Both the position numbers and the translations under genes were made by a program. Below, one piece after another: positions 1 to 64,000 of a DNA stretch of 64,000 nucleotides. The notes below the pieces were generated by a model that was not told the DNA's origin, ran no database searches, and saw only the letters and a program-made list of their open reading frames with translations. Every line of letters starts with the position of its first letter. The first letter of the stretch is position 1. Location: the NCBI GenBank assembly GCA_964017185.1, contig OZ024884.1:19376048-19440047 (forward strand), given 5' to 3'. This DNA is from Rugalucina vietnamica (lineage: Eukaryota; Mollusca; Bivalvia; Lucinida; Lucinidae).

Positions 1-475
1 GTTTGACTTGAACCACTTTTCCTGGGCAGGCTCAGTCCTAAGCGGTTAACCAGTAATCAGATGGTCAGTCAGTAGCGTGTAAGCTGTGCCTGGAGGCACA
101 AGCAGCCCATCTATTTCTTTAGGCCCCCTATTGGCGGGGCCCTTAATAAGTTTTGTTTGTTTCAGTTGATGCTTAACGTCGCAATCAACAGCTATGGTCA
201 TGTCGGGACGTTGCCTCCATTTTATGTGACTTTTAACCAAAACTAGGATGTAATAAAACAAAAAAGTACTTCAAATAACTAACCATCCAATTTAGCTACT
301 AAGGCTTATGTATATGGAGGGTTTGACTTGAAACCACTCTTCCTTGGCAGACTCAGACCCGAGCGGATCAGATCAGTCAGTAGCGTATAAGCTTTGCCTG
401 GTGGCACAAGCAGCCCATCTATTTCTATAGGCCCCAATGGACGAGGGGTACATATTTCCACCCGGACCGTCTTGC
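1..475 (-). repeat. R1 dispersed repeats, one partial and one complete copy
   Basis: Bases 1-137 are the head half of one copy (AACCACTTTTCCTGGGCAGG, then AGGCACAAGCAGCCCATCTA). Bases about 150-475 are a complete copy on the - strand running from the TTTTGTTTGTTTCAGTTGAT tail to the head. R1 is a SINE-like family about 320 bp long with a CAAACAAA-type tail; no A/B box could be seen, so its class is uncertain. Confidence 0.8.
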
Positions 476-1300
476 AACTTAAATGTCAACCGTTATATTG
501 ATAACGTTTTAATACCAGAGGTTATTCCCCTTTTCTGAACTGGACTTACGTTCCAACAAGATGATGCTACGCCCCGGGTAGCTAGGATTACACAAAACCT
601 TTTGAATGTAAAAAGGAGTAAATGTGTTGCCGTGGCCTGTCAGCTCCCCTGATATAATGTAAGTCCAATAGAACAATTAACTTGGTCGACGTGTTACATA
701 GCGCGTCAACCTACCACAGAATGTGCCCCAGTTGTAAAGGGTTCGGTTCGACGTCTGACTTAATCAATGACTTGAAGGTGTCAAGCAGTAATTCTTGCAC
801 GGGCTTCCAATTCCAGATACTGTGTTTTAAAATACTTCTAAAACTGATCTTTTTTTTATAAACGTGAACACTAAAAATTGGATCCATATATAGTAAACTG
901 GCGTTGACGTGCAACTTAAGTTTCGAGTTCCTCTCAGTATATTATTTCAAGCATATTTTGGATGCCATGGCATCCTGATTATGGGTAAAGCTCCATACAA
1001 TGGATGCAACGTCCCGACATAACCATACCTGTTGACTGGGACGTAAAGCATCAAGCAAACAAAATAATTTTAAACGTATTATGAAATGAACGAGATAAGT
1101 ACCACAGAGAAAAGGCATTTTGGTAATGGTGGTAATACTGTGGAAGGCTGAAGATGTAAGGCTAATTTTCAGTTCTAAAAGGGCTTAGTGGTTATGGTCT
1201 CCTTTGAAGTGTTTCGTCCACAAAACTAAAATGGCCAAGAGCTTCTCGAGAAAAGCAAAAACGTTTCATTTTGTGTGTTTTGAGTTGTGGTTTATATGGA
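476..1300. other. Repeat-derived intergenic DNA
   Basis: No gene is seen. Bases about 950-1075 are an R1 tail half in + orientation, with GCAACGTCCCGACATAACC and TGTTGACTGGGACGTAAAGC. Confidence 0.6.
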
Positions 1301-1440
1301 TGGATGGTTTGACTTGAAACCACTTTTCCTGGACAGGCTCATACCTGTGGCCAGTCAGTAGCGTATAAGCTTTGCCTGGAGGGACAAGCAGCCCATCTAC
1401 TTCTTTAGGCACCAATGGGTGGACCATGTATGGACATGGC
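1300..1440 (-). repeat. R1 dispersed repeat, head half
   Basis: GTTTGACTTGAAACCACTTT, CCTGGACAGGCTC and GACAAGCAGCCCATCTACTT identify the R1 head on the - strand. Confidence 0.75.
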
Positions 1441-3930
1441 GATCACCATGGTCTAGTGACCCACTTAAACTTAAATTTCGTTTTATTCCTTTTGTAACAC
1501 AACTAAAAATAAAGTTCAGTTTAGTGTTTATATGTAAATGACAAATCTCTAACGTAGCAAACAGAAATGATGCACTACCCGGGAAAGGATCTAACCTTCC
1601 TGTCCCTGAAAGAAAAATAACCATTCCCCCAGCTCCCTTTAATGCTTTTCTTCAGATCCCTCTTCCCTGAAACCGCAAAAAAATTTGCTTGCTCTCCAGC
1701 CCCCTGAAAATTAATGACGCTTCTCCCCAGACCCCCCAAAGCCCTGGTAGGACCCCATTTAAACGCCTGGTAGGGTCCCATTTAAACGTCCATGTAACAT
1801 AGTTTGAACGGGTTACGTATCAAAAATAAGTCAAATCGTCTTATCATTTTTTGACAAGATAGGCACGACAAAGCCGACCGGACGCCGCATCATAGGACAT
1901 TAAAACTCGGCTGGTGGAGTCAGTAGGTAGGCCAAACCATTTGTACAAAATTCCTCTTTATTGACATGACGTTCCTGGTCACTCTGTATAGACACGAATT
2001 GCCGGTGCGAGTTAGTGGCTCAGGTAGGCTATATCAGATTCAAAATTTAATCTGCAAATAATCCAAAATATATAGAATCATAACAGACATGACATGAAAA
2101 ACATAAATGTAATGACGTCACTAAAGTACATGTACGTGGGCTACTAACTAGTGTATGATCCAACCACTCAACCTCATGTGTACAACCCCACACAGACCCC
2201 TGAGATACATTTATGCATCCCAGGGGCAAACAGCGGACGACATGAAACAAAGTAGTTGGATCCACCTTCACAAACATCACACAATGTAACTAGCGTAAGG
2301 CGACCTGTGATCGATCATGGATCAGTGATCGATCAACTAGTGGTTATTGGCTATTAATTCTCAAAGGATACCTGAAGTAAATCTTTTGCTAGTCTCAACT
2401 TAAAGCGCATTACATTACCTTACAAACACTAATTTAAATTTCTTTGGAAAGCTTTTTTATCTTGCATTTTCTGGCGCTTTACGAAGAGGGGGTCTTAGTT
2501 GTACTGCTTTAAAGCGGCGATTGTTGAATAAACTCTTCAAGATGAAACAACCTGCATTCGTTCCGACTGGCTACAGTTTTAACTTAACTGCATAATAAAC
2601 AAATCTGATGCACATTCCAAATTGTATAGGATAACGCTGCGATTAATGGACGATTTCTGTGATTTTCGAGCTATTTTTTCAACAGTTTTCTTTTGTTTCT
2701 ATGGGCGTTTATGCTTTTCGACCACCTGATTTCGTAGCAATATAAGGATATTGCGAGTGTAAGAACATCGCCATATAGCCGAAAAAAAGTAATCATAAAA
2801 TCATTTCATTGTATGCACTTCAGTTTTTTTACTTAGCAGTTTAACTCCTTGTTTTCCCTTTGGCAACTCGCCATATATTTTCGGGACTAAGAGCAATCGA
2901 AGACTCCTAAAATCACTAACTTTCAAGGCCCGTTTTTAATGCTTTGACTCGTTAGGCGCCGCCATGTATGTTATAGTGTTCCGCCGCTGACTTATCGGCG
3001 CACCTCGTTTTAACCCCGAGTAAGGGTATTACCATCACCAGACCCCAATGATAGAACTACACTGCCCACCACCAACCATCACCTTAACATATTTACTGTA
3101 TTTCCATCACTGAGGTTGTCCCTCCCCTTTACATATTTACAACTTGCTACTCGCCACCACTGCACCATTCTACCCAAAGTCCCTCTCCCAGATGCAGTAA
3201 TGGCGAGGGCTGTCTGAGGTGGAGGAAAGCCAGGACATATCTCGGCATACCCGGAATATGCCTGTGAAACCACCGCGTCCGCCTGGCGACAGCCAGACCA
3301 CATACATTTCGACGGGTTAATTCATTTTTATTCTGAAAAACATTTGGCCGACAACATTTGGAGAGCAAGCGAACCCGTACGAAAGTGGTATGTAGCAAAG
3401 CAAGGAACCTCCTCGCTCCTTACTGAGCTATAGCGGACGCTTGGTCAATTTCAGTTCGATGTTGTCATTGGTCAGTTAGTATTACCGCTCAGATCGATCG
3501 ACCAATCAAAAAGCGTTTAACATCAATCACGCGCCATGTTGCTGTAAACACGCACATCTTCCGGCAACATTTACTACGTCATTTTATGTTTACAACGAGG
3601 AAGGTAAAAAAAGAATCCAAAGAGATTCAATGATTCGTTTCCAGGTACATTTGTGGCATTGTATGTTTTTCGGCGTGAGCCGTCTAAGCTTAGTATTGAC
3701 CTAATTTCATTGGCACTATTTCATTGGACAAATTATGGGCCAAATGTAAATTGGACGCGAGATTTAGACGAGCCGCGAGATTTAGACGAGATCGACTATT
3801 TTTTTAGCGGGTGCATTTTTACCGGAATGGACATAATTACCGGAATGAACTACCGGAATGGACATTATACCGTAGCTTTGAGTGCTTTAACTGTATTTTG
3901 TCTGCAGTAAATGTACTTCTGGGAGACATA
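1441..3930. other. Intergenic, no gene recognised
   Basis: Short open frames here are AT/GC-neutral and lack splice or domain signals. Bases 1575-1800 contain purine/pyrimidine-rich CCCCCAGCTCCC-type simple tracts. Nothing else can be supported. Confidence 0.5.
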
Positions 3931-5480
3931 TTGTTTTTCCCCGTGCGTCTGTCCGTCTGTCTGTCTGTCCGTCACAAATCGTGTCCGCTCTATAACTTGA
4001 AAACCGTTAAAGATTTTTCAATGAAACTTGCTACACTTGTAAACCACGACAAGACGATGTGTCATGCTCAAGAACCATAACTCTAGCTTGAGTATTTTTG
4101 GAGTTATTTCCCTTTGATTATTTTCGATACAATTTCGTGTCCGCTGTATAACTTGAAAACCGTTAAAGATTTTTCAATGAAACTTGATACACTTGTAGAC
4201 CACGACGAGACAATGTGTCATGCACAAAAACCATAACTCTGGCTTGAGTATTTTTGGAGTTATTTCCCTTTGATTATTTTCGATACAATTTCGTGTCCGC
4301 TGTATAACTTGAAAACCGTTTAAGATTTTTCAATAAAACTTGGTACACTTATTGAGCATGATCAGACGATGTGTCATGCACAAGAACCATAACTCTAGCT
4401 TGAGCATTTTTGGAGTTATTTCCCTTTGATTATTTTCGATACAATTTTGTGTCCGCTGTATAACTTGAAAACCGTTAAAGATTTTTCAATGAAACTTGGT
4501 AAACTTGTAGACCACGACGAGATGATGTGTCATGCACAAGAACCATAACTCTGGCTTGAGTATTTTTGGAGTTATTTCCCTTTGATTATTTTCGATACAA
4601 TTTCGTGTCCGCTGTATAACTTGAAAACCGTTTAAGATTTTTCAATAAAACTTGGTACACTTATTGAGCATGATCAGACAATGTGTCATGCACAAGAACC
4701 ATAACTCTGGCTTGAGTATTTTATGAGTTATTTCCCTTTGATTATTTTCCATACAATTTCGTGTCCGCTTTATAACACGAAAATCGTAAGCGTTATTTCA
4801 ATGAAACTTGGTACACTTATAAAGCACGATGAGATTACGTGTCGTGCTAAAGAACCATAACTCTTGCTTTCATATCGTTGGAGTAATTTCCTTTGATTAT
4901 TTTCCATACAATTTCGTGTCCACCCTATAACTTGAAAACCGTAAGAGAAATTTCATTGAAACTTGGTACACTTATAAAGCATGATGAGACAATATAACTC
5001 TTGCTTTCATATCTTTGGAGTTATTTCCCTTTGATTATTTTTCCATACAATTTCATGTCCACTCTATAACTTGAAAACCATAAGAAATATTTCAATGAAA
5101 CTTGGTACACTTATACAGCTCGATAAGATGATGTGTCATGCTAAAGAACCATAACTCTTGCTTGCATATCTTTGGAGTTATTTCCCTTTGATTATTTTTC
5201 ATTCAATTTCGTGTCTGCTCTATAACTCAAAAACCATTAGAGATTTTTCAATGAAACATGGTACACTTATAAAGCATGATGCACAAGAATCATTACTCTT
5301 GCTTTCATATCTTTGGAGTTATTTCCCTTTGATTATTTTCCAAACACTTTCGTGCCCCCTCTATAACTTGAAAACCGTAAGAGATATTTCAATGAAACTT
5401 GGTACACTTATAAAACAGAATGACAGAATATGTGATGCACAAGAACTATAACTCTTGCTTGCATATTTTGGACATGCCCG
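3930..5480. repeat. 156-bp satellite, ten tandem copies
   Basis: Unit starts marked by CGTGTCCGCT(G/C)TATAAC occur at about 3980, 4136, 4292, 4448, 4604, 4760, 4915, 5054, 5210 and 5351: 156-bp spacing in most, with two shorter units. The unit contains AACTTGAAAACCGTTAAAGA, CATGCACAAGAACCATAACT and GGAGTTATTTCCCTTTGATT. It is preceded by a GTCTGTCTGTCTGTCTGTCC run. It has no coding potential of its own. Confidence 0.95.
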
Positions 5481-5918
5481 TAGAAAGGGGGGAGACATCA
5501 GTTTTCACATAGAAAACAAATTCTAGTTTCATCTTAGTATAGCAAAATTGACTTCCCATGGTGGTTAGGATAGCTTAGTAGGGGCCACTGTCAGAGGTTT
5601 CTATGATTAGAATATATAGAAATCACCACATGATGTGTTGTGCAGCAAAACAGGGGTGAATAGAAGTAGAAATGAGTAAAATGTGCTGGCACTGTGACAG
5701 GGACCTATAAGCATAGAGCATATCTATGTGGGTCCCTGACCTAGGCAATCCCATCGTGCGGAACACAATTTAACTGTACTTCAGAATGATTCAGTCTGTA
5801 TTATATGTTGACATGGCAAAGGTAGAAAAGCCCAGGGGTCGGCTATTCAAAATAGTAAACAAAATGTATTTACCTTGTTTATGCGTATCTGTTGAAAATT
5901 TTCATTTCTATGCATTTT
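5481..5918. other. Intergenic, nothing recognised
   Basis: Unique-looking AT-rich sequence; a GGGACCTATAAGCATAGAGC segment echoes GGGTCCCTGACC nearby but no feature is supported. Confidence 0.4.
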
Positions 5919-7590
5919 TAGCTCACCTGAGCCGAAGGCTCACAAGGTGAGCTAATAGGATGGCCATGATCCGGCGTCCGTCCGTCGTCGTCCACAATTT
6001 CAAAAATCTTCTTCTCTGAAACCGCTTGGCCGATCTAGTTGAAATTTTATGTGGAGCCTCCTTGGGTAGTGGCATTTCAAGTTTGATCGCGAAATCCAGG
6101 TCACATGACCAAGATGGCCGCCACACCCATATATGTTAAAAACCGCTCAAAAATCTTCTTCTCCAGAACCGGTGGGCCGATTTCCTCTAAACTTGGTATG
6201 TAGCATCGGGGACTTAAGCCCATCATAGTTTGACAAAATGATGACCCTTGGATGACCTTGACCTATTTTACGGCAAGGTCAAATTTGGAAACATAGGCTT
6301 TTACATGGGAAAAAGTGAAAACTATGGATTTTTTGAAAACTATTGCAGCCTGAGGCCTGAAAAGTGGTAGATGCAAACAACTAATGGAGTAGATGAAGGT
6401 ATGTGATTAATTTAGGTCAAGGTCATCTCTTGACCTTGGCCAGTCTGTCGTCCATACACACTTTTCAAAGATCTTCTTCTCTGAAATTGCTGGGCCAATC
6501 AAAGTGAAATTTTATGTGGAGCATCCATGGGTAGGGGAGACGAAAGTTTGATCGCGAAATCCAGGTCACATGACCAAGATGGCCGCCACGCCCATATATG
6601 GTAAAAACCACTCAAAAATCTTCTTCTCCAGAACCGGCAGGCCGATTTTCATGAAATTTGGTATGTAGCATTTGGGACTCCAGCCCATCATAGTTTGATA
6701 AAATGATGACCCTAGGATGACCTTGACTTATTTTACGGCAAGGTCAATTTTGGAAACATAGGCTTTTACATGTGAAAAAGTGAAAACTATGGATTTTTTG
6801 AAAACTATTGCAGCCTGATGCCTGAAAAGTGGTGGATGCAAACAACTAATGGAGTAGATGAAGGTATATGATTAATTTAGGTCAAGGTCATCTCTTGACC
6901 TTGGCCAGTCTGTCGTCCATACACACTTTTCACAGATCTTCTTCTCTGAAACTGCTGGGCCAATCAAAGTGAAATTTTATGTGGAGCATCCATGGGTAGG
7001 GGAGACGAAAGTTTGATCGTGAAATCCAGGTCACATGACCAAGATGGCTGCCACGCCCATATATGGTAAAACCACTCAAAAATCTTCTTCTCCAGAACCG
7101 GCAGGCCAATTTTCGCGAAAGTTTGTATGTAGCATTTTGGACTCCAGCCCATCATAGTTTGATCAAATGCTGACCATAGGATGACCTTGACCTATTTTGC
7201 GGCAAGGTCAATTTTGGAAACATAGGCTTTTTCATGGGAAAAGGCGAAAACAATGGATATTTTGGAAACTGTTGCAGTCTGAGACCTGAAAGTTGCTAGA
7301 TGCAGACAACTGATGGAGTCAATGAAGGTAAGTAATTAATGATGGCCAAGGTCATTTCTTGACCTTGACCCAAGGTCATTTGAATATCAAAATTAAAATT
7401 ATAGTTTTCTCAGAAATCACTGGGTTTGGAAACTATTGCAGCCTGAGACCTGAATCTTTGCAGATGCAGACAACTTATGAATTCAATAAAGGTGTGTGAG
7501 TATTCAAGGTCAAGGTCATTTCATGATGACTTAATACTCCAGGATCAGGCTTCAGGTGAGCGTTCTCAGGACCATTGGTCCTCTGGTATT
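5919..7590 (+). mobile_element. Dispersed element with 465-bp internal tandem repeats
   Basis: Its edges are inverted: TTTAGCTCACCTGAGCC at the left and CTTCAGGTGAGCGTTCTC near 7550-7568 at the right. Inside, the landmark CTCCAGAACCGG recurs at 6161, 6626 and 7090 (465 and 464 bp). Each unit carries TTTAGGTCAAGGTCATCTC followed by TTGACCTTGGCC. No transposase is visible, so it is non-autonomous. The family class was not identified. Confidence 0.8.
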
Positions 7591-8712
7591 TATCTTCAAG
7601 TAACATTCTTTATTTAATCTCTTTAAAATATCTTCGCTCCTCTTAAAGAAACTGAGTTTTTAATTTTTATTCAAGGACAGTTTGTACACAAAGCAATTAA
7701 CTATTGTTAGGACACTCACTTCTGGTAGCTACTTTGCTACATTTTGGTAAAACGCTTAATTTATGATAGCTCAGCTCCATCACATATCTCCAGTTATAAG
7801 CACATGTGTTGAGCTGCCAAGCAAAGCTTATAGTCTAGCAATGTTTCAACATTTTAAGCTTACCAGAGCCGAAAGTTCACCAGGTGAGTTTTTAGTAAAC
7901 CATGCTCTGGCATCTATTGTCTTCATTCACAATTTTAAGTTCTTGTACTAATAACCCACAGAACTAATCAAAATCAAACTTTATGTGAAGCATTCTCAGA
8001 AAGAGGACTGAAAATTGTTGAACAGGAGGACGTTAAACCAAAACAAAATGAACTATTTTTCAGTTAGGTTGCCTATTACATGTAGTGTTTTAAAATGTTT
8101 TAGTTCAACCTGTATGAAGCAAGCATATAAGGCTGTGACCACATTTATTATGTTCGAGTCAAAACGCAGAACATATTATAACCCACATCCATTTAAAGCA
8201 CGCCGATTATCTTTTTTAAAGATATTTCTTGTTAATGTTACGGCCAAATAATTTTGAAGGTTGAAGCACAGAAATGGTGATAATTTCAGAAATGATGTTA
8301 TGATTAGGGAATTTCTTGCGTTAGGGCTGTCTAACGACAAGGAACGTATTGGCGTTAAGACAGCTCTATGTTTTGGTCTACTGATTTCGATGCTTTATTT
8401 CTTTAACTCACTGAAAATTTCCGAACTGTGTTTCGTGGCTAGAGGTAAACAATAATTATTCTTTCTAAAAATTCACATACCTTCCAAGTTAGCCGCGTTT
8501 TTGGAGAGAAAAAGGTGATCGATCACTGGTCCACCTGACCCTGATTCAGGCTGTATGACAGTGGGTGTGTTAAAATGACGTCACTGAGAATGTAACGTGA
8601 TGACGTCATAAATTGACATATTGAGGTTCAAGCTTGGATATGGCATGCACATATGCTTTCTCCGATGCATGTCTGATCTACAAAAATTTATCAAACATGG
8701 CTATGTTTGATC
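7591..8712. other. Intergenic, no gene recognised
   Basis: AT-rich sequence with short frames only. Bases 8565-8612 hold two TGACGTCA octamers (AATGACGTCACTG and TGATGACGTCATAA); their significance is unknown. Bases 7855-7895 (CTTACCAGAGCCGAAAGTTC, ACCAGGTGAG) resemble the edge of the element at 5919. Confidence 0.45.
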
Positions 8713-9780
8713 TGTAACGGGATAGTCTCCCTTGTAGAATACGTTGGTGCAACGTATTAGCGGCATATTAGCGGGTAGTAATATGCAAATTAGAAACTCG
8801 AAACTTTGTGATTAGAGTAAGTGTTAGGTATATAGCGCAGTAAACCACCCTTGGTGGATGAGCATGCTTTTCCACCGACGGGGTTTCTGTGGCTTGGCTC
8901 GGCTGTTCGTTACATTTGGTGGCAGCGGTGGGATGATGACAACTGCCAGAACGGAGTTGCCTTACCCATGTAGTCCCCGGGCCAAGTCTTCTCGGAGGGG
9001 GAAGTAATGTAACGGGATAGTCTCCCTTGTAGAATACGTTGGTGCAACGCATTAGCGGCATATTAGCGGGTAGTAATATGCAAATTAGAAACTCGAAACT
9101 TAGATTTGCTATATGTGTTCCGGGAAAAAGGGTTGCATCTTCCTGTCCGAAATTAACAATCCTGACGGGCACTTTATCTCTAGCTTCAACAAGAGCCTTG
9201 GCTACCATTCCTTTCCCTGCCATGAAGCTCTTCTCATTAGGTTCAATTATGCCCAATTTACTTGATTGCAAAGGCAAACATTCACCTTGCCTTCTATAAT
9301 GGCCTCAGACATAGAAGGTATTCTAACTGTTTCCGAAACACTAATTCTGTAACACCCTATTTTCCCATCAACACTCAACTTGCATATTCTTCCTTTAACA
9401 GTTAAAATGTCCCTGTTCATATCCAATGTACAGTTATTCTTCTTGAGGAAATCTAGTCCAAGGATGCCATCCACGTCAATATCAGCTACCACCATTTCCG
9501 TCAAACAATGTATGTCATTTACGTCTACCATGACCTGCACTTTGCCCTTTACATCTATTGGGTTGCCAGATGCTGTGTACACCTCAGACTGAAATGGCTG
9601 TAGCATCATAGAACTGTTCTGACTTAACACGTCCCAGGCCTTGATTGATAATATTGACAGCGTTGCACCTGTGTCGACCAAAAATTCTGAGGGAACAGAA
9701 TTTACTTTGCAGTCAAGGTAGAGTCCTGAGATCACTGGTCCCTTTACGCTACCTGCTGGAATTGAATGAGGGCCCAATAT
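8713..9780. mobile_element. Broken Gypsy-type LTR retrotransposon fossil
   Basis: Bases 8713-8914 look like a 202-bp LTR (TGTAAC...GTTACA ends) in + orientation, followed by a primer-binding-like TGGTGGCAGCGGTGGG and short leader. The first about 90 bases of the LTR recur at 9008-9098 with only one visible difference, so the remains are fairly young. Bases about 9100-9780 carry, on the - strand, part of a polyprotein with a retropepsin (aspartic protease; motif LVDTGAT and a later ILGLDFL). The two parts face opposite ways, so the locus is rearranged or nested. It is broken, with several breaks, and lacks gag, RT, RNase H and integrase in this window. Confidence 0.8.
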
Positions 9781-9884
9781 AATGATATGTATTTTATCAG
9801 TAGGCTATATGTAGGATCAGCATTGTTTTTGTTGTCTCGAGAGCACCCAACGGCTCAACCGGGAGATTGATTTTTGTAGTTGCG

Positions 9885-9985
9885 TTTGGAGAAGTCCGGG
9901 ATCGAACCTGCGACCCCCGGCCTGGTTTACAAGCGAGTGACTTAGGTCTATCCACTGCACCACGAAGGCTTCCTGAGAAAAAATT
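9885..9985 (-). repeat. tRNA-derived SINE head
   Basis: On the - strand, CGTGGTGCAGTGGATAGACC resembles a pol III A box and GCAGGTTCGATCCCGGAC a B box at normal spacing. The flanks do not fold into a complete tRNA, so it is a SINE head rather than a tRNA gene. Confidence 0.7.
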
Positions 9986-10309
9986 AGTTTTCCCCGAACA
10001 AGTGAAATCGACGGGAAATTTTCCTTTCGATCACTTACATTTTCATAAATTAAATTAATGTAAAAGTAGTGATATCGTTTGGTAAACACACCGCTACAAA
10101 CGCGAGAAATATAACTGACGGCTCTTAGTATAGATCTGTAGAAATTTTCACAAACAAGTAAAAGAAGGCGACTGCTGCCACATGTTCTTTCAGTGCGTTT
10201 GTAGTAAACATGTTGGCCCTAATGACATGCGCCTATATCAAGATCTAGATATTGTGTTGATAATTCACATCACAGTTCATCAAATTTTGATAATGACAGG
10301 GTAGGAATT

Positions 10310-10440
10310 TGCACCCCCATTGCTTGTGAGAACTATATGTGCTGCTTGTGTCCCCAGGCACTGCTTATAACCGACCGACAGACCTGATTACTGGATAACC
10401 ACTCAGAAGGTCTGGGCCTGCCCAGGAAAAGTGGTTTAGT
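10310..10440 (+). repeat. R1 dispersed repeat, head half before the minisatellite
   Basis: It carries the R1 landmarks TGCTGCTTGTGTCCCCAGGC, GACCTGATTACTGGATAACC and GGCCTGCCCAGGAAAAGTGG, the last of which passes straight into the minisatellite. Confidence 0.85.
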
Positions 10441-12800
10441 CAAGAAGGCCTGAACCTGTCCAGGAAAAGTGGTTTAGTCAAGAAGGTCTGAACCTGTCCA
10501 GGAAAAGTGGTTTAGTCAAGAAGGTCTGAGCCCGCCAAGGAAAAGTGGTTTAGTCAAGAAGGTCTGAACCTGCCAAGAAAAAAATGGTTTGGTCAAAGTC
10601 TGAACCTGTCCAGGAAAAGTAGTTTAGTCAAGAAGGTCTGAGCCCGCCAAGGAAAAACGGTTTAGTCAAGAAGGTCTGAACCTGCCAAGAAAAAAATGGT
10701 TAGGTCTGAACCTGCCAAGGAAAAGTGGTTTAGTCAAGAAGGTCTGAACCTGCCAAGAAAAAAAATGGTTTGGTCAAAGTCTGAACCGGCCCAGGAAAAG
10801 TGGTTTAGTCAAGAAGGTCTGAGCCCGCCAAGGAAAAACGGTTTAGTCAAGAAGGTCTGAACCTGCCAAGAAAAAAATGGTTTGGTCAAAGTCTGAACCT
10901 CTCCAGGAAAAGTGGTTTAGTCAAGAAGGTCTGAGCCCGCCAAGGAAAAAAGGTTTAGTCAAGAAGGTCTGAACCTGCCAAGGAAAAGTGGTTTAGTCAA
11001 GAAGGTCTGAACCTGCCAAGGAAAAGTGGTTTAGTCAAGAAGGTCTGAGCCCGCCAAGGAAAAGTGGTTTAGTCAAGAAGGTCTGAGCCCGCCAAGGAAA
11101 AGTGGTTTAGTCAAGAAGGTCTGAACCTGCCAAGAAAAAAATGGTTTGGTCAAAGTCTGAACCTGTCCAGGAAAAGTGGTTTAGTCAAGAAGGTCTGAGC
11201 CCGCCAAGGAAAAATGGTTTAGTCAAGAAGGTCTGAACCTGTCCAGGAAAAATGGTTTAGTCAAGAAGGTCTGAGCCCGCCAAGGAAAAATGGTTTAGTC
11301 AAGAAGGTCTGAGCCTGCCAAGGAAAAGTGGTTTAGTCAAGAAGGTCTGAACCTGCCAAGGAAAAGTGGTTTAGTCAAGAAGGTCTGAGCCCGCCAAGGA
11401 AAAATGGTTTAGTCAAGAAGGTCTGAGCCCGCCAAGGAAAAATGGTTTAGTCAAGAAGGTCTGAACCTGCCAAGGAAAAGTGGTTTAGTCAAGAAGGTCT
11501 GAACCTGCCAAGGAAAAGTGGTTTAGTCAAGAAGGTCTGAGCCCGCCAAGGAAAAAGGGTTTAGTCAAGAAGGTCTGAGCCCGCCAAGGAAAAGAGGTTT
11601 AGTCAAGAAGGTCTGAACCTGTCCAGGAAAAGTGGTTTAGTCAAGAAGGTCTGAGCCCGCCAAGGAAAAAGGGTTTAGTCAAGAAGGTCTGAGCCCGCCA
11701 AGGAAAAGTGGTTTAGTCAAGAAGGTCTGAACCTGTCCAGGAAAAGTGGTTTAGTCAAGAAGGTCTGAGCCTGCCAAGAAAAAAATGGTTTGGCCAAAGT
11801 CTGAACCTGTCCAGGAAAAGTGGTTTAGTCAAGAAGGTCTGAACCTGTCCAGGAAAAGTGGTTTAGTCAAGAAGGTCTGAACCTGTCCAGGAAAATGGTT
11901 TAGTCAAGAAGGTCTGAGCCCGCCAAGGAAAAGTGGTTTAGTCAAGAAGGTCTGAACCTGTCCAGGAAAAGTGGTTTAGTCAAGAAGGTCTGAGCCCGCC
12001 AAGGAAAAGTGGTTTAGTCAAGAAGGTCTGAGCCCGCCAAGGAAAAAGGGTTTAGTCAAGAAGGTCTGAGCCCGCCAAGGAAAAGTGGTTTAGTCAAGAA
12101 GGTCTGAACCTGTCCAGGAAAAGTGGTTTAGTCAAGAAGGTCTGAGCCTGCCAAGAAAAAAATGGTTTGGCCAATGTCTGAACCTGTCCAGGAAAAGTGG
12201 TTTAGTCAAGAAGGTCTGAACCTGTCCAGGAAAAGTGGTTTAGTCAAGAAGGTCTGAACCTGTCCAGGAAATGTGGTTTAGTCAAGAAGGTCTGAGCCCG
12301 CCAAGGAAAAGTGGTTTAGTCAAGAAGGTCTGAACCTGTCCAGGAAAAGTGGTTTAGTCAAGAAGGTCTGAGCCTGCCAAGAAAAAAATGGTTTGGCCAA
12401 TGTCTGAACCTGTCCAGGAAAAGTGGTTTAGTCAAGAAGGTCTGAACCTGTCCAGGAAAAGTGGTTTAGTCAAGAAGGTCTGAACCTGTCCAGGAAAAGT
12501 GTTTTAGTCAAGAAGGTCTGAGCCCGCCAAGGAAAAGTGGTTTAGTCAAGAAGGTCTGAACCTGTCCAGGAAAAATGGTTTAGTCAAGAAGGTCTGAGCC
12601 CGCCAAGGAAAAATGGTTTAGTCAAGAAGGTCTGAACCTGCCAAGAAAAAAATGGTTAGGTCTGAACCTGTCCAGGAAAAGTGGTTTAGTCATGAAGATC
12701 TGATCTTGTCCAGGAAAAGTGGTTTAGTCATGAAGGTCTGAACCTGCCCAGGAAAAGTGGTTTAGTTAATGTCTGAACCTGCCCGGGAAAAGTGGTTCAG
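10390..12800 (+). repeat. 38-bp minisatellite, about 62 copies
   Basis: The consensus unit is CCAGGAAAAGTGGTTTAGTC plus AAGAAGGTCTGAACCTGT. Three variant classes alternate: CCTGTCCAGG, CCCGCCAAGG and a 36-bp form CCTGCCAAGAAAAAAATGG. Blocks containing the rare GAGCCTGCCAAG plus TTTGGCCAA variant recur near 11768, 12148 and 12372, so longer higher-order blocks were copied. The array lies inside an R1 repeat: the R1 head is at about 10310-10440 and the R1 tail at about 12770-12965. Confidence 0.97.
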
Positions 12801-12965
12801 TCAAACAATCCATTGTAGGCTTTAGTTGTTTACTTGGGTAGTTATATTTTGAAGCACATTTGGCATGTCATGGTATGTTGCATGGAAGTCCCATAAAATG
12901 AAGACAACATCCTGACACGACCAGAGCTGTTGACTGGGACGTAAAACGACAAATGAAACAAAAGA
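12770..12965 (+). repeat. R1 dispersed repeat, tail half after the minisatellite
   Basis: It carries the R1 landmarks CTTGGGTAGTTATATTTTGA, AAGTCCCATAAAATGAAGAC, CTGTTGACTGGGACGTAAA and an A-rich CAAATGAAACAAAAG end. Confidence 0.85.
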
Positions 12966-13964
12966 ATAAGGAACATGAGTGTTGCTAAGATCACAGTAAT
13001 GAGAATTTCAAGAACTGACCATAAAGATGAGGGACTATATACATGTATCTAACATTAGAATGGTTCATGCAGTATACATTGTCATACAACATACCCACTT
13101 TAGGTGATCTTGAAAGGCAGTTTACATGGAAACATCAAACACGGTGGTTGCTTTATCATTATGCTAAAACCTGAGTTGAAACATCCATTTACTGCACCGC
13201 GTGTTAAACAGCTTAGTCATACTTATATATTATGGACAATGTTTTCACAATAATTAGATTCACAGGTTCGTAATCACACAATTAGAAATAAAAATCAAGA
13301 AAACAAATGTAGTGCAAAGTTAAAAACAATACTGCTATCCGTCTCCCGCTGCGAGACCGTCTTCTTCCGCCATTAGAAACATTCTTAAGGGCTTATTCAG
13401 ACAAACTGGGAGAATTATTTTGTCAGATCTACCCTGCAGTTAGCATTCTGTTAACTACGTTACGGTGTTATTTTATAGCAATCGCCTGGCTTCATGCCGC
13501 GTTGATTGATAATTGCTTGTCAAGACGGCATTCTTAGTAAGCGAAAGTTCAAAGTTTGATATGCACTTCGGTATTTGAAGTATACATGTATTACATAACG
13601 CGACAGCCATATCATCCGATTCTGTTTTTATTAAAAAAAAAAAAGGCTACTATTTGTGTTTATTTAACGACTCTTTTTCACACATTTATTATTAAATCCA
13701 ACATAAACACGAGTTCAAATTGTCCACATTTTTGTTCTATGACTGACTAAATTGACCGATGATTTGCATGTTCAAAATACAGCAAGTCTGTCGACGAAGC
13801 ATGCGTCTGTCTCATGTTCCCTGCTCTTGTTTCTGACGGGTGCACATTGTGTCGAAATGTCAGAATCGACCGTCGATCTGTGGCTGTTCCCTGAAGAATA
13901 ATCTGTACTTTTTCTCTAAATACCCACTGTCTAGATCATCGTGACCTTCTCCAATCTCCATCTG

Positions 13965-14020
<56 letters not shown>

Positions 14021-14287
14021 AAATAAAATAAATGACGTTCGTCCGCACAGTGGCAGAGTGGTAAGTGATTCAAATATTTGTACTAAAAACGTGTAGGAAA
14101 ATTAAATAAAACAGGACTGCAATTCTTTTCCTGGCATTATCCGGTAACTCATATTTTATGCTCTTAAAGGTGTGAATAATGTGTGACTTGACAAGCTCGT
14201 GGAATGCCAAAAGTGAGACATTATAGCTCTATTAAATTGAATTTAGAAAAATCATTTGAGCTGTAGAAATGAACGGCCATAAAACGC
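12966..14287. other. Intergenic with a long poly-A tract
   Basis: No gene is recognised. Bases about 13966-14018 are an uninterrupted A run followed by TAAAATAAAATAAA, possibly the tail of an old retroposon. Confidence 0.6.
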
Positions 14288-14566
14288 ATTACGAAAACTT
14301 GCCCATGCAAGGTATAGAGATTTTTTTCAGTATCAAAAATTGAAAATTTCATCAAAAATTTTTTGATATTTTTCTTATTTTTGCTCAAAACATAGATTGT
14401 GGGTACACGTTAGAACCGCCTCGGCGAGGCGGTTCTAACGAGTACCCACAATCTATGTTTTGGAGCAAAAATAAAAAAAAATAGGTATACCCCTGCATAC
14501 CCCAGTTTGGCTATATAAAAGTGGGGTTTAGGGGGGTATACATTGCACGGACATGTTTTCCTGATG
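14288..14566 (+). mobile_element. MITE-A copy 1 (central hairpin)
   Basis: Starts ATTACGAAAACTTGCCCATG and ends ACATGTTTTCCTGAT; these ends are imperfect inverted repeats. The centre is a hairpin with arms GTTAGAACCGCCTCGGCGAG. Near the right end GCTATATAAAAGTGGGG forms a TATA-like sequence. No ORF. Confidence 0.85.
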
Positions 14567-14907
14567 GACTATGGTCACAATCTAATCGCCCTCGGTGTCG
14601 ACGGATTTAAATTATTGTCATGAACAATCACAATAATATTAGCCTTGGGCGGAGTTTAAAAGTTAATTTGCTCAATTATGAGGCCGGCCCTTGCTGTACG
14701 TATTGTGCTGAAAAACTATGAAATTTTTCGCCAACCATAAATGGTCATAAAAAGTAAAGTTTAAGGCGGCGGTCTGATTTTCTGGTAACATATCGAAATT
14801 AAGTTAGCTTGATTATTGGTCTTTTTATTTCATATTGGTCTTTTTATTTCATATATTAACCATCAGTCATTCATGCGCGAACGCGGACACATATGCACAA
14901 CGTGTAC

Positions 14908-15202
14908 ATTACGCAAACTCGTCCATGCAATATACAGAGATTTTTAAAGCTGCAAACTTGAAAAAAAAAAAAAATCAAAACATTTTTTATATTTTTCTTT
15001 TTTGTCTTTTCCTTTTTTTTTGTTCAAAACATAGCTTGTGGGTACACGTTAGAATCGCCTCGGCAAGGCGGTACTAACGAGTACCCACAGTCTATGTTTT
15101 GGAGCAAAAATGTGAAAAAAGGTATACCCCTGAATACCCCAGTTTGCTATATATAAGTGGGGTTCAATGGGGTATACATGACATGGACATGTTTTCCTGA
15201 TG
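14908..15202 (+). mobile_element. MITE-A copy 2
   Basis: Same ends (ATTACGCAAACTCGTCCATG ... ACATGTTTTCCTGATG) and central hairpin as copy 1, with an A/T-rich expansion in the left half and a weakened TATA (GCTATATATAAGTGGGG). Confidence 0.85.
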
Positions 15203-15246
15203 AGACTGTTTAACCAGTACTAATACCGAATTCTTTGAAACTTGTT

Positions 15247-17081
15247 CTAAAGTCCAATTCGCATGTGCAAAAAATACACGCGTGTAAATATACTCCGGTG
15301 TGTAATACTCCGGTGTGCAAATCAACCTGTGAGTAAATTATGTCCCCCCTCCCCCCTACCGAAGGTGGGGGGCATATTGTTTTTGGTGCGGATCCCGTCG
15401 GCGTCGGCGTCCGCGTAGCTTCTTTCCGACACGATATCTTTTGAACCATTGGGTGGAATTTCACCAAACTTGCATAGATACATGGTTAGGAGGGGAAAGA
15501 GTTTATTAGATTTTGGTGACCTTGACCTATTTTCAAGGATCTTGACCTATTTTCAAGGTCACAAGCCCATGAAGACTGTTAAAATTAGCATTTCCATCAC
15601 CATATCCTCTGCACATGGGTGGATTTTGACTAAACTTGCACAGAAGCACTACTGGGAGGAGATTCAGAGTTTATTAGATTTTGGTGACCTTGACCTAATT
15701 TTCAAGGTCACCAGCCCATGAAAACTGTTTAAATGAAAATTTCTAACGCCATTTCTTATCAAATGGATGGATTTTTACCAAACTTGCACAGAAGCATTGT
15801 TGGGAGGAGATTTAATTTATAAATTTGGTGACCTTTGGTGAATTTTTCAAGTTTGAGTTGATTAAATTTTGGTGACCTTGAAAATTTAGCATTTTGGACA
15901 CCATATCTTCCGAGCAAACGGATGTATTTTTTTTTTTACCAAACTTGCACTAAAACATTACTGGGAGTAGACTCAGTGTTTTATTAGATTTTTGTGACCG
16001 TCGCCTAATTTTCAAGCTCGCCAGCCCATGAAAACTGTTTAGATAAACATTTCCGATAACATATTTTCTGATCAGGCAAACATGCCCATTCGCACCCATA
16101 GGGCAAACATGCCCATTCGCACCCATAGGTCTGTCAGACCAACTCAAATCAATATCTACAACTCTTAGTCTTCCTATGCAAGTTTGATTAAAATCCATTC
16201 ATTTATGCAGAAGATATCGCGTCGGAAAGGCTAATTTTCACAGTTTTCATGGGCTGGTAACCTTGAAAAATAGGTCAAGGTCACCAAAATCTAATTAAAT
16301 TCCCCCCCCCCCCTTTAAAGCATGTATCTAAGACGGTCATTGTGTCTCCAATAGAAAGAAAATTCATGTCACAAGGTAACTACCCTTCAATTACTTTACG
16401 GTTTGGGGTACATAGTTTTCCTCAGAAATCACTGTTTTAATTTAAATTGCGTTCGCATGGGTTTTATTACCAGGAGTATTTTTATACGTAATAAATCATT
16501 TCTGGATTAAAACCTGTTCATTTAAGTTTGCTGTATTGCAAAACAAGAAGAAGCTGCTTGAAGGTGTTCTTGTAGACATTGGCAACTAGCAGAGGAGAAT
16601 CATGTAATGGTTAGGCTTAACTGAGTGTAACTTTAGCAGTAATATACAGTTTCACAAGGTGTCCCAAGAATCCTCACCAAGAATGATGGCTGTTTGCACT
16701 CCATATGATCTAAAATGTGTTGAATGGCAAAAAACTCTTATTAGCAACAATGTCCACAGTTTCAGCAACTGTCATATAATCAGTTAAGAACAAAAAATGT
16801 GAAAATTCATTATCTAAAAGCAAAATAGTGACTTGAAATAAAAATACTCATGGGTAAATTTTACTTCGCGTTCGCATGGGACATACTAGTAAATTTACAC
16901 ATGTGTATTTGTAAAAATAAAATTTGCATCTGGTCAGACCCAGGAGTAAATTTACCCATATGTAAATATACTCCGGTGTGTATTTGCGTTCGCATGCGCC
17001 ATCTGCTTACCCCGAGTAAAATTTGCACATCGGAGTATATTTACACGTGTGTATTTTTGGCAGATGCGAATTGGATTTTAG
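15247..17081. mobile_element. TIR-bounded DNA transposon, non-autonomous, carrying another repeat
   Basis: The ends are inverted: CTAAAGTCCAATTCGCATGT at the left and CAGATGCGAATTGGATTTTAG at the right, continuing into AATACACGCGTGTAAATATA and its complement. The right half has further CTCCGGTGTG/CATCGGAGTA repeats. The interior 15340-16310 is a different repeat with units of about 130 bp holding GGTGACCTTGACCTA and TTTCAAGGTCAC. No transposase frame is seen. Confidence 0.7.
15340..16310. repeat. Repeat of about 130-bp units with AGGTCA half-sites
   Basis: Begins with a C-rich hairpin (CCCCTCCCCCCTACC / GGTGGGGGGC) and a GCGTCGGCGTCCGCGTAGC segment, then four diverged units built on AAACTTGCACAGAAGCA, GGGAGGAGATT, GGTGACCTTGACCTA and CAGCCCATGAAAACTGTT. 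The last stretch (from about 16140) is in reverse orientation. Confidence 0.75.
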
Positions 17082-17130
17082 TTAGCAAAATTTGATTTTT
17101 CTCAAATGCCGCGCGCGCGATAATCGCGAT

Positions 17131-17517
17131 TCAGAACCCGACATTGTCCCACATTGGATTGATTATATACATACACGTTTTTCCTTTCGTATGAACAAAC
17201 AAAATGACGTAATACCTATGAAAATGCCGGGATATATGGACCGTGTTAACAGAATGCATAGGACTTCGCGTCTGTGCGACATTACGTTTTGATAATCGGG
17301 TGTTATCCTGGGCCAGATCGTGTGTATTCCAGCCTATCGAAGAGACTTTAAAGCACATGTCCCGTCTCCATATGACTGGGAGGTAAGAAACAACACCCCC
17401 ATCATTACTCTGACAAATTGACACGGCCTCTTTAAAATCAAATCTATTCCTTTGCTCATTTGGGTGAAAAGGCAAAATTTCCACTTCAAATAATATTGGG
17501 TAGACAACAGTTGCCAA
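17131..17517 (-). CDS. Possible exon or gene fragment with a Link/C-type-lectin-like stretch
   Basis: A 128-codon frame beginning MATVVYPILFEVEILPFH. The stretch NRFDFKEAVSICQSNDGG (around residues 24-41) followed by VVSYLPVIW and a Cys about 14 residues later recalls the start of Link modules (pattern: Y/F-x-F-x-E-A-x-x-x-C-x-x-x-G-G-x-x-A). The second half of the frame (after about residue 60) shows no domain character and may be intron read-through. It abuts, and at its end slightly overlaps, no known repeat other than following the TIR element at 15247-17081. Weak evidence; no splice structure was proven. Confidence 0.25.
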   Translation of the reverse strand: MATVVYPILFEVEILPFHPNEQRNRFDFKEAVSICQSNDGGVVSYLPVIWRRDMCFKVSSIGWNTHDLAQDNTRLSKRNVAQTRSPMHSVNTVHISRHFHRYYVILFVHTKGKTCMYIINPMWDNVGF

Positions 17518-19917
17518 GATAAGTTGAATATTCGGTAATAACGGAAGAATAACTTTGTTGATTTCTACATGAAATAATTGTTTGGGTACTCATTAGAATT
17601 AAATCGACATGGCAGTTATAATTTGTACGAATAACGTTAACTTTTTTGGAGGATGGACGAAAATTACCCGATTTTAAAATCTCTGAAACACATTTTTCCC
17701 TGACCCTCTAAATGGGGACCTACATGTAAATAATTGGTGGATTTCAAAGTCAAAGACATCACTTTGCATATTGTTTGTTTTGAAAGTGGTAACACTTTCA
17801 CTTAAGTTTTCGTTGGTGGTACATGTAACAATCGATTTCAAGTTTTCTATGTTTTCGACGAAATGGATATTTGTTAATACTGGATCTGTCTTGAAAGATT
17901 CTTATTGCTTATCGATGGAAAATAATTAAAACTTAATTAATTTGAAACAATAATTTTAAGAGTTTTGTTGTGTAAAAAAGAGGGAAACTATCTTTTGTTT
18001 CGTTGGAATAAATAAATAAAAAATTAAATAAATAAATAAATAAACAAACAAACAAATATAAATAAATAAATAAATAAATCTGAAAGTCTTTTAAAAGTTA
18101 AACTATGGAACAAACTAGTATCGGCGTGCTTTAAAAATATTCTACTTTTGCAGAATCAAATGCGGATACAAATTCCCATACAACCCCTATTTAGTTTAGA
18201 TGAAGATAAAAAAAATCACACCAGATGTTTCTATTAAGCTCATTAACAATCTTTTAACAGGCGTCTCATTCAAGTATAATGTTAACGAAATTGTGATGAT
18301 ACTCTAACCTTAATAGGTGAAAAATTCTTATATACATTTAAATATTTGAAATAGGAATATTATTTGCGCATTCAGTATAACTTCTCATTCAGTGCGTAGG
18401 CGGGGCTTACACAATGTTGGTAAATTTAAATAATAATACCCGCAAATTTTACCGCTAATTTTCGATAGTATCATTTTTAAGTTTAACTCAATGAAGCGCA
18501 TAAAAGCGCAAAGCGAGAATTTTCTACCCCTTTGAAAATAACGCATTTTGAAGCCAAGATTCATACAATGAACGATATGGAAAAGTTTTTGTACATATTG
18601 TTCGTACACTTTATGCAAATGAGTCAATGAGTTGATGCTCGTCGATAGAGTAACGTACAAATCGGGTACTGAGTCAGAAAGCCATCATATATGTGCCAAT
18701 TAAGGATAGTCCATTATCAATAATTCATACTTACAGCAAACATTTTTTGCATCTTGTAATTTGGAAGAATACGTATAAACTTAAATGAATATTTGTTTTA
18801 TACATTTATAGGACTTACATGTAATTTTGGAATCACAGATAGATGCGAATTAAGAAATACAACCAAATTTGAATTGTTAGTAAAGTTTTATTCTCAAATC
18901 GATTTTTTTCTTGTACTGTTTAGCACCAAGATCAAAATTTTTCACTTATTACATTGATCAAAGGCCAGTTATAAAGGTCAAGAATACAAAAAGGACTAAA
19001 ACGGGACATATACAATGCGCTATTCTTAGTGAGTAATAAGAATTTTATTTTGGAACATTATTGAGACATTTATGACAAACAAAGGTCCTTAATTGGTCCA
19101 AATACTGTTAACGCCTTCCCTGGCGCAGTTGCCAACTACTTTTGGCAAGTACACAATACCAGAAGAGCTCTCGACGATTAAAAGCCACAAAACCACTGTC
19201 GGCACTTGACATTGTGAATTCTCGAAAAGTCTCGCGTGCTTTGGTGTTTGACCAATTGACTTTTTAATTCAACTATATTGGATTACTTTAAACGTTGTCT
19301 TTTTCAAGGTTTTTGTGAGGTTTTAGAGTGAATACATTTTCACACGTTGGTTTAATTGGGAAATCGGCAATTTGCAGTCCATATAAAAGAAGGGCACTTA
19401 TGTTTTTACTGCTGAAAAATGTAACTATTCGAATAAATGAAGTCACAAATTGCCATAAAACGATAGCGTGTCGGTAATTGGAACAATTTTGTGGATACAT
19501 TTGAGGTTTAAAGGTGTAATGCTCTCGAAGGAAGAGATGAAAAACGCGTAATACTATTGTTGTCTCTGAAAAGCATGATTCAGACGCCGTCAATTTGGAT
19601 AACTATTGTGTTGTTTGTGAATTTATTATTCGTGCCGAAATAAAAGTACAAAAATATGAAGAAATTTGGAAAATAAAATATTGATAGTACTGCCAGAAAG
19701 ACAAAAAATCAATCCAGAAGACCCAAACAACGTTTGAAGAAAGGAGAAAAACTACGTCACAAATGTCAAACGTCAGACCAGCGAAGAAAAAACAGAGACA
19801 TTTTCGTATAGAACGATGAAGCTTTACCATTGGTGCCTAATATTGTTAATGATTTTCCAAATAAGCTGCGGGAAAAAGAGGAGACATAAAGCTGTACAGT
19901 GGTGGTAAGTGCAGTAG

Positions 19918-19969
<52 letters not shown>

Positions 19970-20159
19970 GTATGGATGGATGATTGATTGGTGGATGGAT
20001 GAGTGAATGAGTGAATAAATGGATGTACGAGAAAGAAATGAAAGTCAATTGAAATGAATGAATGGAGAATGGAAGGAAAGATAAGGGAATACATGAATGA
20101 AGGGGGGGGGGGGGCAGCAAATCATAGGGAATTGACATGGAAGCAAAGTGACTGTATGG
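17518..20159. other. Intergenic, simple repeats only
   Basis: No gene is recognised. An AAAT/AAAC-rich microsatellite lies at about 18005-18080 and a GATT microsatellite at 19918-19968. Open frames here are AT-driven and lack any domain signal. Confidence 0.5.
19918..19968. repeat. GATT microsatellite
   Basis: Twelve or so perfect GATT/TTGA units followed by degenerate GATGGATGATTG sequence. Confidence 0.97.
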
Positions 20160-20880
20160 ATGATTAAATATTCAAATAAGTGAATTAAAAAAGTGACTTC
20201 AAGTGATCTGAAACAAACAAATGCTTGCTGATACTAATATAAATATAATTGACTGATTCATTCATTTATTCTTTCGATAGATCATTTCAGTGGGGAGACG
20301 GAGTCATTGCGACGTAATGATTCAATAGATCTTAACGTCCGAGTCAATAGCTAATGGTTATATCGAGACACTGTCTCATCAAAGTAATTACTTCTGTACT
20401 TCTATGGTGATGATGATTACAATGTTATTGTTGTTGCGAAAACTTGCCCATTGGATATACAGAGATTTTTTTCAGAAGTAAAAACTGAAAATTTCATTTG
20501 AAAAAAAAAATTGATATTTTTACTCAAAACATAGATTGTGGGTACAGGTTAGAACCGCATTGCCGAGCAAAAATAAGAAAAATAGGTATACCCCTGCATA
20601 CCCACGTTTTGCTATATAAAAGTGGGGGTTCAAAGGGGTATACATTACACGGACATGTTTTCCTGATGAATAGATTGAATATTCAAATGAATGAATTAAA
20701 AGAAGTGTCAACAGGTGATCTTATTACGAATGTTTTGTTATCTTGCTTTGCTGATACTAATATAAATATAATTGATCAAACTGATTTATTGATTGATTAA
20801 TTAATTCATTCATTTACTCGTTCATTCATTCATTTATTCTTTCTACAGATCATTTTTGTAGGGAGGGTCATGATGGTGAT
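20160..20880. repeat. Diverged local duplication around a MITE-A copy
   Basis: Bases 20160-20290 (ATTCAAATAAGTGAATTAAA ... TGATACTAATATAAATATAA ... TTATTCTTTC) recur at 20676-20855 in the same order. The MITE-A copy at 20433-20667 lies between the two halves. Confidence 0.65.
20433..20667 (+). mobile_element. MITE-A copy 3 (central hairpin half lost)
   Basis: Both ends and the TATA-like GCTATATAAAAGTGGGG are present, but only the left hairpin arm (GATTGTGGGTACAGGTTAGA) remains. Confidence 0.85.
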
Positions 20881-21384
20881 GTTGGTTTTGCTTGTGATAA
20901 TAATGCTGAAGGCTGCATTTATGAAATATGAAACTTGAATGATACATTACATATATATTGATACATTGCATATAATGCTACATTGCATCGTATATTGTAC
21001 TCAACGTTTTATGTTTGACTGAAAATCATTTCAAGATGTATTCGTGTGAAAATATGCGTGAAACATATACTCGTAATTAAAAGGATGTAATTCTCCAGTC
21101 ATTCTTAAGTTTTTCTCAATCAAACCACAAATGTTTCATTCATGTTTAAAGACACTTGTGAAATATACACCGACAAAGAATGCACATTACATGACATTGA
21201 TTTATAATTCACAAGAGAAATAGCCTGCTCATGCTTTACTTCAAAACACGTGCGACCTTAATTAACATAAACTTTTATAATAGCATGCTCATGCTTTACT
21301 TTTAAACATGTGCGGCCTTAACACATAAATGCAAGATGCTTTTTATAAATTGTATCTGTGGCTATACATCTGTGATTTCTTCGC

Positions 21385-21617
21385 TACTGACTGACCATCT
21401 GATTACTGGTTAACGGCTCAGGTCTGAGCCTGCCCAGGAAACGGTGGTTCATGTCAAACTATCCATACATATGTGCCTTGTTGGCTCAGTTGGGTGGTTA
21501 TATTCGAATTCACGACATCCTAATTTTGGGTGAAAGTCCCATAAAATGGAGACAGTGTCTCGATATAACCATTAGCTGTTGACTGGGACGTTAAGCATCA
21601 ATTCAAACAAACAAAAC
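21385..21617 (+). repeat. R1 dispersed repeat
   Basis: CTGACTGACCATCTGATTAC, GGTCTGAGCCTGCCCAGG, TAGCTGTTGACTGGGACGTT and the tail CAATTCAAACAAACAAA mark R1; its head is partly missing. Confidence 0.85.
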
Positions 21618-21639
21618 AACATTGCCTATAAGGGTAATT

Positions 21640-22430
21640 AGCATGTTTATTTCAGCGGCGCATTATTCCATCTGTTACAATACGCTAATATATAATTCTC
21701 TTTCATTTCGTTCTATAACAAGAAAGTCGCCATCAATTTAGCATCGCCTTTTTCTGTCATGGAAATGTGAAGTCACATGATGCGTCACAGCATAACCTAT
21801 AAGGGGACATTTCAAAGTATCAATGGCGTATTATCCTGTTTATCAAATCACGTACATGTTGGCGTCCCATTACTAGAAAATTGTCACAAATCTTTGCATT
21901 GTTAATTCAAACTCTCATAGATGATAAACAGGACCAATTCCATTCTCAAGTGTTTTAACATGTACATTAAATATACAAAACACGAAAACAAATGCGCGCA
22001 ACTTTTCTTCAATATTTTAGCATTTAAGTCGTTATTCAATGGCATTCTAGAGTTTCTATAAAGCCTTGATTAAATACATTCATTTTCTGCCATTAAAACA
22101 TGACGTCGTATTTAAAAGTTCAAGTGTTACAGCATAAGAGTTTAGGGACCATTTCAGAGTATTATTAACATATTTATTCCAGTAACATTTCTTTTGTGAT
22201 GATTTATAATTCATAGGCATGCCAACACGAATGCTGTCACTTAACTTGGCATTGTCGATTCCAACTCTCGTAGATGGTTAACAGGAGCAATAACATTCTT
22301 ATGTTTTTGATTTTCAAACACGGGTATATATGCAAACAAATGACAACAAATGTAAGCTATTTTTATCATTTGACATTAAATAAAAATTCAATGACGTTTT
22401 AGAGTTTCTGTAAATAAAATATAAAGGTTT
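21640..22430. repeat. Diverged tandem duplication, unit about 330 bp
   Basis: Landmarks TTCAAACTCTCATAGATGAT (21907) and TTCCAACTCTCGTAGATGGT (22259), TTACAGCATAAGAGTTTAGG and CACAGCATAACCTATAAGGG, and CATTGTTAATTC/CATTGTCGATTC recur in the same order. A third, more distant start appears near 21625. No coding sense. Confidence 0.6.
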
Positions 22431-22616
22431 AATCAGCAGTAAACCCATTCAAAGGGAGATAGTATAGACTATACTGCGCAATTTCGGGTAATGAACCCTC
22501 ATCAATAGCCCTTTTAAAAGCTTTTCTCTGTTGGTATAAAAAGACGTCGGACGATACGTAATATATCCTCATGAATACATTACGCCACGTGACATGAAAG
22601 TTGGCATTGTTTTTTT

Positions 22617-24253
22617 TACAGTACAGTCAGCGTGATGTTTATATCCCTCACGCTTACGAACGTGGAATTTCGCATGTCACGTGACTTTTTTGCGTGGATT
22701 TTGCGTGGAATTAGCGTGGATTTTGCGTGAGTTTTGCGAGGAAGTAGCGTGAGTTTTGCGTGGAGCGTGGAAATGAAACGTGGAACTGCTCAACTGTTGC
22801 GTGAAAAGAAACGTGAAAAGGATTAAGAGAGTTGCGTAAGATATCAGCAGTCCCACGCTCGCTCACGCTTTCCACGTTCGTTTCACGCTCAGGAAAAAGG
22901 GAGATGAAAAATGTGATTCTTTTCACATTTTATATTTATGTATACTGTATGTCTCTTGTCAAACTAAATTAAATCAGTGAAGTAATTTCCGCCGCTGAAA
23001 TTCTGGAATTTTGCCGTGTACGTACATGCACATGTACTAATCAGTATGATGTGTCACATTTCCGCGTATTTTTGTTTGTATTTTCTATAACTTATTTTGT
23101 TTTCGTTTTTTAAGTTATTTTTCTTTTTTCTAAAGTTTTAAATCTCAAAGATCGGCTTGACTTTTATCACTTATCACACAAAACCGGACAAGAACGTAGA
23201 AACTCACAGAAAATGTCTCAATGAAATACCGTCGCCTATCGACAAACAAGTACACATGTAGTTATTAATCCATCGATATGCATGCATTGAGTGAAAACAT
23301 AAATTTATCTTTGCCAAACGACCAACACATTCCAGCCTGCACAGCCAAGAGGATGACTACTTTATTCTATTACAGCTACCGTTCAAATTCTTCCATATAG
23401 CTCTTTCCAATAGCAAAAACAATGTCAGATAATTGCTCACCACGACTGTATTCGATTTTACCGAAAAGGTCCTAGTACCCAAACCAGGTTTTACTGCTCC
23501 GGAAGATACATGTACACGTACATGTAGCAAGGTATAACATGTAAGTCGAGCTTTAATAGATTTGGGGCATCTTAGGGAACACGAACGACGCATTCATCTG
23601 AGAGATGTACCGCAAAACAACAAACCGTGGTGCTCACCTTCTCTTTTGGCAAAAGTATCAGATTAAAACGTACTGTACATCGATGTTCTGCATCTAAAAC
23701 GCAGTCAAAAATGCACCACGCTGCCAAATAATATCGAAACGTGCAAATTTTGTCATCACTTAATCTACGATGATAATTTAATCAACAGTGAATAATGCTC
23801 AGTCTGCAACTTGTCAAAACATGCGTATGTATTCACGTACAGGCGCTTTGTTGTACAGGTTTACCGTCATCATACTTAGTTGCCGTCCTCGTACTAAGGA
23901 CTAATAAATAAATAAATAAAATATATATATTTAATTTGGTCACAAAACTTTAACAATTTTACCTGTCCCTTTTTAAACGAGGCGAAACGATAATCCTTTT
24001 CTCGTATGTCTCTTAATCCTTTCCACGCTTCTTTTCCTTAATGAACGTGGAAAGCGTGAGCAAGCGTGGGACTGTTGATATCTCACACAACTCTCACGCT
24101 TCTTGCGAGGAACGAACGTGGACATAGCGTGGAACAAGCGTGGATTTTGCGAGGAATAAGCGAGGGTTTTGCGTGGGTTTTGCGTGGAACTTAATCCTTT
24201 TTTCTTTCATGCGTGAACGCGAAGGATATAAACATCACGCTGACTGTACTGTA
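22617..24253. mobile_element. DNA transposon with perfect 30-bp TIRs and GCGTGG arrays, non-autonomous
   Basis: Bases 22617-22646 and 24224-24253 appear to be exact reverse complements (TACAGTACAGTCAGCGTGAT...). A TA at each outer edge is compatible with the TA target duplication of Tc1/mariner-like elements; this is inference. Both subterminal zones (22655-22890 and 24000-24200) are packed with GCGTGGA, GCGTGAG and CACGCT motifs. No transposase frame of useful length exists inside its 1.64 kb. Confidence 0.85.
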
Positions 24254-24393
24254 GATTTAAGGACTTTCTGAGAAGAAATCTGCAGCTAACAGGTGTTAGT
24301 AGTTTTATCATTATTTATGAAAACTAATAAGTTTTTCCATTTCATTAATAATGATTTATTATGCAAAATTAATGGATATCAATTTATTGAATA

Positions 24394-24617
24394 TGAGCCA
24401 CCTCGTGGAAAAACCATCAATATGGTTTCCGAACAGGACTGACACAAACCGGCATGTGCAGCTACAGAACCTTAAAATTTTGGAAATAGTAGAGGAGGAA
24501 TTGTACTATCCGAGTAGCGAAAACAAAGGCGCTGATCAGCTTCGCAGTTACCGCGAAGCTGATCTGCGCCTTTGTTTTCGCCTATGCAGATTGTTGGTTT
24601 TCCCATGGGGCGGCTCA
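24394..24617 (+). mobile_element. MITE-B copy 1
   Basis: Ends TGAGCCACCTCGTGGAAAAAC and GGGGCGGCTCA are inverted; TA flanks both sides. The centre is a palindrome CGCTGATCAGCTTCGCAGTT / GCGAAGCTGATCTGCGCC. No coding capacity. Confidence 0.85.
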
Positions 24618-24817
24618 TATGTTAAAAGCACCAAATCTTTAAATATTTAATTCGTCCACATATCTAACATCTTTTTTGCAGTTATGGCACATTTAAACAT
24701 ATTTAATTAGAATTTACGAATTACATTATACTTATTTATTATAATGATAAAATTTCTCTATATTGAAATGATATTTTCAGATTTGATGCGAACGAAATGT
24801 CTTATTTGGTTGCTGAG

Positions 24818-25103
24818 CATCAGGAAAACATGTCCCGTGAAATGTGTACCCCCTCAAACCCCAGATTTATATAGAAAAACTTGGGTATACGTGGGGGGTA
24901 TACCTATTTTTTCTTATTTTTGGTCAAAAACAGATTGTCTGTACTCGTTAGAACTGCCTCGCTGAGGCGGTTCTAACGAGTACCCACAATCTATGTTTTG
25001 GAGCAAAAATAAGAAAAATAGGTATACTCTTGCATACCCCGGTTTTGCTATATAAAGGTGGGGTTTGAGGGGGTACACAATTCACGAACACGTTTTCCTG
25101 ATT
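24818..25103. mobile_element. MITE-A copy 4, double-right-end foldback
   Basis: Unlike other copies, both sides of the central hairpin carry the right-hand half: CATCAGGAAAACATGTCCC at the left and CACGTTTTCCTGAT at the right, each with its own GGTATAC block and TATATA motif. The whole element is therefore one large palindrome with outward-facing halves. Confidence 0.85.
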
Positions 25104-26500
25104 GAACGAAAACTGAATGAAATATAAATGACCGCTCTTGAGAGATCATCCACATTTGTCAAAAAGTGAAAGTCACTCTTGAATGCAATAATCAGACACT
25201 AATAATTTGATTAAAATTTTTGACACTTGTACCTGCCGGCGATAGACCATTTATCTTTTATAGCATCTAGCACACCAAAACTGAAAACTGCTTGAAGGAA
25301 ATAACAATAAACTGAGGTCAAATTATTGTGAAAATCGAATCACACACCTATAAACGTTGATACATTGATATTTATTGTTTTGGGTGAGAAACAACTGAAA
25401 AGTTGACACCTTTTCAGACGCCATTTTGCCTTTGTAGCGTTTTGACACTTTCCCTTTGTAAACTATGACGTTTACGCGATTCATGTGTGTACAAGCATTT
25501 TAAACAACAGTTACAGTTCAACTGTACGTGAAATGCGCACTCCGGCGTCGCAGATCGATCTGTCTGTAATTATTGGTTTTGAGTTCTACAGCGTTTTTCA
25601 CGAGTATTAGAAGCATGTGCAAAACATCCATCCATAAATGACAGAGAAAATGTTAAGTAATTAGACACTTCAGCTCAAAACATGTACACTATTACAAAGA
25701 TAAAAGTACATGTATTTACAAAATTTATAAACATGGCAACATATTTACGAATGACACATACTTTGAGGGGCGGAACCATCAATACTTGAAGCATTCTTAA
25801 AATAAATGAAAGCCATACATCTTGAAATATATGTACTCAAGAATTAACTTTATCATGAAGTCCACAAGAACCTCATTGAAAAAGAAGGGCCACTTCAATT
25901 TACAAGAAGGGGCTAACTCCAGTTGTTACTAAACCCATTTTTCGACATAAAATTTAGCCCATATACCCGATTTCCTTGTTGAACCACATCAAAGAAAATT
26001 TGTTGAATGCATTACTAAAAAGGCTGGGGTATCGGTTACTAGTACTTGTGGTAGATTAGATGATACGTGATTATTGAAAGTAGCAATCTGGTTTGCACGT
26101 AAAAATGAGCATCTTATTCACATTTTCGAACACCGAGAACGTGTGGCACTGTGTGTGGTGTGGTAATAACCGAAGAATTTCAAAATGTATGTATGCTGAT
26201 TTACAAAAAAATAATAATCCAGTGCTATTTCATGTACATCAGGGTATATGAACAACTAAGCAAGCAGCGATAATCTAACGAGGTGTTATCCATAACAAAT
26301 AGCAATGTAAATTACGGTGTTTATCGTTATATATTCATTTTTCCAACGCCGGTATGGTATCTTCTCCAGTATTGTCAGCCCATACGAGAGCTCTGTCTGC
26401 ACAGCCATAGGCGTTTTTTTCAACTTTAAGAATTATCATTTAAATTGCCTTAACTGTTTATAAGGTAGACCAAACTCACCATACTTTGAATTTCGGCTAT
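25104..26500. other. Intergenic, nothing recognised
   Basis: AT-rich sequence without long frames or repeats that I could identify. Confidence 0.45.
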
Positions 26501-26504
26501 CGGG

Positions 26505-27165
26505 GGCCGCCACCCATTGGGGCAAAGCTTAAAATCTAATGACTGGCCATAGATTACTGTTTAACTGCTCAAAAAGTCTGAGCCTGCCCAGGAAAAGTGG
26601 TTTCAAGTCACAGCGTCCATACAACAAGTAAACCTTTGCTTATTTAAGCACGTTTTGGATGTCACGACATCCTAATGTTGGGTAAAAGTCCCATAAAATG
26701 AAGACAACGTAACCATCGCTATTGACTGGGACGCTAAACTACAAACCAAACAAAGAAACAAAAATCTTGTTGTCTATATGTCGATGTGTAAATATGAGTG
26801 TAAACAGGTCAATAACAAGTGTCAAAGCTTGTGGAATTGAAATCCGTTTTTATACGAGTATTTTGTAACTTTTTTATTCGTTCGAACATTATTTGCCACA
26901 ATCACATGCTGCCGTCTGTCCCAAAGTGAATGTAATGACATCTAATTTTGGGTAAAGTCCCATAAAATGGAGGCAACAAGGGTGGTCGGGTGGGAATATG
27001 GGTCCTCGACCATTCGGGCCTAAAATAGATGGGCTGCTTGTGTCCCCAGGCAAAGCTTATACGCTACTGCCTGACCAACTAGGGTCTGAGTCTGCCCAGG
27101 AAAAGTGGTTTCAAGTAAATTCATCTATACATATAATTCTGTTTGGTTTACTTGGGTGGTTAAAT
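26505..27165 (+). repeat. R1 dispersed repeats, two copies in tandem order
   Basis: The first copy runs 26505-26765 (CTGAGCCTGCCCAGGAAAAG ... CAAACAAAGAAACAAAA) and the second 26935-27165, beginning with a tail-like segment and then a complete head (GGTCGGGTGGGAATATGGG, GGGCTGCTTGTGTCCCCAGG). Confidence 0.8.
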
Positions 27166-27332
27166 TATTCGTTTATTATTTTGTATCAAATACCAATTGT
27201 CATAATTATTACTTCTTATGGATTGGATAATCCGTCATGAAGCATGTAGTGGTTCACATAGCACCAATAGAAAACTGAGCCGCATTTTACGAAACGCTAA
27301 TTTCTACATAAGCATAAGAAACACAGCTACAG

Positions 27333-27643
27333 CATCACGCTAACATGTCGGTGAAATGTATACCCCATTAATCCCACTTTTATATAGCAAAAACTGGGGT
27401 ATGCAGGGGTATACCTATGTTTCTTATTTTTGCTCCAAAACATAGATTGTTGGTACTCGTTAGAACCGCCTAGGGAGGCGTTTCTTACGGAACCGCCTAG
27501 CGAGGCGGTTCTTACGTGTACCCACAGTCTATGTTTTGAGCAAAATTAAAAAAAAAAAAATATCAAATATTTTCTGCAGAAAATTTTCAATTTTTAAAAC
27601 TTTAAAAATCACTGTATATTGCATAGGCAAGTTTTCGTAATGA
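27333..27643 (-). mobile_element. MITE-A copy 5, hairpin partly duplicated
   Basis: Runs from a decayed right end (GCTAACATGTCGGTG) to GCAAGTTTTCGTAATGA. The central hairpin is doubled: GAACCGCCTAGGGAGGCG is followed by a second GAACCGCCTAGCGAGGCG. Confidence 0.85.
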
Positions 27644-27712
27644 TAAAACATCTTTGAAAACACAAGGCATAGTGTACATAGTAAGAGGGTCCAATTTAAT
27701 AAATTACGAAAA

Positions 27713-27982
27713 CTTGCCCATGCAAAAAAACAGAGATTATTTTAAGTTTTAAAAATTGAAAATTTTCAGCTGAAAAATTTTGATATTTTTCTTATTTTTG
27801 CTCAAAACATAGATTGTAGGTACACGCTAGAACCGCCTCGGCGAGGCGGTTCTAACGAGTACCCACAATCTATGTTTTGGAGCAAAAATAAGAAAAATAG
27901 GTATACCCCTGCATACCCCAGTTTTGCTATATAAAAGTGGGGTATAAGGGGGTATATATTACATGGACATGTTTTCCTGATG
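27713..27982 (+). mobile_element. MITE-A copy 6
   Basis: A near-consensus copy with intact hairpin and GCTATATAAAAGTGGGG. It lies 70 bp from copy 5 in opposite orientation, left ends facing. Confidence 0.9.
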
Positions 27983-28335
27983 ATATGGATTCGTTCATAA
28001 TTCAGTTTTAGATGTATTTTTCCCATGCCATGGTTTAATTAATCAATGTTAACTTACTAGATTAATTAGTTTACCAGTCAAAATTAAAACAAAAAGATGA
28101 TTAAGTTATCTTGATTGTAATGACAACTGACACTTGCTTATCAGAATGGCATCGTCAAGTCACTGTCATAAATACAATGGAGGAACCGTTTGGCAGATTT
28201 TAGTTATGTCATCGAGGACATTCTAAATCTAAATGTACCTGAACTTGCGTATTCGTATAATTGTATTTGGTAAAATCAAACCTTAAATTTATGGAGATAG
28301 CAGAGGCTTGACGGTCAGAATTTCTATAAAACATA

Positions 28336-28893
28336 ACACCCTGTATACCGTTGATGCAACCAAATTTGTTACGGCACAGATTGATGCAACATTTCACGAA
28401 GGTAGGGGGAAATGGAGAACGGTAAGTTGACCATTAATTCAGTTTTACAGGCATTAATGTTAGGATGTCTGGGCCTTGCATTTGTGGGAAAACAAAGTAA
28501 GGGTATCTTCAGTTTTTGCCATAAGTTGTTTGTTAAAAAACCTGACCTTGTGACAGAAATTATAAATTCCATTGAAGAAATATGCCACCAGATACTCGAA
28601 AATTGATTATATTTGCTAATTGCTCAAATCCTTCATCATCGTTTGTCATTATCAAAGTTTCAATATAAACCGGAATCATTCCTTGTTTCATGCCACCAAA
28701 CAACAATCATGTATTCGAGCCGACTTTTGCACAATATGGTGTTAACACACCTAGGTTGGATCGTTTGGGAAGCAACGTACGTCAATGAGTTCATTGCCTG
28801 GATACTACCTACGTACAAGAGGTGTTTTTGAAAAATGATGCTAATTACGGCGGATCTTTAGACCAAAAATGATATTTCTTACGGCGGACACTT
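28336..28893 (+). repeat. Left arm of a 560-bp inverted duplication (gene fragment)
   Basis: The arm is a diverged inverted copy of 30412-30970. Both contain ATGGAGA(A/G)CG/GTAAGTTGA, resembling the end of a first coding exon with a donor, then a short stretch ALMLGCLGLAFVGKQ before a GTAAGG donor, and later a longer coding-like stretch that is disrupted in this arm. It looks like duplicated fragments of one unidentified intron-containing gene, or of a transposon gene. Confidence 0.6.
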
Positions 28894-29787
28894 TGATGTT
28901 TATTTTTTTTTTAAGATTTTGTGCTGTGAATTGACGGCTTTAGTATCAGTTTGGATAAAAATATTTGATTTTTAAATTAATCTGCATGCGTATGCAAATA
29001 TGGTGAAAAGTGTATAAGCCTATACATGTTCTCCATAATGCAGCGAGTAAAGTTCCCGATATTCTTGCCCGTTGTTATGGGCGATTTATTGCACAATGTG
29101 AATGTGTTTTTTTTTTTCACCTTGCTTTTGATCTGGAAATCTTTTCTGGAATATGACTGATGCTAGTGGTCCTGCATACATACTCCCCTCCCGTTTCAGA
29201 AAAGATGATCGTATGGTATATGTAGCAATATTGCAACAAACATAGTTGAGTCCCTGCCAGGAAAGGGCGGGGGGCGGAGATAATGGCTAGTTCATGAGCA
29301 AGGTAGTGCATTCGTGATAATTTGTGAGGAGTTACATAGCAAACACCTTAAAGGTGGGGGTGGGGAGTTTTGAGCATGTGCAAAATACTTTTAGGGAGAC
29401 GGGATAAGCAATGGCCGGGGGAGTCAACCCAGTTAATTTCAGGTGCAGGGAGTCCACCTAGAGGGACCTTCTGTAGAATTAGCTAGTTCACTATGAGTAA
29501 GAACAAAATAAGTAAACCTATTTCAGACGTACATTAACTGTGCTTTCAAGAAAAAATGCGCAACGAGAAATTTTAATGAGTACCGAGTGAAAAAATATTT
29601 ATGGATCTGTGCATGGAACCCTCACTGACACTCCCTCTCCTTACACCCGAGGGTCTGGTAGGAAATTTTTAACGTGCCTTTTCATCAAGATTTAGCTGCT
29701 TAAACTTATAGCTATTAGAATTAAACACGAAACAACACTAAGATACACAACCCTATTGCATGGAAATAGACAGTTTTGACCAGCGAG

Positions 29788-29788
<1 letters not shown>

Positions 29789-29871
<83 letters not shown>
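29789..29871. repeat. AC/GT microsatellite
   Basis: About 41 perfect CA units. The apparent poly-Thr/His and Cys/Val frames across it are artefacts. Confidence 0.99.
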
Positions 29872-29872
<1 letters not shown>

Positions 29873-30102
29873 CTAAACGCCCGGTTGCCCAGACGCTGAT
29901 GCCGACAGTGACACACATGTATCATTGCACACAACACATACGTCACATTTGTCGAGTTGATGCGTACATGTATGTGTGTTAACCGTTTCAAGATTATAAT
30001 GTCGACATTTATAACGAAAACAGTCATACTGCATTATAAGACTTATAGGGGCTAACAGACAACCATTTGATGGACAATCCAATTCGTTTTTGGGAAGTTG
30101 GG

Positions 30103-30300
30103 AGCGCGATGGCGTAATGGTCATGATGGAAGAATAGGGCACCAGAGCGAGAGGTTCTGGATTTGATACATACCATGCTTGAGAAAAACATTTAAGTCCC
30201 CACAGTGCCGATAAACAAATAGGAAGCGTAGGCTCTGTTCTACATGACTAAAATGTTGATTGGGACGTTTGAAGTCATTGCAAAACGAAACAAAACGTTT
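30103..30300 (+). repeat. tRNA-derived SINE, decayed
   Basis: ATGGCGTAATGGTCATGATG (A-box region) and AGAGGTTCTGGATTTGATAC (degenerate B box), then a body ending TTGATTGGGACGTTTGAAG and CAAAACGAAACAAAACG. Confidence 0.55.
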
Positions 30301-30411
30301 CAGTGGAAGCTAGTGGAAGACGTATACAAGAAACAGTGCCAATAAAAATATGCAAAAATCACTTAGCCCCGCTCACTCAAGTTTTAACGGTCACATGATT
30401 TTCCATTCTGC

Positions 30412-30970
30412 AAAAGTGTCCGCCGTAAGAAATATCTTTTTTGGCCCAAAGATCCGCCGTAGATAGCATCATTTTTAAAAAGAACACATTGGACGTACGT
30501 TGCATCAAGGCAATGAACTCTGACGTACCTTGCTTCCCAAACGATCCAACGTAGGTGTGTTAACACTATATTGTGCAAAAGTTTGCTTGAGTTCAGGGTT
30601 GTCTTTTTTTGGTATGAAACAAGGAATGATTCCGGTATATACCGAAACTTTGATATATACAAACGATGATGAAGGATTCAAATAATTAGCAAACGTAATC
30701 AATTTTCGTGTTTCTGGTGGCATATTCCTTCAATGAAATTTTTAATTTCTGACACAAGGTAAGCTTTTGTTACAAACTACCTATGGCAAAAACTGAAGGC
30801 ACCCTTACTTTGTTTTCCCACGAAGTCATGGCCCAGACATCCTCGCATTAATGCCTATAAAACTGACATGATCGTCAACTTACCGCTCTCCATTTCTCCC
30901 TACCTTCGTGAAATGTTGCATCAATCTGTGCCGTAAACATATTCAGATGCATCAACGGTATACAGGGTGC
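30412..30970 (-). repeat. Right arm of the inverted duplication, with an open 65-codon exon-like stretch
   Basis: On the - strand the frame starting at 30723 reads MPPETRKLITFANYLNP, SSSFVYIKVSVYTGIIPCF, IPKKDNPELKQTFAQYSV and TPTLDRLGSK, then meets an AAG/GTACGT donor-like site near 30526. The equivalent in the left arm is disrupted, so the right arm is the better preserved copy. The protein family is not recognised. Confidence 0.5.
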
Positions 30971-30974
30971 ATCC

Positions 30975-31076
30975 CAGCGGGCACATGACGTCAAAATGAC
31001 GTCATCAACGTCGATGCGACGTCTAGACGTCGCATCGACGTCGATCTGACGTCATTTTGACGTCATGTGCCTGCTG
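30975..31076. repeat. Near-perfect 100-bp palindrome packed with CRE-like TGACGTCA sites
   Basis: The arms run CAGCGGGCACATGACGTCAA inward to a centre GACGTCTAGACGTC at about 31024/31025 and back out to TGACGTCATGTGCCTGCTG. Four TGACGTCA octamers lie in the arms. It directly abuts the inverted-duplication arm ending at 30970. It looks like a minimal foldback MITE; the octamers may simply be its internal repeats. Confidence 0.85.
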
Positions 31077-31960
31077 CGATAAGTGTACGGCCAAATGTTA
31101 CATTCATCAATGGCAAGATTATTTGATTGTTCAAAGTACTTGCTGGAATCAAACAGTCCCATTTGGGAAACATTTTTGTTTGTATTGAGGTTTAAGGTCC
31201 CAGTCAGCAATTTTTCAGTCATGTCGGGACGGTGCCAGCGCTTGCTGGGTTTTACCTATACTCTAGGGAGTTAATGTGTCTTACTCGAAGACACAACATG
31301 GTGCCACCAGAGGGGATGGAACCTCTCTATTCCGAGTCTGATGCTCTATCACCGCGCTTCCTGAGGGTGAATATTAATGAAATAGATAAATTATAATACA
31401 ATCTGTTGTGATGATGGTTACAATGATGATGATAATGATGATGATAATTGTGATGATGACATTTATCTAATTCTGCTCTATCAAATATTCTTTGAAAGCA
31501 TTTACGGTTACAGTGAAATTACCCTAAAAGACATTTGCTGTTATATCCAAATGTCTATCTCAGTAGATTTGACTTTCTTTCCTGTCCACCTGTTTTGCTG
31601 ACTATTTATGCAATTAGTAGTAAGGGACTTCCACCTTCATTGGGTATGTCATGGCATTCGAAATGTGCTTTGAATACATCCACCCAGGTAGACAACAAAG
31701 GCTTTTTCGATAATCGATGTCCCAGGAAAAGTGATTTATCTTCATTATACTTCTGTTTATTGTGCCTGCCTCTATGTCGTGCTCGTTGCATTTCGTTCCT
31801 GTTGAAACTTAGCCGGATGACTACCTTGTTGGGAAAGAGCGTCATTCTGCTCTTCGAGTGTGTTGTCGGAAAAATGTTTTGTTGTGTTTTATGTATTTTC
31901 TTTCCCAGCTGGTGTCTATGTTGGGACTTTTAATTTAATTGCATCCCTCTATTCTTACTT
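31077..31960. repeat. Repeat-derived DNA related to 42500-42720
   Basis: Bases about 31741-31945 share order and wording with 42525-42715: CTACCTTG.TGGGAAAGAGC, GTATTTTCTTTCCC.GCTGGTGTCTA, TTTTAA.TTTAATTG. Bases 31560-31690 recur at 32465-32595 (TTTCCTGTCCACCTGTTTTG, CTTCCACCTTCATTGGGTAT). The 132-codon frame across it is therefore not taken as a gene. Confidence 0.6.
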
Positions 31961-31964
31961 CTAT

Positions 31965-32150
31965 GTATGTATGGTTTGACAAAACCACTTTTCCTGGGCA
32001 GGCTCAGACCTTCTACAGGCTCAGACCTTCTAAGCGATTAACTAGCAATCAGATTGTCTGTCAGTAGTTTGAAATCTTGACTGAAGACAGTCCATCTATT
32101 TCTCACGGTCCCAATTTGGCGGGGTCCTTATTCTCACCCGACCGACCTTA
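31965..32150 (-). repeat. R1 dispersed repeat, head half
   Basis: CCACTTTTCCTGGGCAGGCT with CAGACCTTCTA duplicated, then CAGTCCATCTATTTCTCACG. Confidence 0.8.
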
Positions 32151-32164
32151 CATAATGTAGTCAA

Positions 32165-32466
32165 ATCTTGGTCGGGTGGGAATATGGGCCCCCGCCCATT
32201 GGGGCCTAGGAGAAATAGATGTCTTCTAAACTACTAAGCTTCTAAACTACTGGCCGTCCATATGATTACTGGTAAACCGCTCAAGTCTGAGCCTGCCCAG
32301 GAAAAGTGGTTTAGTCAAACCATCCATACATATAAACCATATTGGGTTCCTTGGTTGGTTATATTCATGTAGCGTCATGACATGCTAATGTTGGGTAAAA
32401 TGGAGGCAACGTCCCGACATGACCATTGCTGTTGACTGGGGCGTAAAGCATCAATTCAAACAAAGA
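32165..32466 (+). repeat. R1 dispersed repeat, full length
   Basis: From CTTGGTCGGGTGGGAATATG through CTGAGCCTGCCCAGGAAAAG to CTGTTGACTGGGGCGTAAAG and CAATTCAAACAAAG. It is head-to-head with the copy at 31965. Confidence 0.88.
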
Positions 32467-32614
32467 TTTGGCTTTCTTTCCTGTCCACCTGTTTTGCTAA
32501 ATACGCATTTGTGCAATAAGTAGTAAGGGACTTCCACCTTCATTGGGTATGTCATGACATTCGAAATGTGATTTGAATATACCCCTCCAAGTAGAAAACT
32601 AAGGCTTCTATATA

Positions 32615-32852
32615 TGAGCCACCTCGTGGAAAAACCAACAATGTGGTTTCCGAACAGGTCTTACACAAACCGAGCTGTACAAGCACAGAAAAGAGCTAGA
32701 AGCTTGAAATTTTGGACTTAAGTAGAGCAGGAATTGTACTATCCAAGTAGCGAAAACAAAGGCGCTGATCAGCTTCGCGGTTACCGCGAAGCTGATCTGC
32801 GTCTTTGTTTTCACATATGCAGATTGTTGGTTTTCTCTCACGAGGCGGCTCA
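32615..32852 (+). mobile_element. MITE-B copy 2
   Basis: TGAGCCACCTCGTGGAAAAAC and CACGAGGCGGCTCA ends, TA on both flanks, centre CGCTGATCAGCTTCGCGGTT / CGCGAAGCTGATCTGCG. Confidence 0.9.
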
Positions 32853-32859
32853 TATGTAT

Positions 32860-32947
32860 GGCTTGACTAAACCACTTTTCCTGGGTAGGCTCAGACCTTT
32901 TAGGCGATTAACAAGCAATCGACTTGAGACACAAGCAGTCCATCTAC
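32860..32947 (-). repeat. R1 fragment
   Basis: TTGACTAAACCACTTTTCCT and GACACAAGCAGTCCATCTAC, with an internal deletion; it begins right at the MITE-B edge. Confidence 0.7.
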
Positions 32948-33247
32948 ATCTCCGATTCTGATAGCGTAATGGTTAGAACGTCCGTTCGGGAGCGGGAGAT
33001 CGTGGGTTCGATCCCGGGCCGGGTCATACCAAAGACTTTAAAAATGGTACCAGTGGCTACCTTGCTTGGCGCTTAGCATTATAAGGCAAGCACTGGCTTC
33101 TCGTCTCCCAAAACAAAATATAGCATCACTAACATGAAAAATCCGAATAATAACAAAAGAGGTCCGAAAATAATCAATGTCTGTATTCACTAGAGGACCG
33201 TATGGAAAACTGGCCGTTGTGCTAAATCCTCTATAAATATAGAGATG

Positions 33248-33288
<41 letters not shown>

Positions 33289-33290
33289 CT
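32948..33290 (+). repeat. tRNA-derived SINE with ATT-repeat tail
   Basis: TGATAGCGTAATGGTTAGAAC is a good A box and GTGGGTTCGATCCCGGGCC a good B box. The tRNA-unrelated body ends CTATAAATATAGAGATG and an ATT microsatellite (33246-33288) serves as tail. A tRNA gene is rejected because the acceptor ends do not pair. Confidence 0.85.
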
Positions 33291-33445
33291 ACATGGGACT
33301 TTTACTTGACATCCTAATGTTGGGTAAAAGTCCCATCAAATGGAGGCATTACCACTGCTGTTAAACTGAAACGTAAAACATCAATTCAAACAAACAAACA
33401 ATATTTTTCACGGTCCAATGGTTGGGACCCATATTCCCATCCGAC
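33291..33445 (+). repeat. R1 fragment, tail half
   Basis: GACATCCTAATGTTGGGTAA and CATCAATTCAAACAAACAAAC follow the SINE tail directly. Confidence 0.75.
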
Positions 33446-34357
33446 CACACCTTACATAATTGTTAAAGCAAATGTAATCAAACTGTCACCATCCAACACA
33501 TACAGTCTTTGTACTTCGCGTATATGCACAATTAGTGGTGGTTGGTAAGTCGATAATAAGCTTTGCTTGCAGGCATTAGCAGCCTGCCGGTCACCGTGAA
33601 AAAACACTAAAGAAACTTTAAATCATAACTCTGAAAGGTCAATCACAACGTTAAAAGGACCAGGGAACCCTAATAAGCAGGCCATATAAAAGACCATATA
33701 TTTTAAATGAAAACAGAACTAAACGTGGAATCTCTGTAGATGGCCATCAGAGAGCAAGTCGGACATTAATATTTGTCAATGAAAGTGTTTAAACCCCAAC
33801 CCAGACATCTGAAGGGAAAGAAATGACAAAAAAGTACTTAAACATTAATTTTAACATAAAAAGCAAGATGGCAAGTATTTTCTCGGCAATCCGGGAAGCG
33901 CCAACCGAAACCAAAGGATGCGAGTAGTATAGAGACAGACAACTTCAATTATTAAACACAGTAAAGATGGATCTCAGCTGAAACATCTAGGAAGTTTTGT
34001 CCACAGACTTTCGGAGAATGCATGGAATGTCGATTTATAGCAACATTACTGCAACTTATTGCGTCATATATGCATTTTAAACCAGGAACCGTTCCAATTA
34101 GACAGAGTAAAATACTTTGATTCATCTATGTTTAAACGTTCATGCACAGGAAGCTATAAAGTCGGCTTTTAGAAATGTATTCACAAGAAGACGTAAAAAC
34201 ACACAAACAATTTGTTAAACTGTTTATGAGTTTACAAATGGAGTATGACGTTATAAAACTGCGGTTCGTTCAAAACACTTTCAGGTACAAAAGTTATTAC
34301 TATGTTTTCTCAAATGGAACAAAATACAAGTGTTCATTAACAGATGTGTGAGAGATT
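33446..34357. other. Intergenic, nothing recognised
   Basis: AT-rich, no frames or repeats that could be supported. Confidence 0.45.
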
Positions 34358-34552
34358 TGAGCCGCCGCATTAGAAAACCGACCAGGTCCGACACAAACCG
34401 GGCTGTACAATCATAGAAGTTGGCTAGGAAGAAGAGGAATTGTACTGTACGTGTAGCGAACACAAAGCCGCTGATCAGCTTCGCAATTACTGCGAAAATG
34501 ATCTGCGCCTTTGTTTTGGCACATGCAATCTGTTAGTTTTCTAACGAGGCTC
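34358..34552 (+). mobile_element. MITE-B copy 3, decayed
   Basis: TTGAGCCGCCGCATTAGAAAA and TTTTCTAACGAGGCTCA ends with CGCTGATCAGCTTCGCAATT in the centre. Confidence 0.8.
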
Positions 34553-34890
34553 ATTATTTCTTTGGTCTGTTGCTGGTGTTGCAACTCACGAAGAAATATA
34601 AACCCGTAATAGTGAAAAAATGCATGTGGAGTACAATTGTATCAGAACGACCAGAAGAAATTATAAAACTACGCCTCCATATATAAAATTGCAAATTGCA
34701 TCCTAAATGTTTGGATGATATGATTGCCATAGAATTCTTTTATTTCCCCCCTAGAAGCCAAGTTTGTATATAACCAAAATTACATATAGGTGTTAATACA
34801 AAGAGAACAAATGGTTTGCCGAATGAGTACCTATTTCCCAAAAGGTATACACCATCTAAATGCATGAACTAATTGGAAATGTACAGTAAT
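34553..34890. other. Intergenic, nothing recognised
   Basis: Short AT-rich spacer between two MITE-B copies. Confidence 0.45.
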
Positions 34891-35126
34891 TGAGCCGCCT
34901 CATGGGAAAACCAACAATCTGCATATGCGAAAACAAAGACGCAGATCAGCTTCGCGGTAACCGCGAAGCTGATCAGCGCCTTTGTTTTCGCTACTCGGAT
35001 AGTACAGTTCCTCTTCTACTTAAATCCGAAATTTCAAGCTTCTAGCTCTTTTCTGTGCTTCTACAGCCCGGTTTGTGTCGAACCTGTTCGGAAACCACAT
35101 TGTTGGTTTTCCCACGAGGAGGCTCA
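34891..35126 (-). mobile_element. MITE-B copy 4
   Basis: TGAGCCGCCTCATGGGAAAAC and CACGAGGAGGCTCA ends; the internal order is reversed relative to copies 1-3; the central palindrome CGCGGTAACCGCG is intact. Confidence 0.9.
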
Positions 35127-35149
35127 ATTATTGTACATGTAGTGTCCGA

Positions 35150-35715
35150 TGATCAGCCCAAATTAATCGATGGCCCTCGCTTATTGGGACCAAAAGAAAT
35201 AAACGGGCTGTTTTATGCTTCCAGGCAAAGCTTCTTCGCTACTGACTGGCCATCTGAATAGAGGTGAATGTTCACGTCTGAGCCTGCCCAGGCAATGTGG
35301 TTCAAGTTGAACCATCTATACATATAAGCCTAATTGGATTAGTTGGGTGGTTATATTTGAAGCACTTAGCGGGCCCCGTGGCCGAGCGGATAAGAGCGCT
35401 GTTTCTTAATCAGTCGATCATCAGGTGTCACTCGCTGTGTCAGGTGTGGGTTCGAGCCCCGCTCTGGCCACATGCGAGACAAGCCAAGTTCTGCTTGCGG
35501 GTGTACCAGGTGGTTTTTCTCGGGGTTCTCCCGTTTTCGCCCACCTACTGATTGGCCCGTCTCATATGAGCTGAAATAATCTTGAAAGGGACGTAAAAAA
35601 TGAAGCACGCCGTTTTGGATGTCATGTTATCCTATTTTTTGGGGAAAAAAGTCCCATTATATTTTCCGACATGAACGTAGCTGTTGACTGGGACTTTAAG
35701 CATCAATTCAGAAAC
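35150..35715 (+). repeat. R1 copy split by a SINE insertion
   Basis: The R1 head (GGCCCTCGCTTATTGGGAC, CTGAGCCTGCCCAGG) runs to 35365 and resumes at 35601 (TGAAGCACGCCGTTTTGGAT) to the tail near 35715. Between them is the SINE at 35366-35600. Confidence 0.88.
35366..35600 (+). repeat. tRNA-derived SINE inserted in R1, 8-bp target duplication
   Basis: TGAAGCAC flanks it at 35358-35365 and 35601-35608. The head CGTGGCCGAGCGGATAAGAG has an A box and GGTGTGGGTTCGAGCCCCG a B box. The body has TTTTTCTCGGGGTTCTCCCG and ends TTGAAAGGGACGTAAAAAA. Confidence 0.92.
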
Positions 35716-36232
35716 CAATGATGAAAGGAATGCTGTTGCGTTGCTGATGTCAGTTTGAAACATAATTTTCTTTCTCAAAATTAATCACAAACAATACTAA
35801 CCAGCGACATATATTCTATGCACAATAAATTAAGCAATTTTTATCTTTCATATTTTGTTCTCACCTGATAGCAACAATGAACAAAATCTCGTTGAAATGG
35901 CAAGGGTCCGAGGAAAATGATACGATACACTCAATGCCGTTTCTTAGAAACAAAAGTGTAAGGCGGTAACATGGGGGCAGTGAAAAACGTTAAATTCGGG
36001 AACTAAATGTTCTCAGACGATGAAATGTTTGTTTCCAAATGTTGTTTTGATATTTCTGTTTTAGTGACAACTTACTGTTGAACATGTGTAAGTCCACTTT
36101 TGTCAAAAATTGAGTTTTTGGTGTCACTGCATTCTACAAACAAAAAGCTTATAGATTTTGTTCGTATAAAATGCATTTTTAAGTTTTTTTTTTTTTTTTT
36201 TTTTTTTTTGTTTTCAAAGGGTGCTTTGTCCA
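35716..36232. other. Intergenic with a poly-T run
   Basis: No gene; a T run of about 25 at 36184-36209 lies just before MITE-A copy 7. Confidence 0.5.
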
Positions 36233-36490
36233 CATCAGGAAAACATGCCCTTGCAATATATACCCCATTAAACCCCACTTTTATATACTAAAACTGGGGT
36301 TTGTAGGGGTATACCTATTTTTCTCAGTTATTTTTGCTCCAAAACATAGATTATGGGTACTCGCGAGGCGGTTCTAACGTGTACCCACAATCTATGTTTT
36401 GAGCAAAAATAAGAAAAATATCGATTTTTTTTTTTCTGATGAATTTTTAATTTTTACAGGTGAAAAAAAATCTCTGTATATTGCATAAAA
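36233..36490 (-). mobile_element. MITE-A copy 7, hairpin shortened
   Basis: Starts CATCAGGAAAACATGCCC and has the inner arms GATTATGGGTACTCGCGAGG / GGTTCTAACGTGTACCC; the left arm of the hairpin is deleted. Confidence 0.85.
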
Positions 36491-36890
36491 TAATGATTTT
36501 CCGTGCAAGAACATGCCTACACGCGTTGCAAAGTGTTAAATGCAAGAGTATACCTAAGTCCAGAGAGATGTTACAAGCTGCTGGTGTAAAAATTTGTTCT
36601 GATATGGTTTTAGGACCTCAAAACATCCACATCAGGCAAATGGACAGTTTTATTACAGTAAAATTATGCATTTTAATAAAATTCCAGCCAAAACGGGTAT
36701 GGTAAAAATGGGGGTTTGGACTTAGGCGCATTTTTTTACTTAGACACATTCTAATACTTTTTATTTTGCTTGATGCATTTAATTTTATTTTGTTGTACTT
36801 ATTCTTAAAATGCCAGACATTATAGAAACACGTCCATGTAATACACTGATTTTTCGTAAGTTGTAATAATTGATAATTTTCAGAAAAAAA
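36491..36890. other. Repeat remnants
   Basis: Bases about 36825-36885 (AACACGTCCATGTAATACAC, GATAATTTTCAG) look like an old MITE-A left half; nothing else is supported. Confidence 0.4.
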
Positions 36891-36894
36891 AAGA

Positions 36895-37285
36895 CACATA
36901 AAACTGAGATCCTTTAAGAGCAGTGAACATATTAATGAGAAAGGGGATGGGCCATACCGCGGTTTCGGCTACTTAAGCCTCTTTAGTGACCCTGTAGATT
37001 GGCAACATTGAGCCAAAGAGAATTACTGTAATTTTGCAACATTCAAAAGGATAGTCGATACAAAGACTACTATAATCCAAATGGGACCAAATATATTAAA
37101 CGTTGGTTAGAAGAGGAATCTAAACCAATACTAATTTTCTCACAATACCCTCGCTGATCTCAAAGGACCAAAAGGTAAATATAATATAATCTGCACTATG
37201 GATAATGTACGGGGAGACATTTTAGGGCCGCCACACGGCACAACACCAGCTGCAGTAATAGCAAATAAAAATAAAACTCAGATCT
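36895..37285 (+). repeat. Satellite-like repeat S, one unit
   Basis: Contains GAGATCCTTTAAGAGCAGTG, GATAATGTACGGGGAGACAT, GGCCGCCACACGGCACAACA and CAGCTGCAGTAATAGCAAAT. Related units occur inverted at 41870-42515 and direct at 53236-54120. Confidence 0.85.
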
Positions 37286-37299
37286 TTTAAGATCAGTGA

Positions 37300-37459
37300 A
37301 CGTATATGATTTTTTTTTTAATTTGCTCAAAGCATAGGTTATGGGTACATGTATATGTTAACACCGCCTCTAACGCGTACCCCCAATCAAAAATAAGAAA
37401 ATAGGTATACCTCTGCAATCCACAGTTTTGCTGTGTAATAGTGGGGTTTGAGGGTGTAT
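37300..37459 (+). mobile_element. MITE-A partial copy
   Basis: Right half with AGGTTATGGGTACATG, a decayed hairpin and AGTGGGGTTTGAGGGTGTAT; it butts against copy 8 in opposite orientation. Confidence 0.7.
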
Positions 37460-37735
37460 CATCAGGAAAACATGTCCGTGTAATGTATACCCCCTTGAAC
37501 CCCACTTTTATATAGCAAAACTGGGGTATGCAGGGGTAAACCTATTTTTCTTATTTTTGCTCCAAAACATAGATTGTGGGTACTCGTTAGAACCGCCTCG
37601 GCGAGGCGGTTCTAACGTGTACCCACAATCTATGTTTTGAGCAAAATAAGAAAAATAACCATTTTTTTGCTGAAAACTTTCAATTTTTAAAGCTAAAAAT
37701 TATTTGTATATTGCACGGGCAAGTTTTCGTAATGA
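37460..37735 (-). mobile_element. MITE-A copy 8
   Basis: CATCAGGAAAACATGTCCGTG to GCAAGTTTTCGTAATGAT with a perfect hairpin GTTAGAACCGCCTCGGCGAG. A further stray right end (GACACGGACATTATTCCTG) follows at 37740-37760. Confidence 0.9.
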
Positions 37736-37764
37736 TATATGACACGGACATTATTCCTGATGGA

Positions 37765-38208
37765 TGGCCCTTGATTGGTTGAATAAAATTATTCTATCCT
37801 ATTATCCCGTATCTTTCAACGAAATTTCGTGACATATTAGGTTTTTACTCTATTTGATAAGACCAATAATTTGGTACTATTTTCACATGGTTGTCAAACA
37901 TTTGTCAAAATTTTACGTTTTTCACGTTTTTCTTGAAAGTTACAAAAATGGACTAAGACACGTTCTTGCAATAACCCATTCAATTGTTTTCGGTATTTCA
38001 TTGTTAACAGACCTGCCGAATTTGTTTATCGGTCTGTAAAAAAAAGTCTAACGTTACCTCAGCATGACCACAAAGTTTGATTTTTTTCGTCACGTACAAG
38101 TCATTGGCAGGTTTTCATTTAAGTCTATATCACAAAATTAACCATATGCGTTATGTGATGTAAAGAAATTTGCAAAATTTATTGTGCTAAGTATACTTTG
38201 CATACAAT
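37765..38208. other. Intergenic, nothing recognised
   Basis: AT-rich; the short hydrophobic frames lack coding signals. Confidence 0.4.
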
Positions 38209-38428
38209 TGAGGCCTCGCTTAAGAAATCGTGCATCGGCGAAAACAAACGTTAACGTTCACGACTGCACAGCTGACCAGCACCGTTGTTTTCGCTACACG
38301 GATAGTACAATGCCTCTTCTATCTTTATAAAGATGTCAAGTTTCTAGCCTGCTTTGTGACGGTACAGGTCGGCTTGTGTCGGACCTGGTCGGGAACCCGA
38401 ATTGTTTGTTTCCTCATGCATAGGCTCA
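38209..38428 (-). mobile_element. MITE-B copy 5, decayed
   Basis: TGAGGCCTCGC and TAGGCTCA ends; internal CCGTTGTTTTCGCTACACGG, ATAGTACAATGCCTCTTCTA and GGCTTGTGTCGGACCTGGTC match the family. Confidence 0.8.
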
Positions 38429-40404
38429 GTTTGAATTTATCCTCAAATGCAAATGGTATACATACATTGAAAACATTTATAATTCCAAAACTAAAAATTA
38501 AGAAAGAACACTGTTGCTGTATAGCACAGACTGATGCTTTACTTGTGATTAATATCAAGATTTGCAGGCTAAAGACATTGCTACAACATTTGGACTTTGA
38601 AATAGAAAGAGCAAACATTATCATAACAATTTTGCTAATTTATTTCTCGTCTTCAAAGATGCATGAGCATTGCAGAATCCTTAAAGCGCCTTTAATGTAT
38701 CTAAAATAAACGGAAGTTCAAAAGAAATATTCCTTCATCAAAGATCTTTTATGTCGAGGAAGCATCTAAAACAGTTCTTATCTTTTGAGAAAAAAATAAT
38801 CATTTGTTTGTGCATGGTAACGGTGTTTAACTATTTTATATTTACATTTTTGGTGCAAAGTCTTCATGAATCTACAGACCTGAAATGCGATTCATGATGT
38901 AGCTGTGTTACGAGACGTCACGTGATCAAATTTGACATCATAAAAACTATGGCACTCACCAGTGTGATTGGACGTTGTAAACGTCATGACGTAATCTATG
39001 CCGTTCCGCTGTTTATACTCACAGTGTGTGTAAATTCTCAATAAGCTTGTAAATGCGATCGCCTTGATACTGTTTCAATAAGAGATAAAATATAAATATT
39101 AGCAATGAGTTTAAATTTTCTGATGTTCATGTAGCTTTGAACAAGAGTGGGTCGCTAGCAAAGCTTACATGTTCGGGGTTCATTCACTTTGCACGCGACC
39201 CACTGTTGTTCATAGCTCCATGAAAATAAGAAAAATGAAACTCGTTTCTTAAGTCAAAACGAAGTCCATGTTCTTTCATTGTGTAATACTGTTTTAAACA
39301 TGTTAACTTTACGAAAACCAACTTGGGAATCCTTAGCATTTGGTAGCTCATCGTCGACCTACTTATCACGCTGAGTTGGACAGACAATATACAATAGATT
39401 GTATGTCAGCAAGGAAGTAGGAAGTAAAAATTCAGAAGTCATTTCGAAGCAAACTATTATTGTAGGCGTTTATACCAACATGGTCTCTTAAATGCTAAGG
39501 ACTTTTGATGTTTATAAGCCACCCCCCCCCCCACACACAAAAAAAAAAACAAACAAAAAAAACTGTGCATCCAAAACAAATCAAAGGTAGCAGAGTGGGA
39601 ATTTTGCCTGCGCACATTGGGGTCCTGAAAAAATAGAATTGCTGCTTGTGCTTCCAGATAACGCTTATAAACAACTGATAAACAAGTAAACCGATTAGAA
39701 GCTATGTGCCTGCCCAGGAAAAGCGTCTTGGTCACATAACAAGCATAATGTTTAACGTCTTCAAAACTTAATCAGGAGATAGCAATACAGGGTAATAATG
39801 CCGCATACATCATACAAAACAAACAAACTTGATCGTTTGCTATAGTATTATCTTGAATATTAACTCTTCCGCCGTAAACTGTTCTGAATTTCAGGTAAAT
39901 AGAAAATATCAATTACGTAAACATGTTTAAGTGTGAAGTATAAGTACTGTCTTCTTCCTAGTCTTTCTATGTCTATTACTTTCATTCAATAAACTGTTCA
40001 ATTTCTGCATTGACTGTAACTATCTATCAGTCAATAGAGTAAACGTTATAGGAGAAAACTCGAATTTCTCATCTCAACTTTGGACAGTTTCATTGTGCGT
40101 CACCCGATTATTTATCGGTTGTAAACGATACCACGTGTTTCTCAGCTGTGAACATAGTCAGGCTGAAAGAAGCAAGGCGGAAAAGTTCCTGACAAAATAT
40201 ACTAGTTAATAAGAAAGATTGCGATGTTCTGAAAATAAATGTTTACGGTTTTCATTCATTTCAATGCTATTTTGATACATTTTATACATTATTTGTCTTT
40301 GTTCTATAAAGGTAAACGGCCCAGTCATCACTAGAAAAATGTTCAAGTCGATCTTGCATCTTGCTTTTAACCATATATCCATTATTGCCTTTGTTTCGTT
40401 TCAG
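38429..40404. other. Upstream flank or intron of Wnt1, no exon found
   Basis: Searched for a signal-peptide exon ending in phase 2; none was convincing. An R1 head half lies at about 39600-39735 (+). Bases 38910-39005 hold CRE/E-box-like motifs (GACGTCACGTGATC, GTCATGACGTAATC), which may or may not be regulatory. Confidence 0.5.
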
Positions 40405-40670
40405 GTCTCTCGCAAAGACCGGAGAACCATCCAACGATCTATACTCACCAACTGCGCAGGCGCATCTCTACTCATCACCTACATTACTTCCGCTCACCAA
40501 GAAACAACGCCGCCTGGTGGCCAAGAATCCGGGTACCATTGTTGCCATAGCAAAAGGCGCGAGAATGGCAGTGGACGAATGTCAACACCAGTTTAAGAAT
40601 AGAAGATGGAATTGTCCTGTCGAAGAAAATGGACATGGCGGTTCTATATTCGGCAAAATTTTAGAAAAAG
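40405..40670 (+). CDS. Wnt1: Wnt1, internal coding exon (N-terminal half of Wnt domain)
   Basis: This exon encodes part of a secreted, lipid-modified Wnt ligand that binds Frizzled/LRP receptors. The 88 whole codons begin SLAKTGEPSND and contain LTKKQRRLVAKNPG, DECQHQFKNRRWNC and FGKILEKG, which are Wnt-family landmarks; QHQFKNRRWNC matches the Wnt1/wingless subclass best from memory. The acceptor is a pyrimidine-rich tract ending TTTCAG at 40404 and the donor is AAAAAG/GTAAGC at 40671. The exon starts on the third base of a codon and ends on the first base of a Gly codon, which is completed exactly by the next exon at 54465. In vertebrate WNT1 the preceding exon carries the signal peptide; no convincing upstream exon was found. 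An in-frame ATG at 40361 gives a short hydrophobic leader, but the splice acceptor explains the sequence better. Confidence 0.95.
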
Positions 40671-41419
40671 GTAAGCTGTCGTCTTAAAATGTCGAATTAT
40701 TTGTCAAGCGGTTAGTTTTACAAACCTCCAGCAGGCAGCATCATTACTACTTAAAAACTGATTCTCAGGTCAAGAGCGATAAATTGTTTTGCTGTTCGTT
40801 CATTTTCGACAATTTGTTGTTGTTGTGTTGCTGCTGCTTCTGCTGTTGTTGTTGTCGTTGTTGCGTTGCTGTTGTTGTTATTTACATGTGTGTTTGAGTG
40901 GTTCATGTCTTTTTTCATATTGTGGTTCAGGTTTATGAACGATATCCCGTTTCTTTCCAAATGTGCGATCCACTTGGTGTTTAGATGGCGACGCCTTTTG
41001 TGACGATTGATACAATTTCAACAACAATTTAAAGCTCCACGGAGCAACCTAATGGTTTGTAGTTTTTGGAAAAGCAGATGTCCTTTCTAGCATCTGTTCA
41101 ATCGTAAATCGAGATATGGTCAAAACCGATTGGTATAAATCATCAGAGATGTAGAAAACAGGCCAGTGGTAACGCGAAATAATTCAACCATATTTAAACC
41201 TTTATCAATCTTAATATCTAGATGCATTGTCACTATGTTTGGTCTTTTTCCAGCTTTAAAAAGTCACAGACTAGAAAAATATATGTTTACATTTTTTTTT
41301 CATTAAATCAAAAGCCATTGGCCACTGCATACACTGGAAGCATACCTTTCTTATTTTGCTATCATGCTATTTTTTCATATTCAGCACTACAAAACATGCT
41401 CCTTAAACTTTTTCTTTTT
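40671..41419. other. Start of the 13.8-kb Wnt1 intron
   Basis: A TTG/CTG-rich imperfect trinucleotide tract lies at about 40812-40880; nothing else recognised. Confidence 0.6.
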
Positions 41420-41687
41420 CGCACCGGGTCCACATTTTTATCTTTTAATAAACTCGTACAATCAAGTGCTTGGCTTTACCACCAAATATGTGAGCGATAA
41501 GGTACATAGCCGCGGTCAGTTTGGGTCACTGTCTAAGCAGTATAGTCAAATGCTTGATACTTTTGTTAAATGCATTGAAAGGACAGCAACAAATAACTAC
41601 CATCCAAATTTTATGTGTGTCAAGGTAAAAATAAGCAATGATCAGGAACTGGTAATCAGAACCAATTTACACTTGAAACTTAAATAA
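41420..41687 (+). other. Hypothetical open stretch in Wnt1 intron
   Basis: An open frame covering GFTTKYVSDKVHSRGQFG, then SLSKQYSQMLDTFVKCIERT and NYHPNFMCVKVK reads more like protein than its surroundings, and a GTAAAAATAAG follows the CVK codon region. The upstream part is low-complexity and T-rich. No family is recognised; it could be a fragment of an old transposon gene. Confidence 0.2.
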
Positions 41688-41869
41688 AAATCTCATTTGG
41701 AAGAAATCACACGAATAGACCCCCATCCCAACCCAATTTCTGCATATAAAATGGTTAGTTCAAAACGTATATATTTGTTTTGAAAATAGGAAAAAGATCC
41801 TGCCTCACTTTTTTCAACTTTTTATGTTCCCCAAACGCAATTGAATACTAAGTGAACCGCACAAAGTAA

Positions 41870-42515
41870 CAAGTAGCCGAAGCCGCGGTATGGCCTATCC
41901 CCTGTCTCATTAATATGTCCACTGCTCTTAAAGGATCTCAGTTTTATTTTTATTTGCTATTACTGTAGCTGGTGTTGTGCCGTTTGGTGGCCCTAAAAGC
42001 TTCCCCGTACATCATCCATAGTGCAGATTAATTTTGTAACCAACGTTTAACGAATTTGGTCCCATTTGGATATTCTAGTCTTCGTATCGACTACCCTTTT
42101 AAAAGATGCAAAATTAAAGTAATTCTCTTTGGCTCCATGTTGCCAATTCTATAGGGTCACTGAAGAGGCTTAAGTAGCCGAAACCGCGGTATGGTCCATC
42201 CCCTTTCTCAAAATGTTCACTGCTCTTAAAGGATCTCAGTTTTATTTTTATTTGCTATTACTGCAGCTGGTGTTGTGCCGTGTGGCGGCCCTAAAATGTA
42301 TCCCCGTACATCATCCATAGTGCAGATTAAATTATCCTTTTGGTCCTTTGAGATCAGCGAGGGAATTCTGAGAAGTCAGAAAATTATTATAAGTTAGATT
42401 CCTTTTCTTTCCAACCTTTAATAAATTTAGTCCCATTAGGATATTCCCCTTTCTCATCAATCTGTTCACTGCTCTTAAAGGATCTCAGTTTTATTTTCAT
42501 TTACTGTGATTTTTA
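41870..42515 (-). repeat. Satellite-like repeat S, about two inverted units
   Basis: AAGTAGCCGAAGCCGCGGTAT at 41873 recurs at 42171 (AAGTAGCCGAAACCGCGGTAT), and CTGCTCTTAAAGGATCTCAG recurs at 41921, 42210 and 42469. These are the reverse complement of the 36895 unit. Confidence 0.88.
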
Positions 42516-42524
42516 TTTATGTGT

Positions 42525-42720
42525 CAGTCTGTTTATTCTGTCTACCTCTCTGCTGTACTCGTCTTTTTTGTATTTGGTTGATGGTTGCCAGATGGCTACC
42601 TTGATGGGAAAGAGCTAGTGATCTTGCTCTTCATGCGTCTTGTGACATTTTTGTGATGTTTATGCTGTATTTTCTTTCCCGCCTGGTGTCTAGGTTTGGG
42701 ATTTTAAATTTAATTGTACA
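42525..42720. repeat. Second copy of the repeat at 31741-31945
   Basis: Shares GATGGCTACCTTGATGGGAA, GTATTTTCTTTCCCGCCTGG and TTTTAAATTTAATTG with the other copy. Confidence 0.65.
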
Positions 42721-42768
42721 ATCTCCGTGCCTTCTACACTATATATTAGAAAATGATATTGGAAATAG

Positions 42769-43004
42769 AGCGGCCTCCGTGGCCGAGCGGTTAAGAGCGC
42801 TGTTTCTTAATCACTCGTGGCCGAGCGGTTAAGAGCGCTGTTTCTTAATCACTCGATCATCTCACCGCTGCCAAGTCCTGCTTGCGGGTGTGCCAGGTGG
42901 TTTTTCTCGGGGCCTTCCCGTTTTTGCCCACCTATACTGATTGGTCCATCTCATATGAGCTGAAATAATCTTGAAAGGGACGTAAAACTGAATCAAAAAA
43001 AAAA
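42769..43004 (+). repeat. tRNA-derived SINE with 13-bp target duplication and duplicated A box
   Basis: ATATTGGAAATAG flanks it at 42756-42768 and 43005-43017. A 38-bp head segment with GTGGCCGAGCGGTTAAGAGC is tandemly duplicated (42778-42815 and 42816-42853), and the segment with the B box seen in the 35366 copy is missing. It ends CGTAAAACTGAATC plus an A tail. Confidence 0.93.
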
Positions 43005-43017
43005 ATATTGGAAATAG

Positions 43018-43637
43018 CTGAGAAAATGTAATTGACATTTTAGTGTGATTTTGCTATTTTTCGAAAATAGTATGGTATAAAAAGATTAACATCTAGCAAT
43101 TAAGCAACTAAAATTTTTAACATGCGTTTAAATTATGTTTTACAGCTGTAAATTGATAGAAAATTACAAAAATATTATATCAGAGTTAAATGTACTGTGA
43201 AAATTATGTTTTCATATCAAATTTGCTTCATAAATTACAGCGATATTAACTTTATGAAAATTAATTATTTTTCTACCACATTTTGCAAAATAAGGCACGA
43301 CTGTTCTGCTTTTTTGCAATTAATACTAACTATAAAATGCTTTATGAAATCATTTTGCAGTCATAAAAAACTTTAACATGCATGTGTATATTGTGTTCCA
43401 AATATGAACTCAGTGTTCCATACATAAGCTGAGGTTCCAGTAAATTTCTTTTTGATATTGTCTTGAACCTCCATTGAATATATTAACGTTGCAATTTCTT
43501 TACACTGAAAAACTGATTGCCGAAAGTCAGTCGTCTACGCGTACAATGCATCTTAATTCCTTTTAGTTTTGTTTCTCACTAAAGATGGTTTGTGTGATTC
43601 CTATATATCCTAAATCTCATGTAACTGTCTGGTGCCA
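43018..43637. other. Intron sequence, nothing recognised
   Basis: AT-rich without repeats that could be matched. Confidence 0.45.
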
Positions 43638-43910
43638 TCATGGAAACATCTCCGTGTGGAACTTAACTCCTTCAAACCTATACTTATATAGTAAAATCCA
43701 GGTTTGACGGGGTCAAGAGAAAAATCAATATTTGATGAAATTATATAATTTTAAAGTCAAAAAATGATAAATTTTAACAAAAATCAATATAATAAACGAT
43801 TATTTTATGAAAGGCAAGGTAAATATTTGTAAAATTAAATTTTAGTTCATAAATAGATATTTAATATGTAATTAAAATAAATTCTCATGGAGAAGATTTC
43901 GTAATGACAT
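43638..43910 (-). mobile_element. Old MITE-A relative without hairpin
   Basis: CATGGAAACATCTCCGTGTGG, CTTATATAGTAAAATCCAGG and the end GGAGAAGATTTCGTAATGACA keep the MITE-A outline; the central hairpin is absent. Confidence 0.6.
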
Positions 43911-44752
43911 GGTCCTGTTAATATTTGCTTTACCTGGTTATTATTCTACGTGTTGCAAATATCACTTGGGTAAGATACGAAATATTTTTTTTTCTGAAAA
44001 TTGTACGACCGAGCATATTTATCATCTTCTATAATTTTGCGGGTATACAAACCATGAAGTTTTGAAAAGGAATTATTCGGTACAAGTTTTAAAAGTTCGA
44101 TGTAAAACAAAAGTGTCACATTTCGAATCCGATTAATTAGCAGTGCATTAGTTTCTTCCTTCCGTATCTCATTTTCATCGACAAGTCACTGATCCCCTTT
44201 CTCATAGGAAAACGACAGATTTTGTAAGAAAACAAAGATAAAACAATTAAATTGTTAACCTATTATCTCCTTGATGACACTTCAGAGAGATCAAATAAGG
44301 AGATAGTGACTTTCGTCCCCAATTGCTCCCATTTGAAGTTGTTGTATGTGTGTGGTATCGTTTTCATCACTGTGGTTTCTTTTTTTGTGTTCAACTGTCT
44401 GTTGAAAATCTGTATTGAAACTAAAACTATTAGTGGTGAATTAGTAACAGTGTTTTAGTTAAGAAGATAGCAACACAAAGTGTTTATTGGGGTCGGTGGC
44501 ACAAGCAAAAGTATGACTAATTAAGCTATCTAAAGGCTATCGCAAATGTTTAAAAATGATCCAAACTCAATCAACAGGATTCTTTTTGCATTACAATGCA
44601 GTTTGAAACCATCTGTAGTAAACGAATATTGTTGTCGTTCTTTTTTCTCAGAATCAAGCTCTATTATCATTCTTTACATGTATTTCATCTATGTGAAATA
44701 TACCACCAGTAAATAATATTGTTCTGGGCTAATTGCTTTGCCAAGAACATAA

Positions 44753-45160
44753 TCATAAATGGATTAAGCCTAAACGTTTTGGTCTTTTTTCCAATAGTCC
44801 AGTTCTTATTTTATTATTTAAATTCACCCGTATTGTAAAGTGTCCTCTATCTTCATATACTGAGTCGATCAATTTCTGATCGTCATCTCTTTCTATTCGT
44901 GGTAACAACTTCGTTTTGGTTGTTCGTTTATTTGCTATAAGTTTGTTCTCTTCTATATCCCTATCGGAATATGGCGGTTTAAAGTTGTAAGTTACCATAG
45001 AAATTGCTTGCAACAATTTTTTCTGTTCATTAATTTTTAGTTTTCCAAAAAGGGACCAAGGATCTTTCTTAATTGGGCCTTTAAAATCACGTCTTACTAA
45101 CTCACGGTTTAACCTTCCTGAGCACAATTGACCTTTTGAAGTATACTTTACCCGATGCAT
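44753..45160 (-). CDS. Hypothetical ORF inside Wnt1 intron, unrecognised
   Basis: An uninterrupted 135-codon frame on the strand opposite Wnt1, starting MHRVKYTSKGQLCSGRLN and ending RPKRLGLIHL. It is rich in Lys/Arg with a hydrophilic core (GPIKKDPWSLFGKLKINEQK; a DRDIEENK segment; an RIERDDDQK segment) and has no signal peptide, membrane segment or motif known to me. It does not overlap any repeat recognised here. In such AT-rich DNA a frame of this length is uncommon but can occur by chance or be an exon of a nested gene or an old transposon remnant. No function is proposed. Confidence 0.3.
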   Translation of the reverse strand: MHRVKYTSKGQLCSGRLNRELVRRDFKGPIKKDPWSLFGKLKINEQKKLLQAISMVTYNFKPPYSDRDIEENKLIANKRTTKTKLLPRIERDDDQKLIDSVYEDRGHFTIRVNLNNKIRTGLLEKRPKRLGLIHL

Positions 45161-46985
45161 ACTTGAGACTTAAACTGTAACTTTTCTGCCTTAAATCATT
45201 CAGGGTGGCTAAGTTTACCTCTTAATATAATTATACTTTTCTGTAAAGTCAATTCCTTAAATAACTCAGTTATACGATTTATGGGCTAACTAGCTAGAAA
45301 ATTATTTTCTGAATATGAATTAAAAGTATAGAATTTCAGTAAAAAGACAGTAATTTTGGTATAACAAATTTGCCTCGTGTTAACATATCGTTTGATCTCA
45401 CTGCCATTGAATTTCAGGACAACATTATACATACAATTATCTGCTAATTATGCGTGATAAATTTGCTAATGAAAACGTTGGCTGAGTTGAATGTAGACAT
45501 CGCTGAAAAGTTGAACCTTAAGTCAGAGGTTTAGATGCAGAATGTTAAACAAGAAATCAGCCCTTCTGCAGAAGTTAACAAATGTGCTACATAAAAACTA
45601 ACTATAGCAGTGTATAATAAAGAAAAATATATGTTGCTGATGTTATTAATGGCATGAATTTACGTAACGGCAAATTCCCCTATTGGCAAATATTCAGTTA
45701 GCTCAAGTAAAAACGCAGATTAACGAATATTATTACACTTGCTCTTCTGGTTAGCTGATTCAGACAAAAAATAAGTTTGCTTTTGAACTTATTTATAAAG
45801 GAGGACCAAGGAATTGAATCACACAAAAACAAATAAACTGTCGAGTACTGATTTGATGTCAAGAAACAACAACCCCAAAAATAAGCCTTCGGGTGCTCAG
45901 AGTAAAAGAGAAAAGTCGATATCCAAGTACTGGTCAGAAAAACTTTAGAATTTATTCGTGTAGCATTAATGACAAAAAACTTTGATATTTTAGTTTCTAG
46001 TCTGGATGCACTTTCCTTGAGATAAATAATGGAAACGTAATATGTTTACGATATGAGATAAATATGCAATAATTGTAACACTACTTATCAAGGGTTTTCT
46101 GTAGGTAATGCGAAATTCTATTTTTTCTGCATTTCAATATGTTCATTTCATATTTCCCACCATCAGTCTCGCATCAATTTTGACGTGAACTTGATTTGAT
46201 CTAATATAAATAATAACCATATAAAATGCTATTGAAAAGGGGAAAAACACATTCAGTCAGTTTTTTACTTTCCTTACTAAGTTAAATGGAATGTTAATAT
46301 TTTCAATAATGTTTAATACTGTTTTCAGCAGTTTATATCGCATCATCAATTCTCTAAAATTGTATTTTGAATTGTATCCTGATCGACGTCTGTCATCCGT
46401 ATCCCTGAACGGGGATCTGATAAATTTTAGAGTTAATAGACTGATCCTAATGCTCGATATAGAAAATTTATTCCTTAGTACGTTACAGAATTAAAACGAC
46501 AAAAATTGTTGCAGCATTTTACAATTTATCTTGCAATAATGATTATGAAAATAACAAGCCTTTATTTTATACTTTACAGTGAAACCCAATGTATATCAAA
46601 ACTTGATAAAATTGGTATTTTCATTGATATGAAATTTCACTGATATCAAATCTCACTGATATCAAAAGTCACTAGTGACTGATATCAGCCTATATCGTCA
46701 CTGTAATGATGTCAGATTTTTTGGATTACTTCTGACGTTTCCATTTACTTGACGTCATTAAATGTGTCTCACTTCAGAAATTCAAACGCCTATAACTCCG
46801 TTATTTATAAACGAAACCATAAAGTGTGGGTATTCATTTTCTTAGTTAGAACATAAGGAACAATGTGGTACCAAAATTATTCGTGTTTTCAAAAAAAAAT
46901 TGTTTTTGCATTTTCACCGCCTACCTTGTGCATTGGAAAATGCCTGTGCATTGTATAAAATAAAAAGAAAATTTGCTTTGTTTTC
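45161..46985. other. Intron sequence
   Basis: No gene. Bases 46560-46700 carry repeated TTGATATC/CACTGATATCAAA motifs and a palindromic GTCACTAGTGAC. Confidence 0.5.
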
Positions 46986-47108
46986 GGTGAATACCAAATA
47001 TATATTTCATCTCGTGATTTGAAAACATAATAATTTTCACTCGTGCTGCGCACTCGTGAAAATTCTGATGTTTTCAACTCACTCGATGAAATATATTTGG
47101 TATTCACC
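46986..47108. repeat. Foldback element, 123 bp
   Basis: Left arm GGTGAATACCAAATATATAT and right arm ATATATTTGGTATTCACC pair; inside, TTTTCACTCGTGC and GCACTCGTGAAAA pair around TGC. It looks like a tiny MITE. Confidence 0.88.
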
Positions 47109-47254
47109 TCAAAAAAGCAAATATCCTCTATATATTGCTATGGTTATTTTGATTCAATTCATTGCTGCTTAGTAGAAACAGTTCAAACTTACAATTAGCG
47201 ATACATTCGTCTACTCACCTATCAGTGAAATTCTTACTAAGAATGGTTTCGAGA

Positions 47255-47480
47255 AAATCCTAAAATCTATTGGCTCAATACTGTAGAAAGAATATTAAGA
47301 ACTCACTGTCGGAAAAGCGTTATTGGCTCAGTACTGTAGAAAGAATATAAAGAACTGCGTTGTTGGCTCAATACTGTAGAAAGAATATAAAGAACTTACT
47401 GCCGGAAACGCGTTTTGGCTCAATACTGTAGACAGAATATAAAGAACGCGCTGCCGGAAAAGCGTTGTTAGGTCAATTTT
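47255..47480. repeat. Tandem repeat of about 55 bp, four units
   Basis: Units are built on TTGGCTCAATACTGTAGAAA, GAATATAAAGAAC and CTGCCGGAAAAGCG. Confidence 0.9.
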
Positions 47481-49784
47481 AGCAAGGAAACTAAAATACA
47501 AAGATATGCTAAAGAGTCACATGCTAAAGAGTTACAAAACAAAACAAATAAAAAATGTATTCGATTTGAGCATTTACAAATGGTATTCACCATAAGCTGA
47601 ATGATTTGCCCAATATTTTCGAGCATTTCGATTTTATATCTTAATCGGATTGAAGATAATATATATGATACCTCACTATAGGCAATATAAAAAGTATATA
47701 AACCAAATGTTTATCATATATTTCATGATGCTTAGATAGATTGATCAAATTTTATTGCGCCTTGTATAAAAGTACCAGGCAAGAACATAAAAGTACCGAA
47801 ACAAAATCACTAATATAGAATTGATAATGATCTTAATGACAGAACGCTGAAATTCTTAACCACATAAGGGATACTTAAATGATAAATGTTTATATGCTTG
47901 GTCAGTTGTAGCCTTTTCCATTGATATATTATCAAACGACCACACAGAGTTTGATGTAAAAATGTTGAAATGTATGTCAATAGATAAACATTTAGGCGAT
48001 GTGAAACTAAAATTGAATGGGAACCCACCCAAAAGTTCTAAGGGTTAGGTAGAAAATTGCTGTTTGTAGCTCTTACGAGTTAAAACTGATACATTTATAT
48101 GTAAAACTACCAGCAAGTTATCAGACCAATAATGAAGAGGGAAAACTAACAATAGCATTAAGACTTTTTGAGCGATATGGAAGGGTGTTTAGCTCTCGCT
48201 CATAAACCAAACATGAAAGCTCTATCCATTGTTATGGAGTCTGTCGTGTGTTATTCTGCTACTTACAAGTTCGGTTGCACGTCTTTATACTTAACGTAAA
48301 GCTATTTAAAAAAGGCTCTAATTGTTGTATATTCTTTTAAAAGCACGCCTGCTTTGTTATCTGGGAAGGACAGAATTTTGTTTCGAATTGTACCAGTTTC
48401 TTGACATTGCTTATCGTTTACTTTTTGTGGAATTCTTCGTTCCGTTCTGAATGATTCTTAATCATTGAATCATTACATATTAGCTAATCGATGCGTGTGC
48501 ACAGGTGTTTACTTTCATTTTCAAAACATTCATTAACTTGGTATCATCATGTCTGTGGTAAAAACTCGATTCATATATTCATTCATATCTTTCACCTAAA
48601 CCCACTTGATTCACATGGCTTAAATCTCATCCCTTTAATGCTTTAAAGTGGTGAAAAGGTATGACAAGGTGTAAAGTAATAACATTATACACTGCGGTGA
48701 ATATCTGTTTCATAAACCACAGTTTCATTGATGTTATTTTCTACTTGACCGAATCCGTTGATATCCACCCCGCGTTCATCTATTAATGCTGGTACGCTGC
48801 TGCTACATTTCTAAAGCATCTCATCTTATTAGGCATCATTAAGCCTAATATACCCATGCATAGAAACTACCTATTGCTTTTTAATATGTTCAAGTCAATT
48901 CGGTCTTTGTTGGGGCCTTCATAAGAAATCGTTTTACAATTTGTATCACTTCGCTGCGATGAGAAATTTATTCAAAATTTCTTTGGGTTGAAATTAAGAC
49001 GTCAACAGTAAAATTGTTAACATATGGTGAACATTTTTGAACTGAATACTTTTATTGCTAAAGAAGACCTATTCAGTGTATGTTAAAGTCATTTGTAAGA
49101 AGTCTCGTCTTACATTGAGCTATAAAAACCTTAGGAAAGCTATTAAGTCAAAGAGGAGCATGTCTTATTTTTTGTAATATTATCTGTTCCTATGTTTATG
49201 TCAAAGAATGACATTTTACAGATACAGACGCTGACAACTTAATCGGTGTGAAATAATCGAGGACAGATAGACAAGGGTGTGTTGTAAAAATTGTAATCCA
49301 TCTTTCACACCATTAGTTCATGTATAACCCTCTCCAGTAAAATAATTTTGCGTCTTCTCGGCTGTTTAGTTCATTTGATTCTCAACTCGGTTTCCAGAAT
49401 CTAGGAAGCGAAACATACATCGATTTTTTATATTTTGAAATTGAAAAAAAAAAAATAACGTGAACACATCTCTTCTTCAAAATAAGGTATAAACCCAATA
49501 CCAAAGCGTCTGTCTTAGATACTACGGTGAATGACCTCTTTGACCCAAAAGACAGTGACGCAAGTTCACATTCTGTCGCGTTGAAATGTGACTATTTTTC
49601 AGTAGTGATTTTCAGTCCTTTAACTGTTTTAGTCACGCAATAATTTAGAAATTAAAATTCCATTAGTATTTAAGCGTTAAAAGTCTAATAAATCAAGCCT
49701 GCAGAAGAACTTTAACTCTCTTGTTAACAGTTATCAATTGGATATTTTATCTGTCAAAAGATCTACTAAACTGAAATTAAGTAA
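47481..49784. other. Intron sequence, nothing recognised
   Basis: AT-rich, no supported genes or repeats. Confidence 0.4.
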
Positions 49785-50290
49785 CAGCTTAATTAATAAC
49801 CAGACAAAATACAGCTGGTTTAATGTCATACCATTTGGTTTAACAAATTCTCCCGAACCGTTACAAGTCAATAGTATAAGAACAGATGATAAGTGAAACA
49901 GTACAACTGATGGATTAGTTAACATTGTTAATGTGCGTGTAGGATAAGAAAAAGAGAAACTCAATATTGTTGATGTTGAAACTCATACAATGTCGACAAA
50001 TAGAAATAAAAACGATGTGAGAACATTTAATGCTGCTGTGTGTTATAACAGTTGGCTATCAAAATGTCCCTCAACCGTTTTATCTAAATAATAACGAATA
50101 GATTAAACAAATGCTGTTGGGTGTCATACCAGTGCGCTTAGATGAGATTCCCGAACATTACATCTCAATAACTTGGGAACATAGTTTAGTACATTATAAG
50201 AATTTAGTTAACAACGCTAATGTACGTCTATGAATAAGAGAAAGCTAATACTGTCAATAATGAAACTCACCAGACTACAAGGTAACAAAT
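49785..50290. repeat. Diverged tandem duplication, unit about 300 bp
   Basis: GTCATACCATTTGGTTTAAC...ATTCTCCCGAACCGTTACA aligns with GTCATACCAGTGCGCTTAGA...ATTCCCGAACATTACA, and TAGTTAACATTGTTAATGTG with TAGTTAACAACGCTAATGTA. Confidence 0.75.
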
Positions 50291-52368
50291 CGCTAAGGTC
50301 GTAAATGAACCATAATAGAGCATGGTTGTTTCAGCATTTTTTCGTGGAAAAAAAGTGTCAGTTTCTAGCTATATCAAACAGCAGCAGAAATCCGTAGTTG
50401 GCTAAACCGAATGTGTGAGAAAATGTATTTTATTGCCTATAACTTGATGAAATGCCTATAAAATATCGATGATTTTAGCGATATTATATTTTAGACTGAA
50501 TATATATTTTTCATGATATAAATTCATTTTTTTATAACTTTTAAAGATCAACATATGTTTTAAGATATCTATAATTATTATCTTGAATTTCACAACACCG
50601 GCTTTGACAGTTTTATTGCATAAATCGTTGTGAAATCATTTGATTTTACCTGCCATACATGTTAAGAAGAATATTTCTTAAAGCATATCATTGTATATCT
50701 CATATTCTACATGTGTGGTATTATTATGATAACCTTTAATTTGGCATAAAGGACTAATATTTGCCATTTCTGAAGGTTCTATGGCAACGATGACAATAAA
50801 AACTGCATTTAAAAGAAAGTTGCTTTGATCTCTGAAGTAATTGGGAGCCCATGTAGAAAAGCCTAAAGTGCCTGCTCGAAGCATCTAAAATATATTGATA
50901 TAATGGACAGAGACGTTAGTGCTACGCATGATATTTACACGGATCATGCATGCAATTATCCAGTTGCGATATTTCAATGCCGATTGCTTCTGTGGTTAAA
51001 GCGTGTACTTATGCATATATAACAGACAGAAGCCAATAGCCTATAATTATTAATAGGCGACTCTTTAATTCCTAGAAAAAGAGGTGCTTTGTGTTTAGGA
51101 AAGCTAGGATATGGTGGAACTCAACGTTTGGCCTTAAAACACCCTTGGGAACAATTGCAAAACTAATATCAATGGCAATGATCTTTATGTATGTATGTCT
51201 CTCTGTCTGTCTGTCAAACATGGTCTGCGTAACCATCGAGAAAACACCCTTTGGTCAGTGAATGGGAGTTTATATCAACATCGGATTACGAATCGTTAAT
51301 GCTAAATTGTAGGGCAGATGTACGTTTTGAGCGCACACTAAAACAGATGATTTGACATGCCAAAAGGACAATTTTATTTTCTTTGATTTAAAATAAAAGT
51401 TCAATGAAAAGATATTTTTTAGATTTCTCATCAATCGAAAATATACTTTGATGTTTATATTTATGTTATTAATTTGATTCTTTTCTTTGATCTACACTTT
51501 TGACTGTTTGAAGTTTAAAGATTAAGGATTGGTTTAAATATTGAAGCTTGTGTATCCGCTTATTAAGTAACACTTGAATTTGGATTTCAATTTTATCTTA
51601 ATTTGCTATCTTTTTGCAACAAGAATTCGTTTGCTTGTGTCAGGTTGTTTCTTTTAACCAGAAAAAAAGATGAATGAACTATTCAATTGATCTTTTAACA
51701 TTCTTTCTTTCCAAACACAGAATTTAGTTAACTTTCAGGTTTTTAAAAATCGAAGTTAAAAGGCATATTCAATCATATCTAGATTTTCATTTTTGTTGAT
51801 AGTCTTCGCACCATTACCTCTAAAATGTATTTATAAACTTGCACTTTTTATTACACCTATGTTTTCATCAGCGGTTGCTTGACAAAATATTCATTATAGC
51901 ATGGAGATACGACAGAAGTTTCAACAAAGTTTAGTCAGCACATTCAGCTATGGACCCTATATTTACACATGCTAGTCCATGCAATAATTCCTTTGGTCAG
52001 ATTCAGATCCAGCAACCTTTATTTTTCAAAGGACGGTAACTCTTAGATTATGTTGTTAGACAACGGCTTATACTACAGATTTTGAAATATTTGTGCATTC
52101 ACCATTAATCATATTGTAATGTTATTGCCGTCACGAGAAAGTTTGACATCATTAGATTTCTTCTATACAGGAGAAAAAGAAGTCTGAAAATTACTTTGGT
52201 CGACTTTGTGAAATCAACCATTACAGAATGTCCTAGAATGACTATTCCCACGTCTTTGCAGTTCATACAGTATATACATATAATAATATGATGCAAGTTT
52301 TCGTCTAAAACGTCATTTTTTCGCAAAAGTATCAATATCAATTTCATCGCATATGCATCACAATTTTC
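50291..52368. other. Intron sequence, nothing recognised
   Basis: AT-rich; no supported features. Confidence 0.4.
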
Positions 52369-52642
52369 AAAAGATAAAGATAAAGATAAAGAAGCTTTAT
52401 TTAACGTCGCGTTTTTTAACAGACAACATTAGCTCATGAGCTATTATGCGACATAACAAATATCCTTAACAGATACTTACCTGCCTTCTTGTATCTTCCT
52501 GGAACTACCCTTTTATTGCGAGCGTCAGCAAGGGAGCTACCAGTACCATTTTTTACGCCTTTGGTATGGCGCGGCCGAGGATCGAACCTGCGACCTCCCG
52601 ATCCCGAAGCGGACGCTCTACCAGTTGAGCTATCGGGGCCGG
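52369..52642 (-). repeat. tRNA-derived SINE, nearly intact, AAAGAT-type tail
   Basis: On the - strand GATAGCTCAACTGGTAGAGC is a strong A box and GTCGCAGGTTCGATCCTCGG a strong B box. The body includes CTCATGAGCTAATGTTGTC, and the tail is a TCTTTA microsatellite. The head resembles a Pro/Arg-type tRNA but is followed by SINE body. Confidence 0.9.
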
Positions 52643-53235
52643 TAAGAAATTAATGATCAGGAACTCACACAAAGTGGCACCGCCCACGAAAATAATTGGA
52701 TTGCATAAATAATGTAGCGGAAGATTAAAACCACCAGAACATTATGTCCCTTCCAACTCCGCTGTTGTTTCGTCTTTAATGTCCCTTGTTTTCGTTGGTG
52801 TCTAAGGGTTGAAACCACTTTTGTCCTTGTCGTTTGTTTGTCGAAAAATCATTGGTAGAATACCACCTTCCTGGACAGAGCTCTCTATTTGTTGCTTTAA
52901 ATTATTCATTACATATATGTAGATTAAAAAACGGCATATGAGCAGTTCACCTTTTACTTTTTTATTTTTGAATTGGCTAACCGTTGAATTTTGGTGATAA
53001 TTTTGTTTATAATTATCAGCACAAACATAAATGCAGCACTTCACTTGTAAAAATTAATCAAGGCCTCTTCCTAGATCGTTTTAAAAATAAGTTTTATAAA
53101 TCTAAAATAAATGGTTTGGGCTATATACCAACCTTCACCTATGTGAGACTATATGGCATCACTCGACGCTCGATAAGGTCTCTCTGTATAAATGTATATC
53201 CATTATTACCCATTCTTGAACACATACTGCGATTA
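52643..53235. other. Intron sequence, nothing recognised
   Basis: A short frame at 52984-53241 (KINQGLFLDRFKNKFYKSK ...) has no recognised family. Confidence 0.4.
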
Positions 53236-54120
53236 ATTTAATAAAATATAATTGTTAGATCCTTTGGAATCAGTAAAAACATTGAAAGTGAAAAGGTGGG
53301 CCATATTGTACAATTTCGGGTAATGAACCTTCATCAGTGACCCTTTATAAAACTGGCAGCGAAAGCCAGATATTATTACTGCAATTTCAAGAATTTACAC
53401 CAGTGTAGTCTTAATCAAAGACTCGTATTCCCAAAAGGGCCAAATTATCAAAATACTGTTAAGAAGATGATTCTTAACGTACAAAAAATTTGAAATACTC
53501 CAAATATTCTCACCGATCCCAAAGGATCAAAAGAAAAATATAACCTGCACTATGGATGATGTACGGGGAGACTTTTTAGGACCGCCACACGGCACAACAC
53601 CAGCTGCAGTAATAGCAAATAAAATATAATTGTTGGATCCTTTGGAATCAGTAAAAACATTGAAAGTGAAAAGGTGGGCCATATTGTACAATTTCGGGTA
53701 ATGAACCTTCATCAGTGACCCTTTATAAAACTGGCAGCGAAAGCCAGATATTATTGCTGCAATTTCAAGAATTTACACCAGTGTAGTCTTAATCAAAGAC
53801 TCATATTCCCAAAAGGGCCAAATAATCAAAATACTGTTAAGAAGATGATTCTTAACGTACTAAAAAATTGAAATACTCCAAGTATTCTCACCGATCCCAA
53901 AGGACCAAAAGAAAAATATAATCTGCACTATGGATGATGTACGGGGAGACTTTTGAGGGCCGCCACACGGCACAACACCAGCTGCAGTAATAGCAAATAA
54001 AATATAATTGTTAGATCCTTAACGTACAAAAAATTTGAAATACTCCAAATATTCTCACCGATCCCAAAGGATCAAAAGAAAAATATAATCTGCACTATGG
54101 ATAATGCACGGGGAGATGAT
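53236..54120 (+). repeat. Satellite-like repeat S, two full units plus a partial
   Basis: Units of about 380 bp begin near 53239 and 53619 and a partial one at about 54000. They are nearly identical: CAATTTCGGGTAATGAACCT, AACTGGCAGCGAAAGCCAGA and TGATGTACGGGGAGACTTTT recur at constant spacing. A stray piece (CAATTTCGGGTAATGAACCC) also occurs at 22480. Confidence 0.95.
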
Positions 54121-54221
54121 AAGTGTATCGACTCTATTAAGAATAACCAATGTTTGTGGCTTGTTGAGTAACTATGGCCCATGTAATTGTTCTTGGTCGT
54201 TTATTCTCGGTAACATTTCTA

Positions 54222-54368
54222 GGCACGTGCGCGTGACCTAGTGGTAGAGAGTAGGACTGTGTCTCGAGAGATAATGGGTTCGAATTACCAAGACAGGATG
54301 AGGCTTCGTCCCGATATGTCTGAAAAATTTTGTACAATATCTTAAACAATGAAATAAAAACAAACAAA
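54222..54368 (+). repeat. tRNA-derived SINE, short
   Basis: GCGTGACCTAGTGGTAGAGAG is an A box and TAATGGGTTCGAATTACC a B box; the tail is AATAAAAACAAACAAAAAA. It ends about 95 bp before a Wnt1 exon. Confidence 0.8.
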
Positions 54369-54433
54369 AAAAGGTACAAGTAGGCAAAGATCAGGAAAAG
54401 GCGCAATCAGAAAAAGATTCCCACTCCAAAAAC
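54369..54433 (-). repeat. Inverted copy of the retroelement end, just before a Wnt1 exon
   Basis: These 65 bases appear to be the exact reverse complement of 56338-56402, and 52 of them of 54982-55033. The block directly follows an A-rich SINE tail and ends about 31 bp before the 54465 Wnt1 exon, so it reaches the region where the branch point of that intron is expected. Confidence 0.9.
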
Positions 54434-54464
54434 AAAACTATAAATATGTCATTTTTCTTTTCAG

Positions 54465-54730
54465 GTTGTCGTGAAGCAGCTTTCATTTACGCCATAACCA
54501 GTGCTGCTGTGGCTCATTCTGTGGCGCGCGCATGCGCAGATGGAAGTATATATACGTGTTCGTGCAATTATAACCTCAGACTGCCCGAGGGTAAAGACTG
54601 GGAGTGGGGTGGATGTAGTGACAATGCAAACTTTGGGAAGAAATTCTCGCGGAAGTTCGTGGACGTCATCGAGAAAGGACGAGACTTCCGGTACATGATG
54701 AATCTGCATAATAATGAAGCGGGTCGACGG
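54465..54730 (+). CDS. Wnt1: Wnt1, internal coding exon (central Wnt domain)
   Basis: The exon encodes [19 protein letters not shown], then [32 protein letters not shown] and [11 protein letters not shown]. These are the central Wnt1 blocks, with the family's conserved cysteines (GCRE, ARAC, TCSC, GGCSDN) all present. The acceptor is TTTTCTTTTCAG ending at 54464 and the donor is CGACGG/GTAGGT at 54731. The entry phase completes the Gly codon opened at 40670, and the exon leaves in phase 0, matching the exon at 59948. The intron upstream is about 13.8 kb. The exon is embedded in mobile DNA: a SINE at 54222-54368, an inverted retroelement end at 54369-54433 only about 31 bp before the acceptor, and a SINE tail and reverse-transcriptase element immediately downstream. 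Confidence 0.96.
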
Positions 54731-54802
54731 GTAGGTATTGCCTAAAAAGTAAGAACTGCTCACAAAATCATATAATCTTATTTGACATATCATTCATTTC
54801 AT

Positions 54803-54873
54803 AGAGGACCGAGAGAAGATTGGACTTAAATGTCCAACTGAGGCCACTTTAAGTGAAATCTTTATTATTATTA

Positions 54874-54912
<39 letters not shown>
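54803..54912 (+). repeat. SINE 3' fragment with TTA microsatellite
   Basis: AGAGGACCGAGAGAAGATTGG resembles the body end of the SINE at 32948 and is followed by an ATT/TTA run (54861-54911). Confidence 0.7.
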
Positions 54913-54913
<1 letters not shown>

Positions 54914-54981
54914 AACTTATTCGTTTTTGCTGCAAGCAAAGTTTGTCAACTTCAATAAACAGATTACCGTTGATCTTTTGT

Positions 54982-56402
54982 AGTGGGAATCTTTTTCTGA
55001 TTGCGCCTTTTCCTGATCTTTGCCTACTTGTACTATAGATGCAATATAGCTATACAAAATGTAGGTTTAATTCCACATCTAGGTACCTCGATGACCTTTT
55101 GAACATTGACAACCCTTATTTTGAAGGTATGGTCAATCAAATTTATCCACCTGAACTTCAGTTGAACAAAGCCAATATCTCAGATACTGAAGCCCCCTTT
55201 TTAGATCTACATCTTTCTGTTGCAAATGGATTTGTTTCTTCTAAAATTTATGATAAGCGCGATGACTTTGATTTTGATATAGTAAATTTTCCTTTTTTGG
55301 ATGGTGACGTTCCTCGTCGTGCTTCTTATGGTGTATACATTTCGCAACTTATTAGGTTTGCTAGAGTCTGCAATCATGTTACAGACTTCAACGCTCGAAA
55401 TAAATGTTTAACGGCAAAACTTCTCCAACAGGGCTATCGGTATCATAAACTTCGAAAAACATTTTCTAAATTTTATCGTAGACACTATGAATTGATTTCC
55501 AAATATAATGTTGGGTTAAAGACGCTTTTAAGTGAGGGCCTTTCGGAACCTGAATTTTATGGTGACTTGGTTTACAAATTTAAGAAACTTAAAGGAATTA
55601 ATGATTTTTCTTTTCAGTTCAGAAAAAACATAACACGTTACAGACGTATAGGTTATAACTTGAATGTTATGCGACAGTCTGCATGCTTAGTTTTTAACCC
55701 AATCATGGTTGATAACTATGCTGCCTTCTTTAATTGCACGCCGGTGGGTCGGGCGTCAGACTCTATGATGGCCCCGACATAAAGCTATTCATTTTAGTTG
55801 GTTGGGGCCGGAGCTTCTTGTCTGTTGCTTGGCCCACCGGGGTCCAACTGGTGTTTTTCTTTTGCTCCGGAGTTAGTAGGTTATTCGGCGCCCAGGGATC
55901 TCCATCGTCGGGCAGCTTACTCAGTCTGTGAGTCCTGGTTTTTGATTCATCAGGATGTTTATCATGATTTATTTGTTTGTTCTTGATGATTCATTGACTA
56001 GTTAGAGATTCACCACGAGGACCGAATAACTAACTAAATGTTATGAACCACTGCAGAAGCTGAGGGTGAGGTTATGGCCATGTAAAACCGGTTTAAGCCC
56101 GCCAGTAACTGAGTTACTGATCGTTCCAAGTCGATACTTCTGTGGTGGTTCTTTTTGTTTTATGTCTTGGTGTATGAATTTTTTTTTGTGCTGTTGGCGC
56201 CTTATGTGTGTTTTCATATTTTTAGTTAAGTTGGGGTAACTGAGTGGCCACCTATTGGGAAAATAGCTGCTCATTCGGCTTACGATATGTTTCATGGTAT
56301 AAGTACCTGATTGTTAGTTTGGTTTTTTCCCACCTCGGTTTTTGGAGTGGGAATCTTTTTCTGATTGCGCCTTTTCCTGATCTTTGCCTACTTGTACCTT
56401 TT
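54982..56402 (+). mobile_element. Retroelement piece flanked by direct copies of its end sequence
   Basis: A 52-bp sequence at 54982-55033 recurs as a direct repeat at the end of a 65-bp block at 56338-56402, enclosing a reverse-transcriptase reading frame (55039-55782) and about 550 bp of non-coding tail. The same 65-bp block is present inverted at 54369-54433. Terminal direct plus inverted repeats of this kind are known for Penelope-like elements; that assignment is inference. The element is 5'-truncated with respect to a full RT and lies inside the Wnt1 intron in the same orientation as the gene. Confidence 0.7.
55039..55782 (+). CDS. Reverse transcriptase C-terminal part (retroelement; Penelope-like suspected)
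   Basis: The 247-codon frame contains the polymerase motif RYLDDLL (YxDD class) near residue 16, followed by FLDLHLSVANG near residue 54 and YDKRDDFDFDIVNFPF, YGVYISQLIRFARVC and LLQQGYRYHKLRKTFSKFYR. This order (YxDD, FLDL, a Y.K.D segment, then a sipySQliR-type thumb motif) is that of retroelement RTs related to Penelope-like elements; the exact clade was not established. The fingers and most of the palm are missing N-terminally, and no GIY-YIG or other endonuclease domain is seen. The first Met is only the first ATG and need not be a true start. It is transposon DNA, not part of Wnt1. Confidence 0.8.
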   Translation: MQYSYTKCRFNSTSRYLDDLLNIDNPYFEGMVNQIYPPELQLNKANISDTEAPFLDLHLSVANGFVSSKIYDKRDDFDFDIVNFPFLDGDVPRRASYGVYISQLIRFARVCNHVTDFNARNKCLTAKLLQQGYRYHKLRKTFSKFYRRHYELISKYNVGLKTLLSEGLSEPEFYGDLVYKFKKLKGINDFSFQFRKNITRYRRIGYNLNVMRQSACLVFNPIMVDNYAAFFNCTPVGRASDSMMAPT

Positions 56403-57152
56403 AATAATAAAACTCTTAAAGAAACACCCATTCAAATAAAAACTAAAATCAATTTTCCCTCAGGGACACGTTTAAAAACAGCTTCATATAAGGCATTTGC
56501 ATTTTGGTATTTTTTCGAATAAATATCGAGTGCGCATATAGAGCGCATTGCTGCTACTAAATAATTGAAACATACCAAAAATCAACGGCTTGGCTAATAT
56601 AGACTGAAACATATTCGACGCCCGCTAAAGCACAACATTATTAGGCTGTCTACATAAACAAAACTGCCAAAAAATTAAGAACTTAATCTTGAAATGCAAA
56701 CTAAATTCCAATATAACGTTGACATTTTAGCTTGATATATGACAGCTAATGTAACAGGTATTTCAATAAAGTCTACGAATTAAACTGTCCTTTTATCTGA
56801 ATAATTGAAATTATCTCATTTTTATGTCTTAACACTTCAGCTCTAGTTAGCGTTATTTCATTCAGGGTACATTCCCTTCCACTGACTTAACCATGATCGC
56901 CAATAAACGTCGGGTTCTCAACCTTGTGCGAAATACCTGACATTTTGATTTGCAAAGGTCAAACGTGTTATACCCGTCTAATAATATGTTAGACGGGTAC
57001 TCCGTCTGATTCTGACATACAAATTTCGCTGTAAATGTGACATAAAACCAGTCGTTTCTACGTCAATAAAGACATTAAGGAGGAGATGCTGTGTCATTAG
57101 TACCAAGTGACACTGTGCCACATGATCTCCCTATACGACGACCATCTTGTGC
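56403..57152. other. Intron sequence, nothing recognised
   Basis: A 20-bp palindrome at 56973-57002 (ACCCGTCTAATA / TATTAGACGGGT) is the only structure noticed. Confidence 0.5.
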
Positions 57153-57437
57153 ATTACGAAAACTTGCCCATGTAATATATGGAGAATTTTTTTCAGTAGC
57201 AAAAACTGAAAATTTCATCAGAAAATTTTTGATGTTTTTCTTATTTTTGCTCAAAACATAGATTGTGGGTACACGTTAGAACCATAGAACCGCCTCGGCG
57301 AGGCGGTTCTAACGAGTACCCACAATCTATGTTTTGGAGCAAAAATAAGAAAAATAGGTATACCCACTCATACCCCAGCTTTGCTATATAAAAGTTGGGT
57401 TCAAAGGGGTATACATTACACGGACATGTTTGCATGA
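57153..57437 (+). mobile_element. MITE-A copy 9
   Basis: ATTACGAAAACTTGCCCATG to ACATGTTTGCATGATG; hairpin arms intact with a small repeat (AGAACCATAGAACCGCC); TATATAAAAG present. Confidence 0.9.
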
Positions 57438-57779
57438 TGGTATGCCAGATTTATTCAATGTTGGTATAGTTTATGTCTCAGGCAGGACTTTCTTTTCGCT
57501 TCCATCTAAATTTAATATAAAGCTGCGTTTTGTAGAAGTACTAACTATAGTAGGATTCGTCTTCTACACCAGTGACAAACGAGTAAACTTGCATGTCCTT
57601 TAGATCAGAAAATTAGCCATCAGTCGGCGCGTAAGTCTAATTGAAACGTTGACAGTTACTACATTTAACTTTCTGACATATACTGTCTATCTAGATTAAA
57701 AGCAACAACATATGACTTAACGTCATTCTTCTACACTGCTTGTACCATAAACATTTCGAATGCATTTTGTAATATTAAC

Positions 57780-57965
57780 AGAATACTTGTGGTTGCAATA
57801 TGCCGTATTGGTTTGCTTGGGTGGTAACATTTACTAGTATGAAGCACATTTTGATTGTCATGTCAACCAAATGTTGGGTAAAAGTCCCATAAAGTGGAGG
57901 CAATGTCCCGATATGACCACTGCTGTTGATTGGGACGTAAAACATCAATTTAAACAAACAAAAGC
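57780..57965 (+). repeat. R1 dispersed repeat, tail half
   Basis: TTGCTTGGGTGGTAACATTT, AAGTCCCATAAAGTGGAGGC, CTGTTGATTGGGACGTAAAA and CAATTTAAACAAACAAAA. Confidence 0.85.
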
Positions 57966-58486
57966 ATGATGTAATTGTTATGCTTGGCAATGTTAAAATA
58001 TCGATGAGCTAAGGTTTGAAACGCAGAGATACTAACATGTACGTTTGGATTTTATGGCCCAGACACAACTAAAATAAAGCCTTTAACACTGTTTCAGAGC
58101 ACCAGTTTGTCTGAATTCTTCCCACAGATAACATTACAATCAGGCAATATCAATACCAAATCAAATAACCATTAAATAGCAATTAGATAATGAGGTTTTG
58201 GAAACAAACATAAAACTAGGTCGAATATGTATGCCAAATGTTAACAACCAGCTGCTTTCTGAAGAGTGCACTAATAAACTTTGTTTCATAAAGTGTCTCA
58301 GTAATGTGTGGTCAGCCATTACACACGGTTGTAATGACGTAAATGTCGTAAACTCACACATTCCGCACTTATTTTGAACGAATAACGCGTATTTTTGAAC
58401 GGAATAACTATTGTTAAGAGATCCTTACTTCTAAAATATGCCGACAACAGGTGGTTTGCAAGCACTTCCTTCGTAAAGGCGTAAAG

Positions 58487-59096
58487 CCTGAGCTACACGA
58501 GAGATACAAGATGTATACATCTTGATCTATACAACTTTTGGTTCATAGACCTTGTAGAGCTACATGATAGACCTAGGTGTATGGACCTTTGTACTTTCTT
58601 CATCACAAATTTGTAACAATTGTTTTAATTCAAGAACACAAATAACAATAAAAAGCTCACTTTCATGTTACTTTATTTTCAAAACATTCCTGAATTTTAG
58701 CCAGTGCTTTGTGCCTCGCATCCTTCTTGGAATAATCTACCAAACTTACATCCAAAAGAATGGACATTTTCTTTCAACTCCTCCAACCCCCAGTATGCCA
58801 AAACTATTTATTGTGATGCAGTTTTTTTTCAGTCATGATGTTTGTTACATAATTGTTAACAAACAACCCTTTCACCCCATTCCCTGGAATTGCCAGTGAG
58901 TCATTCAGATAATGAAAAAGATGTATAAGTCAAGGTGTATGGAATAGGACATGTTCTATTCTCCAAAAAGGTTCATGAAGCTCCAAAAAGGTCTATGGAC
59001 CAAAGCTTTAAGGTAGGCTAGACGGAAGACCTTTGCTCTATACACCAAGGTCTATAGAGCAAAGATCTTCCGTGTAGCCTACACTTAACTTTATGT
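58487..59096. mobile_element. Possible MITE with imperfect TIRs
   Basis: AAGCCTGAGCTACACGAGAG at the left is matched by CTTCCGTGTAGCCTACACTT at the right (inverted). The right end also contains a hairpin at 59013-59083 (GTAGGCTAGACGGAAGACC / GATCTTCCGTGTAGCCTAC). Confidence 0.6.
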
Positions 59097-59419
59097 CCTA
59101 TTTGTCTGTATTAAAACTGTACCAGATTCCTCTTTACAATGTTTACATTTCGTTCCCTGGCTAATATTTAATATTTCATGACGCTTACTTTTGGAAGGCA
59201 AACATATATTATGTATAAACTTAATTTGTCACTATTTTGACAACGTTTGAAATAACATTTTCCTTTTTAGATATATATTGCCCCCTAGTTTTGGTTATTG
59301 TTGAATTTGTTCATCAGTACCGCTGCAGTACAACTTGTATGGTCAATATAATGTTGATACTGTCAGCTTTCCTTACATGATGATGTTTCGTTAGCATCAA
59401 CAGAGAGAAAGCTACTTAT

Positions 59420-59645
59420 CAATAGTGTCATGATTGTATGTTAGGGAGAAGCGCCATCAAATCATCTTGTATAAGATTACCACTACGATTGGCATATTCT
59501 CGAAGATACATTTTAATGTAATTAAACGAAATAGTTGAACTTTTTCTGCACTTAAAGAAAGAAATGACTCATGCATGTGACGAAACAAAAACGTAGGGTT
59601 TGAGAATAACCCTCTTTGAATTTGATTTCATTAAAAAATATTATT
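59420..59645 (+). pseudogene. Possible one or two older remnants of the Wnt1 thumb exon
   Basis: Bases 59424-59432 (AGTGTCATG) and onward can be lined up with the copy at 59797 through GTATGT, CATCAAA and the tail ATTCTCGAAGATA...TTTTAATG at about 59497-59516. A second weaker match (TTTTCTGCA...GAAATGAC, about 59541-59570, and ACCCTCTTTGAATTTGA near 59611) suggests a further deleted copy. No reading frame survives. This was done by eye, so it is tentative. Confidence 0.4.
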
Positions 59646-59655
59646 GATTTTTCAA

Positions 59656-59781
59656 GCGATGACCCGCAAGTGGTCGTGCCATGGTATGTCTTGGAGCTGC
59701 TTTATCAAAACAGGCTGGATGCGGCTACCCCTCTTTAGATATGTTTGGGACATTCTCAAGATAAATTTTGATTTTATATAA
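59656..59781 (+). pseudogene. Decayed tandem copy of Wnt1 thumb exon (second copy)
   Basis: It reads AMTRKWSCHGMSWSC, then [20 protein letters not shown], and runs into a stop at 59779. It starts 144 bp upstream of the equivalent point in the copy at 59797. It shares with that copy both cysteine losses (TGG at 59671, GGC at 59713) and additionally has Gly to Trp (59692) beside the Ser. The AT-rich stretch after the exon (TTTTGATTTTATATAA) matches the stretches after the nearer copy, so the repeat unit includes intron sequence. There is no usable donor. The shared losses imply the two copies descend from one already-damaged duplicate. Confidence 0.86.
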
Positions 59782-59796
59782 TTCTTCTTCTGTTAG

Positions 59797-59916
59797 AAGG
59801 AAATGGACTACGAGTGGAAGTGTCATGGTATGTCTGAGAGCTGCACCGTCAAAACAGGTTGGATGAGGCCACCCCTCTTAAGACAAGTTGGGGATATTCT
59901 CAAAGATAAGTTTTGA
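59797..59916 (+). pseudogene. Decayed tandem copy of Wnt1 thumb exon (nearer copy)
   Basis: In the frame of the true exon it reads [16 protein letters not shown], then [10 protein letters not shown] and GDILKDKF followed by a stop at 59914. It lies 160 bp upstream of the equivalent point in the real exon. A pyrimidine tract and TAG at 59794-59796 form a possible acceptor in the same phase 0 as the real exon, but there is no donor before the stop. Relative to the real exon it has Cys to Trp (TGG at 59815), Gly to Glu beside the lipidated Ser (GAG at 59836) and Cys to Gly (GGT at 59857). The loss of two family-invariant cysteines and the missing donor argue for a dead duplicate rather than an alternative exon. 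Confidence 0.88.
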
Positions 59917-59947
59917 TTTAATTAAATATTATTTTTGCTGTTTTCAG

Positions 59948-60098
59948 CATGTGAAAAAAGAGATGACCCGCGAGTGTAAGTGCCATGGTATGTCAGGGAG
60001 TTGCACCATTAAAACATGTTGGATGAGGTTACCCCTCTTCCGACAAGTAGGGGACATTCTCAAAGATAGATTCGATGGTGCATCCAGAGTTCTTCCAG
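59948..60098 (+). CDS. Wnt1: Wnt1, coding exon with lipid-attachment hairpin
   Basis: The exon reads [19 protein letters not shown], then [35 protein letters not shown] is the tip of the Wnt 'thumb' hairpin; in the family the first Ser of this motif (codon 59993-59995 here) receives palmitoleate from Porcupine, needed for secretion and Frizzled binding. All four cysteines of the ECKCHG...SGSC...KTCW block are present. The acceptor is GCTGTTTTCAG ending at 59947 (phase 0, fits the donor at 54731) and the donor is TTCCAG/GTAGTG at 60099 (phase 1). HV after NEAGR matches the order in Drosophila wingless (RAHV). Decayed tandem copies of this exon lie directly upstream at 59656-59781 and 59797-59916. 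Confidence 0.96.
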
Positions 60099-61170
60099 GT
60101 AGTGACTTTTCTTCCAATTACTGCATATTTTAAGCGATTAATGTTAGCTTAAAACACTTTTTTTCCAATCCTAAGCAAAACATTTTTCATAGGTTTATAA
60201 AGTTATTTTTCAGTTATTTCTCCTTTGAATTATAAACTTCCAGCTTTTTTGAGGAATACTTGTATTGTAGTAACATTCATTGTCACAATTTGTTTTTCAA
60301 ATAATTTATTTATTTATTTTGTTCATGCATGGTATTTCAACATGAATCCACATCTCTCCTGATACGTCCTAAGTTGAAGAACTAACATTTATAGGCTGTG
60401 CGAAAAAAAAACGTGATGGTAGTTTGTTTTTTCTTATTTTTATTTAGGCTTGAATTCTTCTGTTCCGCATGGAAAATCTTCAGATTCTAAAAGTGAGGAA
60501 TTTTATGTGTTGTTTTCTTTTAATGTTTTGTTTGCTTTTTTCTCTAACGAATTTGATGTTGAACTGTGGTTTGGTTTGGTTGCCTGTAGAGCATTGTTGA
60601 TGCACGTGCATTTAACATTTAGGTCATACAAATAAATCATGCATGTATGCCTGACTTGGTAAAATTACTTGAGCGTTTACAAGACCACTGGTCAGTTTGT
60701 TTTAAATTTCTGGCTGACATATTCAAAACGCACAATACTTGTTTTGCTAGATGTTTTTGTTTCACAGAGAAGCACTTTGTTTTCGTTACAACATTTTTTA
60801 TCTGCTGCCCACGTGATTTTACAATAGAATTATTCACGTTAGCAATAATTATTATTTTGTTAAGGTTATTTTATCTTCTTGACTATAAAAAAGTTCCCGC
60901 AAACAACAAATGGTACAAAAGTATCAGTGTCGTCTTTTTCATCTTTGACATAATCATTTGAGGACTGTTTCATAGAATTATCGGCCTATTTAAGAATTCT
61001 GAAAAATGGAAAACATATATCTGCGCAGGCGTTTGCGTATATGGCGCCGCATGCCAGCTAGTGTGACGGCTTATAGTAGAATCCATAATTAGTGAACTAT
61101 TAAAATTTCATATAAACACATTCTATCATATAACTAACAGCATGGTAATCAGATGATGCTTAAATCTTCC
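60099..61170. other. Wnt1 intron, nothing recognised
   Basis: AT-rich; the short frames have no coding character. Confidence 0.5.
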
Positions 61171-61447
61171 ATTACGAAAACTCGCCCATGCAATTATACA
61201 GAGATTTTTAAAGTTGTAAAAACGAAAATTTTCAGCAGAAAAAATATGATATTTATAATATTTTTGTTCAAAACATACATTGTGGGTACACGTTAGAACC
61301 GCCTCGCCGAGGCGGTTCTAACGAGTACCCACAATGTATGTTTTGGATCAAAAATAAGAAAAATAGGTATGCCCCTGCATACCCCAGTTATGCTGTATAA
61401 AAGTGGGGTTCAAGGGGGTATACATTTCACGAACATGTTTTCCTGAT
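61171..61447 (+). mobile_element. MITE-A copy 10
   Basis: ATTACGAAAACTCGCCCATG to CATGTTTTCCTGATG; perfect hairpin (GTTAGAACCGCCTCGCCGAG); TATA reduced to GCTGTATAAAAGTGGGG. Confidence 0.9.
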
Positions 61448-62313
61448 GATTCATCATCCATTCGCTTAAATGTAATAAGGACTATTTTGAATGATCATAT
61501 GATGATATAGAGACGTATTGGTACTCAGTTATCCCCTTTATATTGTGAATGTATCATGTACCATTTTTATAATGTTTAAAGAATATTTCTATGTTAGCTT
61601 TGAACTAGCTTTGAAAACCAAAATAAAAACTTCATGCCATGTTTCGAATGTTTAATTTGGTATTCGAAGTAAATGCGTATAAATTGATTTTCCATATTCT
61701 AAGATTGCATTGGAGTCAAACAAAGTGATGCACTGTATCTGTGTCTATACATAATTACCATGTATATTAAGTATTGGAAAATGCATACCCGAAGTTAAAA
61801 CTCATATTACATAATGAGTATCTAACTGGTTTGCATTTCTTTTCATTGCATGAAATGGCATGTTTTGTATTCACTTAGAACTCTATATACTGCTGTACAT
61901 GTTTCATTTTATTCTTTTGAACTTCTCTTTTAGATAAATTACGTAATGTCAATCTAAGAGATTTTGGTTTGGGTATAGATTCTAAACACACGAAGTTGCT
62001 CTCTGCTAGGCCGAGAGATATTATTTATTAGTATTTAAATATCAAAAATGTTTATTATACCAACATGAGAAACAAAAGGCTTTGAAATCTAATTTTCGAA
62101 GACGTTGAAAATGGATGAAAGACGGTTATTAGAAATACATGTAGTTTTCGAAAATGAGCATGAAGCTGAATGCAAATTTTCAAAACAAAGTTTATAGATT
62201 AATAACAGTTTTGAATGTAAATCTTAAGCATAATAGTTATAATTGTTTATATAGCATGCTCTATACGACTCTTCTTCTATACCCTAACATTTCTTATATT
62301 TTAATTTATTCAG
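61448..62313. other. Wnt1 intron, nothing recognised
   Basis: AT-rich sequence up to the micro-exon acceptor. Confidence 0.5.
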
Positions 62314-62340
62314 GTAACGAAGGAAGCAATGATGCAGAAG
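62314..62340 (+). CDS. Wnt1: Wnt1 micro-exon, 27 nt
   Basis: The sequence between an acceptor (TTTATTCAG ending at 62313) and a good donor (GCAGAAG/GTCAGT at 62341) is 27 nt. It enters in phase 1, so with the last base of the 59948 exon it reads G-NEGSNDAE and leaves in phase 1. Human WNT1 reads GNRGSNRAS at the same place, directly after RVLY, so both content and phase fit. This is the variable linker before the C-terminal cysteine-rich domain. The C-terminal exon with the CNCTFHWCC-type motif was sought to base 64000 and not found. Confidence is limited by the tiny size; a spliced transcript would settle it. Confidence 0.75.
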
Positions 62341-63884
62341 GTCAGTATTATAGCTAAATATTATTGTGTGCACCTGTCAACCCATACCCTGACCCTCATA
62401 TTGTCACGTAAATGGACTGAGAGTATATTAAACGTTTTGCATATGTTTTATCAAATTTTGCACTATTTGATGATTCAGTGGAATAAAAAGCAATGCTATA
62501 ATGACACTGAGATCACCTGATTAACTTCAAGTAATTCATGAATTATATTTGATTTCTAGTAAATTCTACCTCATGAAACAAATACTACGGTTTTACTCAG
62601 TCAAAGCAGAAATGTAGATTGGTATAAATTATACTATATATTCTAGAAGGAATAATCATTGTTAGGCTGATTCAGTGAATGGTCCTAAACTACACATATG
62701 TAAAATTCTCTGTTTACATATTAGACATGATACACAATTAAAACTATAGTATAACATGGCAATAAGAAGAATATTAAGTTGACAAAAGCTTAAGAATAAA
62801 GCATGACAGAAATCGACTTTAGACAGATACATCTTTAGTGATGAGGGAAATGGGTTGACAGGAATACATACATGTACAAAAAACTATTTCGCCAGTTTTC
62901 TTATGTAGTTTTCTCTTTCTGTTGGATTATGACAAAGTGTATACGTTATATTATGCTTCAGCTTAAACTATAGCCTTGTACTAGATGGCATGCTGGCGTC
63001 CTTACGAACACTTGCATTCATATTTTGCTGCTGCGTTTTTTTGACATTTTGGATATGCCATTTGAAGAGAAATTTGACAAAGGATACTTCTCAATAATAA
63101 CTTATATAGCCTGAAACAAAATATTAGCTTTGAGAATTCTGTACACTTAAGCCCGTTTATTTTATTGCCTTTGCCGGTTATATTTGCTTTTGTGACACTT
63201 TTTGGCTTTTTAAGAGGGGGTATGCCAGAACAATATTGCATGTTTTCATTTTGACTCTTGCAGTCTTATATGTGTGAGGTTACATTTGAAACTCAATTCT
63301 TCCCAACTCGGAAATGAAATTTTGTCTGCCTATTATTTCAGTGATATCAATCATGTGTTCATTATTCATTTGTACCGTTATTGTTCTTAGATTTCACTGT
63401 TTTTAACTTTTAATCACTTTTAACCAAATGATGTTGACTTGCTATGATTTGATATATTGTTAGTTTTGCAAAGGGTGCTGATATGTTTCGGATGATTGGC
63501 TTTTGCAACCAATGTGAATATCAATGTCTTGTCACCTCATGATGCCATGTAATAGTGGACTGAGATGAAATAAAGTTATTATTGTATTGTCACCTAACTA
63601 GACATACTTTTTGAGAACCATACTTTGAATGGTCACTGTTTTTACTCAATAAAGAGTCTGTCTGTGTATACATAAGGAAATCAACACACTACCAAAGAAA
63701 GTGCCGCCTTTTATGTGAGCAATAATAATAAGATCAAGATCACAACATGGTGCTCAGACCACTTCATGTTATAAATTTGTCATGTCGTGTTTGTCATTTA
63801 TTTCATTTGTAATCGGATGGTAAGTCCTTTTCAGGCAGTGTATTGAATGCATTTCTGTCTAACCATGTCATTGGCTCAGAAGAA
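62341..63884. other. Wnt1 intron, last exon not found
   Basis: Read in the + frames for a cysteine-rich Wnt C-terminus; none seen. Confidence 0.5.
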
Positions 63885-64000
63885 GCATTCTTGACGCAGT
63901 GGTTAAGCAACTAACCTTGTATAGGAATAGAGGTTACAATCCTGGGCATAATTCAAGATCCTGTCTCCATTTGATCTCAACTGTCGAGTAGGACGTAAAC
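63885..64000 (+). repeat. tRNA-derived SINE, cut by the window edge
   Basis: TTGACGCAGTGGTTAAGCAAC is an A-box-like and AGAGGTTACAATCCTGG a decayed B-box-like sequence; the window ends in GTCGAGTAGGACGTAAAC, a typical SINE 3' motif here. Confidence 0.65.

Follow-up and report, generated by a model that had tools for sequence, protein, structure and literature searches.

The window analysed here is a stretch of 64,000 nucleotides of Rugalucina vietnamica DNA, which a genome-wide DNA search with one of its exons places on contig C16; the assembly comprises 47 contigs and 1.09 Gb. It carries wnt-domain exons, one of which encodes the lipid hairpin CxCHGxSGSC and marks the gene as a member of the Wnt family. 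Immediately upstream of this exon lies a head-to-tail array of partial copies of it. These features, all on the forward (+) strand and numbered from the first letter of the window, are as follows.

54465..54730 (+): upstream Wnt exon of 266 nt; donor gtaggt; phase-0 splice to the lipid-hairpin exon; boundaries set by reading the sequence
59406..59556 (+): copy A, more diverged than the other units, with several small indels and an in-register TAA at the junction
59557..59652 (+): putative remnant unit B; not significant, with resemblance to the unit confined to its intron-like tail
59653..59796 (+): copy c1; 35 codons in the register of the exon, then a 1-nt deletion, a stop and an intron-like tail; PF00110, 30.7 bits
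59797..59947 (+): copy c2; 39 open codons, closed by a TGA at 59914-59916; acceptor-like TTCTTCTTCTGTTAG immediately upstream; PF00110, 38.7 bits
59948..60098 (+): lipid-hairpin exon of 151 nt, the last unit of the array; phase 0 in and phase 1 out; donor gtagtg

Against the Pfam wnt profile (PF00110, cut-off 20.3), the lipid-hairpin exon scores 72.9 bits and the segment 54467-54730 of the upstream exon scores 108.4 bits. All 11 distinct PDB sequences matched by the lipid-hairpin exon are Wnt proteins by name (E<=5e-6, at a search cut-off of E<=0.001), and the last Gly codon of this exon is split with the next exon. We take the gene to be Wnt1, a putative subtype that follows the original prediction for this locus rather than a gene tree. 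It belongs to a group of Pfam wnt matches at 19.30-19.65 Mb of C16.

Several other elements surround these exons. Two tiny phase-1 exons, 60448-60492 (45 nt) and 62314-62340 (27 nt), predicted from splice signals and frame, apparently split the variable linker of this Wnt. An open frame in the intron (55039-55779, 247 aa) may be retroelement-like in appearance, and it has no Pfam match at E<=1. Closely similar palindromic elements of the form GTGGGTACACGTTAGAACC...GGTTCTAACGAGTACCCAC lie in the intron before the exon (57248-57355) and in an intron after it (61265-61362), and both look like a small inverted-repeat mobile element. There is also an inverted repeat at 58997-59098, with 50-nt arms that are 80% complementary and separated by 2 nt.

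The original prediction held that two clear copies of the lipid-hairpin exon precede it, along with one or two fainter ones. Self-similarity above background is indeed present: direct repeats of 112 nt start at 59653, 59797 and 59957, with spacings of 144 and 160 nt, and the middle repeat shares 73% and 82% identity with the two that flank it. The two clear copies, c1 and c2, both exceed the Pfam cut-off. As for the fainter copies, one stands and the other does not. Copy A is clear, because local alignment of 59380-59560 against 300 dinucleotide shuffles yields z values of 17.3 with the exon, 18.0 with c2 and 9.8 with c1, and because an nhmmer profile built without A recovers 59424-59527 at E 3.7e-11. 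Independent detection covers that stretch only; when A is included in the profile, its match spans 59406-59555. The proposed second unit, remnant B at about 59557-59652, is unsupported, with z values of 2.1-3.2 and a profile score of 0.8 bits on the tail only. The spacing between A and c1 would fit one more unit. Farther upstream, three stretches of 58500-59400 give z<2, and a search of the whole window with the unit profile yields no further significant match besides the array. The array upstream of the exon thus comprises three clear partial copies (A, c1 and c2) arranged head to tail. We also considered and rejected another genomic source for the copies, as a genome-wide DNA search with the exon lists no place outside this locus, where it recovers the exon itself, c2 and c1; this search missed copy A and is of limited reach.

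The copies share a distinctive shape. Together they represent about codons 4-42 of the 50 codons of the exon plus an intron tail, and they include neither the final ~25 nt of the exon nor its donor. Both c1 and c2 run from about codon 4 to codon 38-42 and then enter intron-like tails that are alike; the tail of c2 (59917-59947) doubles as the end of the intron that precedes the real exon. The clear copies had been predicted to keep frame through most of the exon, and they do so for 35 codons in c1 and 39 in c2. At the same aligned codon c2 has TGA and A has TAA, and c1 carries its 1-nt deletion just before this point, followed by a stop. Because the copies lack the exon end and donor and contain stops, they were probably born truncated. 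Their one common junction fits a single founding duplication that was later amplified, in which case truncation probably dates back to the founding copy itself.

The copies and the exon differ from one another by 19-42% over the aligned exon part. When a codon model is fitted to the exon, c1 and c2 (34 codons), omega is 0.066 on the exon branch and 0.80 on the c1 and c2 branches, and the latter value does not differ from 1 in a likelihood ratio test (2dlnL 0.20, p = 0.66). The terminal copy branches therefore fit neutral drift. A clock model dates the duplication to 0.19-0.27 neutral changes per site ago, or to 0.21-0.26 with A included. These results, taken with the repeat array and the profile matches, bear out the earlier suggestion of a local amplification that decayed, except that it had been called recent: the copies are old. 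At a neutral rate of the order of a few times 10^-9 changes per site per year, the age of the array would be tens of millions of years.

The stem from which c1 and c2 descend is less clear, and two results run counter to a wholly neutral history. Both copies keep register without indels over 105-120 nt, which in neutral simulations at 0.19 changes per site, with an assumed indel:substitution ratio of 0.12, has a probability of 0.026 for c2 and 0.036 for c1; for stops alone, the probabilities are 0.34 and 0.37, respectively. In the clock model, a constrained c1/c2 stem is better than a neutral stem by 1.0, 1.0 and 0.7 lnL, a margin too small to decide. The branching order, on which the originally proposed serial origin from one damaged duplicate depends, is similarly equivocal. 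The grouping of c1 with c2 has a bootstrap of 39%; in the nine columns where these two agree and differ from the exon, A matches the exon in three and the copies in three; and A is joined to c2 by six columns and to c1 by two, such that the informative columns conflict.

The array was described in the original prediction as unexpected inside a Wnt gene. For 76 exon matches (36 Wnt and 40 myosin-head), we searched as much as 600 nt of flanking sequence in either direction for copies, using profile-match limits as exon limits, which are not exact. The genome has at least 37 Pfam wnt matches; the Wnt set consists of 36 of the 37 listed, and the 37th is copy c2 itself. The myosin set (40 of 91 matches) consists of the first 30 and 10 from lower in the list, chosen blind to their flanks. 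At E<=1e-3, the only threshold at which the exon-versus-other-locus null was run, a partial local copy accompanies 14 of the 76 exons versus 7 of 228 controls. At E<=1e-7, edge copies are found at nine of the 76 exons (3/36 Wnt, 6/40 myosin), or at 8/75 when the Wnt1 exon that prompted the survey is excluded.

These edge copies obey a simple rule. Among the 10 edges at E<=1e-7, all five acceptor-side copies represent the earlier part of the exon and all five donor-side copies the later part, and no copy covers an entire exon match. The Wnt1 array follows the same rule, with upstream copies of the earlier exon part and one intact exon left. Five exons have weaker matches only (E 1e-7 to 1e-3), and two of them obey the rule; an exception is myosin exon L055, whose later part is copied upstream, and the weaker Wnt matches at L013 and L025 correspond to the middle or later part of the exon. 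A rule restricted to acceptors, which the first three Wnt cases would have fit, was rejected because myosin exons also present donor-side cases and the strict count is 5 to 5. Cases elsewhere in the genome include the following.

C16:19470695-19470982: neighbouring Wnt6-like exon (L010); upstream copy of its 5' part and intron tail, 83% identical over 60 nt
C14:1004400-1007700, reverse complement 874-1538: Wnt exon ladder (L018) of upstream units; exon start at 1539
Myosin exons L031 and L053: acceptor-side partial copies
Myosin exons L031, L032, L042, L059 and L062: donor-side partial copies
C10:15533131-15534957, reverse strand (-): kinesin gene with seven matches, two of them overlapping, to domain positions ~148-213; five contain stops

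The copies at L010, in a presumed Wnt6-like gene, occupy positions 4153-4418 of the reverse complement of C16:19467400-19475400, and a second, fainter upstream copy there is not significant alone. In the L018 ladder, an exon-only search returns seven rows at E<=0.01, six of which start at a TTAG acceptor and match the first 23-46 nt of the exon. The myosin edge copies (L031, L032, L042, L053, L059 and L062) are about 75-92% identical. The kinesin case consists of protein-level matches only, from a search with 133 kinesin matches, and points the same way as the exon survey.

When 240-nt tiles of mostly non-coding DNA were examined, 75 of 427 had a local copy at E<=1e-7: 38/180 from the window, with the Wnt1 exons and array left out, and 30/187 from Wnt loci and 7/60 from myosin flanks, both unmasked for exons. 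Since these surroundings carry local copies at least as often as exons do, exons are not enriched for them. With edge copies at nine of the 76 exons, two of these in other Wnt genes, and with local copies at least as frequent in the tiles, the earlier view that such copies are unexpected inside a Wnt gene is not supported for this genome. The window itself contains 31 rows of local direct repeats at offsets of 40-600, two of which are the Wnt1 array; loci L001-L003, which repeat the window, were left out of this listing. Such repeats cover 14.1% of the window bases, evaluated in 3.3-kb pieces, and none of 10 mononucleotide-shuffled pieces has any. The largest array spans 2.4 kb (10405-12804); the smallest offsets of the arrays at 3979-5472, 10405-12804 and 53240-54116 are 156, 188 and 167, respectively. 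At 30 myosin loci, repeats within 600 nt cover a mean of 4.6% of the exon match. This genome abounds in local tandem duplications.

Taken together, these observations are most consistent with the hypothesis that genome-wide local tandem duplication produced the array as a by-product that has no function and has decayed, a passenger kept since one intact exon remains. The same process is evident at many other loci of this genome. We assign this explanation a probability of about 90%. Specifically, a segment extending from approximately the last 30 nt of the intron to approximately codon 42 of the exon would have been duplicated head to tail, the unit would then have been amplified to at least three upstream copies, perhaps by unequal exchange or slippage, and the upstream copies would subsequently have drifted. 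The upstream copies would lack a donor and run into a stop because the duplicated piece ended inside the exon. Given that the last unit was still joined to the remainder of the exon, splicing and the protein would have been preserved, and so the event could survive. Both this order of events and the absence of copy expression are inferred.

Perhaps the array instead has a role in splicing. Aberrant inclusion was raised in the original prediction, and inclusion of c2 would bring in a stop codon. As predicted, the nearer copy is preceded by a phase-0 acceptor-like AG, which ends at 59796 and is accompanied by a pyrimidine tract. If the spliceosome sometimes used this site, the exon would become 59797-60098 and, with c2 open as far as the TGA at 59914, would carry a stop 182 nt ahead of the donor. 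Such a message would either be degraded or encode a Wnt protein that ends after the lipid hairpin; in this manner the array would tune Wnt1 output. With splice-site frequency tables, and with the acceptor at 59948 and the donors at 54730 and 60098 as the sole references for the copy sites, the 59797 site scores 6.1 bits and ranks 16th among 259 AG sites in 54800-60098. The true acceptor is higher, at 9.5 bits and rank 2, and the score at 59797 is not distinctive, since 15 of the 259 sites exceed it. Furthermore, similar copies adjoin unrelated exons. A decoy-acceptor role for the array and its consequences for the message are possible but unlikely.

Other splice signals in the region were scored with the same tables. 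The true donors have 9.6 bits (54730) and 6.1 bits (60098), and the best donor-like sites near the copy ends fall below the latter: copy A has 3.5 bits at 59517, and c2 has -5.4 at 59909. The exon-like part of c2 contains CAG/GTTGGA (5.3 bits), and c1, c2 and the real exon have in common ATG/GTATGT (6.94 bits), which derives from the Gly-Met codons. In the real exon (59985-59993) this site outscores the true donor (6.94 versus 6.09), so the hairpin codons are predicted to hold a cryptic donor. Use of the copies as a terminal exon was rejected as well: 59391-60110 is without AATAAA, and ATTAAA, which occurs at 59521, 59630, 59921 and, within the real exon, 60008, is not distinctive.

The replacements described for the clear copies are also present. 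Both c1 and c2 have Cys to Trp and Cys to Gly changes, and the Gly after the lipidated Ser has been replaced by Glu in c2 and by Trp in c1. By their distance from the lipidated Ser209, the two cysteines correspond to Cys203 and Cys217 of Wnt3a, which we take to be partners in one disulfide. By post hoc arithmetic, about 0.4% of random codon pairs would place both shared replacements in one disulfide pair, and we regard the paired loss as a curiosity. Among nearby Wnt3a residues, Ser209, Lys215, Thr216 and Trp218 are named in PMC8316347. A composite explanation, wherein c2 is a working decoy whose products are bound for nonsense-mediated decay or are Wnt1 proteins truncated at the hairpin, and wherein the ancestor of c1 and c2 was once selected and lost both halves of the disulfide together, seems to us likewise unlikely.

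A still less probable explanation is that the copies are, or once were, mutually exclusive lipid-hairpin exons that yield Wnt1 isoforms lacking the outer disulfide and bearing an altered residue after the lipidated Ser. The preserved register of c1 and c2, the slightly better fit of a constrained stem and the loss of two presumably paired cysteines would all agree with such exons. However, c2 and A stop at the same place, c1 is frameshifted, the donor-like sites near the copy ends (3.5 and -5.4 bits) are weaker than the true donor (6.1), and the terminal branches look neutral, all of which makes this proposal very doubtful. An assembly artefact can essentially be dismissed, because although tandem repeats are hard to assemble, the 19-42% difference among the copies and the exon is too much for one mis-joined exon and parallel arrays exist on other chromosome-sized contigs.

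Clusters of mutually exclusive exons, as in Dscam, consist of a row of similar exon-like units in one intron, and the Wnt1 array resembles them to this extent. Unlike those clusters, in which each unit has an acceptor and a donor of compatible phase, the Wnt1 copies have no matching donors, contain stops (c2 and A) or a frameshift (c1), and have drifted on their terminal branches, where the omega of 0.80 over 34 codons is not different from 1 and thus gives no sign of purifying selection. A better description is partial, or edge, tandem exon duplication, as the head-to-tail copies comprise part of the exon and its adjoining intron. The partial duplications of PMC12343006 likewise involve exon-like sequence across an exon/intron edge that is unannotated or degenerate, and such events are reported there in more genes than full-exon duplications. 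The present case differs in that several serial copies form an array, and abundance in this genome is only sampled and with another tool. The tandem exon duplications of PMC9013439 likewise include homologues that sit in an intron and match an adjacent exon of their own gene, but that work sought expressed exons, whereas the Wnt1 copies are without the donor of the exon. The same paper gives the exonic bases with a homologue at >=80% identity as about 2% in human and 0.08% in fly, with which our 4.6% of the myosin exon match, obtained by another method, is only roughly comparable. Among the literature matches listed, no title concerns exon copies inside Wnt1 or such arrays in molluscs, which is not proof of absence.

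As a story about Wnt genes, the array would seem to carry little weight: one intact lipid-attachment exon is kept, and the copies are without sign of use. What may be unusual is the abundance of edge copies, sampled here in two gene families. In this genome, an exon edge is often included in a short local tandem duplication, and a whole exon is left beside broken edge copies; when the piece covers one edge, the remaining whole exon lets the gene survive while the extra copies decay. With edge copies this abundant, many exon look-alikes will turn up in gene prediction and profile searches, as with c2, which is itself a match in the genome-wide Pfam wnt search. These edge copies also offer natural material for studying how the splicing machinery passes over duplicates of its acceptors and donors that lie close by.
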